Source: a virus. From it: a stretch of DNA of 40,901 nucleotides. This document shows positions 1 through 40,901 of this stretch, piece after piece (position 1 is the first letter of the stretch; each line of letters starts with the position of its first letter). The stretch is taken from IMG/VR virus record IMGVR_UViG_3300018892_000068, positions 1 to 40,901 of that record, one strand, 5' to 3'. The position numbers and the translations under genes were made by a program. The notes below the pieces were generated by a model. It ran no database searches. It had not been told where the DNA came from and saw only the letters and a program-made list of their open reading frames with translations.

Positions 1-483
1 CTAAAAGGTGGTAAGCATACACTTGGCGGCTAGTTGCACCTTGCCCGCATCTTTACTTTTTAGATCGTGCTCCACGAATGAACGGGTTAAATACATTCTA
101 ATCTTATCAACCTTTTGGCTACTGATCTTTTGAAGCGATTCTTTATCTAACGGATATGTGCCCCTTACCGTAGTTGTTGTAATTCCACTGCTTATAGAGG
201 TTGGTCCAAGGTCAGATACGCTATTGATAAGCTCAACAGTTGACCCGTCTTCCATCTTTAAAATTAGTTGGTCTCCTTTTGATATAGAGTAAGCAGCACC
301 CAAACCCATATAAGTAAAAACCAGAGCAGCATTATTATTAATTTTACGAAAGTAAAAACCGCGACCACCCGAAAAACTCTTTAGCGAGTCTTTTGTAAAT
401 TCATCCACTTTGTTTTCGTAGAATTTGCAATCTTGCCCAATAGCTAAGGCAGGAAGTAACAGAAGGAGTAATCGTGTTTTCAT
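1..483 (-). CDS. Secreted protein of unknown function
   Basis: A 160-residue protein with a plain type I signal peptide (MKTRLLLLLLPALAIG, cleavage probably before Gln17), so it should leave the cytoplasm. The mature part is polar, has one Cys near each end (Cys19 and Cys155) that could form a disulfide, and reads as a small beta-rich domain. I recognise no family. The stop codon is at the very first bases of the window, so the gene is complete. It lies 36 bp downstream of another leftward secreted-protein gene and the two may be co-transcribed. The position outside the repressor suggests lysogenic cargo or the first host genes beside the prophage. Confidence 0.75.
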   Translation of the reverse strand: MKTRLLLLLLPALAIGQDCKFYENKVDEFTKDSLKSFSGGRGFYFRKINNNAALVFTYMGLGAAYSISKGDQLILKMEDGSTVELINSVSDLGPTSISSGITTTTVRGTYPLDKESLQKISSQKVDKIRMYLTRSFVEHDLKSKDAGKVQLAAKCMLTTF

Positions 484-519
484 AGCTGAGTTAGTTGTTA
501 TTGATTAAAATTACGTAAA

Positions 520-1095
520 TTAAAAATCGGTCTTACTCTTTAAGTGCGCACCAGTCATGGCATTGCGCAGGCTGGCCTCTATGGCTTTTAATTGAGCAAC
601 AGTAGGCGCCCTGTAACTCTCCATGTATTTTTGTACTGATTTGCGCTTACTATCTTTATTTTCTTGAGTAAAGAGCGTCTCCAGGGGCGTTTCAAGCGTT
701 GAATAATTATTAGCTTGGGTCGGAGATGCCTTATAGTACAAGTCTGTTATCTCGTATTTGTACCTATTATCTTTCAGGTAGATGCCCACAGTGAAAAACA
801 TGGGTGTTGAGTAAATACCGGCATAAATGGTAACAGTAGTTGAACCCTTGCCTATAAAAATTCCTTCTTGTCTATCCTCCATTTTGATTACCCGGTCAGC
901 ATTCTTAAACGATTCAGCAAACCACTGTTTGGCCCGGATAAATAAAGCATCCCTGCCCACGCTATCGGTTTTGACCACATCGGTAATGTTTATTTTTCCG
1001 TGCTCATCCCTGGGTAGCCCCTCAAACTGACAAAGGGCCGGACAAGACAAAAGTAAGACAAAGAGCAAAAACAGATGCTGAGTAAAGTGTTTCAT
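520..1095 (-). CDS. Secreted DUF4468-like protein
   Basis: A 191-residue protein with a signal peptide (hydrophobic residues 8-20, ending PALCQ). Residues 40-125 look like DUF4468, a TBP-like-fold domain common in secreted Bacteroidota proteins: an A-x-x-W-F helix followed by a 'viqmeDrqeGiiigkG' strand pair (here VIKMEDRQEGIFIGKGST) and a Y-x-Y-x-I-T-D-L-Y strand. The C-terminal 60 residues are charged and helical. The function of DUF4468 proteins is not known. It is the promoter-proximal partner of the smaller secreted gene downstream and lies 34 bp from the end of the repressor gene, on the same strand, so it may be expressed in the lysogen. Confidence 0.75.
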   Translation of the reverse strand: MKHFTQHLFLLFVLLLSCPALCQFEGLPRDEHGKINITDVVKTDSVGRDALFIRAKQWFAESFKNADRVIKMEDRQEGIFIGKGSTTVTIYAGIYSTPMFFTVGIYLKDNRYKYEITDLYYKASPTQANNYSTLETPLETLFTQENKDSKRKSVQKYMESYRAPTVAQLKAIEASLRNAMTGAHLKSKTDF

Positions 1096-1129
1096 AGCTG
1101 ATATAGTTGGGTTAAGAATGAATTATTAG

Positions 1130-1807
1130 TTATGCTACTTTTTTAATTATAATTCTCTCCCCTGTGTTGAAGGTTACCACCCCTAGTATTTGATAAATAC
1201 CCTCTATTTCATTTTTGTAAACATCGTAAGGGCCATACTTCGCATTATCGCTTTCCAAAGTTAACGTCTCGTTGTTGATTGATTTAATCCGTTTAACTAC
1301 AACGCCGTCCCGCTGGGTTGCGACCACATAGGGTTCGCCAATGCGCAAATTCTCCTTAAATATCTGTCTGCATATTACCATGTCACCACTTGTAATAAAG
1401 GGATACATGCTATCTCCATAGACCTGCAAAAGGTACTTTTTTTCGGTGCCCTCAAATCCAGGAATGTGTATGCGCTCAAATTCCGACCCGTCCGCAAACC
1501 CCGCCAAAAATCCGGCCGCAACCTGCTGATTGGTAATATATAGTATATTCCCCTTATCCTGCCGCTGTATAGTTGTGGACAGATATGTCGGACTATCATC
1601 CCCTTTAACAAGCCAGTTCATATTCACATCGTCGAATTTTGCTGCAATTTTATGAAGCACCGAAAAACCCGGCGAGGTCTGTCGACTTCCAAGGATAGAA
1701 CTCATTGTGCTCTCTGGAATGCCCGTAAGCTCACAAAAGTCTTTGCTTACCCCTGCGGCTTTTGCTTTTATTAATTCGACAATGCGCTCTTGTACAGTTG
1801 TTTGCAT
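1130..1807 (-). CDS. S24-family CI/LexA-like phage repressor
   Basis: A 225-residue lysogeny repressor. Residues 5-67 form a helix-turn-helix DNA-binding domain (ends with the NMNWLVKGD motif typical of phage XRE repressors). Residues 90-220 are an S24 self-cleaving peptidase: the scissile bond is probably Ala98-Gly99, the serine is Ser133 in GDSMYP, and the lysine is Lys172 in VVVKRI. In the family, RecA-stimulated self-cleavage destroys the repressor and induces the prophage. The gene faces left, divergent from the early genes, with repeated TTAATTCG sites in the intergenic region and one inside its own first codons. All catalytic residues are present, so the switch looks intact. Confidence 0.92.
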   Translation of the reverse strand: MQTTVQERIVELIKAKAAGVSKDFCELTGIPESTMSSILGSRQTSPGFSVLHKIAAKFDDVNMNWLVKGDDSPTYLSTTIQRQDKGNILYITNQQVAAGFLAGFADGSEFERIHIPGFEGTEKKYLLQVYGDSMYPFITSGDMVICRQIFKENLRIGEPYVVATQRDGVVVKRIKSINNETLTLESDNAKYGPYDVYKNEIEGIYQILGVVTFNTGERIIIKKVA

Positions 1808-1867
1808 TTTATTTTATTGAAAACGCGAATTTAATTCGCAAAATATTTGGATTAATTCGATAATGCG
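1770..1867. promoter_or_regulatory. Repressor operator array (three TTAATTCG sites)
   Basis: The 8-mer TTAATTCG occurs at 1771, 1831 and 1852. The first and third belong to a longer near-identical 17-mer (attaattcgacaatgcg at 1770-1786 and attaattcgataatgcg at 1851-1867, one mismatch). The second is half of a perfect palindrome GCGAATT-T-AATTCGC at 1825-1839. Sites two and three are 21 bp apart (two helical turns). One site lies inside the repressor's own start region and one lies between the -33 and -7 boxes of the rightward promoter, as expected for autoregulation plus early-gene repression. The binding protein is inferred. Confidence 0.7.
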
Positions 1868-1877
1868 TATATATTTG
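1847..1877 (+). promoter_or_regulatory. Rightward early promoter (TTG-N20-TATATTTG)
   Basis: TTG at 1847-1849, 20 bp spacer, TATATTTG at 1870-1877. This is an exact match to the Bacteroidota primary-sigma consensus. The spacer carries an operator copy (1852-1867), so repressor binding would block polymerase. The first downstream gene starts at 1957, giving a leader of about 75 nt. Confidence 0.75.
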
Positions 1878-1956
1878 TATTATCACTTACAAATCACTTA
1901 GTAATCATTCAAGTAACGCGCAAGTATAAGTTAAACCAGGAACAAACGCAAATTAT

Positions 1957-2220
1957 ATGCAACTCAAAGACGACGATCAGCTACGCCCTCTTATTGATTT
2001 TATTCAAAAGAATAAGTCAAAACACATCGGAATTATGCTGGCGGCAGCTAAAAAAATCGGCATCCATCAGAATCATGCCACAAAAGTTGGAAAGGGTAAC
2101 GCTCCTTATACTTCGAAGAATATCCGCTCTCTACGATCTATTGCAAACATTATATATCAAGCGGAAAAGAAAAACGAGGCCCTTGTTTCGCAAACTGTCG
2201 AATCCCTGCCAGCCGCCTAA
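1957..2220 (+). CDS. Small early protein, divergent from repressor
   Basis: An 87-residue basic protein, first gene under the rightward early promoter and divergent from the repressor. That is where phages usually keep a Cro-like protein or other early regulator. Residues 10-35 and 52-70 are predicted helices (LIDFIQKNKSKHIGIMLAAAKKIGIH; IRSLRSIANIIYQAEKK), which could be a small helical DNA-binding fold, but no clear HTH signature can be claimed. The Cro role is inference from position only. The alternative overlapping frame (1994-2224) starts later and has no domain-like sequence. Confidence 0.65.
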   Translation: MQLKDDDQLRPLIDFIQKNKSKHIGIMLAAAKKIGIHQNHATKVGKGNAPYTSKNIRSLRSIANIIYQAEKKNEALVSQTVESLPAA

Positions 2221-2420
2221 GTAAGTATCATGTAAGTTTTTTATAGAAAACTACTATGTATTCTGTAACAGCCTGATAGGTAATTAATTTTCGACCAGTT
2301 GCGTGTTTTGGCAGACGAACGCCGCTTTCCAGCCTAGCACCGTGCGCCATTTAAGATGTAACCAGCAGCGAAAAAACTAAGTCACGTGATATTCCCAATT
2401 TTCTAAACCTTCAAAATCCT

Positions 2421-2786
2421 ATGCAACGCACCATCCTCAAATACCCGCATTCAGCAAACAATCCCTGTGACCCGTCTATGGTAATCGAATACATCGGCTA
2501 TTGTGGTGGCACTTACTACACATACCGTATACAAGCCTTCTCCAACACTGAAGGCAACCGCGAGTTCGCCCGCCTGCTGAGCGCACACCGGGGCCTGCAT
2601 TCCGAGCCGGTGTCGGTACACAAAGCCCTTACTGCCAATACAATACTGCTCACTTCGATTATGAAAGATGCGATTGCCGAGTACTGCGACTGGTACTTAT
2701 TCGCTCAGCAACAGCAGATTGACCTGGCTGAGAATGCGGCGCGTGATCTGTCGAGTGAGGAAATGAATTACTTTTTAGGTGCTTGA
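2421..2786 (+). CDS. Hypothetical early phage protein
   Basis: A 121-residue soluble protein with no recognised family. The N-terminal half is strand-rich (KYPHSANNP...VIEYIGYCGGTYYTYRIQAFSN); the C-terminal half is helical and acidic. The 200 bp before it (2221-2420) contain no gene and no promoter consensus that I can see. It is followed at 2793 by the tRNA-like RNA. Confidence 0.6.
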   Translation: MQRTILKYPHSANNPCDPSMVIEYIGYCGGTYYTYRIQAFSNTEGNREFARLLSAHRGLHSEPVSVHKALTANTILLTSIMKDAIAEYCDWYLFAQQQQIDLAENAARDLSSEEMNYFLGA

Positions 2787-2792
2787 AAATAT

Positions 2793-2962
2793 ACCGGGAT
2801 GGCGGAATTGAAGCCGCAGTTGTGGGTACACTATAAACCCTCTGAGGCAGGCGTAAACTCAATTGAGGAGCAGAAGCCCACAGAGCCAAATGCATCGCTG
2901 GTGTTTTCGGTACATCGGTTAAGAGCCAAAACCGAATGCAGGTTCGAATCCTGCTCCCGGTA
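2793..2962 (+). ncRNA. tRNA-like structured RNA, 170 nt
   Basis: The ends are those of a tRNA. ACCGGGA (2793-2799) pairs over 7 bp with TCCCGGT (2955-2961), followed by an A discriminator at 2962. A canonical T-arm GCAGG-TTCGAAT-CCTGC is at 2938-2954. After the acceptor come TG and a D-arm-like hairpin GCGG...CCGC (2802-2817), reminiscent of tRNA-Leu. Between these parts, where an anticodon arm belongs, there are about 120 nt: a helix TGTGGG/CCCACA (2821-2826 with 2877-2882) enclosing a loop with CTC-AATT-GAG, and a hairpin TCGGTT/AACCGA (2915-2920 with 2930-2935) placed like a long variable arm. No proper 5-bp/7-nt anticodon arm is visible and D-loop GG is missing, so it is not an ordinary tRNA. 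CCA is not encoded. Confidence 0.55.
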
Positions 2963-3039
2963 CCGGGTGGTTATGTTTTACGTTCGCCTATACGTTTTTC
3001 TTCTCCACGTTCCAAAAGAAAAGGGAAAAAAGGCTGACA

Positions 3040-3064
3040 GCCGGGAACAGACCGGCAATTTTTT
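3040..3064 (+). terminator. Possible intrinsic terminator after tRNA-like RNA
   Basis: GCCGG (3040-3044), a 7-nt loop, CCGGC (3052-3056), then AATTTTTT. Short but GC-rich stem with a U-run. It would separate the tRNA-like RNA from the next gene at 3090. Confidence 0.45.
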
Positions 3065-3089
3065 AAAACACGCTTAAACCCTCAATCAG

Positions 3090-3326
3090 ATGACACAAGA
3101 AGAATTAGACCGCGCAAATGAAATAAAAAGCGAGTTAGTGCAATTGGAATACGACCTAAGGCAAATCGAAAAGATGAAATCAAAGGGCGTATACCTTCAG
3201 ACCCGAGAAAACGACATCGGTGATATTACCCTTGACAACCAGGTCAGAGACCATGTACTATCCTTTATTCGTAGTCAATACCTCCAAAAGATTGACCAAC
3301 TCAAAGCCGAATTCGATTCGCTGTAA
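3090..3326 (+). CDS. Small coiled-coil protein, hypothetical
   Basis: A 78-residue, strongly charged, mostly helical protein (heptad-like spacing in residues 8-32 and 60-78). No family recognised. It begins after the possible terminator and ends 15 bp before the antirepressor gene, so it probably leads that operon. Confidence 0.65.
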   Translation: MTQEELDRANEIKSELVQLEYDLRQIEKMKSKGVYLQTRENDIGDITLDNQVRDHVLSFIRSQYLQKIDQLKAEFDSL

Positions 3327-3341
3327 TTCTCTTAACGCACT

Positions 3342-4043
3342 ATGGAAACGCTCATCAAAATTACCCGTAACCCGGACGGAACCAAAGTAGTGTCTGCCCG
3401 TGAACTGCACTCTTTTTTGTCCGACAGCGCACAGAACGTAACAGACTGGATGGCCGAAAATATCAAGAACAATGAGTACGCCGAGCAAGATGTTGATTAT
3501 CAGAGAATTACTGTTAAGGGGGGAAATGGTCGGGCAATGGCTGACTATGCGCTTTCTCTTGACTTTGCAAAAGAGCTTGCTATGATGTCCCGATGCGAAC
3601 GCGGCAAACAAGCCCGGCGCTATTTTATTGAAGTCGAAAAACTGGCCCGTGCTGCATCTTCGCCGCTAACCGACGTACTACCGGTTGATGAGCACATCAA
3701 ACGCCCGGTTCAACTCGAATCCTCCAAGCTGATCAATGGACACCTGGTAAACGGCTGGGGTGCGACAACGGCGATTGAGTATAACCGGCAAAACTGCAAG
3801 ATTGTAACCGGTTTCTACCCGTCTGAGCTGATTGAAATTGCCAAAAAACGCGGTCTGAAATCCAAACAGTACGCTTCTGGCAAAGAGGTAGTACGTAACC
3901 TGAAACCCGCCTGGGCTGCTCAAATGTCAATCAACGACCGACTGGTTAAGTCCGGCATCAAACTCAACGATGCCAATGCGCTTTCGGCTCCCTGTCTGCC
4001 CCTGCTTGAAAAAATGATTGAACTCAAACTCCTAACAGCTTAA
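3342..4043 (+). CDS. AntA/AntB-type phage antirepressor
   Basis: 233 residues. Residues 1-105 match the AntA/AntB antirepressor N-terminal domain: V-S-A-R-E-L-H-x-F-L near residue 20, a W-x-x-x-x-I-x-x-N-x-Y helix, and the hallmark Y-A-L-S-L-D-F-A-K-E-L-A-M-M-S-R near residues 70-85 with GKQARRYFIEVE after it. Such proteins bind and inactivate the phage repressor or alter host regulation. The C-terminal 115 residues (from about 120) form a second domain that I do not recognise. The gene is in the early operon, on the opposite strand from the repressor it would antagonise. Confidence 0.85.
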   Translation: METLIKITRNPDGTKVVSARELHSFLSDSAQNVTDWMAENIKNNEYAEQDVDYQRITVKGGNGRAMADYALSLDFAKELAMMSRCERGKQARRYFIEVEKLARAASSPLTDVLPVDEHIKRPVQLESSKLINGHLVNGWGATTAIEYNRQNCKIVTGFYPSELIEIAKKRGLKSKQYASGKEVVRNLKPAWAAQMSINDRLVKSGIKLNDANALSAPCLPLLEKMIELKLLTA

Positions 4044-4055
4044 TAGCAAAGCCGC

Positions 4056-4322
4056 ATGAGCACTTCCTTAGATCAAAAACGCGTCTGGACATTTGAAGAA
4101 TTCTGTGAGTACACCGGTTACAGTTCTTCGTTTGCCTACAAAATGCATGAGCGAGGCCTGATTCCGGGCGTGTGTAAGCCTAACGGGAAACGATTGTTTT
4201 TCGATAGCCAAAAGGTAATAGAATGGCTGCTGAGCAATCCTTCCAAAACGCACCAGGAGATTGACGAACAGGCATCTACCTACGTGGCCTGTAATCCAGT
4301 TCCCACCAAAAAAAAGAAGTAA
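4056..4322 (+). CDS. Helix-turn-helix (excisionase/MerR-like) protein
   Basis: An 88-residue protein whose residues 10-62 fit the winged-helix fold of MerR/Xis/AlpA proteins: W-T-F-E-E-F-C-E-Y-T-G-Y-S, a recognition helix SSSFAYKMHERGLIPG, then a K-R-L-F-F-D wing and a VIEWLL helix. The tail is Lys-rich. Such small proteins act as excisionases or as plasmid/phage regulators. Next to an antirepressor it may help the switch to excision, which would pair with the integrase at the right end; that role is inferred. Confidence 0.75.
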   Translation: MSTSLDQKRVWTFEEFCEYTGYSSSFAYKMHERGLIPGVCKPNGKRLFFDSQKVIEWLLSNPSKTHQEIDEQASTYVACNPVPTKKKK

Positions 4323-4326
4323 ACCC

Positions 4327-4551
4327 ATGACACAACACGATTTTAACATGCTCGTCCTTGCGATCAGACAAGCGCAACTTAGGCGGGTACGCACTGTCCG
4401 ATGCACCTATTTTAAGTCTGATCCGCATTCTGCCACAAAACGCGAAGCCCTGACCGAATCCAAAAGGCTTGAAAAAGCGGTAGACGAGGCGCTTAGCAAC
4501 TACGAAAAGTCCAAAACATTTGACAACCCGCAAACTTCTCTTTTCCAATGA
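4327..4551 (+). CDS. Hypothetical small basic protein
   Basis: A 74-residue protein starting at the ATG 4 bp after the previous stop; the longer frame upstream overlaps the HTH gene and is not needed. Basic and helical, with an R-x-x-R-V-R-T-V-R patch near residues 18-27 that could bind nucleic acid. No family recognised. Its stop overlaps the start of the next gene by 4 bp (ATGA). Confidence 0.65.
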   Translation: MTQHDFNMLVLAIRQAQLRRVRTVRCTYFKSDPHSATKREALTESKRLEKAVDEALSNYEKSKTFDNPQTSLFQ

Positions 4552-4838
4552 ATACAACACACACGCCCGGCTCCTGGAAAGCGTCGCAGTACATGGATAC
4601 TGAACAATGGGGAGTAATAACAGAAAACGAAATAATAGTAGGTCTAAGTAGCCGGATTACAAAACAAGACGCTCACCTGATCGCCGCCGCGCCGGATATG
4701 CTACAGGCACTACAGAAAATCAGAGGCATTGAGGCGTGGATAACAGACGCAAAAATGAAGCAACTATTTGGGGAAACGATATACCCCGCCATCCAAAAAG
4801 CAACAATTCTCAACCCCGGCGAAAATGAAACTACTTGA
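4548..4838 (+). CDS. Phage 'HTPGxW...LIAAAPD' family protein
   Basis: A 96-residue protein of a very common but uncharacterised phage family. It has the diagnostic N-terminal H-T-P-G-S-W, a middle V-I-T-E-N-E strand, and D-A-H-L-I-A-A-A-P-D-M-L-Q-A-L near residues 41-55. Family members occur in early regions of many temperate phages with no assigned function. Translationally coupled to both neighbours. Confidence 0.75.
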   Translation: MNTTHTPGSWKASQYMDTEQWGVITENEIIVGLSSRITKQDAHLIAAAPDMLQALQKIRGIEAWITDAKMKQLFGETIYPAIQKATILNPGENETT

Positions 4839-5166
4839 AAACGTGTACTACGACAATGTGGCAGATTCGTTACGCGAGATGTCCGCCTACTCGCAGGGCT
4901 TGATTGACTATCAGCTTTTCAACGAAAGGATACGCCCTTTGACCACCGACGAAAAGGTGGATTTTCTATACGAAAAGGCCCTGAATGGCAGTGCGAGTGA
5001 GTATCGGCAGATATGCGGGTGGATACATGCGAGGATAGGGGATCGATGGCCCGGCGTCGAAAAAAAATTTCACGGAATAATGCAGTTCAATGATCACACA
5101 CCCAATCAGGATTATACTGACTGGTGCAAAAACGCTATTCGTACCGCTGTCGTTACCAGGAAATAA
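4825..5166 (+). CDS. Hypothetical early protein
   Basis: 113 residues from the ATG at 4825, which overlaps the previous gene's end by 14 bp. A longer reading from 4768 would lie deep inside that gene and its N-terminus reads like out-of-frame sequence. The protein is helical and acidic with two Trp residues; no family recognised. It ends 58 bp before the next start. Confidence 0.6.
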   Translation: MKLLENVYYDNVADSLREMSAYSQGLIDYQLFNERIRPLTTDEKVDFLYEKALNGSASEYRQICGWIHARIGDRWPGVEKKFHGIMQFNDHTPNQDYTDWCKNAIRTAVVTRK

Positions 5167-5224
5167 CCTCCAAAATGCCACAGCCTTGATTGACTTTGAT
5201 TCCCAAAACTCCAATCCCATACCC

Positions 5225-5494
5225 ATGCTAACACAGACTAAAACCCAAACTCAGCAGTCGTCTACAGTACCTATTGTTGAGGAAACAATAGTGCTCACAG
5301 GCCACTATATGGATCTGTTCGACTTCACGGCCGAATGCCTGGCCACAAACAAAATGCACCCCAAAGACGCGCAGTACATTGAGGACGAGTGGCTCAGGTT
5401 GCTTGCCGACAATAGCGAACCCGCTCTCGAATTAGTCGTCTGCAACGGCATGCTTACCAGCTACCGCGTCTATCCACTTAACGGCGAAAACTAA
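5225..5494 (+). CDS. Hypothetical early protein
   Basis: 89 residues from the ATG at 5225 (the frame is open from 5090 but the upstream part overlaps the previous gene). The N-terminus is Thr/Gln-rich and probably disordered; residues 30-80 are an acidic alpha/beta domain. No family recognised. Ends 4 bp before the zinc-ribbon gene. Confidence 0.6.
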   Translation: MLTQTKTQTQQSSTVPIVEETIVLTGHYMDLFDFTAECLATNKMHPKDAQYIEDEWLRLLADNSEPALELVVCNGMLTSYRVYPLNGEN

Positions 5495-5498
5495 ACCG

Positions 5499-5816
5499 AT
5501 GGACCACACCACGCACCCTGATTTGTACATTTTCGACTGCTCCAATGCCGATTTTGGCCAATATGTACTAGACGGAAAGGCTCTTGTTGAGTACTACGAA
5601 AATCTTGTCCGTCAGCCACCGACAGTTGAACAGGCAGAACAGGTACTACGCGATGAAAAACGCGCCTACGAACAGTATTGCGTCGCATGGCGCGGGCTGG
5701 ATTCGTGTTTATGCGCAGGATGCCGACAGGACTATCGGGAACAAATACACGAACAGTGTCCTGAATGTGGAAGTGTAGATTTCGCTTTTTATTCATCTTT
5801 CAGAGAAAGTATTTAA
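5499..5816 (+). CDS. Hypothetical protein with zinc-ribbon-like Cys pairs
   Basis: A 105-residue protein with two CxxC-type pairs near the C-terminus (C-L-C-A-G-C at about residues 70-75 and C-P-E-C at about 87-90), the spacing of a zinc ribbon. The N-terminal 60 residues are acidic and helical. A role in nucleic-acid or protein binding is possible, but no family is recognised. Confidence 0.6.
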   Translation: MDHTTHPDLYIFDCSNADFGQYVLDGKALVEYYENLVRQPPTVEQAEQVLRDEKRAYEQYCVAWRGLDSCLCAGCRQDYREQIHEQCPECGSVDFAFYSSFRESI

Positions 5817-5825
5817 CCTAACCCT

Positions 5826-6089
5826 ATGCTAGCCAAAGACACCAAAACCGATTTCAGCGAGGATGAACTAGCCGACAGGATTTCGTCCGGATGCATCCGC
5901 CTGACTGGCTTCAACCCCGATACGGCAGAATTGTTCGAGATGTACATACACCACGACGAGCTTCGGTACTGGACCAAAAACGACCGGGGAAACACGGCCC
6001 TGTTCGGTTATCGTCACTACCCGATCAACGAGGTTAAGGAAAGCCCCGGATTAATCGCTCAACTGAAACAGAAGGCGAAGTATGGCTAA
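5826..6089 (+). CDS. Hypothetical early protein
   Basis: An 87-residue acidic protein, unknown family. Its last 8 bp overlap the start of the RuvC-like gene, so the two are probably translated together. Confidence 0.65.
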   Translation: MLAKDTKTDFSEDELADRISSGCIRLTGFNPDTAELFEMYIHHDELRYWTKNDRGNTALFGYRHYPINEVKESPGLIAQLKQKAKYG

Positions 6090-6528
6090 GAAAAATACAA
6101 TCCACGTCAATCGCGAAAAGGTGCGCTACCATATCGGAATCGATTGCGGAACCCGTACCGGAATTGCCGTCTGGGATTCTGACGAGCAAAGGTTTGTCAG
6201 AATCACAACCTGCACCATTACCGAGGCAATGGCTATGGTACTGGTATACCCTGATCCGCAACTGTATATCGAAAACCCTAATCTGCGCACCTGGTTTGGT
6301 CATAGTGGTCGCCAGAAACTGCAGGGGGCCGGGTCAGTCAAGCGTGACTACGCGATATGGGTGGAGTTTGCCAAAATGTACTCCCTGGCATTTTTACAGA
6401 TTCATCCGAAGAATGTTAAGGATTTGTCTGGAGAAGATGGCCGCCGCTTCTTTGCTCAGCTGACCGGATGGGATAAGAAAACATCGGTACACGCCCGCGA
6501 GGCCGCTTACATGGTATTTAATCGCTAA
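6082..6528 (+). CDS. RuvC-like (RNase H fold) Holliday-junction nuclease
   Basis: 148 residues with an RNase H-fold signature: first strand H-I-G-I-D21-C-G-T-R-T-G with a catalytic-type Asp, second acidic position E64 in L-Y-I-E-N, and a C-terminal helix S-x-H137-A-R-E140-A-A-Y that matches the H/D-x-x-E/D-A end of RuvC-type resolvases. A central G-A-G-S-V-K-R-D segment resembles the substrate loop of phage RuvC proteins. It would resolve recombination or replication branches before packaging. It lies in the early replication region, as expected. It is shorter than cellular RuvC (about 170 residues). Confidence 0.7.
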   Translation: MAKKNTIHVNREKVRYHIGIDCGTRTGIAVWDSDEQRFVRITTCTITEAMAMVLVYPDPQLYIENPNLRTWFGHSGRQKLQGAGSVKRDYAIWVEFAKMYSLAFLQIHPKNVKDLSGEDGRRFFAQLTGWDKKTSVHAREAAYMVFNR

Positions 6529-6555
6529 ATATTCAATCAAGGTAACACCAATCAC

Positions 6556-6741
6556 ATGAAAATTGAAATAGACGTAGACCCCCAAACCCTGATGGAAACA
6601 CTCGACGATCTGAACGAAGCGGATTGGGCGCTTGATGCAGATGGTTACGGTCCAGGGTCCGGCCCACGTTCGGGCGTGAGTGCAGCCATTAACTTTTATC
6701 AGGAAATTATTCAAAAAGTAACACCAATCGAACAAAAATGA
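6556..6741 (+). CDS. Hypothetical small acidic protein
   Basis: 61 residues, very acidic N-terminal half and a Gly/Pro-rich middle (GYGPGSGPRSG), C-terminal helix. No family recognised. Stop overlaps the next start by 4 bp (ATGA). Confidence 0.6.
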   Translation: MKIEIDVDPQTLMETLDDLNEADWALDADGYGPGSGPRSGVSAAINFYQEIIQKVTPIEQK

Positions 6742-6935
6742 CACCCGAACAAATCATAATCGGAACACCGGTGATCTATCACAGCGTAATCACCAACGAA
6801 GGAGAACGCTTGTATCCGAAGCAGACTATTATAACCTCCACGCCCTGGACACTAGGTTGCGGCCACCTGGTCTGCAAAGTTGAGGGTGTATCCGGAGGCG
6901 TATCCCTGAAACACCTGACACCCATTGAGCCATGA
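6738..6935 (+). CDS. Hypothetical small beta-rich protein
   Basis: 65 residues with a pattern of short strands around a G-x-P-V-I-Y core and ending S-L-K-H-L-T-P-I; the layout resembles small SH3-like phage proteins that measure a 'KVxGxxGxVxLxHL' motif. No function can be assigned. Overlaps the following small gene by 4 bp. Confidence 0.6.
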   Translation: MTPEQIIIGTPVIYHSVITNEGERLYPKQTIITSTPWTLGCGHLVCKVEGVSGGVSLKHLTPIEP

Positions 6936-7081
6936 AAGTCCGCATCATCAAATGTTCGCATATCCGATTCTGGTACGCCAGGCGCATCGGAGAGGAGTTT
7001 GAAGTAGATCAATACACCAACCGCTTTTACTTATACGGTAAGAACCGGGTGATTGATAAAAACGACTGTGTGTTAGTCTGA
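6932..7081 (+). CDS. Very small protein (49 aa)
   Basis: A 49-residue frame that begins with ATGA overlap to the upstream gene and ends with TGA at 7079-7081. It encodes MKVRIIKCSH... with a G-E-E-F-E-V-D strand and a Y-L-Y-G-K-N-R-V-I-D-K-N-D-C segment. The pattern (short strands ending in a 'dC.lv' motif) is that of small phage proteins of about 50-60 residues seen in Bacteroidota phages. The overlapping start and the absence of any other gene in this gap support it being real. Confidence 0.65.
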   Translation: MKVRIIKCSHIRFWYARRIGEEFEVDQYTNRFYLYGKNRVIDKNDCVLV

Positions 7082-7125
7082 GCGGAAAAACGGCAAATTT
7101 TAACCCCAACAAAATCAAACAAAGT

Positions 7126-7344
7126 ATGGCTACAGACACCATTGTTTTTGAATCCTTCGAGGATTTGACCGACTCTCATCTTCTGGAAATCAGAGAGTTG
7201 TTCACCACCAGAGCAAAAGACTGCCAGGATGCGGTTCTTTTTTGGGAAAAGAACAACCGGCTTGATGCAATCAGAAATGCCGCCGAGAAAAAAGAACGCA
7301 TGTTACTATATATTTCATTGATAGACAGGATTTTAAACAAATGA
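7126..7344 (+). CDS. Hypothetical small helical protein
   Basis: 72 residues, nearly all alpha-helical and charged. No family recognised. Its stop overlaps the replication initiator start by 4 bp (ATGA), so it is translated with the replication genes and could be an accessory factor. Confidence 0.65.
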   Translation: MATDTIVFESFEDLTDSHLLEIRELFTTRAKDCQDAVLFWEKNNRLDAIRNAAEKKERMLLYISLIDRILNK

Positions 7345-8072
7345 GCGGATACGAACTTTCCAGACAGTGGTTTGACTTTGTCTACGAGTCACCATCCAAA
7401 GTAAGCGGTAATCATACCGCGCTGTACATGTGGCTATGCGAGATTTACAATCGCATGTCCTGGCCCGCCGAATTCAGCATTACATCTACCGAATGCATGG
7501 CCGGGATGAGCTGCAAATCTTACAACACCTACAAAAAATGCTTAGATGACCTGATCGAATGGGGCTTTGTTCGGGTAGTCGAAAGGGCAAAAAATCAGTG
7601 GCAAACTAACATTATTGCCCTATCAAAAAATGACAACCCACTATACAAAGCAGTAGACAAAGCAGTGATGAAGCACGCTACAGAGCACAGTACAGAGCAG
7701 TGTTGTAGCACTATACAAAGCACGTGCGACATTCATAAACCACAAACCATAAACCACAAACCACAAACCATAAACGAGCCGGAGCCGGTTCAATTACCTT
7801 TCAATGGGGTTTTTGAAGGTGCGTGGAAAGAATGGATTAATTACCGTAAGCAGGCCAAAATTAAACCCTACACCCCGCTTGGTTTACAGAAGGCCCTTAC
7901 CAAACTGGTTGCCGAATCGGGTAACGACCAGACGACCGCCGTGGCCATGATCGAAGAAAGCATTGCCAACGGCTGGCAGGGGATATTTCCGCTTAAAAAC
8001 AAAGCTCCGACCAAAAACAATCCACCCGCACCCGTTTTTGTCCAACCCAAAACTACCACTAACTGGGATTAA
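7341..8072 (+). CDS. DnaD/O-like phage replication initiator
   Basis: 243 residues. Residues 1-100 are a winged-helix domain (S-R-x-W-F-D-F, H-T-A-L-Y-M-W-L, S-x-x-x-Y-N-x-Y-K-x-C-L-x-D-L, W-G-F-V), as in phage replisome organisers. A Lys/Thr/Gln low-complexity linker (about 110-150) follows. Residues 155-225 carry the W-K-x-W-x-x-Y-R and I-E-E-S-I-A-N-G-W-Q-G-I-F-P motifs found at the C-termini of DnaD-like and O-like initiators that recruit the helicase. It sits 3 bp upstream of dnaB. The linker is encoded by tandem repeats that may be the origin itself. Confidence 0.8.
   Translation: MSGYELSRQWFDFVYESPSKVSGNHTALYMWLCEIYNRMSWPAEFSITSTECMAGMSCKSYNTYKKCLDDLIEWGFVRVVERAKNQWQTNIIALSKNDNPLYKAVDKAVMKHATEHSTEQCCSTIQSTCDIHKPQTINHKPQTINEPEPVQLPFNGVFEGAWKEWINYRKQAKIKPYTPLGLQKALTKLVAESGNDQTTAVAMIEESIANGWQGIFPLKNKAPTKNNPPAPVFVQPKTTTNWD
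7641..7775 (+). repeat. Iteron-like repeats inside the initiator gene (candidate origin)
   Basis: Five tandem heptamers AAACCAY fill 7737-7771 exactly, followed by a partial AAAC. Just upstream, CTATACAAAGCA occurs twice (7641 and 7711), ACAAAGCAG recurs at 7657 and ACAGAGCA occurs twice (7680 and 7692). The segment codes for the initiator's linker. Lambdoid phages keep origin iterons within the O gene in the same way. Origin function is inferred. Confidence 0.5.
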
Positions 8073-8075
8073 GCC

Positions 8076-9506
8076 ATGAGCAACAATACCATTTTCCCGT
8101 TTGATCCATCGCTTTTGCATGCTGAAGATATTGAAATTGCTGTGTTAGGTGCTGCACTGGTTGATAACAAGTACTGTTCCAAACTTATCGAACGCATCCG
8201 GAGCAAAGAAGTTTTCTACAATCAGTCTTTCCAACTGGTGTACCAGGCCATTGCCGAAACCATCCAAAAGCACGGTGAATGCGATGTGCTCCTGGTCGGT
8301 GAGTGGCTGGCCAGCCAGGGACGCAAAGACCTGGTCTCTACCCTTTCGCTTCTAATCTCGCGATTTGCGTTCGGTGGTGACGTCGAAAAGCACTGCATTG
8401 TTCTGCTTGAATACTTCGTCAAGCGTCTGACCGTATTTGCCGCCGCCGAAATGCTCAAAAAAGCCCACGACCCGCACAGTGACATTTTCGATACGCTTAA
8501 CTGGTCAAAACAGAAACTGGAAAAAATCTCTGACCAGATCATTACCAAACCCATCCGCACCGACAAAGCCATTTTCGCCGAAATGCTGCTAACCATCCGT
8601 CAGCGCATGACCAACCCGGATTTGTTCTTAGGGCTTGATATGCCGGTGGATGACCTGTATCACTGCTTCTGGGGATGGAATAAGCAAGACTTGACTATCA
8701 TTGCCGCCCGGCCTGGCATGGGAAAAACAGCGGTACTGATTGCCTGTACCTTCTCCATCCTGATAGCCGAATCGAAAGTAGCTATATTCTCGCTTGAAAT
8801 GTCGGCCGCCCAGCTTGCGCAACGCATGGTAACCCTGGCTGTCCGGGTAGCCACCGGGCAAAGCATTACCAATCACAACCTGCGTGGTAATTTGAGTGAG
8901 GCAGACTACCGGCTCATCGAAAACGCGGCAAACGATCTATCAAAAGAACGAATGTACATTGACGATACAGCAGCCCTGCCGCTTGACGAGTTAGAGATGA
9001 AGGCCACAATAGCGGTAGTCAAGCACAAGTGCGAGATTATCTTCGTAGACTACCTGCAACTACTCAAGCACAAATCAGCCAGTCGCTACGATGAAATCTC
9101 CGAAATTGTTCGGCGGCTGAAAAATCTGGCCAAAAAACTCGATGTACCCATTGTGGCCCTTTCTCAGCTAAGTCGCGCCGTGGAAGGCCGCTCAGACAAA
9201 AAGCCGCAACTATCCGATTTGCGAGAGTCGGGCGAAATTGAGCAGGCGGCCGATAATGTGATCATGCTCTACCGCCCGGCTTACTACAACATTGAATTTG
9301 ACGAAACCGGCGAAGACGTGCGCCGGTTGCTGGTACTGGATGTAAAAAAGCAGCGCAACGGCAAAACGGGCGAAATCAAAGCCTACTGTGAAATCGAAAC
9401 CAATTTCCTTGCTAACTGGCCTTACGCACCTATCCCGAACCCGGCAGCGAATGAAAGCCGCGCACCGCTTCAGATTACTCCCAATTATGACTTTTACGAC
9501 CAGTGA
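8076..9506 (+). CDS. dnaB: Replicative DNA helicase, DnaB family
   Basis: 476 residues, normal DnaB length. Residues 15-120 are the helical N-terminal domain (E-D-I-E-x-A-V-L-G-A start). The RecA-like ATPase has Walker A R212-P-G-M-G-K-T218, an S-L-E-M-S-x-x-Q-L motif after it, Walker B F-V-D325-Y-L-Q-L-L, and Q-L-S-R-x-V-E-x-R-x-x-K-x-P-x-L-S-D-L-R-E-S-G near residue 370. It unwinds the fork 5' to 3' as a hexamer, loaded by the initiator encoded just upstream. All motifs are intact. Confidence 0.96.
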   Translation: MSNNTIFPFDPSLLHAEDIEIAVLGAALVDNKYCSKLIERIRSKEVFYNQSFQLVYQAIAETIQKHGECDVLLVGEWLASQGRKDLVSTLSLLISRFAFGGDVEKHCIVLLEYFVKRLTVFAAAEMLKKAHDPHSDIFDTLNWSKQKLEKISDQIITKPIRTDKAIFAEMLLTIRQRMTNPDLFLGLDMPVDDLYHCFWGWNKQDLTIIAARPGMGKTAVLIACTFSILIAESKVAIFSLEMSAAQLAQRMVTLAVRVATGQSITNHNLRGNLSEADYRLIENAANDLSKERMYIDDTAALPLDELEMKATIAVVKHKCEIIFVDYLQLLKHKSASRYDEISEIVRRLKNLAKKLDVPIVALSQLSRAVEGRSDKKPQLSDLRESGEIEQAADNVIMLYRPAYYNIEFDETGEDVRRLLVLDVKKQRNGKTGEIKAYCEIETNFLANWPYAPIPNPAANESRAPLQITPNYDFYDQ

Positions 9507-9688
9507 AAAAATACGTAATCTACTCACCAGCCTATTCACCCGCAGCACTACGAAAAAAGTCTATTGAAGTGCTAATGGTCAACAATAAAACCAAAGAGGC
9601 CCGCAAATTCGGTGCTGAGACCAACGACGCGATGAGTGCGGAACTGATCAAAAAAGCGGGTGAACAAAACGGACTATTTTACTTCTGA
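9503..9688 (+). CDS. Hypothetical small basic protein
   Basis: 61 residues, basic, overlapping the helicase stop by 4 bp. No family recognised. Translational coupling suggests the replication operon continues here. Confidence 0.6.
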   Translation: MKKYVIYSPAYSPAALRKKSIEVLMVNNKTKEARKFGAETNDAMSAELIKKAGEQNGLFYF

Positions 9689-9707
9689 TACTTAAATTTT
9701 TACTCCT

Positions 9708-10064
9708 ATGTTACCGAACACAACTTTAGCAAACCCGCAAAACAAAGACCTGATCAACAAAACCAAAAAAGAGCTGCTCCAGTATTGCGAAAGCAAACAA
9801 AACGATCCGGAGGCGTGGCGCAAAATGCTTAATTGTCAACAGCACCACATCGAACAAAAAAACAAAGGCTTTACCGATTACCTGCTTAGGCAGCAGATCA
9901 ATTGGTTTGGAAGAACCATACCGGCACAAACGCTTTACATCCAGATCAGTAATGACTACTGGATTCCCTCGATCAATGGTGCGAGGGTAACAACGATGAG
10001 ACTTGACTTTTATACCGTTCTTAACAATACCGACTATTTTGTCGCCTTTGACTTCTTTGCCTGA
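9708..10064 (+). CDS. Hypothetical protein
   Basis: 118 residues: helical N-terminal half (coiled-coil-like, Lys/Gln-rich) and a C-terminal half with W-F-G-R-T, W-I-P-S and three short hydrophobic strands. No family recognised. Confidence 0.6.
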   Translation: MLPNTTLANPQNKDLINKTKKELLQYCESKQNDPEAWRKMLNCQQHHIEQKNKGFTDYLLRQQINWFGRTIPAQTLYIQISNDYWIPSINGARVTTMRLDFYTVLNNTDYFVAFDFFA

Positions 10065-10109
10065 AAGCGTCACACTGACCCATACTCAACCCTGAAAACA
10101 CCAAGCAAT

Positions 10110-10307
10110 ATGAACCAAAGAACCGTCACCGTACACACAGAAGAGGATGGCACAGTCCATATGCTCATCCCTTCCAGGATTAACCAGATGCGCCATAGTG
10201 AAGAGGACTTTCAGAACTGGCAGTATCTGTATTTCGAGCAGCAGAATATGCAGGCTTATGAGGCTATCCCGTACGCTTACGGGACACTTAACCAGGCGGC
10301 GGCATGA
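10110..10307 (+). CDS. Hypothetical small protein
   Basis: 65 residues. Strands at the N-terminus (RTVTVHTEEDGTVHMLIPSR) then a Gln/Tyr-rich helix. No family recognised. Stop overlaps the PP-loop ATPase start by 4 bp. Confidence 0.6.
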   Translation: MNQRTVTVHTEEDGTVHMLIPSRINQMRHSEEDFQNWQYLYFEQQNMQAYEAIPYAYGTLNQAAA

Positions 10308-11053
10308 AACGATATATCAGTTTTTCGGGGGGGGTAGAATCTACGACCATGTGTCTGCTGTTTGGCAACAAAGCTGATGCGATCTTTGCCGACACCGGCT
10401 TTGAGCACGAGCTCCTGTACGAACGAATAGACAAAGTGGAAAAGGCGGTAAGAGCGTTTCACGGTAACAATTTCAAGGTTATTCGCATCAAGAGCGAAAA
10501 ACACGGAAGCCTGAAAGACTACATTGTTAAGCAAAAGTTCTACCCCTCGCCCCTGATGCGCTTTTGCACAGCCAAGTTCAAAATAGAACCTATTGACGCG
10601 TTCCTTAAAACACAATCGGATTGCGAGCTAATGATCGGCTTGAACGCCGATGAGCAGCAAAGGGTGGGCAACCACGGACTACTTACCAATGTGACCTACT
10701 CATACCCACTGATCGAACTTAATATTAACCGCGCTAAGTGCGAACAGATTTTGAACGCGGTAGGGCTGCATCCTCATTTTCCTGCCTATATGCAGCGCGG
10801 TGGGTGTGTAGGGTGCTTTTTTAAGTCGAAAAAAGAATATGTGGCTATGGCCCTACTCAATGAAGATGAGTTTGACCAGGTAATGCAAATCGAAGAATCT
10901 ATACAGGATAAAAGGGATAGCTTTTATTCGATTCTCGGTAACATTACCCTCAGAGAGCTTAAGACCCAGGCGAAAGCTTCTCTTTTTCCTGCCCTGGAAA
11001 TGTACCCTGAAAAACAGTTTTTCACCAACTGTGGCGTATTTTGTCACAGATAA
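10304..11053 (+). CDS. PP-loop ATPase, PAPS-reductase-like family
   Basis: 249 residues. The PP-loop is at the N-terminus: F-S8-G-G-V-E-S13-T-T (SGGxxS). Next come I-F-A-D-T-G-F-E-H-E and R-F-C-T-A-K-F-K-I-E-P near residue 86, typical of phage phosphoadenosine-phosphosulfate-reductase-like proteins, and a GGCVGCFFKSKK cysteine motif near residue 167 that may bind a metal or Fe-S cluster. These enzymes adenylate a substrate; relatives thiolate tRNA or DNA (TtcA, DndC). The substrate here is unknown. It lies 1.7 kb upstream of the ParB/ABC-GNAT cassette and could supply a related modification, but that link is inferred. Confidence 0.8.
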   Translation: MKRYISFSGGVESTTMCLLFGNKADAIFADTGFEHELLYERIDKVEKAVRAFHGNNFKVIRIKSEKHGSLKDYIVKQKFYPSPLMRFCTAKFKIEPIDAFLKTQSDCELMIGLNADEQQRVGNHGLLTNVTYSYPLIELNINRAKCEQILNAVGLHPHFPAYMQRGGCVGCFFKSKKEYVAMALLNEDEFDQVMQIEESIQDKRDSFYSILGNITLRELKTQAKASLFPALEMYPEKQFFTNCGVFCHR

Positions 11054-11081
11054 CCCAACACCCGCCACAACAGGGCGGTAA

Positions 11082-11213
11082 ATGATGCTACACCCACAGG
11101 AACTACGTATTGGAAATTGCTTTTTTGATAATGAGGGCCTTTTGGCCCGATTCAGGCAGGCAGACCTGCGCAGCTCCAGAATATTTTTTACTTTATCACA
11201 GGACAAGAATTAA
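11082..11213 (+). CDS. Short 'QELRIGN' phage protein (43 aa)
   Basis: Begins with tandem ATG codons and encodes 43 residues starting MMLHPQELRIGNCFFDNEG. The P-x-E-L-R-I-G-N-x-(V/F) start is a hallmark of a common Bacteroidota phage protein family, whose members are usually more than 90 residues. This copy is short and may be a reduced or decayed version. Two hairpins that could be mistaken for terminators (11135-11148 and 11156-11169) fall inside it. Ends 10 bp before the next gene. Confidence 0.55.
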   Translation: MMLHPQELRIGNCFFDNEGLLARFRQADLRSSRIFFTLSQDKN

Positions 11214-11223
11214 CCCTAAACCC

Positions 11224-12459
11224 ATGAAAAACCTAACACAAGAAGCAATCGACAATTTAATCGAATTCCTGGAGTCTTTAAACTACACAGTTACGGGGCC
11301 TCAAACAAACAAGTTTGAGCAAGGTAAGTGGTATTATTATCCCGAATCTATGCACGAAAACTATCTTTTTCGGGTAGTTGAGGTAAGAATTGGCAACCCG
11401 GTAAAAGTATTCTATGAAGATTCTTTTGAGAATATACTAGGTGAGACTGATAGTTACTTTGAGTTAGGTTCACCAAAAGGCACAGAATCCGTATTGGCTA
11501 CGCCCGAGCAAATTGAAGAGCATCTATTATACGCTGCTAATCAGAAAGGCTACGCCGAAGGTGTAAAGGTGAAAGATATTAGCAATTCAAAAGAGCTTGT
11601 TATTTCAGACTTCTATCGGTATTATCCGCATAGAGATATGCTTGTGTATAACAGGCCTGACTACACACTTGATTTTGTTGTTGTCTACAAGCAAGGTCAA
11701 TGGGCCGAAATAATGCCCGAACCAAAACCGCAGCCCGAAGCTGACAAGTTCGAGGTCGGTAAGTGGTATTACAACAAAGTCCGCGACGAACTTGTAAGGG
11801 TATCTCAAGTAAGAGGAAGGCTGATAGATTGGGATAGTGGTAGTTTGGACGGTGCAAATGTCGCTTTTACGCAGGACTCAACCTATGCAATCAATTGCGT
11901 TCCCGCTCATGCGGATACGGTCAAAGAACACTTGCTGAATTTGGCAAAAGAAAAAGGCTATTTTAACAATCCGCACGTGAGGCCATTTGAAAGATCGCTA
12001 TCCGGAAGGTTCGGCCCATCCCCTTTTTATTTATCGGGCGAGGACGAGTTGTACATAGCTGAAGATGAAGAGTTTATGCTGTGTATTTACAGGCGCGGAG
12101 AGTGGGCTCAAATCACCCCACAGCCAAAACCGCGGTCGGTGTTTGATTTGGTGAATTGGACTAGCAAATCGAAACCAAGCTACCTCTCTAACCTGGAAAG
12201 CGGACGCTTAGGGCAAAAAAGTGCAATAGGCATTTTGTTGGATGCCATTGCCGAACACTGCAAGCAGGTGGAAGGCGATCCGGTATTGGATAGATACTCT
12301 ATACAATACAACCCGCACCGGAATGATTTTTCGTGCGAAGACTCAATACCGATTGTTTCACCCTTCCGCTTCCCGTACCGAGAGCTGGCAGAAAGTTTTC
12401 TTTCCTTAGAGCATAGCCAGGAACTTTTCCGAATCGCACTTAATGTACCAAAACTATGA
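11224..12459 (+). CDS. Protein with two copies of a 'GKWYY...EHLL...KGY' domain
   Basis: 411 residues from the ATG at 11224; the frame is open further upstream but that part overlaps the 43-aa gene. Two repeats are obvious: K-F-E-Q-G-K-W-Y-Y (about residue 33) and K-F-E-V-G-K-W-Y-Y (about 177); E-x-x-E-E-H-L-L-x-x-A-x-x-K-G-Y in both; and closing V-Y-K-Q-G-Q-W-A-E-I-x-P-x-P-K-P and I-Y-R-R-G-E-W-A-Q-I-x-P-x-P-K-P. The C-terminal 100 residues differ. Such modules occur in Bacteroidota phage early proteins with no known function. The repeats have diverged at DNA level, so the duplication is old. Confidence 0.7.
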   Translation: MKNLTQEAIDNLIEFLESLNYTVTGPQTNKFEQGKWYYYPESMHENYLFRVVEVRIGNPVKVFYEDSFENILGETDSYFELGSPKGTESVLATPEQIEEHLLYAANQKGYAEGVKVKDISNSKELVISDFYRYYPHRDMLVYNRPDYTLDFVVVYKQGQWAEIMPEPKPQPEADKFEVGKWYYNKVRDELVRVSQVRGRLIDWDSGSLDGANVAFTQDSTYAINCVPAHADTVKEHLLNLAKEKGYFNNPHVRPFERSLSGRFGPSPFYLSGEDELYIAEDEEFMLCIYRRGEWAQITPQPKPRSVFDLVNWTSKSKPSYLSNLESGRLGQKSAIGILLDAIAEHCKQVEGDPVLDRYSIQYNPHRNDFSCEDSIPIVSPFRFPYRELAESFLSLEHSQELFRIALNVPKL

Positions 12460-12665
12460 AAAACCCTGCACTGATTGATTTGGATGATCTGAAAGACGAT
12501 CAAATATACTGGGTAACCAGAAACAGTGACCCACGACAAGCCCTGATTGAGCTAGTGACCGAAGCGTATCAGGCTGGCAAATATGATGGAAAATATGGCG
12601 AGCCTTCCGAACCCCTGTTGGGTAAATTCCTGCAATCAATAGGACTTGGCCCGGATCAGGTCTAG
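12456..12665 (+). CDS. Hypothetical small protein
   Basis: 69 residues, acidic N-terminus, one Y-Q-A-G-K-Y-D-G-K-Y-G motif in the middle. Start overlaps the upstream stop by 4 bp. No family recognised. It ends 91 bp before the ParB-like gene. Confidence 0.6.
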   Translation: MKNPALIDLDDLKDDQIYWVTRNSDPRQALIELVTEAYQAGKYDGKYGEPSEPLLGKFLQSIGLGPDQV

Positions 12666-12745
12666 CTTGAAGCTAGAGCGAAGAGTAACCGCATGGACAG
12701 ATAATATTTCTGACAACAATTGCAAGGAAACAAGCGGTATTTTGG

Positions 12746-12753
12746 TATATTTG
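12746..12753 (+). promoter_or_regulatory. Possible -7 box right before the ParB-like gene
   Basis: TATATTTG at 12746-12753, an exact -7 consensus, ends 3 bp before the ATG at 12757. The nearest TTG (12720-12722) is 23 bp upstream, longer than the 20-21 bp seen elsewhere here. If used, the mRNA would be nearly leaderless and the cassette would have its own promoter. Confidence 0.35.
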
Positions 12754-12756
12754 CTT

Positions 12757-13260
12757 ATGCAGGAAATTGACATATCTCTCATCCGGGGTAACGAAGATAA
12801 CCCTCGTACTATTACCGAAGACAAGTTTAAACAACTGGTTAAATCTATCCGGGATTTTCCACAGATGCTTAAACTCAGACCGCTCGTCCTGGATAAGGAT
12901 AAGGTTGTTCTCGGCGGCAATATGCGCCTTCGGGCCTGTATCGAATTAGGTTACAAAACTGTTCCGGTTATATACGCATCCGAACTCACCGATGAGCAAA
13001 AGCGCGAGTTTATCATCAAGGACAATCTTGGATTTGGAGCCTGGGACTGGGATATGTTGGCTAACGAGTGGGAGGTAGAGCAGTTACAGGATTGGGGTAT
13101 GGACATTCCTGATTTTAAAAACGATTCTGAAGAGCCGGACTCTTCAGAATATAATACCCGGTTTGAGATTGCCGTTGAATGCACAAGCGAGCGCGAACAA
13201 GAAAAGCTATACGAAAAACTAACCGCCGATGGTTATAAATGTCGCGTACTAACATTATAA
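12757..13260 (+). CDS. ParB/Srx-fold protein of the modification-associated type
   Basis: 167 residues from M12757; an upstream extension to 12646 is open but reads poorly and overlaps the previous gene. The ParB N-terminal fold is clear: D-N-P-R at residues 14-17, L-V-x-S-I near 30, R-P-L-V-L-D near 41-46, and G-G-N-M-R-L-R-A near 53-60. The second half has the D-N-L-G-F-G-A-W-D-W-D-x-L-A-N-E-W motif seen in phage ParB-like proteins next to DNA methylases. ParB folds are now known to bind CTP or act as nucleases or kinases. It ends 1 bp before the ABC-GNAT gene. Confidence 0.82.
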   Translation: MQEIDISLIRGNEDNPRTITEDKFKQLVKSIRDFPQMLKLRPLVLDKDKVVLGGNMRLRACIELGYKTVPVIYASELTDEQKREFIIKDNLGFGAWDWDMLANEWEVEQLQDWGMDIPDFKNDSEEPDSSEYNTRFEIAVECTSEREQEKLYEKLTADGYKCRVLTL

Positions 13261-13261
13261 T

Positions 13262-14347
13262 ATGCCTTCGTTTAATATCATAAGAAAAACACCCGTACCG
13301 GACTCGTTCAGAGCGGCCCGTGTTTGTGGTATGTTTGATATACCCTCCGATCAGGAACGCGTGTTCAAAATCTCGGGTAATATTGACCTTGAATTTGATT
13401 GGGGTATTGGCCTGATCTACGGTTCTTCCGGTTCGGGCAAATCAACAATTGCCAAAGAACTGTTTGATCAACAAATCATCAATGGCTATCAGTGGCAAAA
13501 ACCCTCTGTGATTGATGACTTTTCCGGAAACCTATCGGTAGATCAGATCATCGAATCTCTTACCTCGGTAGGCCTGTCTTCGCCACCAGCCTGGCTTCTG
13601 CCTTATTCAACCCTTTCAAATGGGCAGCAGTTCAGGGCAACCCTGGCAAGGGCAATTGCCGAAAACGACTTTGTCGTATTTGACGAATTTACTTCCGTTG
13701 TGGATCGAATCGTGGCTAAAGCTACCTCGGTGTCGGTCAACAAGTACATCAAGCGAACGGGTAAAAAGTTTGTCGCCGTATCGTGTCATTCCGACATCCG
13801 GGAATGGCTTCAACCTGACTGGACATACGATACTGACACGGGCAACTTTGCCCGTGACTGTCTTTGTCGACCCCAGATCGAAATTAAGATTATCAAAGGA
13901 GAGGTTTCCGCATGGTCTGTCTTTCATCAACATCACTATATGAGTTCTGGTATCTCTCCTACGGCTAAGGTATACCTGGCATATGCTCTGATAGACAACG
14001 CTTATCACCTGGCAGGTATGTTTTCTACAATGCCCGCCATGGGAATGAAAGGCTGGGTACGCGGACACCGTACCGTTATCTTGCCCGATTTTCAGGGACT
14101 TGGCATCGGTAACAAAATGATCGAAGCGGTAGCCCAGCATTTGTACGACTGCTACAAAACCAGATTCAGGGCCACCACTTCGGCTCCGGGCATTGTAAAA
14201 TATCGCCTCAAAAGACCTGATAAATGGAGACTTGTTAATGGAGTGGAAAGCAAGATGCCATCTGGCAATAAAAATATAAAAGTAAAAACGTCAGCCGGAA
14301 GGCTTATCACATCCTGGGTTTATATACCGGAACAACTACGGAAATGA
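13262..14347 (+). CDS. Fused ABC ATPase-GNAT (Mom-like) protein
   Basis: 361 residues in two domains. Residues 30-200 are an ABC-type ATPase: Walker A G54-S-S-G-S-G-K-S-T62, signature L118-S-N-G-Q-Q123, Walker B V-V-F-D141-E142 and a switch His in SCHSD. No membrane segments are present, so it is a soluble ABC protein, not a transporter. Residues 205-361 are a GNAT acyltransferase with H224-H-Y226, R-G-H-R-T-V-I-L-P-D-F-Q-G-L-G-I-G (acyl-CoA loop Q278-G283) and a T-T-S-A-P motif. This is the pattern of the phage Mu Mom group, which modifies adenine in DNA. The substrate of this fusion is not known; DNA is the leading guess from the ParB and ASCH neighbours. Confidence 0.8.
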   Translation: MPSFNIIRKTPVPDSFRAARVCGMFDIPSDQERVFKISGNIDLEFDWGIGLIYGSSGSGKSTIAKELFDQQIINGYQWQKPSVIDDFSGNLSVDQIIESLTSVGLSSPPAWLLPYSTLSNGQQFRATLARAIAENDFVVFDEFTSVVDRIVAKATSVSVNKYIKRTGKKFVAVSCHSDIREWLQPDWTYDTDTGNFARDCLCRPQIEIKIIKGEVSAWSVFHQHHYMSSGISPTAKVYLAYALIDNAYHLAGMFSTMPAMGMKGWVRGHRTVILPDFQGLGIGNKMIEAVAQHLYDCYKTRFRATTSAPGIVKYRLKRPDKWRLVNGVESKMPSGNKNIKVKTSAGRLITSWVYIPEQLRK

Positions 14348-14775
14348 TAACAGACATAGCCAGATTTGCCGGTGTAAACATCTATGATTATCTTCGTTCG
14401 GGCAATAGCATGCTTATCTCGCTCGGTTCTGGTTTGCTCATGGCGACTATGGATCAAATACCAGGTATCCGGTACGCGATAGAGTTTACCAAACAGGAAA
14501 GGGAAAACGATAGATTTGTAGATTTTCTGGCATTGTCATCTAACTATGTAGACCATGTGTGCATTCATGCCTGGTTTTCGATTTCAAAACCCGATGCACT
14601 CAAAAAAGTGTTGGAAAGTATTCCTGAGGATAAAATAGTATACAAAGCAAACGCCGACCTGGGAAGAGGTCGGCGTTTTGAGACTTTCTCGGAACTGTCA
14701 GAACACTTGCGCGATTTTGAAAGTAATGCGACGATAAGCAGGCAGATTCCCATACATTTTTTGCAAAGTGCTTAA
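14344..14775 (+). CDS. Unrecognised protein of the ParB/ABC-GNAT cassette
   Basis: 143 residues, start overlapping the ABC-GNAT stop by 4 bp, so the two are made together. The N-terminal third is hydrophobic with a G-S-G-L-L-M-A-T segment; the rest is alpha/beta with a VCIHAWFSISKPD strand. No motif identifies it. Its last 78 bp overlap the convergent ASCH gene. Strict coupling to the fused ATPase-acyltransferase suggests a partner or chemistry-providing enzyme. Confidence 0.65.
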   Translation: MITDIARFAGVNIYDYLRSGNSMLISLGSGLLMATMDQIPGIRYAIEFTKQERENDRFVDFLALSSNYVDHVCIHAWFSISKPDALKKVLESIPEDKIVYKANADLGRGRRFETFSELSEHLRDFESNATISRQIPIHFLQSA

Positions 14776-14979
14776 GCGATCAGGGGCTATACTAGTTGCC
14801 GGATCGTCAGTTACCGCGGTAACTATCGCTTGCGCAAAAGGCTTGCGTGGGCCAACCGAAAACAAAAGGGTTTGACCAACTTGGTATTCTTCCGTTGGCT
14901 TTCTGTATGTGTCGTCTTTCTTTCCGGAAAGAATGTCTGAAACATAAATCTGCTTGAACCAAAGCGTTTTTGATTTCAT
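14698..14979 (-). CDS. ASCH/PUA-like domain protein
   Basis: 93 residues from the ATG at 14979 (the frame is open to 15027, but the Lys/Gln-rich extension is not conserved-looking). The sequence fits the ASCH/PUA fold: L-W-F-K-Q-I-Y-V-S-D-I-L-S-G-K-K-x-x-T-Y-R, then Y-x-V-G-Q-T-L-L-F, then a F-A-Q-A-I-V-T-A-V strand. ASCH proteins bind RNA or modified nucleic acid. The gene runs leftward against the early operon, and its 3' end overlaps the unrecognised gene by 78 bp. It could read or regulate the modification made by the neighbours; that is inference. Confidence 0.65.
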   Translation of the reverse strand: MKSKTLWFKQIYVSDILSGKKDDTYRKPTEEYQVGQTLLFSVGPRKPFAQAIVTAVTDDPATSIAPDRLSTLQKMYGNLPAYRRITFKIAQVF

Positions 14980-15016
14980 AATTTGTTTTTGGTTTTTTTT
15001 GTGAAACATGGTATAA

Positions 15017-15038
15017 TTTACTGGCAATTGCCAGTAAA
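15017..15038. promoter_or_regulatory. Perfect 22-bp palindrome upstream of the terminase genes
   Basis: Two 11-bp arms, TTTACTGGCAA and its exact complement, meet with no spacer at 15027/15028 (core GGCAATTGCC). It lies between the leftward ASCH gene and rightward terS. Candidate operator for divergent promoters, or a terminase recognition site. Confidence 0.5.
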
Positions 15039-15056
15039 ACCAAGATAAAAGCCTAA

Positions 15057-15078
15057 ATAAACAGGCGATAAACAGGCG
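15057..15078 (+). repeat. Tandem 11-mer ATAAACAGGCG x2
   Basis: Two exact head-to-tail copies (15057-15067 and 15068-15078), ending 5 bp before the terS start. With the palindrome 18 bp upstream, this may be a TerS-binding pac/cos-type site or a regulator site. Confidence 0.5.
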
Positions 15079-15083
15079 CAGTT

Positions 15084-15407
15084 ATGCCAATACCTAACGA
15101 GGAAAAGGGGCAGTTTAAGCCCGGACAGTCGGGAAACCCCAATGGTAGGCCCAAAAAACTCCCACAACTGGATGAACTCTTGGCTGATATACTCAGTGAT
15201 GAACAGAAGGGAATGAGTGCCGCTGAGGCCATTCTGAAGCAATTACGCAATATGGCTATTAAGGGAAATATTAGAGCTGCCGAGCTTTTGCTTGATCGGG
15301 CCTATGGCAAGGTGAAAGACGTAATTGACCTTACTGCTAAAACTATAATAATTCACGATGAGCTTGACAAGTCAATCGACGGCGACTCAGATACCGACCA
15401 TAGTTGA
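15084..15407 (+). CDS. DUF5681-type small terminase subunit
   Basis: 107 residues. The N-terminus carries the DUF5681 signature F-K-P-G-Q-S-G-N-P-N-G-R-P-K; residues 30-85 are helical (an A-A-E-L-L-L-D-R-A-Y-G-K helix). DUF5681 proteins directly precede the large terminase in many phages and act as the DNA-recognising subunit. The last 50 bp overlap terL in another frame. Confidence 0.82.
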   Translation: MPIPNEEKGQFKPGQSGNPNGRPKKLPQLDELLADILSDEQKGMSAAEAILKQLRNMAIKGNIRAAELLLDRAYGKVKDVIDLTAKTIIIHDELDKSIDGDSDTDHS

Positions 15408-16599
15408 TGCCACTGCCGCAAAACTCTATGTGTCTAAGTTCTATGACTTGATTGCCTCGCGTGTTAAACAGCCGATTGTACTACTCTCCGGTGGTCGCGG
15501 TGGCGCTAAGTCCACATCAGTAGCGCAAGCATTTGGACGCTCAGCTGTACGTGGGCAGTATCGTCGTCAGGCTATCGTTCGTAAATACTTTAAGTATATT
15601 AGAGACTCTCAGTACACTGACATAAAAACATACCTGGAAAGGCTTAGGATTGAGTCTGAAGTAAACATTGGTGTCTCGCCACTTGGATTCCGTTTTCCCA
15701 ATGGAAGCGAGATTATTTCGCTTGGTCTGGATAAGTCTAAGGTAAAATCGTTATCGAATGTAGAACGCGTATGGGTGGAAGAGGCAACAGAACTTTCGCG
15801 GGAAGATTGGTTAAACCTGGTGCCTACCATCTTGCGCGGTTCAGGACACAAGCAGATTATTCTTACTTATAATCCTGAGTATGGCCACTGGCTAAATGAC
15901 GAATTCTTTCATCCGAACGGACAGCCTAAGCGAGATGATACGTACTACCTGCATTCGATCTACAAGGATAACCCTTTCGTTGGGCCGGTATTTACCCAAT
16001 GGGTAGAAGGGTTGTCAACCGATCTTTATGAACGCATAGGCTTAGGCAAGCCCAAAAGGCTTGAGGGCCTGATATACCCCAACTACGAAGTAGTAGACAG
16101 CTTTCCTGATGCGCCCTTCGTTTATGGGGTAGACAAGGGTTTTAACGATCCGTTCGCCGTGCTTCGTGCATGTATACAGGGTGATTACTTGTATTGGGAT
16201 GAGGTATTGTATGAGCGTTTTCGTACCACCAGTCAGATAATACCTTTGCTTTCAAAAGAACAGAAACACAAGCCCTGGTATTTCGATGACTCAGCAGCGG
16301 ATACCATTGCTGAATTTGCCAACGCCGGATTCAATGCCACCAAAGCAAACAAGGGCCTTATCTATGATGGTATACAGAAGGTTAAGAAATACAAGTTGCG
16401 GGTAACCCGACAATCGGTCAACTTGCTCAAAGAGTTGAGTACCTACACCTGGCTTACTGACAGAAATAATGTTACCCATGATGAGCCAACGCCCGGCTTG
16501 CCCGATCACCTTCTGGACGCTGGTAGATATGCAACCATTAACCTAGCCAGGCCACAAGGCCGCGCCCGTGCACATGCTCATGCATACCGTGAAGAATGA
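15358..16599 (+). CDS. terL: Terminase large subunit (PBSX-type)
   Basis: 413 residues. ATPase: Walker A-like G45-G-R-G-G-A-K-S52, Walker B V138-W-V-E-E-A-T-E-L146, and coupling motif L-T-Y-N-P near residue 170. The C-terminal RuvC-type nuclease starts at Y-G-V-D-K-G-F-N-D-P near residue 257, has Y-F-D-D-S-A-A-D near 305 and D-A-x-R-Y-A near 392. It pumps DNA into the prohead and cuts it at the end of packaging. Overlaps terS by 50 bp and the next gene by 4 bp. Confidence 0.94.
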   Translation: MSLTSQSTATQIPTIVDATAAKLYVSKFYDLIASRVKQPIVLLSGGRGGAKSTSVAQAFGRSAVRGQYRRQAIVRKYFKYIRDSQYTDIKTYLERLRIESEVNIGVSPLGFRFPNGSEIISLGLDKSKVKSLSNVERVWVEEATELSREDWLNLVPTILRGSGHKQIILTYNPEYGHWLNDEFFHPNGQPKRDDTYYLHSIYKDNPFVGPVFTQWVEGLSTDLYERIGLGKPKRLEGLIYPNYEVVDSFPDAPFVYGVDKGFNDPFAVLRACIQGDYLYWDEVLYERFRTTSQIIPLLSKEQKHKPWYFDDSAADTIAEFANAGFNATKANKGLIYDGIQKVKKYKLRVTRQSVNLLKELSTYTWLTDRNNVTHDEPTPGLPDHLLDAGRYATINLARPQGRARAHAHAYREE

Positions 16600-17222
16600 T
16601 AGACATACAATTCCAGGGCCGCACTATTCATCTGCCCACCGATTGGTTTGAGATCACCTGTACCGATGCGCTGGTTATGGGTGAGCTGACTATTGATGCC
16701 GCTATCCTGCACTACTTCGGCCTTGAAGCTGCCAGTATTGAACCATCCATGCTAGCTACCCTGACTGGCCTGCTGGGCTTTCTGAATACCGATACGCCGC
16801 AGGTTGAGTACCAGGGCCCTGACTTACTGGAACTGTCTTTCTATGAGTGGTACATGTTTACCCGTCACGGATTGGAGATTGGTATTCATCGCACTACCGG
16901 TATTGAGATAGCGGCTTTGCCTTGGATTGAAGCGGCCCCTATCCTGGAACATTTTAATAACGAGATTACAAAGATTGATGAACTGTTTGCTGATCTGAAA
17001 GAAGACATACGCTCTGACCTTGCCAGACAGACCCAGCCACCCGGATTCTGGGATGGGTGTGAAGACTGGATAGACTTTGATCTGATTGATATGCCCGTTA
17101 ATGCGGATCGATTTGCATACATGAAAACAGTACCCCTGCTGAACTATCTGCAAAAGCAAAGGTATCTGCACCGGGTGGCAAAGGCGAACAAAGCAGCGGA
17201 CGAAGCATTGAAGTATCGTTAA
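16596..17222 (+). CDS. Hypothetical protein downstream of terL
   Basis: 208 residues, overlapping terL by 4 bp. The N-terminal sequence (I-H-L-P-T-D-W-F-E-I-T, then repeated L-T-G-L-L-G-F-L type helices) resembles tail-assembly-chaperone-like proteins of Bacteroidota phages, but the evidence is weak and the gene is not next to the tape measure on the same strand. C-terminal 60 residues are helical and basic. It is the last rightward gene before the inverted tail module. Confidence 0.55.
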   Translation: MIDIQFQGRTIHLPTDWFEITCTDALVMGELTIDAAILHYFGLEAASIEPSMLATLTGLLGFLNTDTPQVEYQGPDLLELSFYEWYMFTRHGLEIGIHRTTGIEIAALPWIEAAPILEHFNNEITKIDELFADLKEDIRSDLARQTQPPGFWDGCEDWIDFDLIDMPVNADRFAYMKTVPLLNYLQKQRYLHRVAKANKAADEALKYR

Positions 17223-17281
17223 ATAATCCTATCTTAGTAAGACAAAAGCCGGGGTTTTACTTTAAAAATCCAGGCATAGTA

Positions 17282-19498
17282 CTATTGCACAATAATACGC
17301 CCACTGTCCGGCATCAGTACATAACCATCATCGGGCATAATCAGGTAATCCTTTTCATCGGTTGGTGTAGTCACCGAAGTAAGTTGTGGCAATTCAATCC
17401 GAATCAGATCAATCCAGGTACTATCACCCTGCCCGTGCTGGTACTGGTCTACCTGCTGAATGAAAAAATAGCCGGTGACCATCTGCCCATACCGCACGTG
17501 ATCGCTTTGCAGGCGAATGGGTCTGGCAAAATCGAGTTGCTGTATATCCACACTATCAAGCCGGAGCAGCACCCGCACAAACTTGCCGTTCGATAAAGCC
17601 GCAGCCAGGTAGCGGTAATTCTGCTTGACCAGTAGATCAAACTTGAGCGGCTCAATGGTGATATTGGCCCGGTAGATGGATTCGGCAGGGCCGTCATAGA
17701 TACGAACCGTCTCGGTATTGTCGTCATCGAGCATGGCCAGTGGTGACTCTACGCTCAACAAGTTGAAAAGCTGCAGGTATTCCAGGTAGTTGATTTCTTG
17801 CCACTGTAAATTAGGCGTGGGAATGTTTAGCGGTGGTGACGGGCTGACACCGGGCGGGCGGCTGGTCGGATTGTTTACCGTGGCCTTGTAGTATTTGCCC
17901 CGGTAGTATACATAATCCTGAATAGGTGACTGGGTGTATATCCCGCCATCGAACCAGACCGAGAACCGGTTCTTTTCCTTGATCTCAATAATAGGTTCGC
18001 CCTGCAAGGTGAAGTCGGATTCGTAACCTATCACTTCTTTTTCCAGATGGTGGTTGTCCAGGACAATTTTGCCCGGCCAGGTAAGCTGGTCCTTTTTATC
18101 GCGGTCATAACCAAGAATGGTATTTTGTCCATAGTCATCGAGTTCATAAGACAGTTCTGGCGGTAAGGAGAAATCAAGCCGTTCGGACATATCCACCGCC
18201 TTGCGCCACGAAGTGGGTACCACATCAAACGGCTCAATCCGGAGGATGCGGTTACGTGTGTCGGTAATGAATAACAGATTGAATTGATTAGCAATCAGGA
18301 GTAGCAAGTCCTTCTGTTCAAGATCGGGCAAGACCGAACCTACATCTATATCCGCACCTGGAATTACGAAAGGTAACATTTCGAGTTTGAAAACCGTTTT
18401 GTCATCCAGGTAAATGTTGGCATTGGCTACATTATAAGTACCACGCTTGGCTACCTTATACCGTAGTGTTATCGTATCGTTCTCCAGGGCAAAAAACGGG
18501 TCAAAATCAAAGGTTAGTGTTTCAAACTTCTCGCCAAAACGGAATTTATTAACAGCCTTGTCCTGTATGATCTGTCCGTTTTTGAGTAGCTGAGCAGCAA
18601 AGAATACCGGGCCGTCGCACATGGTATGGAAGGTTGTGCTCGCCTGATAGATACCGGTGCCCCGGATAGTGGCTACACCATTGGAGGTATTGTACACGTT
18701 CTTACTACCATCAACAAAATCCCTTGCCGGGTCATTGTCGTTGTTGAGAATCGCATTTACCACCAGTTCGGAATCGTTTCCAGGTCTGGAGCGATACTCA
18801 TAACGTTCCGTACCGGTATACCCAACCCGAAAAGAGCGCGCATCGGTATATGCCTTGTCCAGTTTGGGAAAGGTGTAAGGCATAATTAGCATCCGATCAA
18901 TCTTACTCGATTCCCAAAAGCCACCCTTGATACGGTAAGAAACCTTCCGGGCAATCTGCGAGATAAGATACTTGACAAACACAGCCGGGTAAAAGTCATC
19001 CACCGTTTTGCGATCCCCTAAATGCTTTCCGTAGTCAGCGACCGGATAGATATATCCATCTGGCCAGGTGTGCACCTGGGTATCGAGTATGTTGGCAATA
19101 TTCCATTTGTGGGAAAAGCCCGATAGGTCAATATCCGAAAGCTTCTGTCCTTCGATCAGCTCAAAAAAGTTGTAGTTGCCGCCCACGATTTCAGCGTCTA
19201 ACATTCCATCAGTCACGCTGATCAGCCGCATGATTCCGTCGAGCACTATCGTATCGTCTTCCAGAATCCGCACCCGCAACTTACGGTAGGGCAAACGCGA
19301 AAAGGTATTAATGTGTTCGGGTAATTCCAGCGCTTCGCAGTTAGCCTGTGTCAGCGGCAGCTTAAACGTGTTGGTATAATGGGTCTGGCGTGATTCGATG
19401 TCACGCAGGTTGTTGACCGCGTAAGTGGTAGCAATGATTTCCCGTTCGGAAAGCTCGAGTACCGCGCCGGACTGAAGTTGTAGTGCAATTCCTCTCAT
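17282..19498 (-). CDS. Large tail-tip/baseplate-like structural protein
   Basis: 738 residues, last gene of the leftward tail operon. The N-terminus has the N-N-L-x-x-I-x-x-R-Q-x-x-Y-T-N-T-F-K-L-P-L-T motif found in large Bacteroidota phage tail proteins. The rest is beta-rich with many aromatic residues and ends in an M-P-D-D-G-Y-V-L-M-P-D-S-G-R-I repeat. No enzymatic motif is visible. By position (distal to the tape measure) it is expected at the tail tip. Start overlaps the upstream gene by 4 bp. Confidence 0.72.
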   Translation of the reverse strand: MRGIALQLQSGAVLELSEREIIATTYAVNNLRDIESRQTHYTNTFKLPLTQANCEALELPEHINTFSRLPYRKLRVRILEDDTIVLDGIMRLISVTDGMLDAEIVGGNYNFFELIEGQKLSDIDLSGFSHKWNIANILDTQVHTWPDGYIYPVADYGKHLGDRKTVDDFYPAVFVKYLISQIARKVSYRIKGGFWESSKIDRMLIMPYTFPKLDKAYTDARSFRVGYTGTERYEYRSRPGNDSELVVNAILNNDNDPARDFVDGSKNVYNTSNGVATIRGTGIYQASTTFHTMCDGPVFFAAQLLKNGQIIQDKAVNKFRFGEKFETLTFDFDPFFALENDTITLRYKVAKRGTYNVANANIYLDDKTVFKLEMLPFVIPGADIDVGSVLPDLEQKDLLLLIANQFNLLFITDTRNRILRIEPFDVVPTSWRKAVDMSERLDFSLPPELSYELDDYGQNTILGYDRDKKDQLTWPGKIVLDNHHLEKEVIGYESDFTLQGEPIIEIKEKNRFSVWFDGGIYTQSPIQDYVYYRGKYYKATVNNPTSRPPGVSPSPPLNIPTPNLQWQEINYLEYLQLFNLLSVESPLAMLDDDNTETVRIYDGPAESIYRANITIEPLKFDLLVKQNYRYLAAALSNGKFVRVLLRLDSVDIQQLDFARPIRLQSDHVRYGQMVTGYFFIQQVDQYQHGQGDSTWIDLIRIELPQLTSVTTPTDEKDYLIMPDDGYVLMPDSGRIIVQ

Positions 19499-20013
19499 CT
19501 GAGTTGAGTATAAAACAGTTGGGATAGGCTCATACGGAAAGATACCCGTAACTTGGATTCGGCGCTGTTGAATTCGGTATACTCGCCTTCCTCAATATTA
19601 ACCGGACGGTTGGTGCCGCTATCGCTCCACCAAACCCAAGGACTCGACAAAAGCGTCATCAGGGCCGGAACGTCGGCGGCAAAAATCGGTTGCGATTCAA
19701 TTTCAATAAACTTGCGGGTAGTGCCCTTGTCAAAATAGAATTCAGCCGAACTGCCCGACACGGCCCGCTTGCCGTCAGTGATGCCGCGTAGTTTGGAGTG
19801 ACGTGCCGAAAACAAAAAGTTATCCACACCGCCGCGGGTATTGAGCCAGTACAGGTGTATCCCATCACTACACCCATCGCCACGATTAAAACCCGATAGT
19901 AGTTCTACCGTTTCAATAACATTCGTGTCGTAGTTGAGCTGGCTAACCAGACAGGGTGCCGTACCCCACTTGTAGGGCCGAACAAATTCAGAAAGTCTTT
20001 CGAGGCAGGACAT
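19495..20013 (-). CDS. Tail-module structural protein
   Basis: 172 residues, beta-rich, overlapping the 738-aa gene by 4 bp and lying 3 bp from the DUF5977 gene. No family recognised. Its place between two large tail proteins makes it a likely minor tail component. Confidence 0.62.
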   Translation of the reverse strand: MSCLERLSEFVRPYKWGTAPCLVSQLNYDTNVIETVELLSGFNRGDGCSDGIHLYWLNTRGGVDNFLFSARHSKLRGITDGKRAVSGSSAEFYFDKGTTRKFIEIESQPIFAADVPALMTLLSSPWVWWSDSGTNRPVNIEEGEYTEFNSAESKLRVSFRMSLSQLFYTQLR

Positions 20014-20016
20014 AGG

Positions 20017-21339
20017 CTACGGGTTAAGTCTTAGGTTCGTGTATATAGTTTCTTCAAGTTGATTGGCACCGGGATCATTTCTAACCAGTCTGGTATAAGC
20101 AGACACCAGAAAATCCGTTCCGGTAATCATGGCAGAGTGCACGCTACTGGATTGCACTACGCCATTTATCTTGTTGACAATATCGTAGTATAAAGTGACA
20201 GGTCCACCGGTTGGTACCAGTATGTAGATGTCCGCATATGTACCCTGCACGATACCGGCAAACTCGGTGCTTACATTTCTGAAATCAAAAGAAGGTGAAA
20301 TGACGCTGCACACGCCATTGGCATTGGCATACGCCTGTCCACCGGCAGCTAGTGCCGCATCGGCTTTGGCATTCGCATCTGCCTGACTGATGGTAGAAGT
20401 ATGTGCTCCGGCCGGGATGGTATAGGTAACAAACGAACCGATACTGCCCGCCGCGCAATTGTTGCGGCGAAACTGTTGTGACCGCGCCTCGCTCGCATAA
20501 GTGACCGGGCAGGAAGTAGCATTGGAATCGTAATAGAACAATGCACCCGAATTGCGAAATTGATTGAAGGTTGGGCTGTTGGGGTTAACGTCTTTTTGCC
20601 GGGCTACCCGGTTGGAGTTGGTGCGTGGGTTGTTCTGCTCACATTGCAGGGTGGACAAGTCAAACTGCCAATCCGGAAGGTTGTTTGCACAGGCTGGGTT
20701 AGCTGGTTGCACCATGCTGTTGATTGCGTAGCGATCTTCACCGGTTGTTGTGACACCATTGATGGTATAATCTACCCGGTACTTCCGAAACAAAGCAGCT
20801 TCAATGCCCAGGCTCATACCCGGAAAACCCATATTACGAAAGTATTTGCGCAGGTACGGCGACAAATTAAACCGGAACCGCCCGGAAATATCGCGGTCGT
20901 AACGGATCGGGCCCGCGTCTGCATTGTCCACATACAGCCGAAAGCCCGGATTGAACTTTTCCACAAATTCAAGCGTGTATAAGTCTATATAGTCGCCGCC
21001 CCGGTAGTCGGTGTCTGTATCGTAGTACAGGTAAACGTCACCATTGCCAAGAGCAACCTGTCCATTAGCCGTGACCGTGACCGGTTCGGGATATTTCAAT
21101 TCACTACCAGACCCGACGTAAAACGCACCACCGACAATAGGCACGTTGCTATTGCCGATCACGGCCAGAATACGCAGCTTACCGGCATTGTTGAATTGCA
21201 AATAGGAACCAATGTAATCCGGATTGCCGGTGTTGAGTGGCGGCAGAACAACCTTGTAGTCAAACTCGTACAAAACCGGTAACTGTGCAGACTGCCAGCG
21301 TTTGGGCTGGTTAAGGAAAGTAAGTGACATATCAATCAA
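20017..21339 (-). CDS. Tail protein with DUF5977 domain
   Basis: 440 residues. Residues about 265-345 carry the DUF5977 pattern: R-S-Q-Q-F-x-R-N-N-C, G-S-x-V-T-Y-T-I-P-A-G, S-Q-A-D-A-N-A-K-A-D, G-Q-A-Y-A-N-A-N-G-x-C. This domain recurs in tail and surface proteins of Bacteroidota and their phages and is thought to be an exposed binding module. The N-terminal 250 residues are beta-rich. Overlaps the upstream gene by 8 bp. Confidence 0.8.
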   Translation of the reverse strand: MIDMSLTFLNQPKRWQSAQLPVLYEFDYKVVLPPLNTGNPDYIGSYLQFNNAGKLRILAVIGNSNVPIVGGAFYVGSGSELKYPEPVTVTANGQVALGNGDVYLYYDTDTDYRGGDYIDLYTLEFVEKFNPGFRLYVDNADAGPIRYDRDISGRFRFNLSPYLRKYFRNMGFPGMSLGIEAALFRKYRVDYTINGVTTTGEDRYAINSMVQPANPACANNLPDWQFDLSTLQCEQNNPRTNSNRVARQKDVNPNSPTFNQFRNSGALFYYDSNATSCPVTYASEARSQQFRRNNCAAGSIGSFVTYTIPAGAHTSTISQADANAKADAALAAGGQAYANANGVCSVISPSFDFRNVSTEFAGIVQGTYADIYILVPTGGPVTLYYDIVNKINGVVQSSSVHSAMITGTDFLVSAYTRLVRNDPGANQLEETIYTNLRLNP

Positions 21340-21775
21340 ATATGGAGCTGATGACTAATTTTCGGTAATATTCGGCAAGATGTTTTCGCAGTAATGCAGA
21401 TTCTGCTTGTATCGCTTCGGCGAACAACCCCGAAGCGTCACCCTTGTGGGTCTGAAAGATGACCGAACCTTTCTGAGCAATGGCGCGCGCTATCGGAAAA
21501 GCCGATCCTTCAATCCCCTTTTCCCGCATCCACTGTTCGATTGCTGATAACGGCGGGGCCGCGCCCGGCTGCCGCCCGTAGATCAGTTGCCGGATGTAGC
21601 CAACACCAGTAATCACAAAGCCCGAATCAGTGAGCCGGTAGGCAATCGAATCTGCCGCCCGTCCGGTATTGACCGCCGGGCCAAAGCGGGTTAAATCTTT
21701 GATGCGCAGTTCTTGGGCGAACGCCTGGACTAACCTGTCGGCGGATTGGGTAAGAATGTCGGCTACGCTGCTCAT
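21332..21775 (-). CDS. HK97-gp10-like/tail-completion-type protein
   Basis: 147 residues. The alpha-beta layout (N-terminal helix, D-S-I-A-Y-R-L-T-D-S-G-F-V-I-T-G-V-G-Y strands, I-E-Q-W-M-R-E-K-G-I-E near residue 80, then a long C-terminal helix) matches HK97-gp10-like neck or tail-completion proteins. Its position beside a tail-terminator-sized gene and the tape measure agrees. Similarity is by pattern only. Confidence 0.6.
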   Translation of the reverse strand: MSSVADILTQSADRLVQAFAQELRIKDLTRFGPAVNTGRAADSIAYRLTDSGFVITGVGYIRQLIYGRQPGAAPPLSAIEQWMREKGIEGSAFPIARAIAQKGSVIFQTHKGDASGLFAEAIQAESALLRKHLAEYYRKLVISSIFD

Positions 21776-22254
21776 TGCGCCGGATCGGTTAATAAACTAC
21801 CACCGGCGGGCAGAACAATCGGCGCTACCTGACACGCAACCGGCACAGAAACCGCAATCCGCACGGCCATACCCGAAAAGATTTCTGCATCCTGAGCGTA
21901 AAAGGGTTCGTATAAAACCTCCGATACATCACCTACCAGCGAGGGTAACAGGTGTTCGTTCACGTAGAATGTCGCGTAAGTGATTGCATCTACCAGTAAC
22001 CGGTTGGCATCGTGGGGTGTTTCCATGTTGGCAGCAATGGTAACAATACGAAATTCTATCGCATAGAACCGGACCCCGCGCACCTCACGAAATTTCAATA
22101 GTCCGTCCGTATTCACCCAGATGAATGGCGGCTTGACATTCACCGTCCGAAAGCTGCGGGTTTGGGCGGGCCCGTAGTGAAACGGCGTGGTGGACAAGGG
22201 TGCGTACTGTGTACGGGCCTGATCCATTATGAGTAATATCTTGTCGGGTGTCAT
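21772..22254 (-). CDS. Tail-terminator-sized structural protein
   Basis: 160 residues, overlapping the gp10-like gene by 4 bp and lying 3 bp after the tape measure. An alpha-beta protein with G-V-R-F-Y-A-I-E-F-R-I-V-T in the middle and a hydrophobic C-terminus. Size and neighbour order fit a tail terminator or neck protein, but no signature confirms it. Confidence 0.55.
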   Translation of the reverse strand: MTPDKILLIMDQARTQYAPLSTTPFHYGPAQTRSFRTVNVKPPFIWVNTDGLLKFREVRGVRFYAIEFRIVTIAANMETPHDANRLLVDAITYATFYVNEHLLPSLVGDVSEVLYEPFYAQDAEIFSGMAVRIAVSVPVACQVAPIVLPAGGSLLTDPAQ

Positions 22255-22257
22255 GGC

Positions 22258-25020
22258 TTATACTTTTGACCGGACTTCGGTTAGTCCGTTTTCCTGGTTA
22301 ATCTTATTGATTGTGCGCGGGGTCACTACCGGCGCGGGCAGCTTGGCAAACTCCTTACCTAATCTTTCGTAATCAAACTCTGGCATGCGTAGCGACTGTT
22401 GCGCGGCGTTGACTGTCAGACTGCCACCCAATTCATAGAACGGTCTGCCACCCCTGGATACATTCAGATTGGAAAGCCTGGATAGTTTGGCTGAATCAGT
22501 GCGCTTGACAATGGTAAGCAGCTCGCCCTTCTCAGCTTCTATCCATCCGCGCCCTTCTATGAAAATCTTGGTTCCTCCGTCCCGGTGCCGCTTGCCGGGC
22601 AGGGTAATACCTTCGCCGCGCGGGTCAATCGCGCCGCCTTGTTCAAACTGGAGTAGTTGCTTTGCCTGAGCAATATTGGATGCTATTGATGCAATACCCG
22701 ATGCCAAGGTTGAGGCAAATACTGCTGCGTACACTGCAGGTGCAGCGGGTCCGGCTACGCTTGATGCTTCAGCGGCAACCTTTACCGAAGTGGGCACCAG
22801 GGTTGAAATAGCCTTTGCTGTATCAATACCAATTTGTACTAAGGCCAATGCTTTTTGCAGTTCGGTTGCGTCTTCCTGAGAACCAGCCAAGATTTCAAAC
22901 AAGCTACCCATGCCATCTACAAAAGATTTTGCCGCCTGAAACTCCGCTTCGCGTATGAGCTGACGACTACGAAGCGCTCTTTCCTGATCGGAGATTTCTT
23001 TATCAAGGAGTTCTTTTTCAATAGCAAGGATTTCGGCCCGCGCCTCCTTGGTGTCTTTGCCTTGAATGATCAAAAAGTTCTTCCGTGCTTGTAGCCTGAT
23101 TCTCTCCGAAGCGTCCATCTGGTCGTTATACTCACCGCGGGTTTTAATTTCACCCGCTAAAAATTTCCGAGTAATATCCATCCGGGCTTTGGCCGCACTT
23201 GCCTCTACTATCGCCAACCCTTCCTCGAACCTGATCTTGTCGGCCTTTTTCTTGTCCTCCGCTTTTTTTTCAATCTTTGCCCGCTGCTCAGCCTCGTAGT
23301 CAATCTGCTCTTTGTATTGGGCGATTCGTTTGTCGGATAATTCTTTTTCGATCTGTAATTCCAGATCGCCGCGCTCCTTTGCCTGTCGTGCAGCCAGCAC
23401 TTTGATAGCCTCGTATGCCTGCTGGCGGCTAACAATACCTTCTTTGATTAGCTTGTCGTTCTTGAGTCCCTCGCTACGTAGTTCTTCTTTCTGGGCAATC
23501 TCTAACAGTTTACGCCGTTTGGCAAATTCATCTTCCAACAGGTTGGCCCGGTTGGTGGATAGTTCACGATTGAAAGCAGCCTCCGCTTCGGCGGCTTGTT
23601 CACGTAGCCTGTTGCCCTCCTCAATCAAAGCATTAATTTTATTCTGGTTGCGCTCCCGCAAATTGTCGAAATTGCTCACTGCCTCAATCAAGGCCCGTTC
23701 GGCTTTTTGTATTTCCTGAGTGAGTGGGGTAAGGTTTCCTGAAATATCTTTACCGGTACGGGTGCGCAGTTCCAATTCCTGTTTCTTGATGTTGAGTATT
23801 TTTCGTAGTTGATCTATCTCCAGATTAGCTGCCGCTTCCAAATCCTTGTTACTCGATTTAAGTAGTCCGATACGGGTGGACTCCGACCGGGTTCTATCCT
23901 TAGATAGAACAATGGCTTTTTCGGCCTGGGCGTTTGCCCTTGCCTGCGCCAAAGCGATGGCTTCTTCCTGGTCCTTTAAGTCCTGAAGTTGTTCGGTCAG
24001 GGCTGCTTGCGCGCTGAAAGCCTTACCCGCACCGGATACGAGTTTGCCAAAATTTGTGTCCGCTACTTTCCCGACTTCGTTCAGCGCACCCTTGAAGTCT
24101 CCGGTCAAAAACTTGACAATCGTTTTGCCCGCAATCTGGTTAAACTTCACAAAGTCCGCAATCGCCGAATCAATCAGCTCCGAAAAATCAAAGTTGGATA
24201 TGAACTCATTCAGAGCCGTAGTCAGAAAATCAAACACCGCACCGAATCCCGCGCCGAACTGCTCCAGCTTGTCGCCTACAAAATCGGTGGCACTGGCAAG
24301 CTTACTTAGTACAGCCACAATACCAATCAGCACCAGCACAATGGGCACCGCAGCCAGGGCAACGAGTGCGCCACGCGAAGCGGTAACCGACTTGGTAAAG
24401 CCTTGTATGGTAGTTGACACGGAAGTAAAGTTCTGCGTAAGCGAACCAATACTGATACCGGCAAAGTTTATTCCTTCAATCGCCTCCTTAATAGATTCGG
24501 TATAGTTGCCCACGTTAAGCTTCTGCTGATCAAGCTGGGTAGATTGCTCTTTGAGCTCGTCGGTTACCGCGTCAATCTGCTTTTTAAGCTCGCCACCCAC
24601 TTTGACGTTGTTCCTTTCCTCGCGGGAAAGGCCGTTGTATTCCTTAGTGAGTGTAGAAAGTTGTTTGCGTAGCGCGGCAATCGAACCTTCTCGATCCTCA
24701 GTAGCTTTGTTGGATTGCTCCAGAACATTTTTCAAAGCCTTTTCGCTTTTACCAACCTCCTTAATCTGTAGTTCGTTTTTGGTCAGTGCGGCGGTTTTGT
24801 CCTTGATCGCCTTGTTGTTGGCTTCAATAGCGGCCGCATTTTTAAGCTCATCTTTAGCAAGTTCCTGATTGGCTTTCACCAAACTCTTGATCTCGGCAGT
24901 CAGGTTCTTGTTAGCGGCGCGCAGTTCTTCAGCCTGCTGTTTGGCGGCGGCAATACGGGAAATAAGTTCATCGTCCTTAATCTGAAAATCAAGGATGGTC
25001 ACTTCGGTGGTTTCTGCCAT
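22258..25020 (-). CDS. Tail tape measure protein
   Basis: 920 residues. Long coiled coils fill residues 15-160 and 330-690 (Ala/Lys/Glu-rich, e.g. repeated A-A-I-E-A-N-N-K-A). A hydrophobic block near residues 220-245 (A-L-A-A-V-P-I-V-L-V-L-I-G-I-V-A-V-L) and another Ala-rich one near 770-820 are typical of tape measures, which span the membrane during DNA injection. The C-terminal 120 residues are globular (R-G-E-G-I-T-L-P-G-K-R-H-R-D-G-G-T). A length of 920 residues predicts a tail near 140 nm by the usual 0.15 nm per residue, so a siphovirus is likely. Confidence 0.9.
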   Translation of the reverse strand: MAETTEVTILDFQIKDDELISRIAAAKQQAEELRAANKNLTAEIKSLVKANQELAKDELKNAAAIEANNKAIKDKTAALTKNELQIKEVGKSEKALKNVLEQSNKATEDREGSIAALRKQLSTLTKEYNGLSREERNNVKVGGELKKQIDAVTDELKEQSTQLDQQKLNVGNYTESIKEAIEGINFAGISIGSLTQNFTSVSTTIQGFTKSVTASRGALVALAAVPIVLVLIGIVAVLSKLASATDFVGDKLEQFGAGFGAVFDFLTTALNEFISNFDFSELIDSAIADFVKFNQIAGKTIVKFLTGDFKGALNEVGKVADTNFGKLVSGAGKAFSAQAALTEQLQDLKDQEEAIALAQARANAQAEKAIVLSKDRTRSESTRIGLLKSSNKDLEAAANLEIDQLRKILNIKKQELELRTRTGKDISGNLTPLTQEIQKAERALIEAVSNFDNLRERNQNKINALIEEGNRLREQAAEAEAAFNRELSTNRANLLEDEFAKRRKLLEIAQKEELRSEGLKNDKLIKEGIVSRQQAYEAIKVLAARQAKERGDLELQIEKELSDKRIAQYKEQIDYEAEQRAKIEKKAEDKKKADKIRFEEGLAIVEASAAKARMDITRKFLAGEIKTRGEYNDQMDASERIRLQARKNFLIIQGKDTKEARAEILAIEKELLDKEISDQERALRSRQLIREAEFQAAKSFVDGMGSLFEILAGSQEDATELQKALALVQIGIDTAKAISTLVPTSVKVAAEASSVAGPAAPAVYAAVFASTLASGIASIASNIAQAKQLLQFEQGGAIDPRGEGITLPGKRHRDGGTKIFIEGRGWIEAEKGELLTIVKRTDSAKLSRLSNLNVSRGGRPFYELGGSLTVNAAQQSLRMPEFDYERLGKEFAKLPAPVVTPRTINKINQENGLTEVRSKV

Positions 25021-25196
25021 TACTCAAAAAAGTTTTTTCCTTCTTTCGTTACAAGTTCGCCCGTGGCGACCATATGCAGCATTGTTCGCATTACGGAAGC
25101 GTAAGAGGTAACGCGTTTGCTTCGGTAATCTTCTAGTTTTTCCTGGCTTCCTTTGGTAGGCATAAAGCGAGGAACGTATTTGCCCGGCTTGTTCAT
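25020..25196 (-). CDS. Small protein directly upstream of tape measure (58 aa)
   Basis: Encodes MNKPGKYVPRFMPTK..., 58 residues, with its TAA sharing a base with the tape measure ATG (TAATG). A competing 69-aa frame in the same place is a worse protein (Arg/Gln-rich, no domain feel). The tight coupling and position match the small chaperone gene that precedes the tape measure in siphophages, although no frameshift fusion partner is seen. First gene of the tail operon. Confidence 0.6.
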   Translation of the reverse strand: MNKPGKYVPRFMPTKGSQEKLEDYRSKRVTSYASVMRTMLHMVATGELVTKEGKNFFE

Positions 25197-25220
25197 GTAA
25201 AGTACGTTGGTTTAGATATG

Positions 25221-25264
25221 TAAATATAATCACTTAAAGTAATAATTGAACCGAAACGGTTCAA
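25221..25264 (-). promoter_or_regulatory. Divergent tail/head intergenic region: palindrome and leftward -7 box
   Basis: TTGAACCG-AAA-CGGTTCAA (25246-25264) is a perfect inverted repeat with 8-bp arms in the gap between the leftward tail operon and rightward head operon. On the minus strand TATATTTA (plus-strand 25221-25228) is a good -7 box for the tail operon, and the palindrome falls at its -33 region. A regulator bound here could control late genes in both directions. Confidence 0.55.
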
Positions 25265-25315
25265 AACCTCATCTGTTAACTATCTACATATATTACATCT
25301 GCGTAATTTTCCGTC

Positions 25316-26461
25316 ATGGAAAAAATCCACATCAACGGATACATCGAATCGGAGTCTTACTGGGAAGATTCTACCTCGTTGTCTTCCATCCAGAACACAC
25401 TTGACACCACGACCGAAAACGAAATACACCTGGTAATCAACTCTACTGGTGGCGATGCATTTGCGGGCCTGCAAATCTGTGATGCGGTGGTAGCCTGGAA
25501 ACTGGCGGGCGAAAACCGCACGGTAAAAGCGACGGTGGTAGGACATTGTATGTCGGCTGCTTCACTGGTCCTTATGTCTGCTGATACAATTGAAGCCTAT
25601 CCGCACGCGCAGTTTATGATTCACCAGGCATCAACGATGGTATGGGGTAATAAGCAGGAAATGAAAGAGGCGATTGATCTACTTGATCAGATTGACAACC
25701 AGATCAAAAACCTGTACCTGACTTACCGCGGGCTGGATATAGAGAACAACGAAGAAGCAAAAGCCTTGTTTGAAAACGACACCATCTTCACCGCAGAAAA
25801 AGCCCAGGCCATCGGGTTGATTGATAAGGTATTAGACCTTTCCCCGCAGGAAAAAGTAAATGATAAGAGTAAACTCTCTGCTATCTCCAACTATCTCAAT
25901 AGCGAAAAACGAATGGATTTTCTAGCCAAAATGAAAAATGCTTTTTCCAGGCACAATATTAAAAATGAAGGCGACCCGGTTACAGTAACCAACGTAGCAC
26001 ATTCACTCGAAGATGGAACGCTGCTGCATTCCACTGACGAAAGTTTAGCTGAAGGTAGCATGGTGTATACCGATGAGGGTATGACAACTGCCGCTCCAGA
26101 TGGTAGCCACACCCTGGCCGATGGTCGCGTCATTACCGTAGCGGGTGGTTCAATAACCTCTATTGCCGCCGCTACCGAAAATGTAGAGAATAGCACAGAG
26201 CTGGCAAAGAAAGTAGCTGACCTGGCCGCTGTGGTGGAAAACCTGAACCAGACGGTCAATAGCCTGAAGTCGGAGAACGAAACACTGAAAACCGAAAACC
26301 AGAATCAGAAGGCTTTCATTACCGAGGTGCAGCAGTTCTACAACGAAGCGACCCAAAGCGAAAAGACAAAAAAGCCGGTCAGCGTAACCAACAACCGCAG
26401 CACTACAGCAGCCAATGACCGCGACGAATGGTTCCGCCGCGCGACTGGTCGCCGCAATTAA
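25316..26461 (+). CDS. ClpP-like prohead protease with scaffold-like tail
   Basis: 381 residues. Residues 1-180 are a ClpP/SppA-type serine peptidase: I-N-S-T-G-G-D-A near 41-48, the nucleophile Ser80 in G-H-C-M-S-A-A-S, and His103 in F-M-I-H. Residues 195-280 hold an S-L-A-E-G-S-M-V-Y-T-D-E-G beta-module, and the C-terminal 100 residues are an Asn/Glu-rich coiled coil as expected for a scaffold. The usual model is assembly of the prohead on the tail followed by self-cleavage. It is the first gene of the head operon and precedes the capsid gene. Confidence 0.87.
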   Translation: MEKIHINGYIESESYWEDSTSLSSIQNTLDTTTENEIHLVINSTGGDAFAGLQICDAVVAWKLAGENRTVKATVVGHCMSAASLVLMSADTIEAYPHAQFMIHQASTMVWGNKQEMKEAIDLLDQIDNQIKNLYLTYRGLDIENNEEAKALFENDTIFTAEKAQAIGLIDKVLDLSPQEKVNDKSKLSAISNYLNSEKRMDFLAKMKNAFSRHNIKNEGDPVTVTNVAHSLEDGTLLHSTDESLAEGSMVYTDEGMTTAAPDGSHTLADGRVITVAGGSITSIAAATENVENSTELAKKVADLAAVVENLNQTVNSLKSENETLKTENQNQKAFITEVQQFYNEATQSEKTKKPVSVTNNRSTTAANDRDEWFRRATGRRN

Positions 26462-26494
26462 AAAAGATTTCCAACTCATACCAATACTACAACA

Positions 26495-26878
26495 ATGGCA
26501 GAAAATACAAACGACCCCAAGGCGGGGGAAAAAGAAATAAAAGGCCCGACCGCTGAACAGGAGCAGGCCGAAGCCCAAAAAACGGTGAATGACCAAAAGA
26601 TTGTCGAGCTCGAAGAACTGGTTCAATCTCTAAAGGCGGAGGTAGACACAATGAAAAAGCAACTGGTAGACGATCCCAAATCGGAAGTCAAATCAGCCCT
26701 GTTGCCTACGTCTATTTCGGTGGAGGATATGAAAAAGATATGGTCAACGCATCTACCGGAAACCATTCCGTTCAAAGTGGAAGAATTTCAGTACCATTTC
26801 CCGCGCCACTTCGATGCCAAGCCATATACCCTCGACTACAAAAAAGGCGACAAACAGGCAAAAATCAATTATTTATAA
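26495..26878 (+). CDS. Small coiled-coil head-module protein
   Basis: 127 residues, acidic and Glu/Lys-rich. Residues 30-60 form a clear coiled coil (I-V-E-L-E-E-L-V-Q-S-L-K-A-E-V-D-T-M-K-K-Q-L). Placed between the protease-scaffold and the capsid. It may assist scaffold or capsid assembly; no family recognised. Confidence 0.6.
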   Translation: MAENTNDPKAGEKEIKGPTAEQEQAEAQKTVNDQKIVELEELVQSLKAEVDTMKKQLVDDPKSEVKSALLPTSISVEDMKKIWSTHLPETIPFKVEEFQYHFPRHFDAKPYTLDYKKGDKQAKINYL

Positions 26879-26908
26879 TCAATCCCCAAACGTAAAATTT
26901 AAATACAG

Positions 26909-27946
26909 ATGGCAATTACCTACACCCCGTCAATGTATACTGGGGATCGTTTTACCGAGATTTACAAGGACGTTCTCTTTGCCAACAACACGTTACGCAA
27001 CCAACGCGTGCGGTTGATGGATGACATTAAATTTCAGCGCACACTGACCAGCTTGAACGGCAGCATCGTGATTCAGCCGTTTACTTCAGCACGACCCGCT
27101 CCGGCTGGTAGTATGAATTTCGGCGACTCGCTGATCAAGCCCGTTAAGGCAACAATCTACGATCAGTTCGACCCGGAAGTCATTTACCGCAGAACCGTTT
27201 TTGCTGAGACTTTGCCAAAAGGTGTTCAGAACATTGTCTCTGAAGAAGGCAACCAGATGATTCTGGCGTATGTGGTAGAACTCGCATCACGGGCGCAGGA
27301 AATAGCTTTCTGGGGCGGTATCTCGGCTGATACAAAAGCGGCCGTAGCCGCTGGCCCTAATGCAGGATTGACTACAGCAGCTGAGAAAACCTATGTTGCG
27401 GCACTGACTGCCAACACTTATGGCTTCGACGGGCTTATTTCCAAACTGATCATTCAGACGCTGACACCGGCCGGAACGCCTGAGCAGGTTGATACTATCC
27501 TGGTGACGGGTACAACCCTAAGCGCAGGAAACATTCTTGTTGAACTCAACAAGGTGTACAGCGCAATCCCGCAAGAGATTAAGTACGCCCGCGATACCAA
27601 CTCGCCGCTGAACGATCTGGCCATCTTTGCCGATTACAGCGTACGCGATCTGGTATTGGGCTTCAACGAGGCGCAGCAATTCCGGGGCGATCTGATTACC
27701 GTGGCCGGTGATACGTTCGCATTCCGGGGTGTTCCAATCTATTTTGTACCTATGCCTACGCCAAACACGATGATCGCTGCTAACCGCGACGAGCTGATCT
27801 GGGGCACGGACGTATCGGGAGACGTAGCCGGATATATTGAAATCGGGCCGCTTGAAGCATTCTCTTACATCCAGGCATACCGGATGGATTTCGCCATAGC
27901 CTCGGCGGTTGTGAAGGCGCAACGCAAAGTATTGTACCTGGCTTAA
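26909..27946 (+). CDS. Major capsid protein
   Basis: 345 residues, directly downstream of the protease-scaffold and next to the tail tube and portal genes. The N-terminus is short, then R-V-R-L-M-D-D-I-K-F and an F-T-S-A-R-P-A-P-A-G extended loop followed by the long helix E-G-N-Q-M-I-L-A-Y-V-V-E-L-A-S-R-A-Q-E, all as in HK97-fold capsids of Bacteroidota phages. No cleavage site can be read with confidence. Assignment rests mainly on size, position and composition. Confidence 0.78.
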   Translation: MAITYTPSMYTGDRFTEIYKDVLFANNTLRNQRVRLMDDIKFQRTLTSLNGSIVIQPFTSARPAPAGSMNFGDSLIKPVKATIYDQFDPEVIYRRTVFAETLPKGVQNIVSEEGNQMILAYVVELASRAQEIAFWGGISADTKAAVAAGPNAGLTTAAEKTYVAALTANTYGFDGLISKLIIQTLTPAGTPEQVDTILVTGTTLSAGNILVELNKVYSAIPQEIKYARDTNSPLNDLAIFADYSVRDLVLGFNEAQQFRGDLITVAGDTFAFRGVPIYFVPMPTPNTMIAANRDELIWGTDVSGDVAGYIEIGPLEAFSYIQAYRMDFAIASAVVKAQRKVLYLA

Positions 27947-27965
27947 CCTATAACAGAACCGACAC

Positions 27966-28556
27966 ATGGCATGTATTGATGCAAAATTAACCATATCCAA
28001 GCTCACCAACCAGAACTGTAAAGTTCCGGGTGGGCTTGACTCAACTACCTACGTCTATAATCTGTCCGACATTGTATCGGTTACGCGCGATGCGACAACC
28101 CGCATTGTGCAAACGATTGTACTTAAGTCAGGCGCTAAGGCTGAAAAGTGGGTAGGGCGTAAAAAGGCGTGGGATTCTACTTCAGAATCACCGGCCGGAC
28201 AGGATACCTGGAACCAGGGCCTGGGTATGATCTACGATATTTCCACGGCGGCAGAAAAGTACAACTTTGAAAAGTTTGCCGCCGCCCGCGAACTGGTTTT
28301 TGTGGTACAGACCAACGACGAGAAATACGAAATCTACGGGCTGGGACTTACCGCTGACGGTTCGCTTTCGCCCCTGTCGGGACTCAGTAAGGATACCGCC
28401 TCGCTGAATAAGACAGTAGAAACCAACGGGGAAACCGGGGCGGTTATCCGCTTTACCGGTGAAGTGTCCGGGCTTCCGCTTGAACTGCGTGTAGCGGCTG
28501 GTACACTTGCCGCCACCAGGACGTATCTGGAAGGTCAACTGGTTGCCGCCGCGTAG
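27966..28556 (+). CDS. Tail-tube-like structural protein
   Basis: 196 residues, beta-rich with Gly/Thr turns and Asp/Asn-rich loops, 20 bp after the capsid gene. The profile is that of a major tail tube protein or a head decoration protein. The distance from the tape measure operon makes the tube assignment uncertain. Confidence 0.5.
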   Translation: MACIDAKLTISKLTNQNCKVPGGLDSTTYVYNLSDIVSVTRDATTRIVQTIVLKSGAKAEKWVGRKKAWDSTSESPAGQDTWNQGLGMIYDISTAAEKYNFEKFAAARELVFVVQTNDEKYEIYGLGLTADGSLSPLSGLSKDTASLNKTVETNGETGAVIRFTGEVSGLPLELRVAAGTLAATRTYLEGQLVAAA

Positions 28557-28558
28557 AG

Positions 28559-28927
28559 ATGACAAAGCAGTACATTTGGGAACAACTACAAAAAGGCTTT
28601 GATCTTCAGGACAGAGCCTTTTTGTTAAGCGCCTATAACCAGCTTATCGGTTCGCCACCTCTGAACACGAACTGTTCGGTTTGCTGGCAGGATGCTTACT
28701 ATCTGTTACGTTATCACCTGAAAACCGTAGGACTAATGAAATCAAAACTGAAAAAATACACCGTGCTGCACGAAAACGTGCAAATCATGGGGCTGTACCT
28801 GTCGCACGAAGCTACCGATGAGCAAGTGGACGAGCTATACAAACAATATCCGTCCGTAGCCAAAGAGTATTTCGAGAAAATCAAGCCAGAAAGCAAACCA
28901 GATTCAAGCAAAGAAGAATCCAAATAA
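28559..28927 (+). CDS. Hypothetical head-module protein
   Basis: 122 residues, helical, Lys/Glu-rich C-terminal tail. No family recognised. Between the tube-like and portal genes, with 6 bp to the portal start; may be an assembly partner. Confidence 0.6.
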   Translation: MTKQYIWEQLQKGFDLQDRAFLLSAYNQLIGSPPLNTNCSVCWQDAYYLLRYHLKTVGLMKSKLKKYTVLHENVQIMGLYLSHEATDEQVDELYKQYPSVAKEYFEKIKPESKPDSSKEESK

Positions 28928-28933
28928 ACCTAT

Positions 28934-30367
28934 ATGAATGTCAATACGCCTGCACCACGCGCGGTAAGAGCGCACCGAGTCGGCTCGCCCGCTATCCCGG
29001 ATGTGCAAAACCGTTATTTCGGGGTGCAGGAAGATACCAGAACCGGCAAATGGCTGATTAAGGATTTGCCCGATGCGGCCGGGGATGAAAAATTCTACCG
29101 GCGCATGATCGAGGTAGCCAAAAATTCACCCACGGCACAGCGGGCCACCGAATTATTACACTCTTTCATCGTCGCGGACGGCTTTGCGGATCGGAAATTT
29201 GGCGAAAGCAAGGCAAATTTATTTCAAACCTGGGACGATTTACTCTTCGAAATGGCGTACACATGGGTGTATTGCGGCGGCATATGCCTGAATGTATTCG
29301 TTGATCCGTTTTCCGGGGAAATCAAGCGCATAGATTCGATGCCTTTTTACCGCGTGGTGCGTACCACAGGCAAAACTTTCCTGGTAAACCCGCGATTCAA
29401 AGGCGAAAAAGGCTACAAAACAGGCGACGATGTAGAGTATTTCCCCTACAATCCGGGTGACACAGCGCAGGATCGGGCTTCTGAATACACCCGGCAGATC
29501 GGGGAATACAAACGGGAAATCGGCTACCTGTTCTACGCCCATATCGAAAAACCCTTAGAGGAAGTATACCCTATTCCGGCGTGGTTCGGGGTCGAGTACG
29601 ATATGAAGCTTGAGTACGAATACTCCAAGCGGGAATACAACCAGTTGCGCAACGGATTCAAGGGCGAAAAGCTGATAGAAACGGGCCCTCTGGATGATAC
29701 TCCAATAACCGGAGCAAACGGGGAACAGACCGGACCCAGCGAATACGAAGCATTTACTTCACAGATAAGAGAGGCTACTAAACCCGGATCGGTGGGTGCT
29801 ATTATCCATGTAGAAAGAAAAACGGCAGGCGATGGAAAGGAAATTGGCACCAAAGTAATTGACCTGAACCCCTACCAGAATGCGGACGATCTGGGTACGC
29901 GGCAGGACAACTGCGCTTACCGGGTGGCCCGTGGGTTTGGCGCGCCGCCGGTGATGGTTGGGCTCATGCCCGCCGGTGGCATCGGGGATACCAAGCAACT
30001 TGCCGACGAAATCCAACTGCTCAACGACCGGATTAACAAAGAGCAGCGGTTCATTTCGTCAATGATCCGTAAACTGCTGGGTGATGAGAGACTGAATACC
30101 GAGATCACCACCCATAACCCGATCAGCTACATTCCCGAAGCAGTGCTCGCCAAAATGTCGGATGACGAAATCCGGGCTCTGGCCGGACTGGAGCCGCTGA
30201 CCAGTACGCTTACCGAAGAAAAGAAAAACATCATTAGTGCGCTCAACGCCATGATACCCGAACTCAGAAGCAAGGTACTTGAATCGCTGAGCGAAGAAGA
30301 AATCCGCGGGCTAATTGGATTGGGCCCGAAAACGCAACCCGCGGGCACTGCCCCTGCACAACCCTGA
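28934..30367 (+). CDS. Portal protein
   Basis: 477 residues. Features of a portal: an N-terminal helical region, a central stem with F-Y-A-H-I-E-K-P and a V-A-R-G-F-G-A-P-P-V-M-V-G-L segment followed by the long clip helix (D-T-K-Q-L-A-D-E-I-Q-L-L-N-D-R-I), and a C-terminal domain with S-E-E-E-I-R-G-L. It forms the 12-mer at the head vertex and the terminase docks on it. It lies after the capsid gene rather than before it, which is unusual. Confidence 0.82.
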   Translation: MNVNTPAPRAVRAHRVGSPAIPDVQNRYFGVQEDTRTGKWLIKDLPDAAGDEKFYRRMIEVAKNSPTAQRATELLHSFIVADGFADRKFGESKANLFQTWDDLLFEMAYTWVYCGGICLNVFVDPFSGEIKRIDSMPFYRVVRTTGKTFLVNPRFKGEKGYKTGDDVEYFPYNPGDTAQDRASEYTRQIGEYKREIGYLFYAHIEKPLEEVYPIPAWFGVEYDMKLEYEYSKREYNQLRNGFKGEKLIETGPLDDTPITGANGEQTGPSEYEAFTSQIREATKPGSVGAIIHVERKTAGDGKEIGTKVIDLNPYQNADDLGTRQDNCAYRVARGFGAPPVMVGLMPAGGIGDTKQLADEIQLLNDRINKEQRFISSMIRKLLGDERLNTEITTHNPISYIPEAVLAKMSDDEIRALAGLEPLTSTLTEEKKNIISALNAMIPELRSKVLESLSEEEIRGLIGLGPKTQPAGTAPAQP

Positions 30368-30372
30368 CACGT

Positions 30373-30960
30373 ATGCCCATACTCACCAAGCAAGACCTGG
30401 TAGACGATAAGTTAACGCAGTTGTCGGTTAATGTGGATGCCCGGCAGATCGACCCGGCCATCGCCCAAACGGTCGAACTAAACGCGTTCGAGTATCTGCC
30501 GCACGGCTTATGCGAAGCGTTGGTACAATTGCACTACACTGTAGTTACGCAAGCTAATCCGTTAACCTCCGCGCAACAGGGGTTGAAAACGTACTTTGAT
30601 CTGCACCTGAAAAAATACTACCTGATGCAGACCTTCCTTAACTACCTCGAATCCTCTGAGGCAATACAGACCGCTTCGGGTTTTCGCACGTTCAAAGAGC
30701 TGCAATCGGATAAGGCTTCGGCAGATGTGTACGCACAATTGCTAAGCAGGATTGAAAAACTTAGAGATGCGGCCCGGAACCGGGCGCGTTCACGGCTGAC
30801 GGCAGACAAGTACACCATTGCCGGTGTGATCTATTCACATACCCAGGCGCACAGTCGCCCCATCCGGCAGCGTCATTTCAATGTTATTCTACCCGCAGAC
30901 AGCGACTACGAAGGCCGCTATCTGTCTAACGACTTTCCCGGATGGCGAATAAAAAATTAG
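30373..30960 (+). CDS. Head-tail connector-like protein
   Basis: 195 residues, 5 bp after the portal. An all-helical protein with a short strand pair near the C-terminus, matching the size of connector/adaptor proteins (gp6-like) found next to portals. No signature motif; overlaps the next gene by 19 bp. Confidence 0.55.
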   Translation: MPILTKQDLVDDKLTQLSVNVDARQIDPAIAQTVELNAFEYLPHGLCEALVQLHYTVVTQANPLTSAQQGLKTYFDLHLKKYYLMQTFLNYLESSEAIQTASGFRTFKELQSDKASADVYAQLLSRIEKLRDAARNRARSRLTADKYTIAGVIYSHTQAHSRPIRQRHFNVILPADSDYEGRYLSNDFPGWRIKN

Positions 30961-31811
30961 TAGAACTACCACCGCTTGGTACGGTAACCGACCAGGCCTT
31001 ATTCTACACAGAATTGAACGGCCAGGCTTATCAGGTACTAGCTTCTAAGATTAAGGCATACCTACAGGGTGCTGGCGGCGTTACCCCTGCCGACCTTGCC
31101 GCTCTGAAAGCCGAAATCCTCGGTGGTGTAGGGCCTGCCTACGATACACTACTGGAGTTGTACACCTACATCAACTCGACCGATGCGGCTAACGATGCGA
31201 TAGCGGCAGGTATACTGACATCGCTAGGCAATAAGGTTTCCAAAACAGGTGACGAAACCGTAGCTGGCATCAAGACTTTCACTAGCCGGATTATCTACAA
31301 CACACTTAGAAAAATCAACGCCACTACAGGTAAATACGTCAATTTCAATACCGAAAACTTTAACCCGGATGCTAATTACAGCATTTCCTTTCAGATAGAT
31401 GAAGAAACCGGGGTGCTGGGTCTGGTATTTACCAACGTAACAACTTTGTTGGACTATACCTATAGTTTCCCCTTCACCTCAGGAATTGTTACCATACAGG
31501 GTGATGGGGTAGAAACCGCCCTCGCATCCGCTCCGGTGATCACACTGGACATGGGGCAATTTCAGGAAAATTACGGTAGTGTCTACCTTACGCATAACCC
31601 TACTTTCAACATCGTTAACCCTGGACAGAATAAGCAATACATTCTGCACGTAGCCACCGACGCAACGACGCGCCCGATTACCCTACCTGCGAACTCTAAG
31701 TACATCGGGCCGCTTACTCTGGATGCGGGTAGCTTCTATGACATCGCAGTCAGGGCGCGTAGTGTTGGTGGTGTGTGGACTTATCTGTGGATTATTAACA
31801 AGTACACCTGA
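30942..31811 (+). CDS. Tail fibre-like protein
   Basis: 289 residues. Begins as a beta-rich domain and contains the G-D-E-T-V-A-G-I-K-T-F-T-S-R motif (about residues 103-116), a short repeat typical of phage tail fibres. The C-terminal half is Asn/Thr-rich beta structure. It probably contributes to host attachment. Followed after 1 bp by the lectin-like gene. Confidence 0.68.
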   Translation: MANKKLVELPPLGTVTDQALFYTELNGQAYQVLASKIKAYLQGAGGVTPADLAALKAEILGGVGPAYDTLLELYTYINSTDAANDAIAAGILTSLGNKVSKTGDETVAGIKTFTSRIIYNTLRKINATTGKYVNFNTENFNPDANYSISFQIDEETGVLGLVFTNVTTLLDYTYSFPFTSGIVTIQGDGVETALASAPVITLDMGQFQENYGSVYLTHNPTFNIVNPGQNKQYILHVATDATTRPITLPANSKYIGPLTLDAGSFYDIAVRARSVGGVWTYLWIINKYT

Positions 31812-31812
31812 T

Positions 31813-32619
31813 ATGAGTTGGTTCGATATGATGTTAGGGGCGGCCACAGTTGCCGCCGCACCGATACAGTACACCGACCCGGCTACATTGCCGGGCCTGC
31901 AGTTTCTTTTGGATGCTGATACACTGGCCGGTTTTACGCTGAGCGGTACTGGCGGCGATGAAGTAAGCAGCTATGTTGAGCGGTCGGCAAATGGCTATAC
32001 TGGCACACAGACAACTGCCGGCAAACGGCCTAAACGCATAACAAATGGCCTGGATGGCCGGGCGGTTATTCGATTTGACGGCACGGACGATCACCTGGAT
32101 TTTGGCACCAGTGCGCTCAATTTAGGTACCGGCAATTTTACCATTATTACAATCTGGCAAAAGAATGTTTCGGTTTCGGGAGCCTATTCGCTGATTGGGA
32201 AAATTGACCCGTCCGGCGGCCCGGGCTGGCTGGTCTGGGGTGAAACAGGGCAGCCCCGGTATTTTCTGTATGGACAACCCGGCGCGGCAAATATGCAGGA
32301 ATACGCTGTTGATTTTTCCGGATTTGCTGTGCAATTATTTGAGGCTGATAGAGGAAACTTTATGCAGTCGTGGACAAATAAGAATAATACTGGTGGCCCC
32401 CAATATATCTTTACCCATGCATTACAAAGCCTGAACAACACCAAGCGTATGCTGATCGGGGCCTTTGACGATGATGGGGTCAATGAATTTCAGGGATACT
32501 ATTTCAATGGAGACATCGCTTATATAGCCTGTTTTAATCGCCTGCTAAGTAGTCAGGAAAAAACTGAAGTGTACAATTTTCTTAAACAGCGTTATCCATC
32601 TCTTCCTTATACGATATGA
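31813..32619 (+). CDS. LamG/concanavalin A-like lectin domain protein
   Basis: 268 residues from M31813; earlier in-frame ATGs lie inside the fibre gene. After a short hydrophobic start and Y-T-D-P, residues 30-265 fit a LamG-type jelly roll: L-Q-F-L-L-D-A-D, A-V-I-R-F-D-G-T-D-D-H-L-D-F, N-F-T-I-I-T-I-W, F-N-G-D-I-A-Y-I-A-C-F-N-R, L-S-S-Q-E. Such domains bind polysaccharides, so it is likely part of the receptor-binding complex. Confidence 0.8.
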   Translation: MSWFDMMLGAATVAAAPIQYTDPATLPGLQFLLDADTLAGFTLSGTGGDEVSSYVERSANGYTGTQTTAGKRPKRITNGLDGRAVIRFDGTDDHLDFGTSALNLGTGNFTIITIWQKNVSVSGAYSLIGKIDPSGGPGWLVWGETGQPRYFLYGQPGAANMQEYAVDFSGFAVQLFEADRGNFMQSWTNKNNTGGPQYIFTHALQSLNNTKRMLIGAFDDDGVNEFQGYYFNGDIAYIACFNRLLSSQEKTEVYNFLKQRYPSLPYTI

Positions 32620-33041
32620 GCACTATAGCCCTCACTTCATCTATTATTAATATGATTAACAGCGAAATATCATTACCCGAAATTGTTATTAGAGAAAACG
32701 CAGAACTGAAGGTTTGGGCCCGGTTACAAAAACTGAATTGCGACCTATATGAACGAAGGATTGAATTTGACTGCGAAGTGTACACGCTCGATAAGGTTAC
32801 CAGGTTTCAGACCATTTCCCGCGAAAAGATATTAGTTACCAATACCTCCTACCGCCCTAAGGTGGTTGATTCGGCGGGTAATCCGGTGATGCAAAACGGT
32901 GTGCAGGCCGAAATAGGCAATTTCGATTACATATACAAGGTGTATTTCGAGGGTGGCGGACTAAAGGCGGCTGTCGAAGCAGCCCTAACTGCCCGCTTTA
33001 CCGGGGCAAAAAACCCCTTACCTGCTTTCGTTCAGAAATAG
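32616..33041 (+). CDS. Hypothetical virion-module protein
   Basis: 141 residues overlapping the lectin gene by 4 bp. An alpha/beta protein with no recognised family; may be a chaperone or small structural part of the fibre. It is the last gene of the head-to-fibre run. Confidence 0.6.
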   Translation: MSTIALTSSIINMINSEISLPEIVIRENAELKVWARLQKLNCDLYERRIEFDCEVYTLDKVTRFQTISREKILVTNTSYRPKVVDSAGNPVMQNGVQAEIGNFDYIYKVYFEGGGLKAAVEAALTARFTGAKNPLPAFVQK

Positions 33042-33110
33042 AAACTCTACTGTTTTTTTCGTATATTCATACCACAATCCCTTACCTGATTAACTACAAA
33101 AGTAACACCC

Positions 33111-33470
33111 ATGTATAGCCAATGTACAACGAAAATGAAGAAAACGAGGGCGGCAGTCAGTGGCCTGGACAAACAAATACAGGAGGCTATTGATGCAGAT
33201 GTCCTGGAGATGATTGATGAATTATGTCACCGCATCCGCAAATATCCGTGCAGCATAGACGGATGTTTGCAACACGCCTTAGACCACCAGGACGAAGCGG
33301 AATTATGGATAACCAGGGCCCTTGAACAAACCAGGATGCTGCTTGTTGCCATTGACCAAAGAGTATACTTACTACAGGCCCTGATAGATGAAAGAGATAC
33401 CCAAAAAGATGAAAAAATAGATGAGCGCGACATCGGGAATATTAGAGAAAGCAGGAACGAAAATGCTTGA
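33111..33470 (+). CDS. Hypothetical helical protein before the lysis genes
   Basis: 119 residues, charged and helical, with Cys at 41, 47 and 52 (CHRIRKYPCSIDGC) and a coiled-coil-like C-terminal part rich in Asp/Glu. No family recognised. Overlaps the holin-like gene by 50 bp in another frame. Confidence 0.55.
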   Translation: MYSQCTTKMKKTRAAVSGLDKQIQEAIDADVLEMIDELCHRIRKYPCSIDGCLQHALDHQDEAELWITRALEQTRMLLVAIDQRVYLLQALIDERDTQKDEKIDERDIGNIRESRNENA

Positions 33471-33687
33471 GGTGCACGGGGACATTCCGTCCGGACTGGT
33501 TGTAGGGATGTTGTTTGCGATGCTGTGCGCGATTGGTTACGCCTACTGGAAAGAAAGGCAAAAGCCGGTAGCCTCTTTTTCTGACGAACGCATAGTAAGT
33601 AGCATCGCTGATTTAAGCCAGAGGGTTGAAGTCAAAATGACCTCTATTGAAAAAACAATCGAAACCTTTATCCGCCTGACAAAATAG
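33421..33687 (+). CDS. Single-TM holin-like protein
   Basis: 88 residues with one predicted membrane helix at about 22-44 (I-P-S-G-L-V-V-G-M-L-F-A-M-L-C-A-I-G-Y-A-Y-W) followed by a basic, coiled-coil tail. A class III holin or antiholin is possible, as is a membrane-anchored accessory. The cluster with an endolysin supports a lysis role. Confidence 0.55.
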   Translation: MSATSGILEKAGTKMLEVHGDIPSGLVVGMLFAMLCAIGYAYWKERQKPVASFSDERIVSSIADLSQRVEVKMTSIEKTIETFIRLTK

Positions 33688-33699
33688 ACTTATAAGACA

Positions 33700-34332
33700 A
33701 TGCGCAGCAATACCTTATTAACATTAACGCTATTTAACTGCCTGGCTTTGCTATTTTGTCTGGCACTAGTCATCCGAATGCATAACGGACAGCTAAGTCA
33801 AAACCGGTACCATATCGCCGCCGCGCGGGTGGTAGACGATGTACACCAGAACACCGAGGAATCTAAGCCGCGACTTACCAGAATGGAAGCTAAAACCGAT
33901 ACGGTCGTGACCAGTATCGGGCATGTGATAGAAAGGCAGGATATGGCAGAAAGCACAGCAACCCGCATGAGCCGGATCTTGCAGAACCAGGACCGCATGC
34001 TCGCCATCCAGGCCGAGGGTCGCGAGCGGGCTATTAACCGCTGGCAAAGTATGTCCGAGCAATTAGCACAATTGGCAGAAAGCATAGCCAGAGTCGAAGC
34101 CCGAAAGCCCGACACAGTTCATATTCATCCTACCGTTACTAATCCCGACCCGCTCAGGTTCCTCGGCGAGTCACCGCCCGAAGCCGAAGCTGAGCAAGAT
34201 GAGCCGACAATCAAGAAGGCTATACGAAAAAAAAGCAACAAAAGCGTGCTTAGAGAGGCCAGGCGCAGAACAAAACAGCACGAAAGAGAGCTCCGCAGAA
34301 GAAAACGCAACACCTACGCACCGGCATATTGA
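33700..34332 (+). CDS. Membrane-anchored coiled-coil lysis-region protein
   Basis: 210 residues: an N-terminal TM helix at about 7-27, then a periplasmic-type coiled coil to about 140 and a strongly basic C-terminus (KKAIRKKSNKS, then Arg-rich). The layout resembles an inner-membrane spanin, but it is longer than usual and a u-spanin-like gene lies just downstream. It may be a regulator of holin instead. Confidence 0.5.
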   Translation: MRSNTLLTLTLFNCLALLFCLALVIRMHNGQLSQNRYHIAAARVVDDVHQNTEESKPRLTRMEAKTDTVVTSIGHVIERQDMAESTATRMSRILQNQDRMLAIQAEGRERAINRWQSMSEQLAQLAESIARVEARKPDTVHIHPTVTNPDPLRFLGESPPEAEAEQDEPTIKKAIRKKSNKSVLREARRRTKQHERELRRRKRNTYAPAY

Positions 34333-34333
34333 G

Positions 34334-34450
34334 ATGAAAGCACTATACGCAATATTGATTATCAGCCTGATGCTTTCCTGCAAGGTGAGCAAGGTTAACC
34401 ATGCGACCCAGACAGATATGAAAAGGCAAACCAAATTCCCGACAAAATGA
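34334..34450 (+). CDS. Tiny lipoprotein, possible o-spanin-like (38 aa)
   Basis: From the ATG at 34334, 1 bp after the previous stop, 38 residues: a signal sequence ending L-M-L-S-C (a good lipobox) and a 22-residue mature part. The 4-bp overlap (ATGA) with the following gene supports translation. Very short, so a role as a spanin partner is speculative. Confidence 0.5.
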   Translation: MKALYAILIISLMLSCKVSKVNHATQTDMKRQTKFPTK

Positions 34451-34890
34451 GGCTGCTCTACCTGCTCGTAATGTTGTGCTGCTGCTCCTGTCTGAGGGCG
34501 CCGGATAATATTGACCGTGCCGCACGGCTTGCCGGTAAAATCTACGCAAAGCATCCAAGCCTGCTAAAGTCGGACACGGTGACAGTGACCGATACAATTA
34601 AGCTACCTGGTATTACGCGTGACAGTCTGGTAAGCTATACCAAGTCAGATACGATTACCCTGTACGATACCATTACCCGCGTACGAGTGCGGGTGAAAGT
34701 AGATACCAACAGGCGAACGGTATACATCAGGGTAGATCAGCAGCCAAGGGAAATACTCAAAACCAAGACAATCAGAGAAACCCGGCTTGTAAAACAGAAA
34801 GGGTACAGCTTTTCCTGGTGGTGGCTTGGACTGATACCGCTTTTGCTGGCCGCTTACGTGTTATATAGAATAAGAAAACGTCTTAATTAA
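34447..34890 (+). CDS. u-spanin-like protein (lipobox plus C-terminal TM)
   Basis: 147 residues: a signal sequence with Cys-rich lipobox end (residues 1-15), a beta-rich ectodomain with repeated D-T-I/V-T motifs (residues 40-115), and a C-terminal membrane helix at about 122-141 followed by R-I-R-K-R. A lipid anchor in the outer membrane and a helix in the inner membrane within one chain is the architecture of unimolecular spanins (such as phage T1 gp11), which fuse the two membranes at the last lysis step. Neighbours are holin-like and endolysin genes. Confidence 0.72.
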   Translation: MRLLYLLVMLCCCSCLRAPDNIDRAARLAGKIYAKHPSLLKSDTVTVTDTIKLPGITRDSLVSYTKSDTITLYDTITRVRVRVKVDTNRRTVYIRVDQQPREILKTKTIRETRLVKQKGYSFSWWWLGLIPLLLAAYVLYRIRKRLN

Positions 34891-34899
34891 TCTACATCT

Positions 34900-35148
34900 A
34901 TGAAAGAAATAATTATCCGGCTTAAGAGCAAAACGCCGAGATTTTTCAAAAGACTTGCCATGACGGGCGAGGCGGCGGGCGCGGCGGGCCTTTTTATAAT
35001 CGGCGCAGGTAGAGCAGACGATTTGCCTGTTCTGACAACCGCGTTAATTGCAGCTGGGGCGACTGGTTCGTTTGTGGCCCGACTCGTGGCTGAAAACTAT
35101 GCAGAAATAGAAAAACTAAAATCAAAACCGGAGGAACAAGCCGTATGA
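34900..35148 (+). CDS. Two-TM holin-like protein
   Basis: 82 residues with two hydrophobic segments (about 25-40, G-A-A-G-L-F-I-I-G-A-G, and 46-64, T-T-A-L-I-A-A-G-A-T-G-S-F) and a charged tail. A class II holin topology fits. Its stop overlaps the endolysin start by 4 bp, the usual holin-endolysin coupling. Confidence 0.68.
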   Translation: MKEIIIRLKSKTPRFFKRLAMTGEAAGAAGLFIIGAGRADDLPVLTTALIAAGATGSFVARLVAENYAEIEKLKSKPEEQAV

Positions 35149-35672
35149 AAACAGTCGAACAAATACGCACCGAGTACATAGACAAGCCTACCATTCAGCG
35201 TATTGGCTTGTTGCACCCCTCGCTACGCACTGAGGCAATGTTGATCTACAACCAGATCAGGCAGCGATTGACGGGTAAAACTACAGTACGCTTCACCCAC
35301 ACGTTACGCACGTTTGCTGAGCAGGATGCGTTATATGCCCAGGGTAGAACCAAACCGGGCCAGCGGGTCACCAACGCCAAAGGGGGGCAGAGTTTCCATA
35401 ATTACGGGCTGGCTATAGATATATGCCTTTTGGTAGACAAGGACAACAACGGCACTTTTGAGGCGGCAGTTTGGGATACGCTCTTAGATGCAGACGCGGA
35501 CGGAATCAAGGATTGGGCCGAATGCGTGGCCGTGTTCGAGGAGTATGGATGGGAGTGGGGCGGACGGTGGCGAACATTTACGGACCTACCGCATTTCCAG
35601 AAGGTATCTGGTAAATCGGTAGCGCAACTTCTGGCAGCTAAGAAAGATTCGGCGGGTTACGTTATGGTATAG
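35145..35672 (+). CDS. Endolysin, M15-family L,D-/D-Ala-D-Ala peptidase
   Basis: 175 residues of the M15 (VanY/Ply) fold. Zinc ligands: H85 in S-F-H-N-Y-G, D92 in G-L-A-I-D-I, and H150 in L-P-H-F-Q. The catalytic-type acid lies in W-E-W-G-G-R-W near residue 137. A Q-D-A-L-Y-A-Q-G-R-T motif at 60-69 is characteristic. It cuts peptide bonds in peptidoglycan after the holin opens the membrane. No signal peptide, as expected for holin-dependent export. Ends the late operon. Confidence 0.92.
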   Translation: MKTVEQIRTEYIDKPTIQRIGLLHPSLRTEAMLIYNQIRQRLTGKTTVRFTHTLRTFAEQDALYAQGRTKPGQRVTNAKGGQSFHNYGLAIDICLLVDKDNNGTFEAAVWDTLLDADADGIKDWAECVAVFEEYGWEWGGRWRTFTDLPHFQKVSGKSVAQLLAAKKDSAGYVMV

Positions 35673-35702
35673 AAAATCGTAAATAATGATAAGTAGTGTG
35701 TG

Positions 35703-35733
35703 AAAAGCCCGGTGTTTTGCGCCGGGCTTTTTT
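35703..35733 (+). terminator. Strong intrinsic terminator after the lysis genes
   Basis: AAAAGCCCGG (35703-35712), 9-nt loop, CCGGGCTTTT (35722-35731), then more T. Perfect 10-bp stem. It closes the late operon 30 bp after the endolysin stop. Confidence 0.9.
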
Positions 35734-35798
35734 GTTTGCTGACTTTCAACGAGTTGTGAGAAAGCTGAAAAATAATGTAAAAATATATTACCAAATGC

Positions 35799-35829
35799 TT
35801 GACAAGTAGTACATTTTTGTATACCTTTA
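35799..35829 (+). promoter_or_regulatory. Promoter of the first accessory gene
   Basis: TTG 35799-35801, 20-bp spacer, TACCTTTA 35822-35829. The element GCTGAAAAATA lies upstream at 35764-35774 and recurs before two other promoters in this region. Drives the gene at 35884. Confidence 0.65.
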
Positions 35830-35883
35830 CAATATCAAACAACAACATAGCCCGCCACCGTGGTGTTACAACGGGGAACGAAA

Positions 35884-36120
35884 ATGTCACGCATCAAAAC
35901 ACAATTCCACGGACTAACAATTGTGCACCCACATTCAGGCAAAGTTTCCCGCTCTGTTGTGGCAACACTTATCAAGCATCAAGCGAATGGCTACCTGGGT
36001 CAGTCCGATAAGCAAAATGCTGAGTATATTGCAAAATGGGAAGGGTCTACCGTTGTCCTCGAAGACGTGAATTACCAGATAAAAATATCTCACGTAACCC
36101 CATTTGAGACAAATTATTGA
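35884..36120 (+). CDS. Hypothetical accessory protein
   Basis: 78 residues from the ATG at 35884 (an upstream in-frame ATG at 35860 would add 8). A small alpha/beta protein with repeated basic patches and two central hydrophobic strands. No family recognised. It has its own promoter and lies beyond the lysis terminator, so it can be expressed in the lysogen (a moron gene). Confidence 0.6.
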   Translation: MSRIKTQFHGLTIVHPHSGKVSRSVVATLIKHQANGYLGQSDKQNAEYIAKWEGSTVVLEDVNYQIKISHVTPFETNY

Positions 36121-36158
36121 TTGCTCAGCAAAAAAACGTTAGCGCCTTCTTGTTTTCT

Positions 36159-36296
36159 ATGGAAGATTACTACGGCACAGTATTGAAAAACTTTGGATAC
36201 GAGCTTTCTATTCCTCAGATATGTTTCCTGAACGGTTCTTCTGCCCTGTACAACCAACCAGCAGTAAACGAGAAAGAAGTTATTTTCCAATATTAA
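36159..36296 (+). CDS. Very small protein (45 aa)
   Basis: An open frame MEDYYGTVLKNFGYELS... ending NEKEVIFQY, stop TAA at 36294. It starts 38 bp after the previous gene and ends 11 bp before the next start. No RBS or family can be cited, so it is a candidate only. Confidence 0.4.
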   Translation: MEDYYGTVLKNFGYELSIPQICFLNGSSALYNQPAVNEKEVIFQY

Positions 36297-36307
36297 TCCT
36301 TAAGCCA

Positions 36308-36532
36308 ATGAAAAAATACAGGAAAGGCATGAGCACAACCGAGTTCATGCAACTGGTCAACGAAAACAACAAAGAGATTATCCAAGCGCATATAGACAAT
36401 GGAGAAGATACGATTCCGATTCTAACGAAAGACTTAAATATTGAGCGTGTGGAAATTCTGGATGCTATGGCAGATGTTCACAAAACTGATCAAATGATCG
36501 AGGATCGAAAAAAGAAAGAGGACAAACAATAA
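36308..36532 (+). CDS. Hypothetical small helical protein
   Basis: 74 residues from MKKYRKG (36308); upstream extension of the frame is unlikely to be translated. Helical, very charged, with F-M-Q-L-V-N-E-N-N-K-E-I and a C-terminal K-K-K-E-D-K-Q. It lies 7 bp upstream of the XRE gene, so the pair may form one regulatory unit. Confidence 0.6.
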   Translation: MKKYRKGMSTTEFMQLVNENNKEIIQAHIDNGEDTIPILTKDLNIERVEILDAMADVHKTDQMIEDRKKKEDKQ

Positions 36533-36539
36533 AATTATC

Positions 36540-36881
36540 ATGCTTATACACTCCAACAAATGGGGCAAAAACACGCCCGTAACCGACCTGGATTATCAGG
36601 AAGGTATTGAATTTGCCAAAGGCGATGACACGGCTGCTATCCTTCTGGATACGGCCGAAGTACCCGCTTTTCTCAAAGCCCTGCGCCGTCAAAGGGGATT
36701 AACCCAGACTGAGCTGGGTAAAATGCTCTATCCAGACACGAACCAGGACACAGCCAAACGGGTAATTGCCGCCATTGAATCCGGCAGCCGCAAATTGGGT
36801 CTGTCTACCCTGTCGCAGATCGTGGATAGATTTGGATTAAAGTTGAGTCTGGCTATTTCTGGATTTGAAGAAAAAAGTTGA
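36540..36881 (+). CDS. XRE-family transcriptional regulator
   Basis: 113 residues. Residues 1-40 are a short N-terminal domain; 45-105 are a classic XRE HTH (F-L-K-A-L-R-R-Q-R-G-L-T-Q-T-E-L-G-K-M-L, then I-A-A-I-E-S-G-x-R-x-x-x-L-S-T-L-S-Q-I-V-D). It could be an antitoxin-like or phage regulator. No partner toxin can be recognised next to it. Confidence 0.85.
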   Translation: MLIHSNKWGKNTPVTDLDYQEGIEFAKGDDTAAILLDTAEVPAFLKALRRQRGLTQTELGKMLYPDTNQDTAKRVIAAIESGSRKLGLSTLSQIVDRFGLKLSLAISGFEEKS

Positions 36882-36900
36882 AAAATAATTGTCAAATCTC

Positions 36901-36931
36901 TTGCATGATGTATATTTTTGTACTACCTTTG
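36901..36931 (+). promoter_or_regulatory. Promoter of the second accessory operon
   Basis: TTG 36901-36903, 20-bp spacer, TACCTTTG 36924-36931 (exact consensus). Shares ATATCAAA downstream with the first accessory promoter and the GTTGAAAAATA element upstream (36877-36887). Confidence 0.7.
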
Positions 36932-36971
36932 ATATATCAAATAACACATTAACCCTTAAATAGCTACGAGA

Positions 36972-37454
36972 ATGACAACTACAACAGTATTTTCCAAAGC
37001 CTACAATTTTAACAGCGGATCGTTTGCCAAGTCTTTTTCTGCTACAATCGAGATTAAAACCAATGGTAAAGTTTTTTTCTTTGCTGATGAAACATGGTCT
37101 TCAATCGAAGAGATTTATGAGTATTTGTCAGCCCGCTATCTGAAAGAAAACGCCCCTCAGGTAATTGCCGACATCAAAGCCGCTCAATCAGAAGACACCC
37201 AGGCAGGTGCGCAACAAGAGGTTACTCAGCAACCTACTGCCAAAGACGAACCTTCTGCTAATGAGTGGGTGTCCCAGATCAAAAGCGCAAATCCTGCAAT
37301 CGGATGCTACGCAGAAGATGGTGTGATTATGGGGTCTTACAGAGGCAAGTCTTCCGAAAAGTTCAAGTTTGATCTAAATAAAAGATCGTTCATATTCAAT
37401 ACCGCACCCTCAGTTGTGGAAAATACATTCAAGCAAATAGGCCTTCTTTCATAA
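36972..37454 (+). CDS. Hypothetical accessory protein
   Basis: 160 residues. N-terminal 75 residues are an alpha/beta domain; a Gln/Glu/Thr-rich linker (about 78-97) follows; the C-terminal 60 are a second small domain (W-V-S-Q-I-K-S-A-N-P-A-I-G...). No family recognised. First gene after its own promoter. Confidence 0.6.
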   Translation: MTTTTVFSKAYNFNSGSFAKSFSATIEIKTNGKVFFFADETWSSIEEIYEYLSARYLKENAPQVIADIKAAQSEDTQAGAQQEVTQQPTAKDEPSANEWVSQIKSANPAIGCYAEDGVIMGSYRGKSSEKFKFDLNKRSFIFNTAPSVVENTFKQIGLLS

Positions 37455-37473
37455 ATCTCAAACATCTACCAAA

Positions 37474-37710
37474 ATGAACACTACACAAGATCAAATTTTT
37501 GAAATGGTTAAAAACATGGGAGGCTCAATCTATGATGGATATGCAGTATTTGTTTTTGATAATCCTGTTTCAGATGATGGCGGAGAGTCTATAACACTAG
37601 ACCAGGCCCTTGACGTTGAAAACAAAATGCTTGATGCTGGCTTTGAAGGTGCTCTAATTGGTCACCCATTTGACGAATCGGATTTTTCTTATATTCATTT
37701 CAAACTCTGA
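37474..37710 (+). CDS. Hypothetical acidic small protein
   Basis: 78 residues, pI clearly acidic (Asp/Glu-rich), 19 bp after the previous stop. Strand-helix-strand layout. No family recognised. The same frame stays open for 44 more codons past its TGA stop. Confidence 0.6.
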   Translation: MNTTQDQIFEMVKNMGGSIYDGYAVFVFDNPVSDDGGESITLDQALDVENKMLDAGFEGALIGHPFDESDFSYIHFKL

Positions 37711-37845
37711 TCTCGCCGCCACCACAAAGACTTTCAATACCAACAGGTGCGATTAAAACCTACTGTCGCTTTTCGCGTTCCAGTCTCACAGGAGCAGGCG
37801 GTGACAGAGCTGGTGAATAAGTACCTGGAAAGTCTTGTTTTGTAG
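37711..37845 (+). pseudogene. In-frame remnant with RHH-like sequence
   Basis: Open frame following the TGA stop of the 78-aa gene, ending at TAG 37843-37845. A GTG at 37747 could start a 32-residue peptide, RLKPTVAFRVPVSQEQAVTE...; it resembles the ribbon-helix-helix-like end of the 157-aa protein at 38442 (both have a K-x-x-V-x-F-x-V-x-x-S run). Most likely a decayed gene or a C-terminal fragment. Confidence 0.35.
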
Positions 37846-37877
37846 TTGGACTTATTTTGCGATTATGCTTATATTTG
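37846..37877 (+). promoter_or_regulatory. Promoter of a small RNA
   Basis: TTG 37846-37848, 21-bp spacer, TATATTTG 37870-37877. Nothing codes within about 300 bp downstream, but a strong terminator follows at 37945, which marks a small-RNA unit of about 90 nt. Confidence 0.7.
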
Positions 37878-37882
37878 CATTG

Positions 37883-37974
37883 TCAGTGTGGCCGAATGCA
37901 GCCTGCAACGCCTCTGATTTAAGCGCAACCGGGCGGGCTTTCGAGCCTCTGACTTAATTGTCAGAGGCTTTTTT
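37883..37974 (+). ncRNA. Predicted small RNA with own promoter and terminator
   Basis: From about +1 near 37883 to the U-run. Contains a UUCG-capped hairpin (GGCT-TTCG-AGCC at 37936-37947) that overlaps the start of the terminator stem, and a first GCCTCTGA copy (37910-37917) that could pair with TCAGAGGC (37961-37968) instead of the second copy (37945-37952). Two mutually exclusive folds suggest a switch-like or target-binding role. No known RNA family is recognised. Confidence 0.55.
37945..37974 (+). terminator. Terminator of the small RNA
   Basis: GCCTCTGAC (37945-37953), TTAATT loop, GTCAGAGGC (37960-37968), then TTTTTT. A perfect 9-bp stem. Confidence 0.85.
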
Positions 37975-37994
37975 ATTGCCTTCCTTTTCGCTAT

Positions 37995-38069
37995 CTTTAC
38001 ACTGATTGATGATTGCTATTTCGACAACAATGTGTGTAAAGAGAAGGCCCCGTAACAGGGGCTTTTTTT
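37995..38069 (+). terminator. Second inverted repeat and terminator before the next promoter
   Basis: CTTTACAC (37995-38002) and GTGTAAAG (38034-38041) are perfect inverted copies. Then GCCCC-GTAACA-GGGGC (38047-38062) and a 7-T run form an intrinsic terminator. A possible -7 box TATCTTTA is at 37992-37999, so a second short transcript is possible but weakly supported. Confidence 0.6.
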
Positions 38070-38099
38070 ATGGGCTGAAAAATATATTTGATTATTCAC

Positions 38100-38130
38100 T
38101 TGCAGAATCAACATGATTGTGCTATATTTG
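38100..38130 (+). promoter_or_regulatory. Promoter of the last accessory operon
   Basis: TTG 38100-38102, 20-bp spacer, TATATTTG 38123-38130 (exact consensus). The shared upstream element GCTGAAAAATA is at 38074-38084. Drives the genes at 38161 and 38442. Confidence 0.72.
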
Positions 38131-38160
38131 AATCACGTTTAACACTAACAAATAAAAATC

Positions 38161-38445
38161 ATGAAAAAGTCAGGACTCAGAGATTTTGTAAAAAGCGTTT
38201 ACCAGGAAATGGAATCAAGAAACCTCCGTTCTGGTACAGCCCTGGAGATATTCAAGGATAAAGATGGCGACCTGTTTACTGGCGCTTATGTAGATGAAAA
38301 AGGAGCGACCGAATCAGTATTTCCAGGCGCGGAGCGTGTGCTGAAAATGAGCATTTTTCACAAGAACGATTTTGACTCTAAAACCGCTTTTGAAAAGGCC
38401 CGCCGCGATCTGATTTCTTCCTACGTAAAGCGGCTATCAGCATGA
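38161..38445 (+). CDS. Hypothetical accessory protein
   Basis: 94 residues, charged alpha/beta with a repeated G-x-Y-V-D/E-K-G layout. No family recognised. It overlaps the next gene by 4 bp, and the pair has its own promoter. Confidence 0.6.
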   Translation: MKKSGLRDFVKSVYQEMESRNLRSGTALEIFKDKDGDLFTGAYVDEKGATESVFPGAERVLKMSIFHKNDFDSKTAFEKARRDLISSYVKRLSA

Positions 38446-38915
38446 TCCTTACTGAGCGAATTGTTCCCGAAGAGCCCGGAGTTACTTTTGGTGCAGCCCT
38501 GCGCAAGTACATTTACAACAAAGGCCCCGAAACTGCCCAAATCCGGCACAAGTACGTAGCTAATATTATCGACAGCGATTACGACCAGTTGCCCGACAAG
38601 CTGGTGAAAATATTCATGACTATGAAAAACGAGGGCATCGGGCTTGACTACCAGATATTTTACGTTCACATGAATATGTGGGACGATCCGGATAGAGAGG
38701 CCCGCGGCAATGTTGCTTCGGTAATTTACAAGGCCGGGCACGGTGGATACCGCGAGGGTGCGGGCCGCAAACCCGCAGGCGATCAGCCCAAGGTATCCTT
38801 TCCGGTCAGTCGTGTTGCTGCCGATGTGGCACAGATTGTTCGCAATGCTGATAATATGACTGAGTTTGTCGAGAGAGCCATTCGGGCTTACGATAAACTT
38901 GGAAGGAAAGAGTAA
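38442..38915 (+). CDS. Accessory protein with RHH-like C-terminus
   Basis: 157 residues. The first 95 are helical with no recognised family. The C-terminal part starts with G-G-Y-R-E-G-A-G-R-K-P (residues 105-115), a linker often seen before phage ribbon-helix-helix domains, followed by V-S-F-P-V-S-R-V-A-A-D-V-A-Q-I-V. DNA binding is possible. Ends 7 bp before the convergent integrase. Confidence 0.6.
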   Translation: MILTERIVPEEPGVTFGAALRKYIYNKGPETAQIRHKYVANIIDSDYDQLPDKLVKIFMTMKNEGIGLDYQIFYVHMNMWDDPDREARGNVASVIYKAGHGGYREGAGRKPAGDQPKVSFPVSRVAADVAQIVRNADNMTEFVERAIRAYDKLGRKE

Positions 38916-38922
38916 CCATGTT

Positions 38923-40002
38923 TTACTTTTCCTTGTCCATATTAATTTCAGGCAAACGGTTTACCGCCTGCTGCTTCATCGCATCAGAAATACGTACATA
39001 TTTCTGGGTGTGTTTGGTGGTGGTGTGACCCAAAAGGCTGGCCACGGTCATAGTATCCGATTGGTAGTATAGCAGGTTGGTAGCAAAGCTGTGGCGGGCT
39101 ACGTGGAAGGTAACATGCTTTTGCACCCCGGCGCGCTTGGTCCAGTTGCCCAGGGTTTTCAGCACCCAGGTATGCGAAGGAAGCGTAAAGATTTTGTCCG
39201 TGGCCGCGGCGGGCTCTCCAAGGATTTGCAGCGCGATGGGTGAAAGATTGATCCGCACCTTGTGCGGTGCCTTCTTATCGGTCTTGGTCTGCACAAACGA
39301 TAGTTCGCCACTATTAATGTTAGACCACTGCAGCAATTTTATATCGGCGAACCGAAGTCCGGTGTAGCACGCAAACAGAAACGCACGACGTACCTCGCTG
39401 TTGCCGCAATGAGCTTGAGCCAATCGCTGTATTTCCTCGAAAGTGAGTACATCCTTTTTAACCGTTTCGGCCACTGAATTTTTAACCTCTTCAGCCGGAC
39501 TGAAAGAAAAATACTTATCGCGCACCGCCTTTTTGAGCAGCTTTTTGAACCGGGCAAAGTACGTAGCCGGTGTTTCTCCGTTTAATTTACTTTCCAGATA
39601 CTCCTTAAATTCTATGCAGAAGTTTTCGGTAATCTGACCAGGCTTGATACTATCCTTACCGACAAAGTCTTTCAGGTAGGTGAACATAGCGGTCACTACC
39701 TTTTTATCCTTTTTGCTGTAGGAATCTACCCACTTTGTGGCATACTCCAGAAAGTTTACGTTCTTTTTGAAAGCTACATTTTCGCCGTGATCACCGGCTA
39801 GTTCCGCTTGTTGACGTTTATAGAGGATGGACTTTGCCAGATCACCTACCTGTTTATTGTGCTGCTTTTCGGTCTGATCTTTGGGCCTGGCAAACAAATA
39901 CAACTCCAGGTACTCTTTTCTTCGTTGCCCTTTCGAGTAGTGATCCAGGTACAGGCTGTAGCGCCCTCCGGAAATAGCTTTTTTTCGTAGTGCAATACTC
40001 AT
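38923..40002 (-). CDS. int: Tyrosine-type phage integrase
   Basis: 359 residues. N-terminal arm-binding domain (about 1-60), SAM-like core-binding domain (about 80-165), and catalytic domain with R217 (T-G-L-R-F-A-D), H300-x-x-R303 (F-H-V-A-R-H), H326 (L-G-H-T) and Y335. It joins attP to attB. Catalytic residues are complete, so it should be active. Transcribed away from the tRNA-Leu 3' end it lies next to; the att site is expected just upstream of it. The helix-turn-helix excisionase-like protein at the left (4056) is a possible partner. Confidence 0.95.
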   Translation of the reverse strand: MSIALRKKAISGGRYSLYLDHYSKGQRRKEYLELYLFARPKDQTEKQHNKQVGDLAKSILYKRQQAELAGDHGENVAFKKNVNFLEYATKWVDSYSKKDKKVVTAMFTYLKDFVGKDSIKPGQITENFCIEFKEYLESKLNGETPATYFARFKKLLKKAVRDKYFSFSPAEEVKNSVAETVKKDVLTFEEIQRLAQAHCGNSEVRRAFLFACYTGLRFADIKLLQWSNINSGELSFVQTKTDKKAPHKVRINLSPIALQILGEPAAATDKIFTLPSHTWVLKTLGNWTKRAGVQKHVTFHVARHSFATNLLYYQSDTMTVASLLGHTTTKHTQKYVRISDAMKQQAVNRLPEINMDKEK

Positions 40003-40060
40003 AGCTTTTCTTAGCCCTTGTTATCTTTTGTTGTAAACATACAAAATAGATTTGAATGCA

Positions 40061-40100
40061 GGGACAAATGGGGGACAAAAAGTTAAAAACAAGGGACAAA
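40061..40100. repeat. Three GGGACAAA direct repeats (arm-type-site candidate)
   Basis: Copies at 40061-40068, 40072-40079 and 40093-40100, spaced 11 and 21 bp (one and two helical turns). They lie just upstream of the integrase start and beside the tRNA, where integrase arm-type sites usually are. One copy overlaps the likely integrase promoter. Function is inferred. Confidence 0.5.
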
Positions 40101-40121
40101 ATAGGAGAACAAGAGATAATA

Positions 40122-40154
40122 AAACCCCCTTAATTCAGCAAATTAAGGGGGTTT
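40122..40154 (-). terminator. Terminator downstream of tRNA-Leu
   Basis: Perfect 14-bp arms AAACCCCCTTAATT (40122-40135) and its complement (40141-40154), 5-nt loop. On the minus strand it is followed by TTTTATT and lies 24 bp after the tRNA 3' end. Confidence 0.8.
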
Positions 40155-40178
40155 GGCAATCATTTACACACTGTATTG

Positions 40179-40229
40179 TACCGGGGACGGGAATCGAACC
40201 CGTACGAGATTTTACTCTCACAGGATTTT
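40179..40229 (-). tRNA. tRNA-Leu(UAA), 3' exon
   Basis: Minus strand, from the anticodon loop to A73: AAAA then TCCTG (3' anticodon stem), a long variable arm GAGA...TCTC, T-arm ACGGG-TTCGATT-CCCGT, acceptor CCCCGGT and discriminator A at 40179. The long variable arm is that of a class II tRNA. The loop sequence fits leucine UAA with the intron after U34, the same site as in cyanobacterial tRNA-Leu(UAA). The 5' exon is past the right edge. CCA is not encoded. Confidence 0.8.
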
Positions 40230-40901
40230 CTTACCAGCTACAGCTTTCGCTGCTCATACTAAGTATGATTTGTGGTCTGGACTTTCTCTTCACCTTAATT
40301 TGCCACTGTCAAATCGTAGGTGCCGCCTGTTAAGTCTCTACACCTTTCACACATTTGTGTGACTTGGCTCGGGATTACCAATCTTGTGGGATAAGGCTTC
40401 CCCGAATTTAAGCGGTTCTACATCAGATGTTTCCATCTGAGCACTCAAATTTCTGATATTTTTGGCTCTGTAATTTTCCGTTAAAGCATGGCAATTAGGA
40501 CACAATAAACTTAAATTTTCGAGCTTATTATTGTACTTATTGCCATCCATATGATGCAACTCCAAAGGTATAGGCTTGTCTAACCAAGTGGTTAGTTTAC
40601 AATTCTCGCACTGATGCGGTTTGACCGCTTCTTTGATGAGTCGCAACTTTAACTTATGTGTTTGAAATGTCTGCTGAGTTCCATTTAGAATGGACTCCAA
40701 CAAAACAGCTTGCTTGGCTGGTTTCTTTTTTAAACCTTTACCAGATTGATTGGCTTTAAAGCAACCTAACCGTTTTGCATGAAAACATAAAGTTTTATAA
40801 TTCATTTTAAGCAAAACAGCAGCTTTTTTCATACTTTCTGCTTGATTGCATACTTGTATAAATTTTGTTTCAAACAATGGATCAAAAGTATAATGTGCCA
40901 T
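40230..40901 (-). mobile_element. Group I intron (3' part) in tRNA-Leu
   Basis: Minus strand. The core motif GGTAATCCCGAGCCAAGTC (40379-40361) matches the conserved P3-P4-J region of tRNA-Leu group I introns. P7 is GACTT (40336-40332) with AAGTC (40284-40280) in the context GAAGAGAAAGTCC. P8 is CACCT/AGGTG (40322-40318, 40295-40291) with an inner ATTTG/CAAAT hairpin. A P9-like CATAC-TTA-GTATG hairpin and a GNRA hairpin CAGC-GAAA-GCTG follow. The intron ends in G at 40230. The 5' splice site is outside the window. Confidence 0.75.
40347..40901 (-). CDS. HNH homing endonuclease within the intron
   Basis: 184 residues to the window edge; the ATG at 40901 may not be the true start. N-terminal helical DNA-binding region (about 20-48). 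HNH core: C98-x-x-C101, L-E-L-H116-H117-M-D-G-N, N-x-L-E-N-L-S-L-L-C134-P-N-C137-H138. It would cut an intron-less tRNA allele and drive homing. The last residues (G-N-P-E-P-S-H) are encoded by the intron's own conserved core, so the gene overlaps the ribozyme. Confidence 0.87.
   Translation of the reverse strand: MAHYTFDPLFETKFIQVCNQAESMKKAAVLLKMNYKTLCFHAKRLGCFKANQSGKGLKKKPAKQAVLLESILNGTQQTFQTHKLKLRLIKEAVKPHQCENCKLTTWLDKPIPLELHHMDGNKYNNKLENLSLLCPNCHALTENYRAKNIRNLSAQMETSDVEPLKFGEALSHKIGNPEPSHTNV

Follow-up and report, generated by a model that had tools for sequence, protein, structure and literature searches.

The four-gene block at positions 12757–14979 of the window, which is the complete virus record IMGVR_UViG_3300018892_000068 (40,901 bases), is best read as a DNA-modification cassette, because relatives of the cassette trade places with a Mom-like gene, a ParB-like gene is its standing neighbour, and an ASCH gene recurs downstream. 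This agrees with the original prediction of a candidate modification system. We place at roughly two in three (about 0.68) the probability that the cassette acylates DNA bases for anti-restriction, with a ParB-like protein, its adaptor module, and an ABC domain giving nucleotide-gated engagement of DNA.

Genomic context and gene block

The window encodes an S24-type repressor, an AntA antirepressor, a DnaB helicase, and a tyrosine integrase, and the phage is therefore considered temperate. The integrase type and the overall character of the window point to a host among the Bacteroidota. Within the block, the plus strand encodes a ParB-like protein of 167 aa (12757–13260) followed after a gap of 1 bp by an ABC ATPase-GNAT fusion of 361 aa (13262–14347), which overlaps by 4 bp with the orphan partner ORFX (143 aa; 14344–14775). 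ORFX in turn overlaps by 78 bp with a convergent gene on the minus strand for an ASCH-domain protein of 93 aa (14698–14979). All coordinates and motifs originally described for this block were confirmed upon re-examination. The terminase lies directly downstream and outside the cassette, with a DUF5681 protein in the small-terminase position (15084–15407, plus strand; Pfam E 3.6e-20) and the terminase large subunit TerL (15358–16599, plus strand; Pfam Terminase_3 E 2.3e-32). A PAPS-reductase-like gene upstream (10304–11053) was considered as a part of the cassette and rejected, as its relatives were found in just 3 other loci and were adjacent in none of these.

The ABC ATPase-GNAT family

The ABC ATPase domain of the fusion (13262–13858, plus strand) contains a Walker A motif (GSSGSGKST, residues 54–62), a signature motif (LSNGQQ, 118–123), the Walker B residues D141-E142, a D-loop (S145/D148), and an H-switch (H176), and the GNAT domain (13862–14344, plus strand) contains the motifs HHY (224–226) and QGLGIG (278–283). 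The ABC_tran match exceeds the Pfam cut-off (E 4.4e-6), and the match to phrog_11143 spans the full length of the fusion (residues 6–357, E 9e-94). AlphaFold models had a pLDDT of 92.9 for the whole fusion and 92.3 for the GNAT alone, and their structural neighbours were ABC and GNAT proteins. Among 58 diverse homologues, the Walker A, signature, Walker B D-E, D-loop, and H-switch residues of the ABC domain are invariant, as are W218, F221, H225-Y226, R270, P275-D276, Q278-G279, and W322 of the GNAT domain, which suggests that both halves should be active. With regard to a possible ABC transporter, no permease family was found among the neighbouring genes tested.

The original prediction regarded the fusion as uncharted; by homology, however, it is a member of a large phage and prophage family with a published prediction of DNA-base acylation. 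According to Iyer et al. (2021, Viruses 13:63, PMC7824862, citing Iyer 2013), an ABC ATPase-coupled GNAT from their earlier paper was predicted to acylate a DNA base in an uncharacterised way. The example accession that they cite, QAX98348.1, is the homologue from Aeromonas phage AsFcp_2 (L018) and shares 39.6% identity with the window fusion over 328 aa. The window shares end-to-end homology, domain order, and motifs with this family (phrog_11143), and additionally has ORFX and the convergent ASCH gene. A literature search found no paper on COG2401.

Relatives of the fusion were detected by tblastn in 67 annotated phages of both Gram-negative and Gram-positive hosts, with some of the weaker matches covering the ABC half only. 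At least 595 relatives were found in a scan of viral contigs and 468 in a genome collection, and relatives of the cassette are present in more than a thousand further sequences from viruses and bacteria; many of the contigs are closely related and the surveyed loci are not independent, so that these and the following survey counts express linkage and not frequencies. Across the family, the cassette often adjoins the terminase.

Relation to Mom

Mom of phage Mu (phrog_1384) is a GNAT that modifies the N6 position of adenine, and the window GNAT had been described as Mom-like. This description is not borne out by homology. The window GNAT did not match the Mom profile phrog_1384, which Mu Mom, as a control, matched at 7.8e-84, and its candidacy as a true Mom relative was rejected since hhalign comparisons with two sets of Mom-like proteins (4 and 19 sequences) were not significant (0.16–0.3). 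By fold, the closest proteins of known structure are generic GNATs, among them SpeG and RimI (approximately 10% identity), and the first Mom protein appeared at rank 50 in a search of a viral structure library. The profile search and structure prediction proposed earlier for this domain yielded a confident GNAT fold and no grouping with Mom, and neither sequence nor predicted structure detectably places the domain nearer to Mom than to acetyltransferases of proteins or polyamines. The nearest folds are weak evidence, either way, on a grouping with protein or antibiotic acetyltransferases, because all GNATs share the fold.

Both proteins belong to the GNAT superfamily, and an H-Y motif ending the first helix may be common to both, with HYS invariant in 4 Mom-like proteins and H225-Y226 invariant in the present family; it is a non-significant alignment that brings the two motifs into register. 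On the other hand, significant sequence or profile similarity to Mom was absent, the window fusion has an ATPase domain and other partners, and its GNAT carries the canonical QGxGxG motif of acetyl-CoA-binding GNATs.

The best available evidence for a Mom-like job of the cassette, as distinct from homology to Mom, is its exchange with Mom-like genes in relatives. BK068090 and BK068096, two Mu-like phages of P. gingivalis, share 86% identity in the 3.1 kb before one site and 83% in the last ~94 bases after it; at the site, one carries the adaptor, ABC-GNAT, and a formyltransferase and the other a Mom-like gene. Among ten P. gingivalis Mu-like relatives sharing the preceding tail gene, five have the cassette, four have the Mom-like gene, and one has neither. 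The cassette type and the Mom type are interleaved by tail-gene identity, which suggests that the exchange may have occurred more than once.

The exchange site is at the right end, the position of mom in Mu. This applies to the relatives, whereas the window has a tyrosine integrase and no Mu-type arrangement, a layout that counts against the base-acylation reading. A Mu-type transposase was found over the cut-off in 7 of the 28 records searched, which came from the related clade and the Porphyromonas phages, and two P. gingivalis records had Mu transposase matches below the cut-off. In the records with a Mu transposase that could be placed, the cassette lies towards the end opposite the transposase; some contigs are trimmed proviruses, and the status of the cassette as the last gene partly reflects how the ends were called. 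Exchange at such a “moron” site would indicate an interchangeable benefit at most, and not identical chemistry. Moreover, Aeromonas phage PX29 carries a Mom-like gene and ABC-GNAT together, and thus the two are not always alternatives.

The ParB-like protein and its adaptor module

The ParB-like protein is assigned an ATG start at 12757, with a longer TTG start possible at 12646, and carries NLGFGAWDWDML. ParB_N (PF02195; 32.5 bits against a cut-off of 26.3, E 9e-8) is the sole domain over the cut-off, with no match to the HTH and dimerisation domains of segregation ParB, and TIGR00180 scored 32.6 bits, which is below its cut-off of 58.45. The protein also matches phrog_620 (1.7e-26) and phrog_498 (3.3e-27). 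Its C-terminus is formed by a putative adaptor module (YNTRFEIAVECTSEREQEKLYEKLTADGYKCRVLTL; 13150–13257, plus strand; phrog_28816 E 2e-6).

In 351 of 388 evaluable loci, a module of this kind, approximately 33 residues long, directly precedes ABC-GNAT. A ParB protein of more than 140 aa carries it as its end in 281 loci, and every adaptor protein of that size uncut by a contig end has a ParB domain (281/281), while in 45 loci the module is a free protein of at most 75 aa without ParB. It occupies the extreme C-terminus, with no more than 2 residues after it, in 338 of 355 cases. As the first adaptor profile was built from sequences next to ABC-GNAT, independent searches were conducted with the module alone. 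A scan of viral contigs found ABC-GNAT adjacent in 44 of 46 loci (the exceptions being L515 and L524), and when the 38 residues of the window module served as a tblastn query against 50,697 phage records, all 16 matches were found to abut ABC-GNAT. The adaptor was also sought on ParB proteins beside Mom, and this possibility was rejected as no adaptor match was found in the Mom loci examined; the ParB of Pickles13 ends in a CxxC-type stretch. One locus, in a Gemmataceae metagenome-assembled genome (L108, 4269–6104), encodes ParB, adaptor, and ABC-GNAT in a single frame. This fusion and the near-constant position of the adaptor upstream suggest that the adaptor probably docks ParB onto ABC-GNAT. 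The family members in P12024S, VmeM-32, and PX29 have neither ParB nor adaptor, which counts against the acylation model.

Phage proteins with the ParB-CTPase fold are reported to include fusions to methyltransferases, and one bacterial ParB-acetyltransferase fusion is reported to bind GTP (PMC12704722). The window protein shares the ParB N-terminal fold with these, although it is a separate chain that is probably joined to ABC-GNAT by the adaptor, and its nucleotide binding is predicted.

Genes downstream of the fusion

ORFX gave no noteworthy match in Pfam, PHROG, or NCBIfam. It is nonetheless regarded as a real gene because relatives are located directly 3′ of ABC-GNAT in four other loci (L005, L023, L078, and L085). 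The convergent gene encodes an ASCH domain (PF04266; 25.6 bits against a cut-off of 21.2, E 2.1e-5) and may act as a reader of the modified base or as a regulator. An ASCH gene is located within 1.5 kb downstream of ABC-GNAT in 47 of 405 loci, in 23 of these 47 in convergent orientation, and elsewhere in 8 loci, with the enrichment overstated as the ASCH seeds were taken from near genes. Pasteurella phage Pmp13 has a convergent ASCH-like gene, recognised by eye and by profile and below the Pfam reporting limit, and the arrangement is also found in Nonomuraea.

Candidate acyl-donor genes

In one clade, ABC-GNAT is followed by an aspartate 1-decarboxylase and a short CoA-transferase-III-like protein, often with 4-bp overlaps. 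The decarboxylase matches Pfam Asp_decarbox (E 2e-33), and among proteins of known structure it is closest to an aspartate 1-decarboxylase (4.5e-22). It retains the equivalents of K9, the G24-S25 cleavage site, R54, and Y58, residues essential in E. coli PanD. The CoA-transferase-like protein matches Pfam CoA_transf_3 (E 2e-8), and a scan with it recovered 35 contigs, 29 of which were evaluable in having enough upstream sequence; ABC-GNAT is adjacent or one gene off in all 29, and the aspartate decarboxylase is also present in 25. The protein corresponds to approximately half of a class III CoA-transferase, with residues 2–121 alone aligning to solved ones, and for this reason its activity is uncertain.

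In another clade, a formyltransferase-fold protein (Formyl_trans_N E 3e-17) is encoded close downstream of ABC-GNAT (60 of 405 loci). The nearest relative of known structure is the 10-formyl-THF dehydrogenase N-terminal domain (8e-24), and like that domain the protein has an HPSLLP motif without the asparagine of N-x-H. The dehydrogenase domain hands the formyl group to a 4′-phosphopantetheine arm, a group that CoA also contains. Each of the two side modules fits a custom supply of acyl-CoA to the GNAT, putatively beta-alanyl-CoA in the first clade and formyl-CoA in the second. The window has neither module, which counts against the acylation reading.

At the level of the family, the adaptor module upstream of ABC-GNAT and the apparent acyl-donor enzymes in some cassettes appear to be new. 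The adaptor, the exchange with Mom, and the donor genes go unmentioned in the passages of PMC7824862 consulted, and part of this may be known from Iyer 2013. We tentatively consider, at somewhat below even odds, that the family is a modular base-acylation platform, in which a constant ParB-adaptor and ABC-GNAT engine would be combined with swappable donor genes to give novel bases whose acylation differs between phages (beta-alanyl or formyl). The adaptor would be the plug linking engagement of DNA to transfer of the acyl group.

Alternative functions and proposed mechanism

The ABC-GNAT could instead acetylate a host or phage protein such as RNA polymerase or terminase, as is described for Rac of phiKMV. 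The nearest solved GNAT folds are generic small-molecule and protein acetyltransferases, the cassette commonly adjoins the terminase, and phage GNATs that target the RNA polymerase of the host are known (PMC7824862). We consider this function unlikely, however, as a Mom-like DNA modifier is exchanged with the cassette at one site, ParB and ASCH are linked to it, and donor-making genes would be odd for plain protein acetylation. Slightly less likely still is acylation of a base in tRNA or another RNA, with ASCH as the RNA-binding partner. The model for this is TmcA/Kre33 (NAT10), ATP-dependent tRNA cytidine acetyltransferases that acylate a nucleobase and, like the window fusion, combine an ATPase with a GNAT in a single polypeptide, a likeness in manner of working only. 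TmcA differs in having an RNA helicase where the window has an ABC ATPase, in its RNA substrate, and in having no ParB partner; in addition, ParB is a DNA-engaging fold and Mom, with which the cassette is exchanged, acts on DNA. RNA binding is nevertheless frequent for ASCH and PUA domains (PMC7641849).

The same source proposes base acetylation for GNAT-EVE/ASCH cassettes in prophages, and also a toxin-antitoxin function for such systems (PMC7641849). These cassettes resemble the window in pairing a GNAT with an ASCH/PUA-fold partner, but are without ParB and without an ABC ATPase of the window type. By extension, the block might serve in anti-phage defence or counter-defence without base modification, as a toxin-antitoxin system or NTP sensor, in which an ABC-GNAT toxin would acylate aminoacyl-tRNA and ASCH or ORFX would neutralise it. 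In such a system, the ASCH gene, being convergent and overlapping, could have a regulatory role. We regard this as the least probable of the alternatives, since the low recurrence of ASCH (47/405) and ORFX (5 loci) argues against an obligate antitoxin, and the constant partner is instead the ParB-adaptor.

For the preferred function, DNA-base acylation, the following mechanism is proposed. The ParB-like protein would be held in one complex with ABC-GNAT through its C-terminal adaptor of approximately 33 residues and would supply nucleotide-gated engagement of DNA. The ABC domain would dimerise on ATP like other ABC ATPases and may load, clamp, or locally open the DNA; the original prediction has it sensing DNA or driving the search for sites. 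The GNAT would then take an acyl group from acyl-CoA and attach it to an amino group of a base, and the acceptor site would lie near the invariant HHY. The donor in the window may be a host acyl-CoA, such as acetyl-CoA, whereas relatives may make their own: the aspartate decarboxylase and CoA-transferase-III-like protein would yield beta-alanyl-CoA, and the formyl-THF-dehydrogenase-like formyltransferase would yield formyl-CoA or formylate the added group. For the ASCH protein, either binding of the modified base or regulation of the cassette is envisaged, and the acyl tags would stop bacterial restriction enzymes from cutting the phage DNA.

If this is correct, phages use acylated DNA bases beyond Mom, with relevance to anti-restriction, to DNA-labelling enzymes, and to sequencing where phage DNA is unusual. 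The window locus adds a member to a large family that since 2013 has had a function predicted on paper, and this family is now directly testable, with several forms in isolated phages, a natural exchange with Mom-like genes, and donor genes that name candidate acyl groups. Among the isolates, Arthrobacter phage EastWest, the closest one, has ParB and ABC-GNAT, Gordonia phage Axumite has the formyltransferase form, Gordonia/Rhodococcus phage Jace has the aspartate decarboxylase form, and Lactococcus phage P335 has the split form. In Lactococcus phage P335 and Oenococcus phage Vinitor-27, tblastn returned two pieces, raising the possibility of a frameshift or programmed recoding in Firmicutes phages. 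This was ruled out for both, in which ABC and GNAT are encoded by separate genes with a 4-bp overlap.

Variation in the composition of the cassette

The adaptor, a module of about 33 residues found at the ParB C-terminus or free-standing, occurs without a nearby gene for the fused ABC ATPase-GNAT (ABC-GNAT) in ParB-adaptor genes at L524 2428-3769, where two such genes lie in tandem, and at L515 2497-3108. These two loci were the sole exceptions to the adaptor/ABC-GNAT pairing in the scan of viral contigs with the module alone. At L543 318-4138, an aspartate decarboxylase-CoA-transferase pair is followed by an ABC-GNAT gene, and the cassette may carry two ABC-GNAT copies flanking this pair, because matching stretches in L544 and L545 suggest a second copy ahead of it.

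The annotation of Tenacibaculum phage pT24 (L016 3435-4607) divides the ABC-GNAT between two genes, which share a reading frame but are separated by an interruption. Iyer 2021 (PMC7824862) ties accession QAX98348.1 to pT24; in its sequence record this accession is from Aeromonas phage AsFcp_2.

In Microbacterium phage Pickles13 (L184 1969-3121), a gene of the Mom-like type and one for a ParB-like protein overlap, and the ParB-like protein has a C-terminal CxxC stretch in place of the adaptor; judging from this locus, pairing with ParB may be general among phage GNAT base modifiers. The single genome of Aeromonas phage PX29 encodes both an ABC-GNAT (L022 3216-4394) and a Mom-like protein (GU396103 36309-36881).

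Genomic surroundings in the window

About 1.7 kb upstream of ParB lies a gene for a PAPS-reductase/PP-loop protein (window 10304-11053; Pfam 7.6e-7, phrog_424 1e-37), with relatives in L047, L204, and L032, none of them adjoining the cassette there. The gene at window 11110-12459 encodes a 449-aa protein with no family match, within which KWYY-type segments seem to be repeated. The large-gene block at window 17282-25020 (minus strand; products of 738, 172, 440, 147, 160, and 920 aa) is a structural block, inverted in mid-genome and flanked by plus-strand genes, with the terminase genes on one side and Clp-protease-type and later genes on the other.
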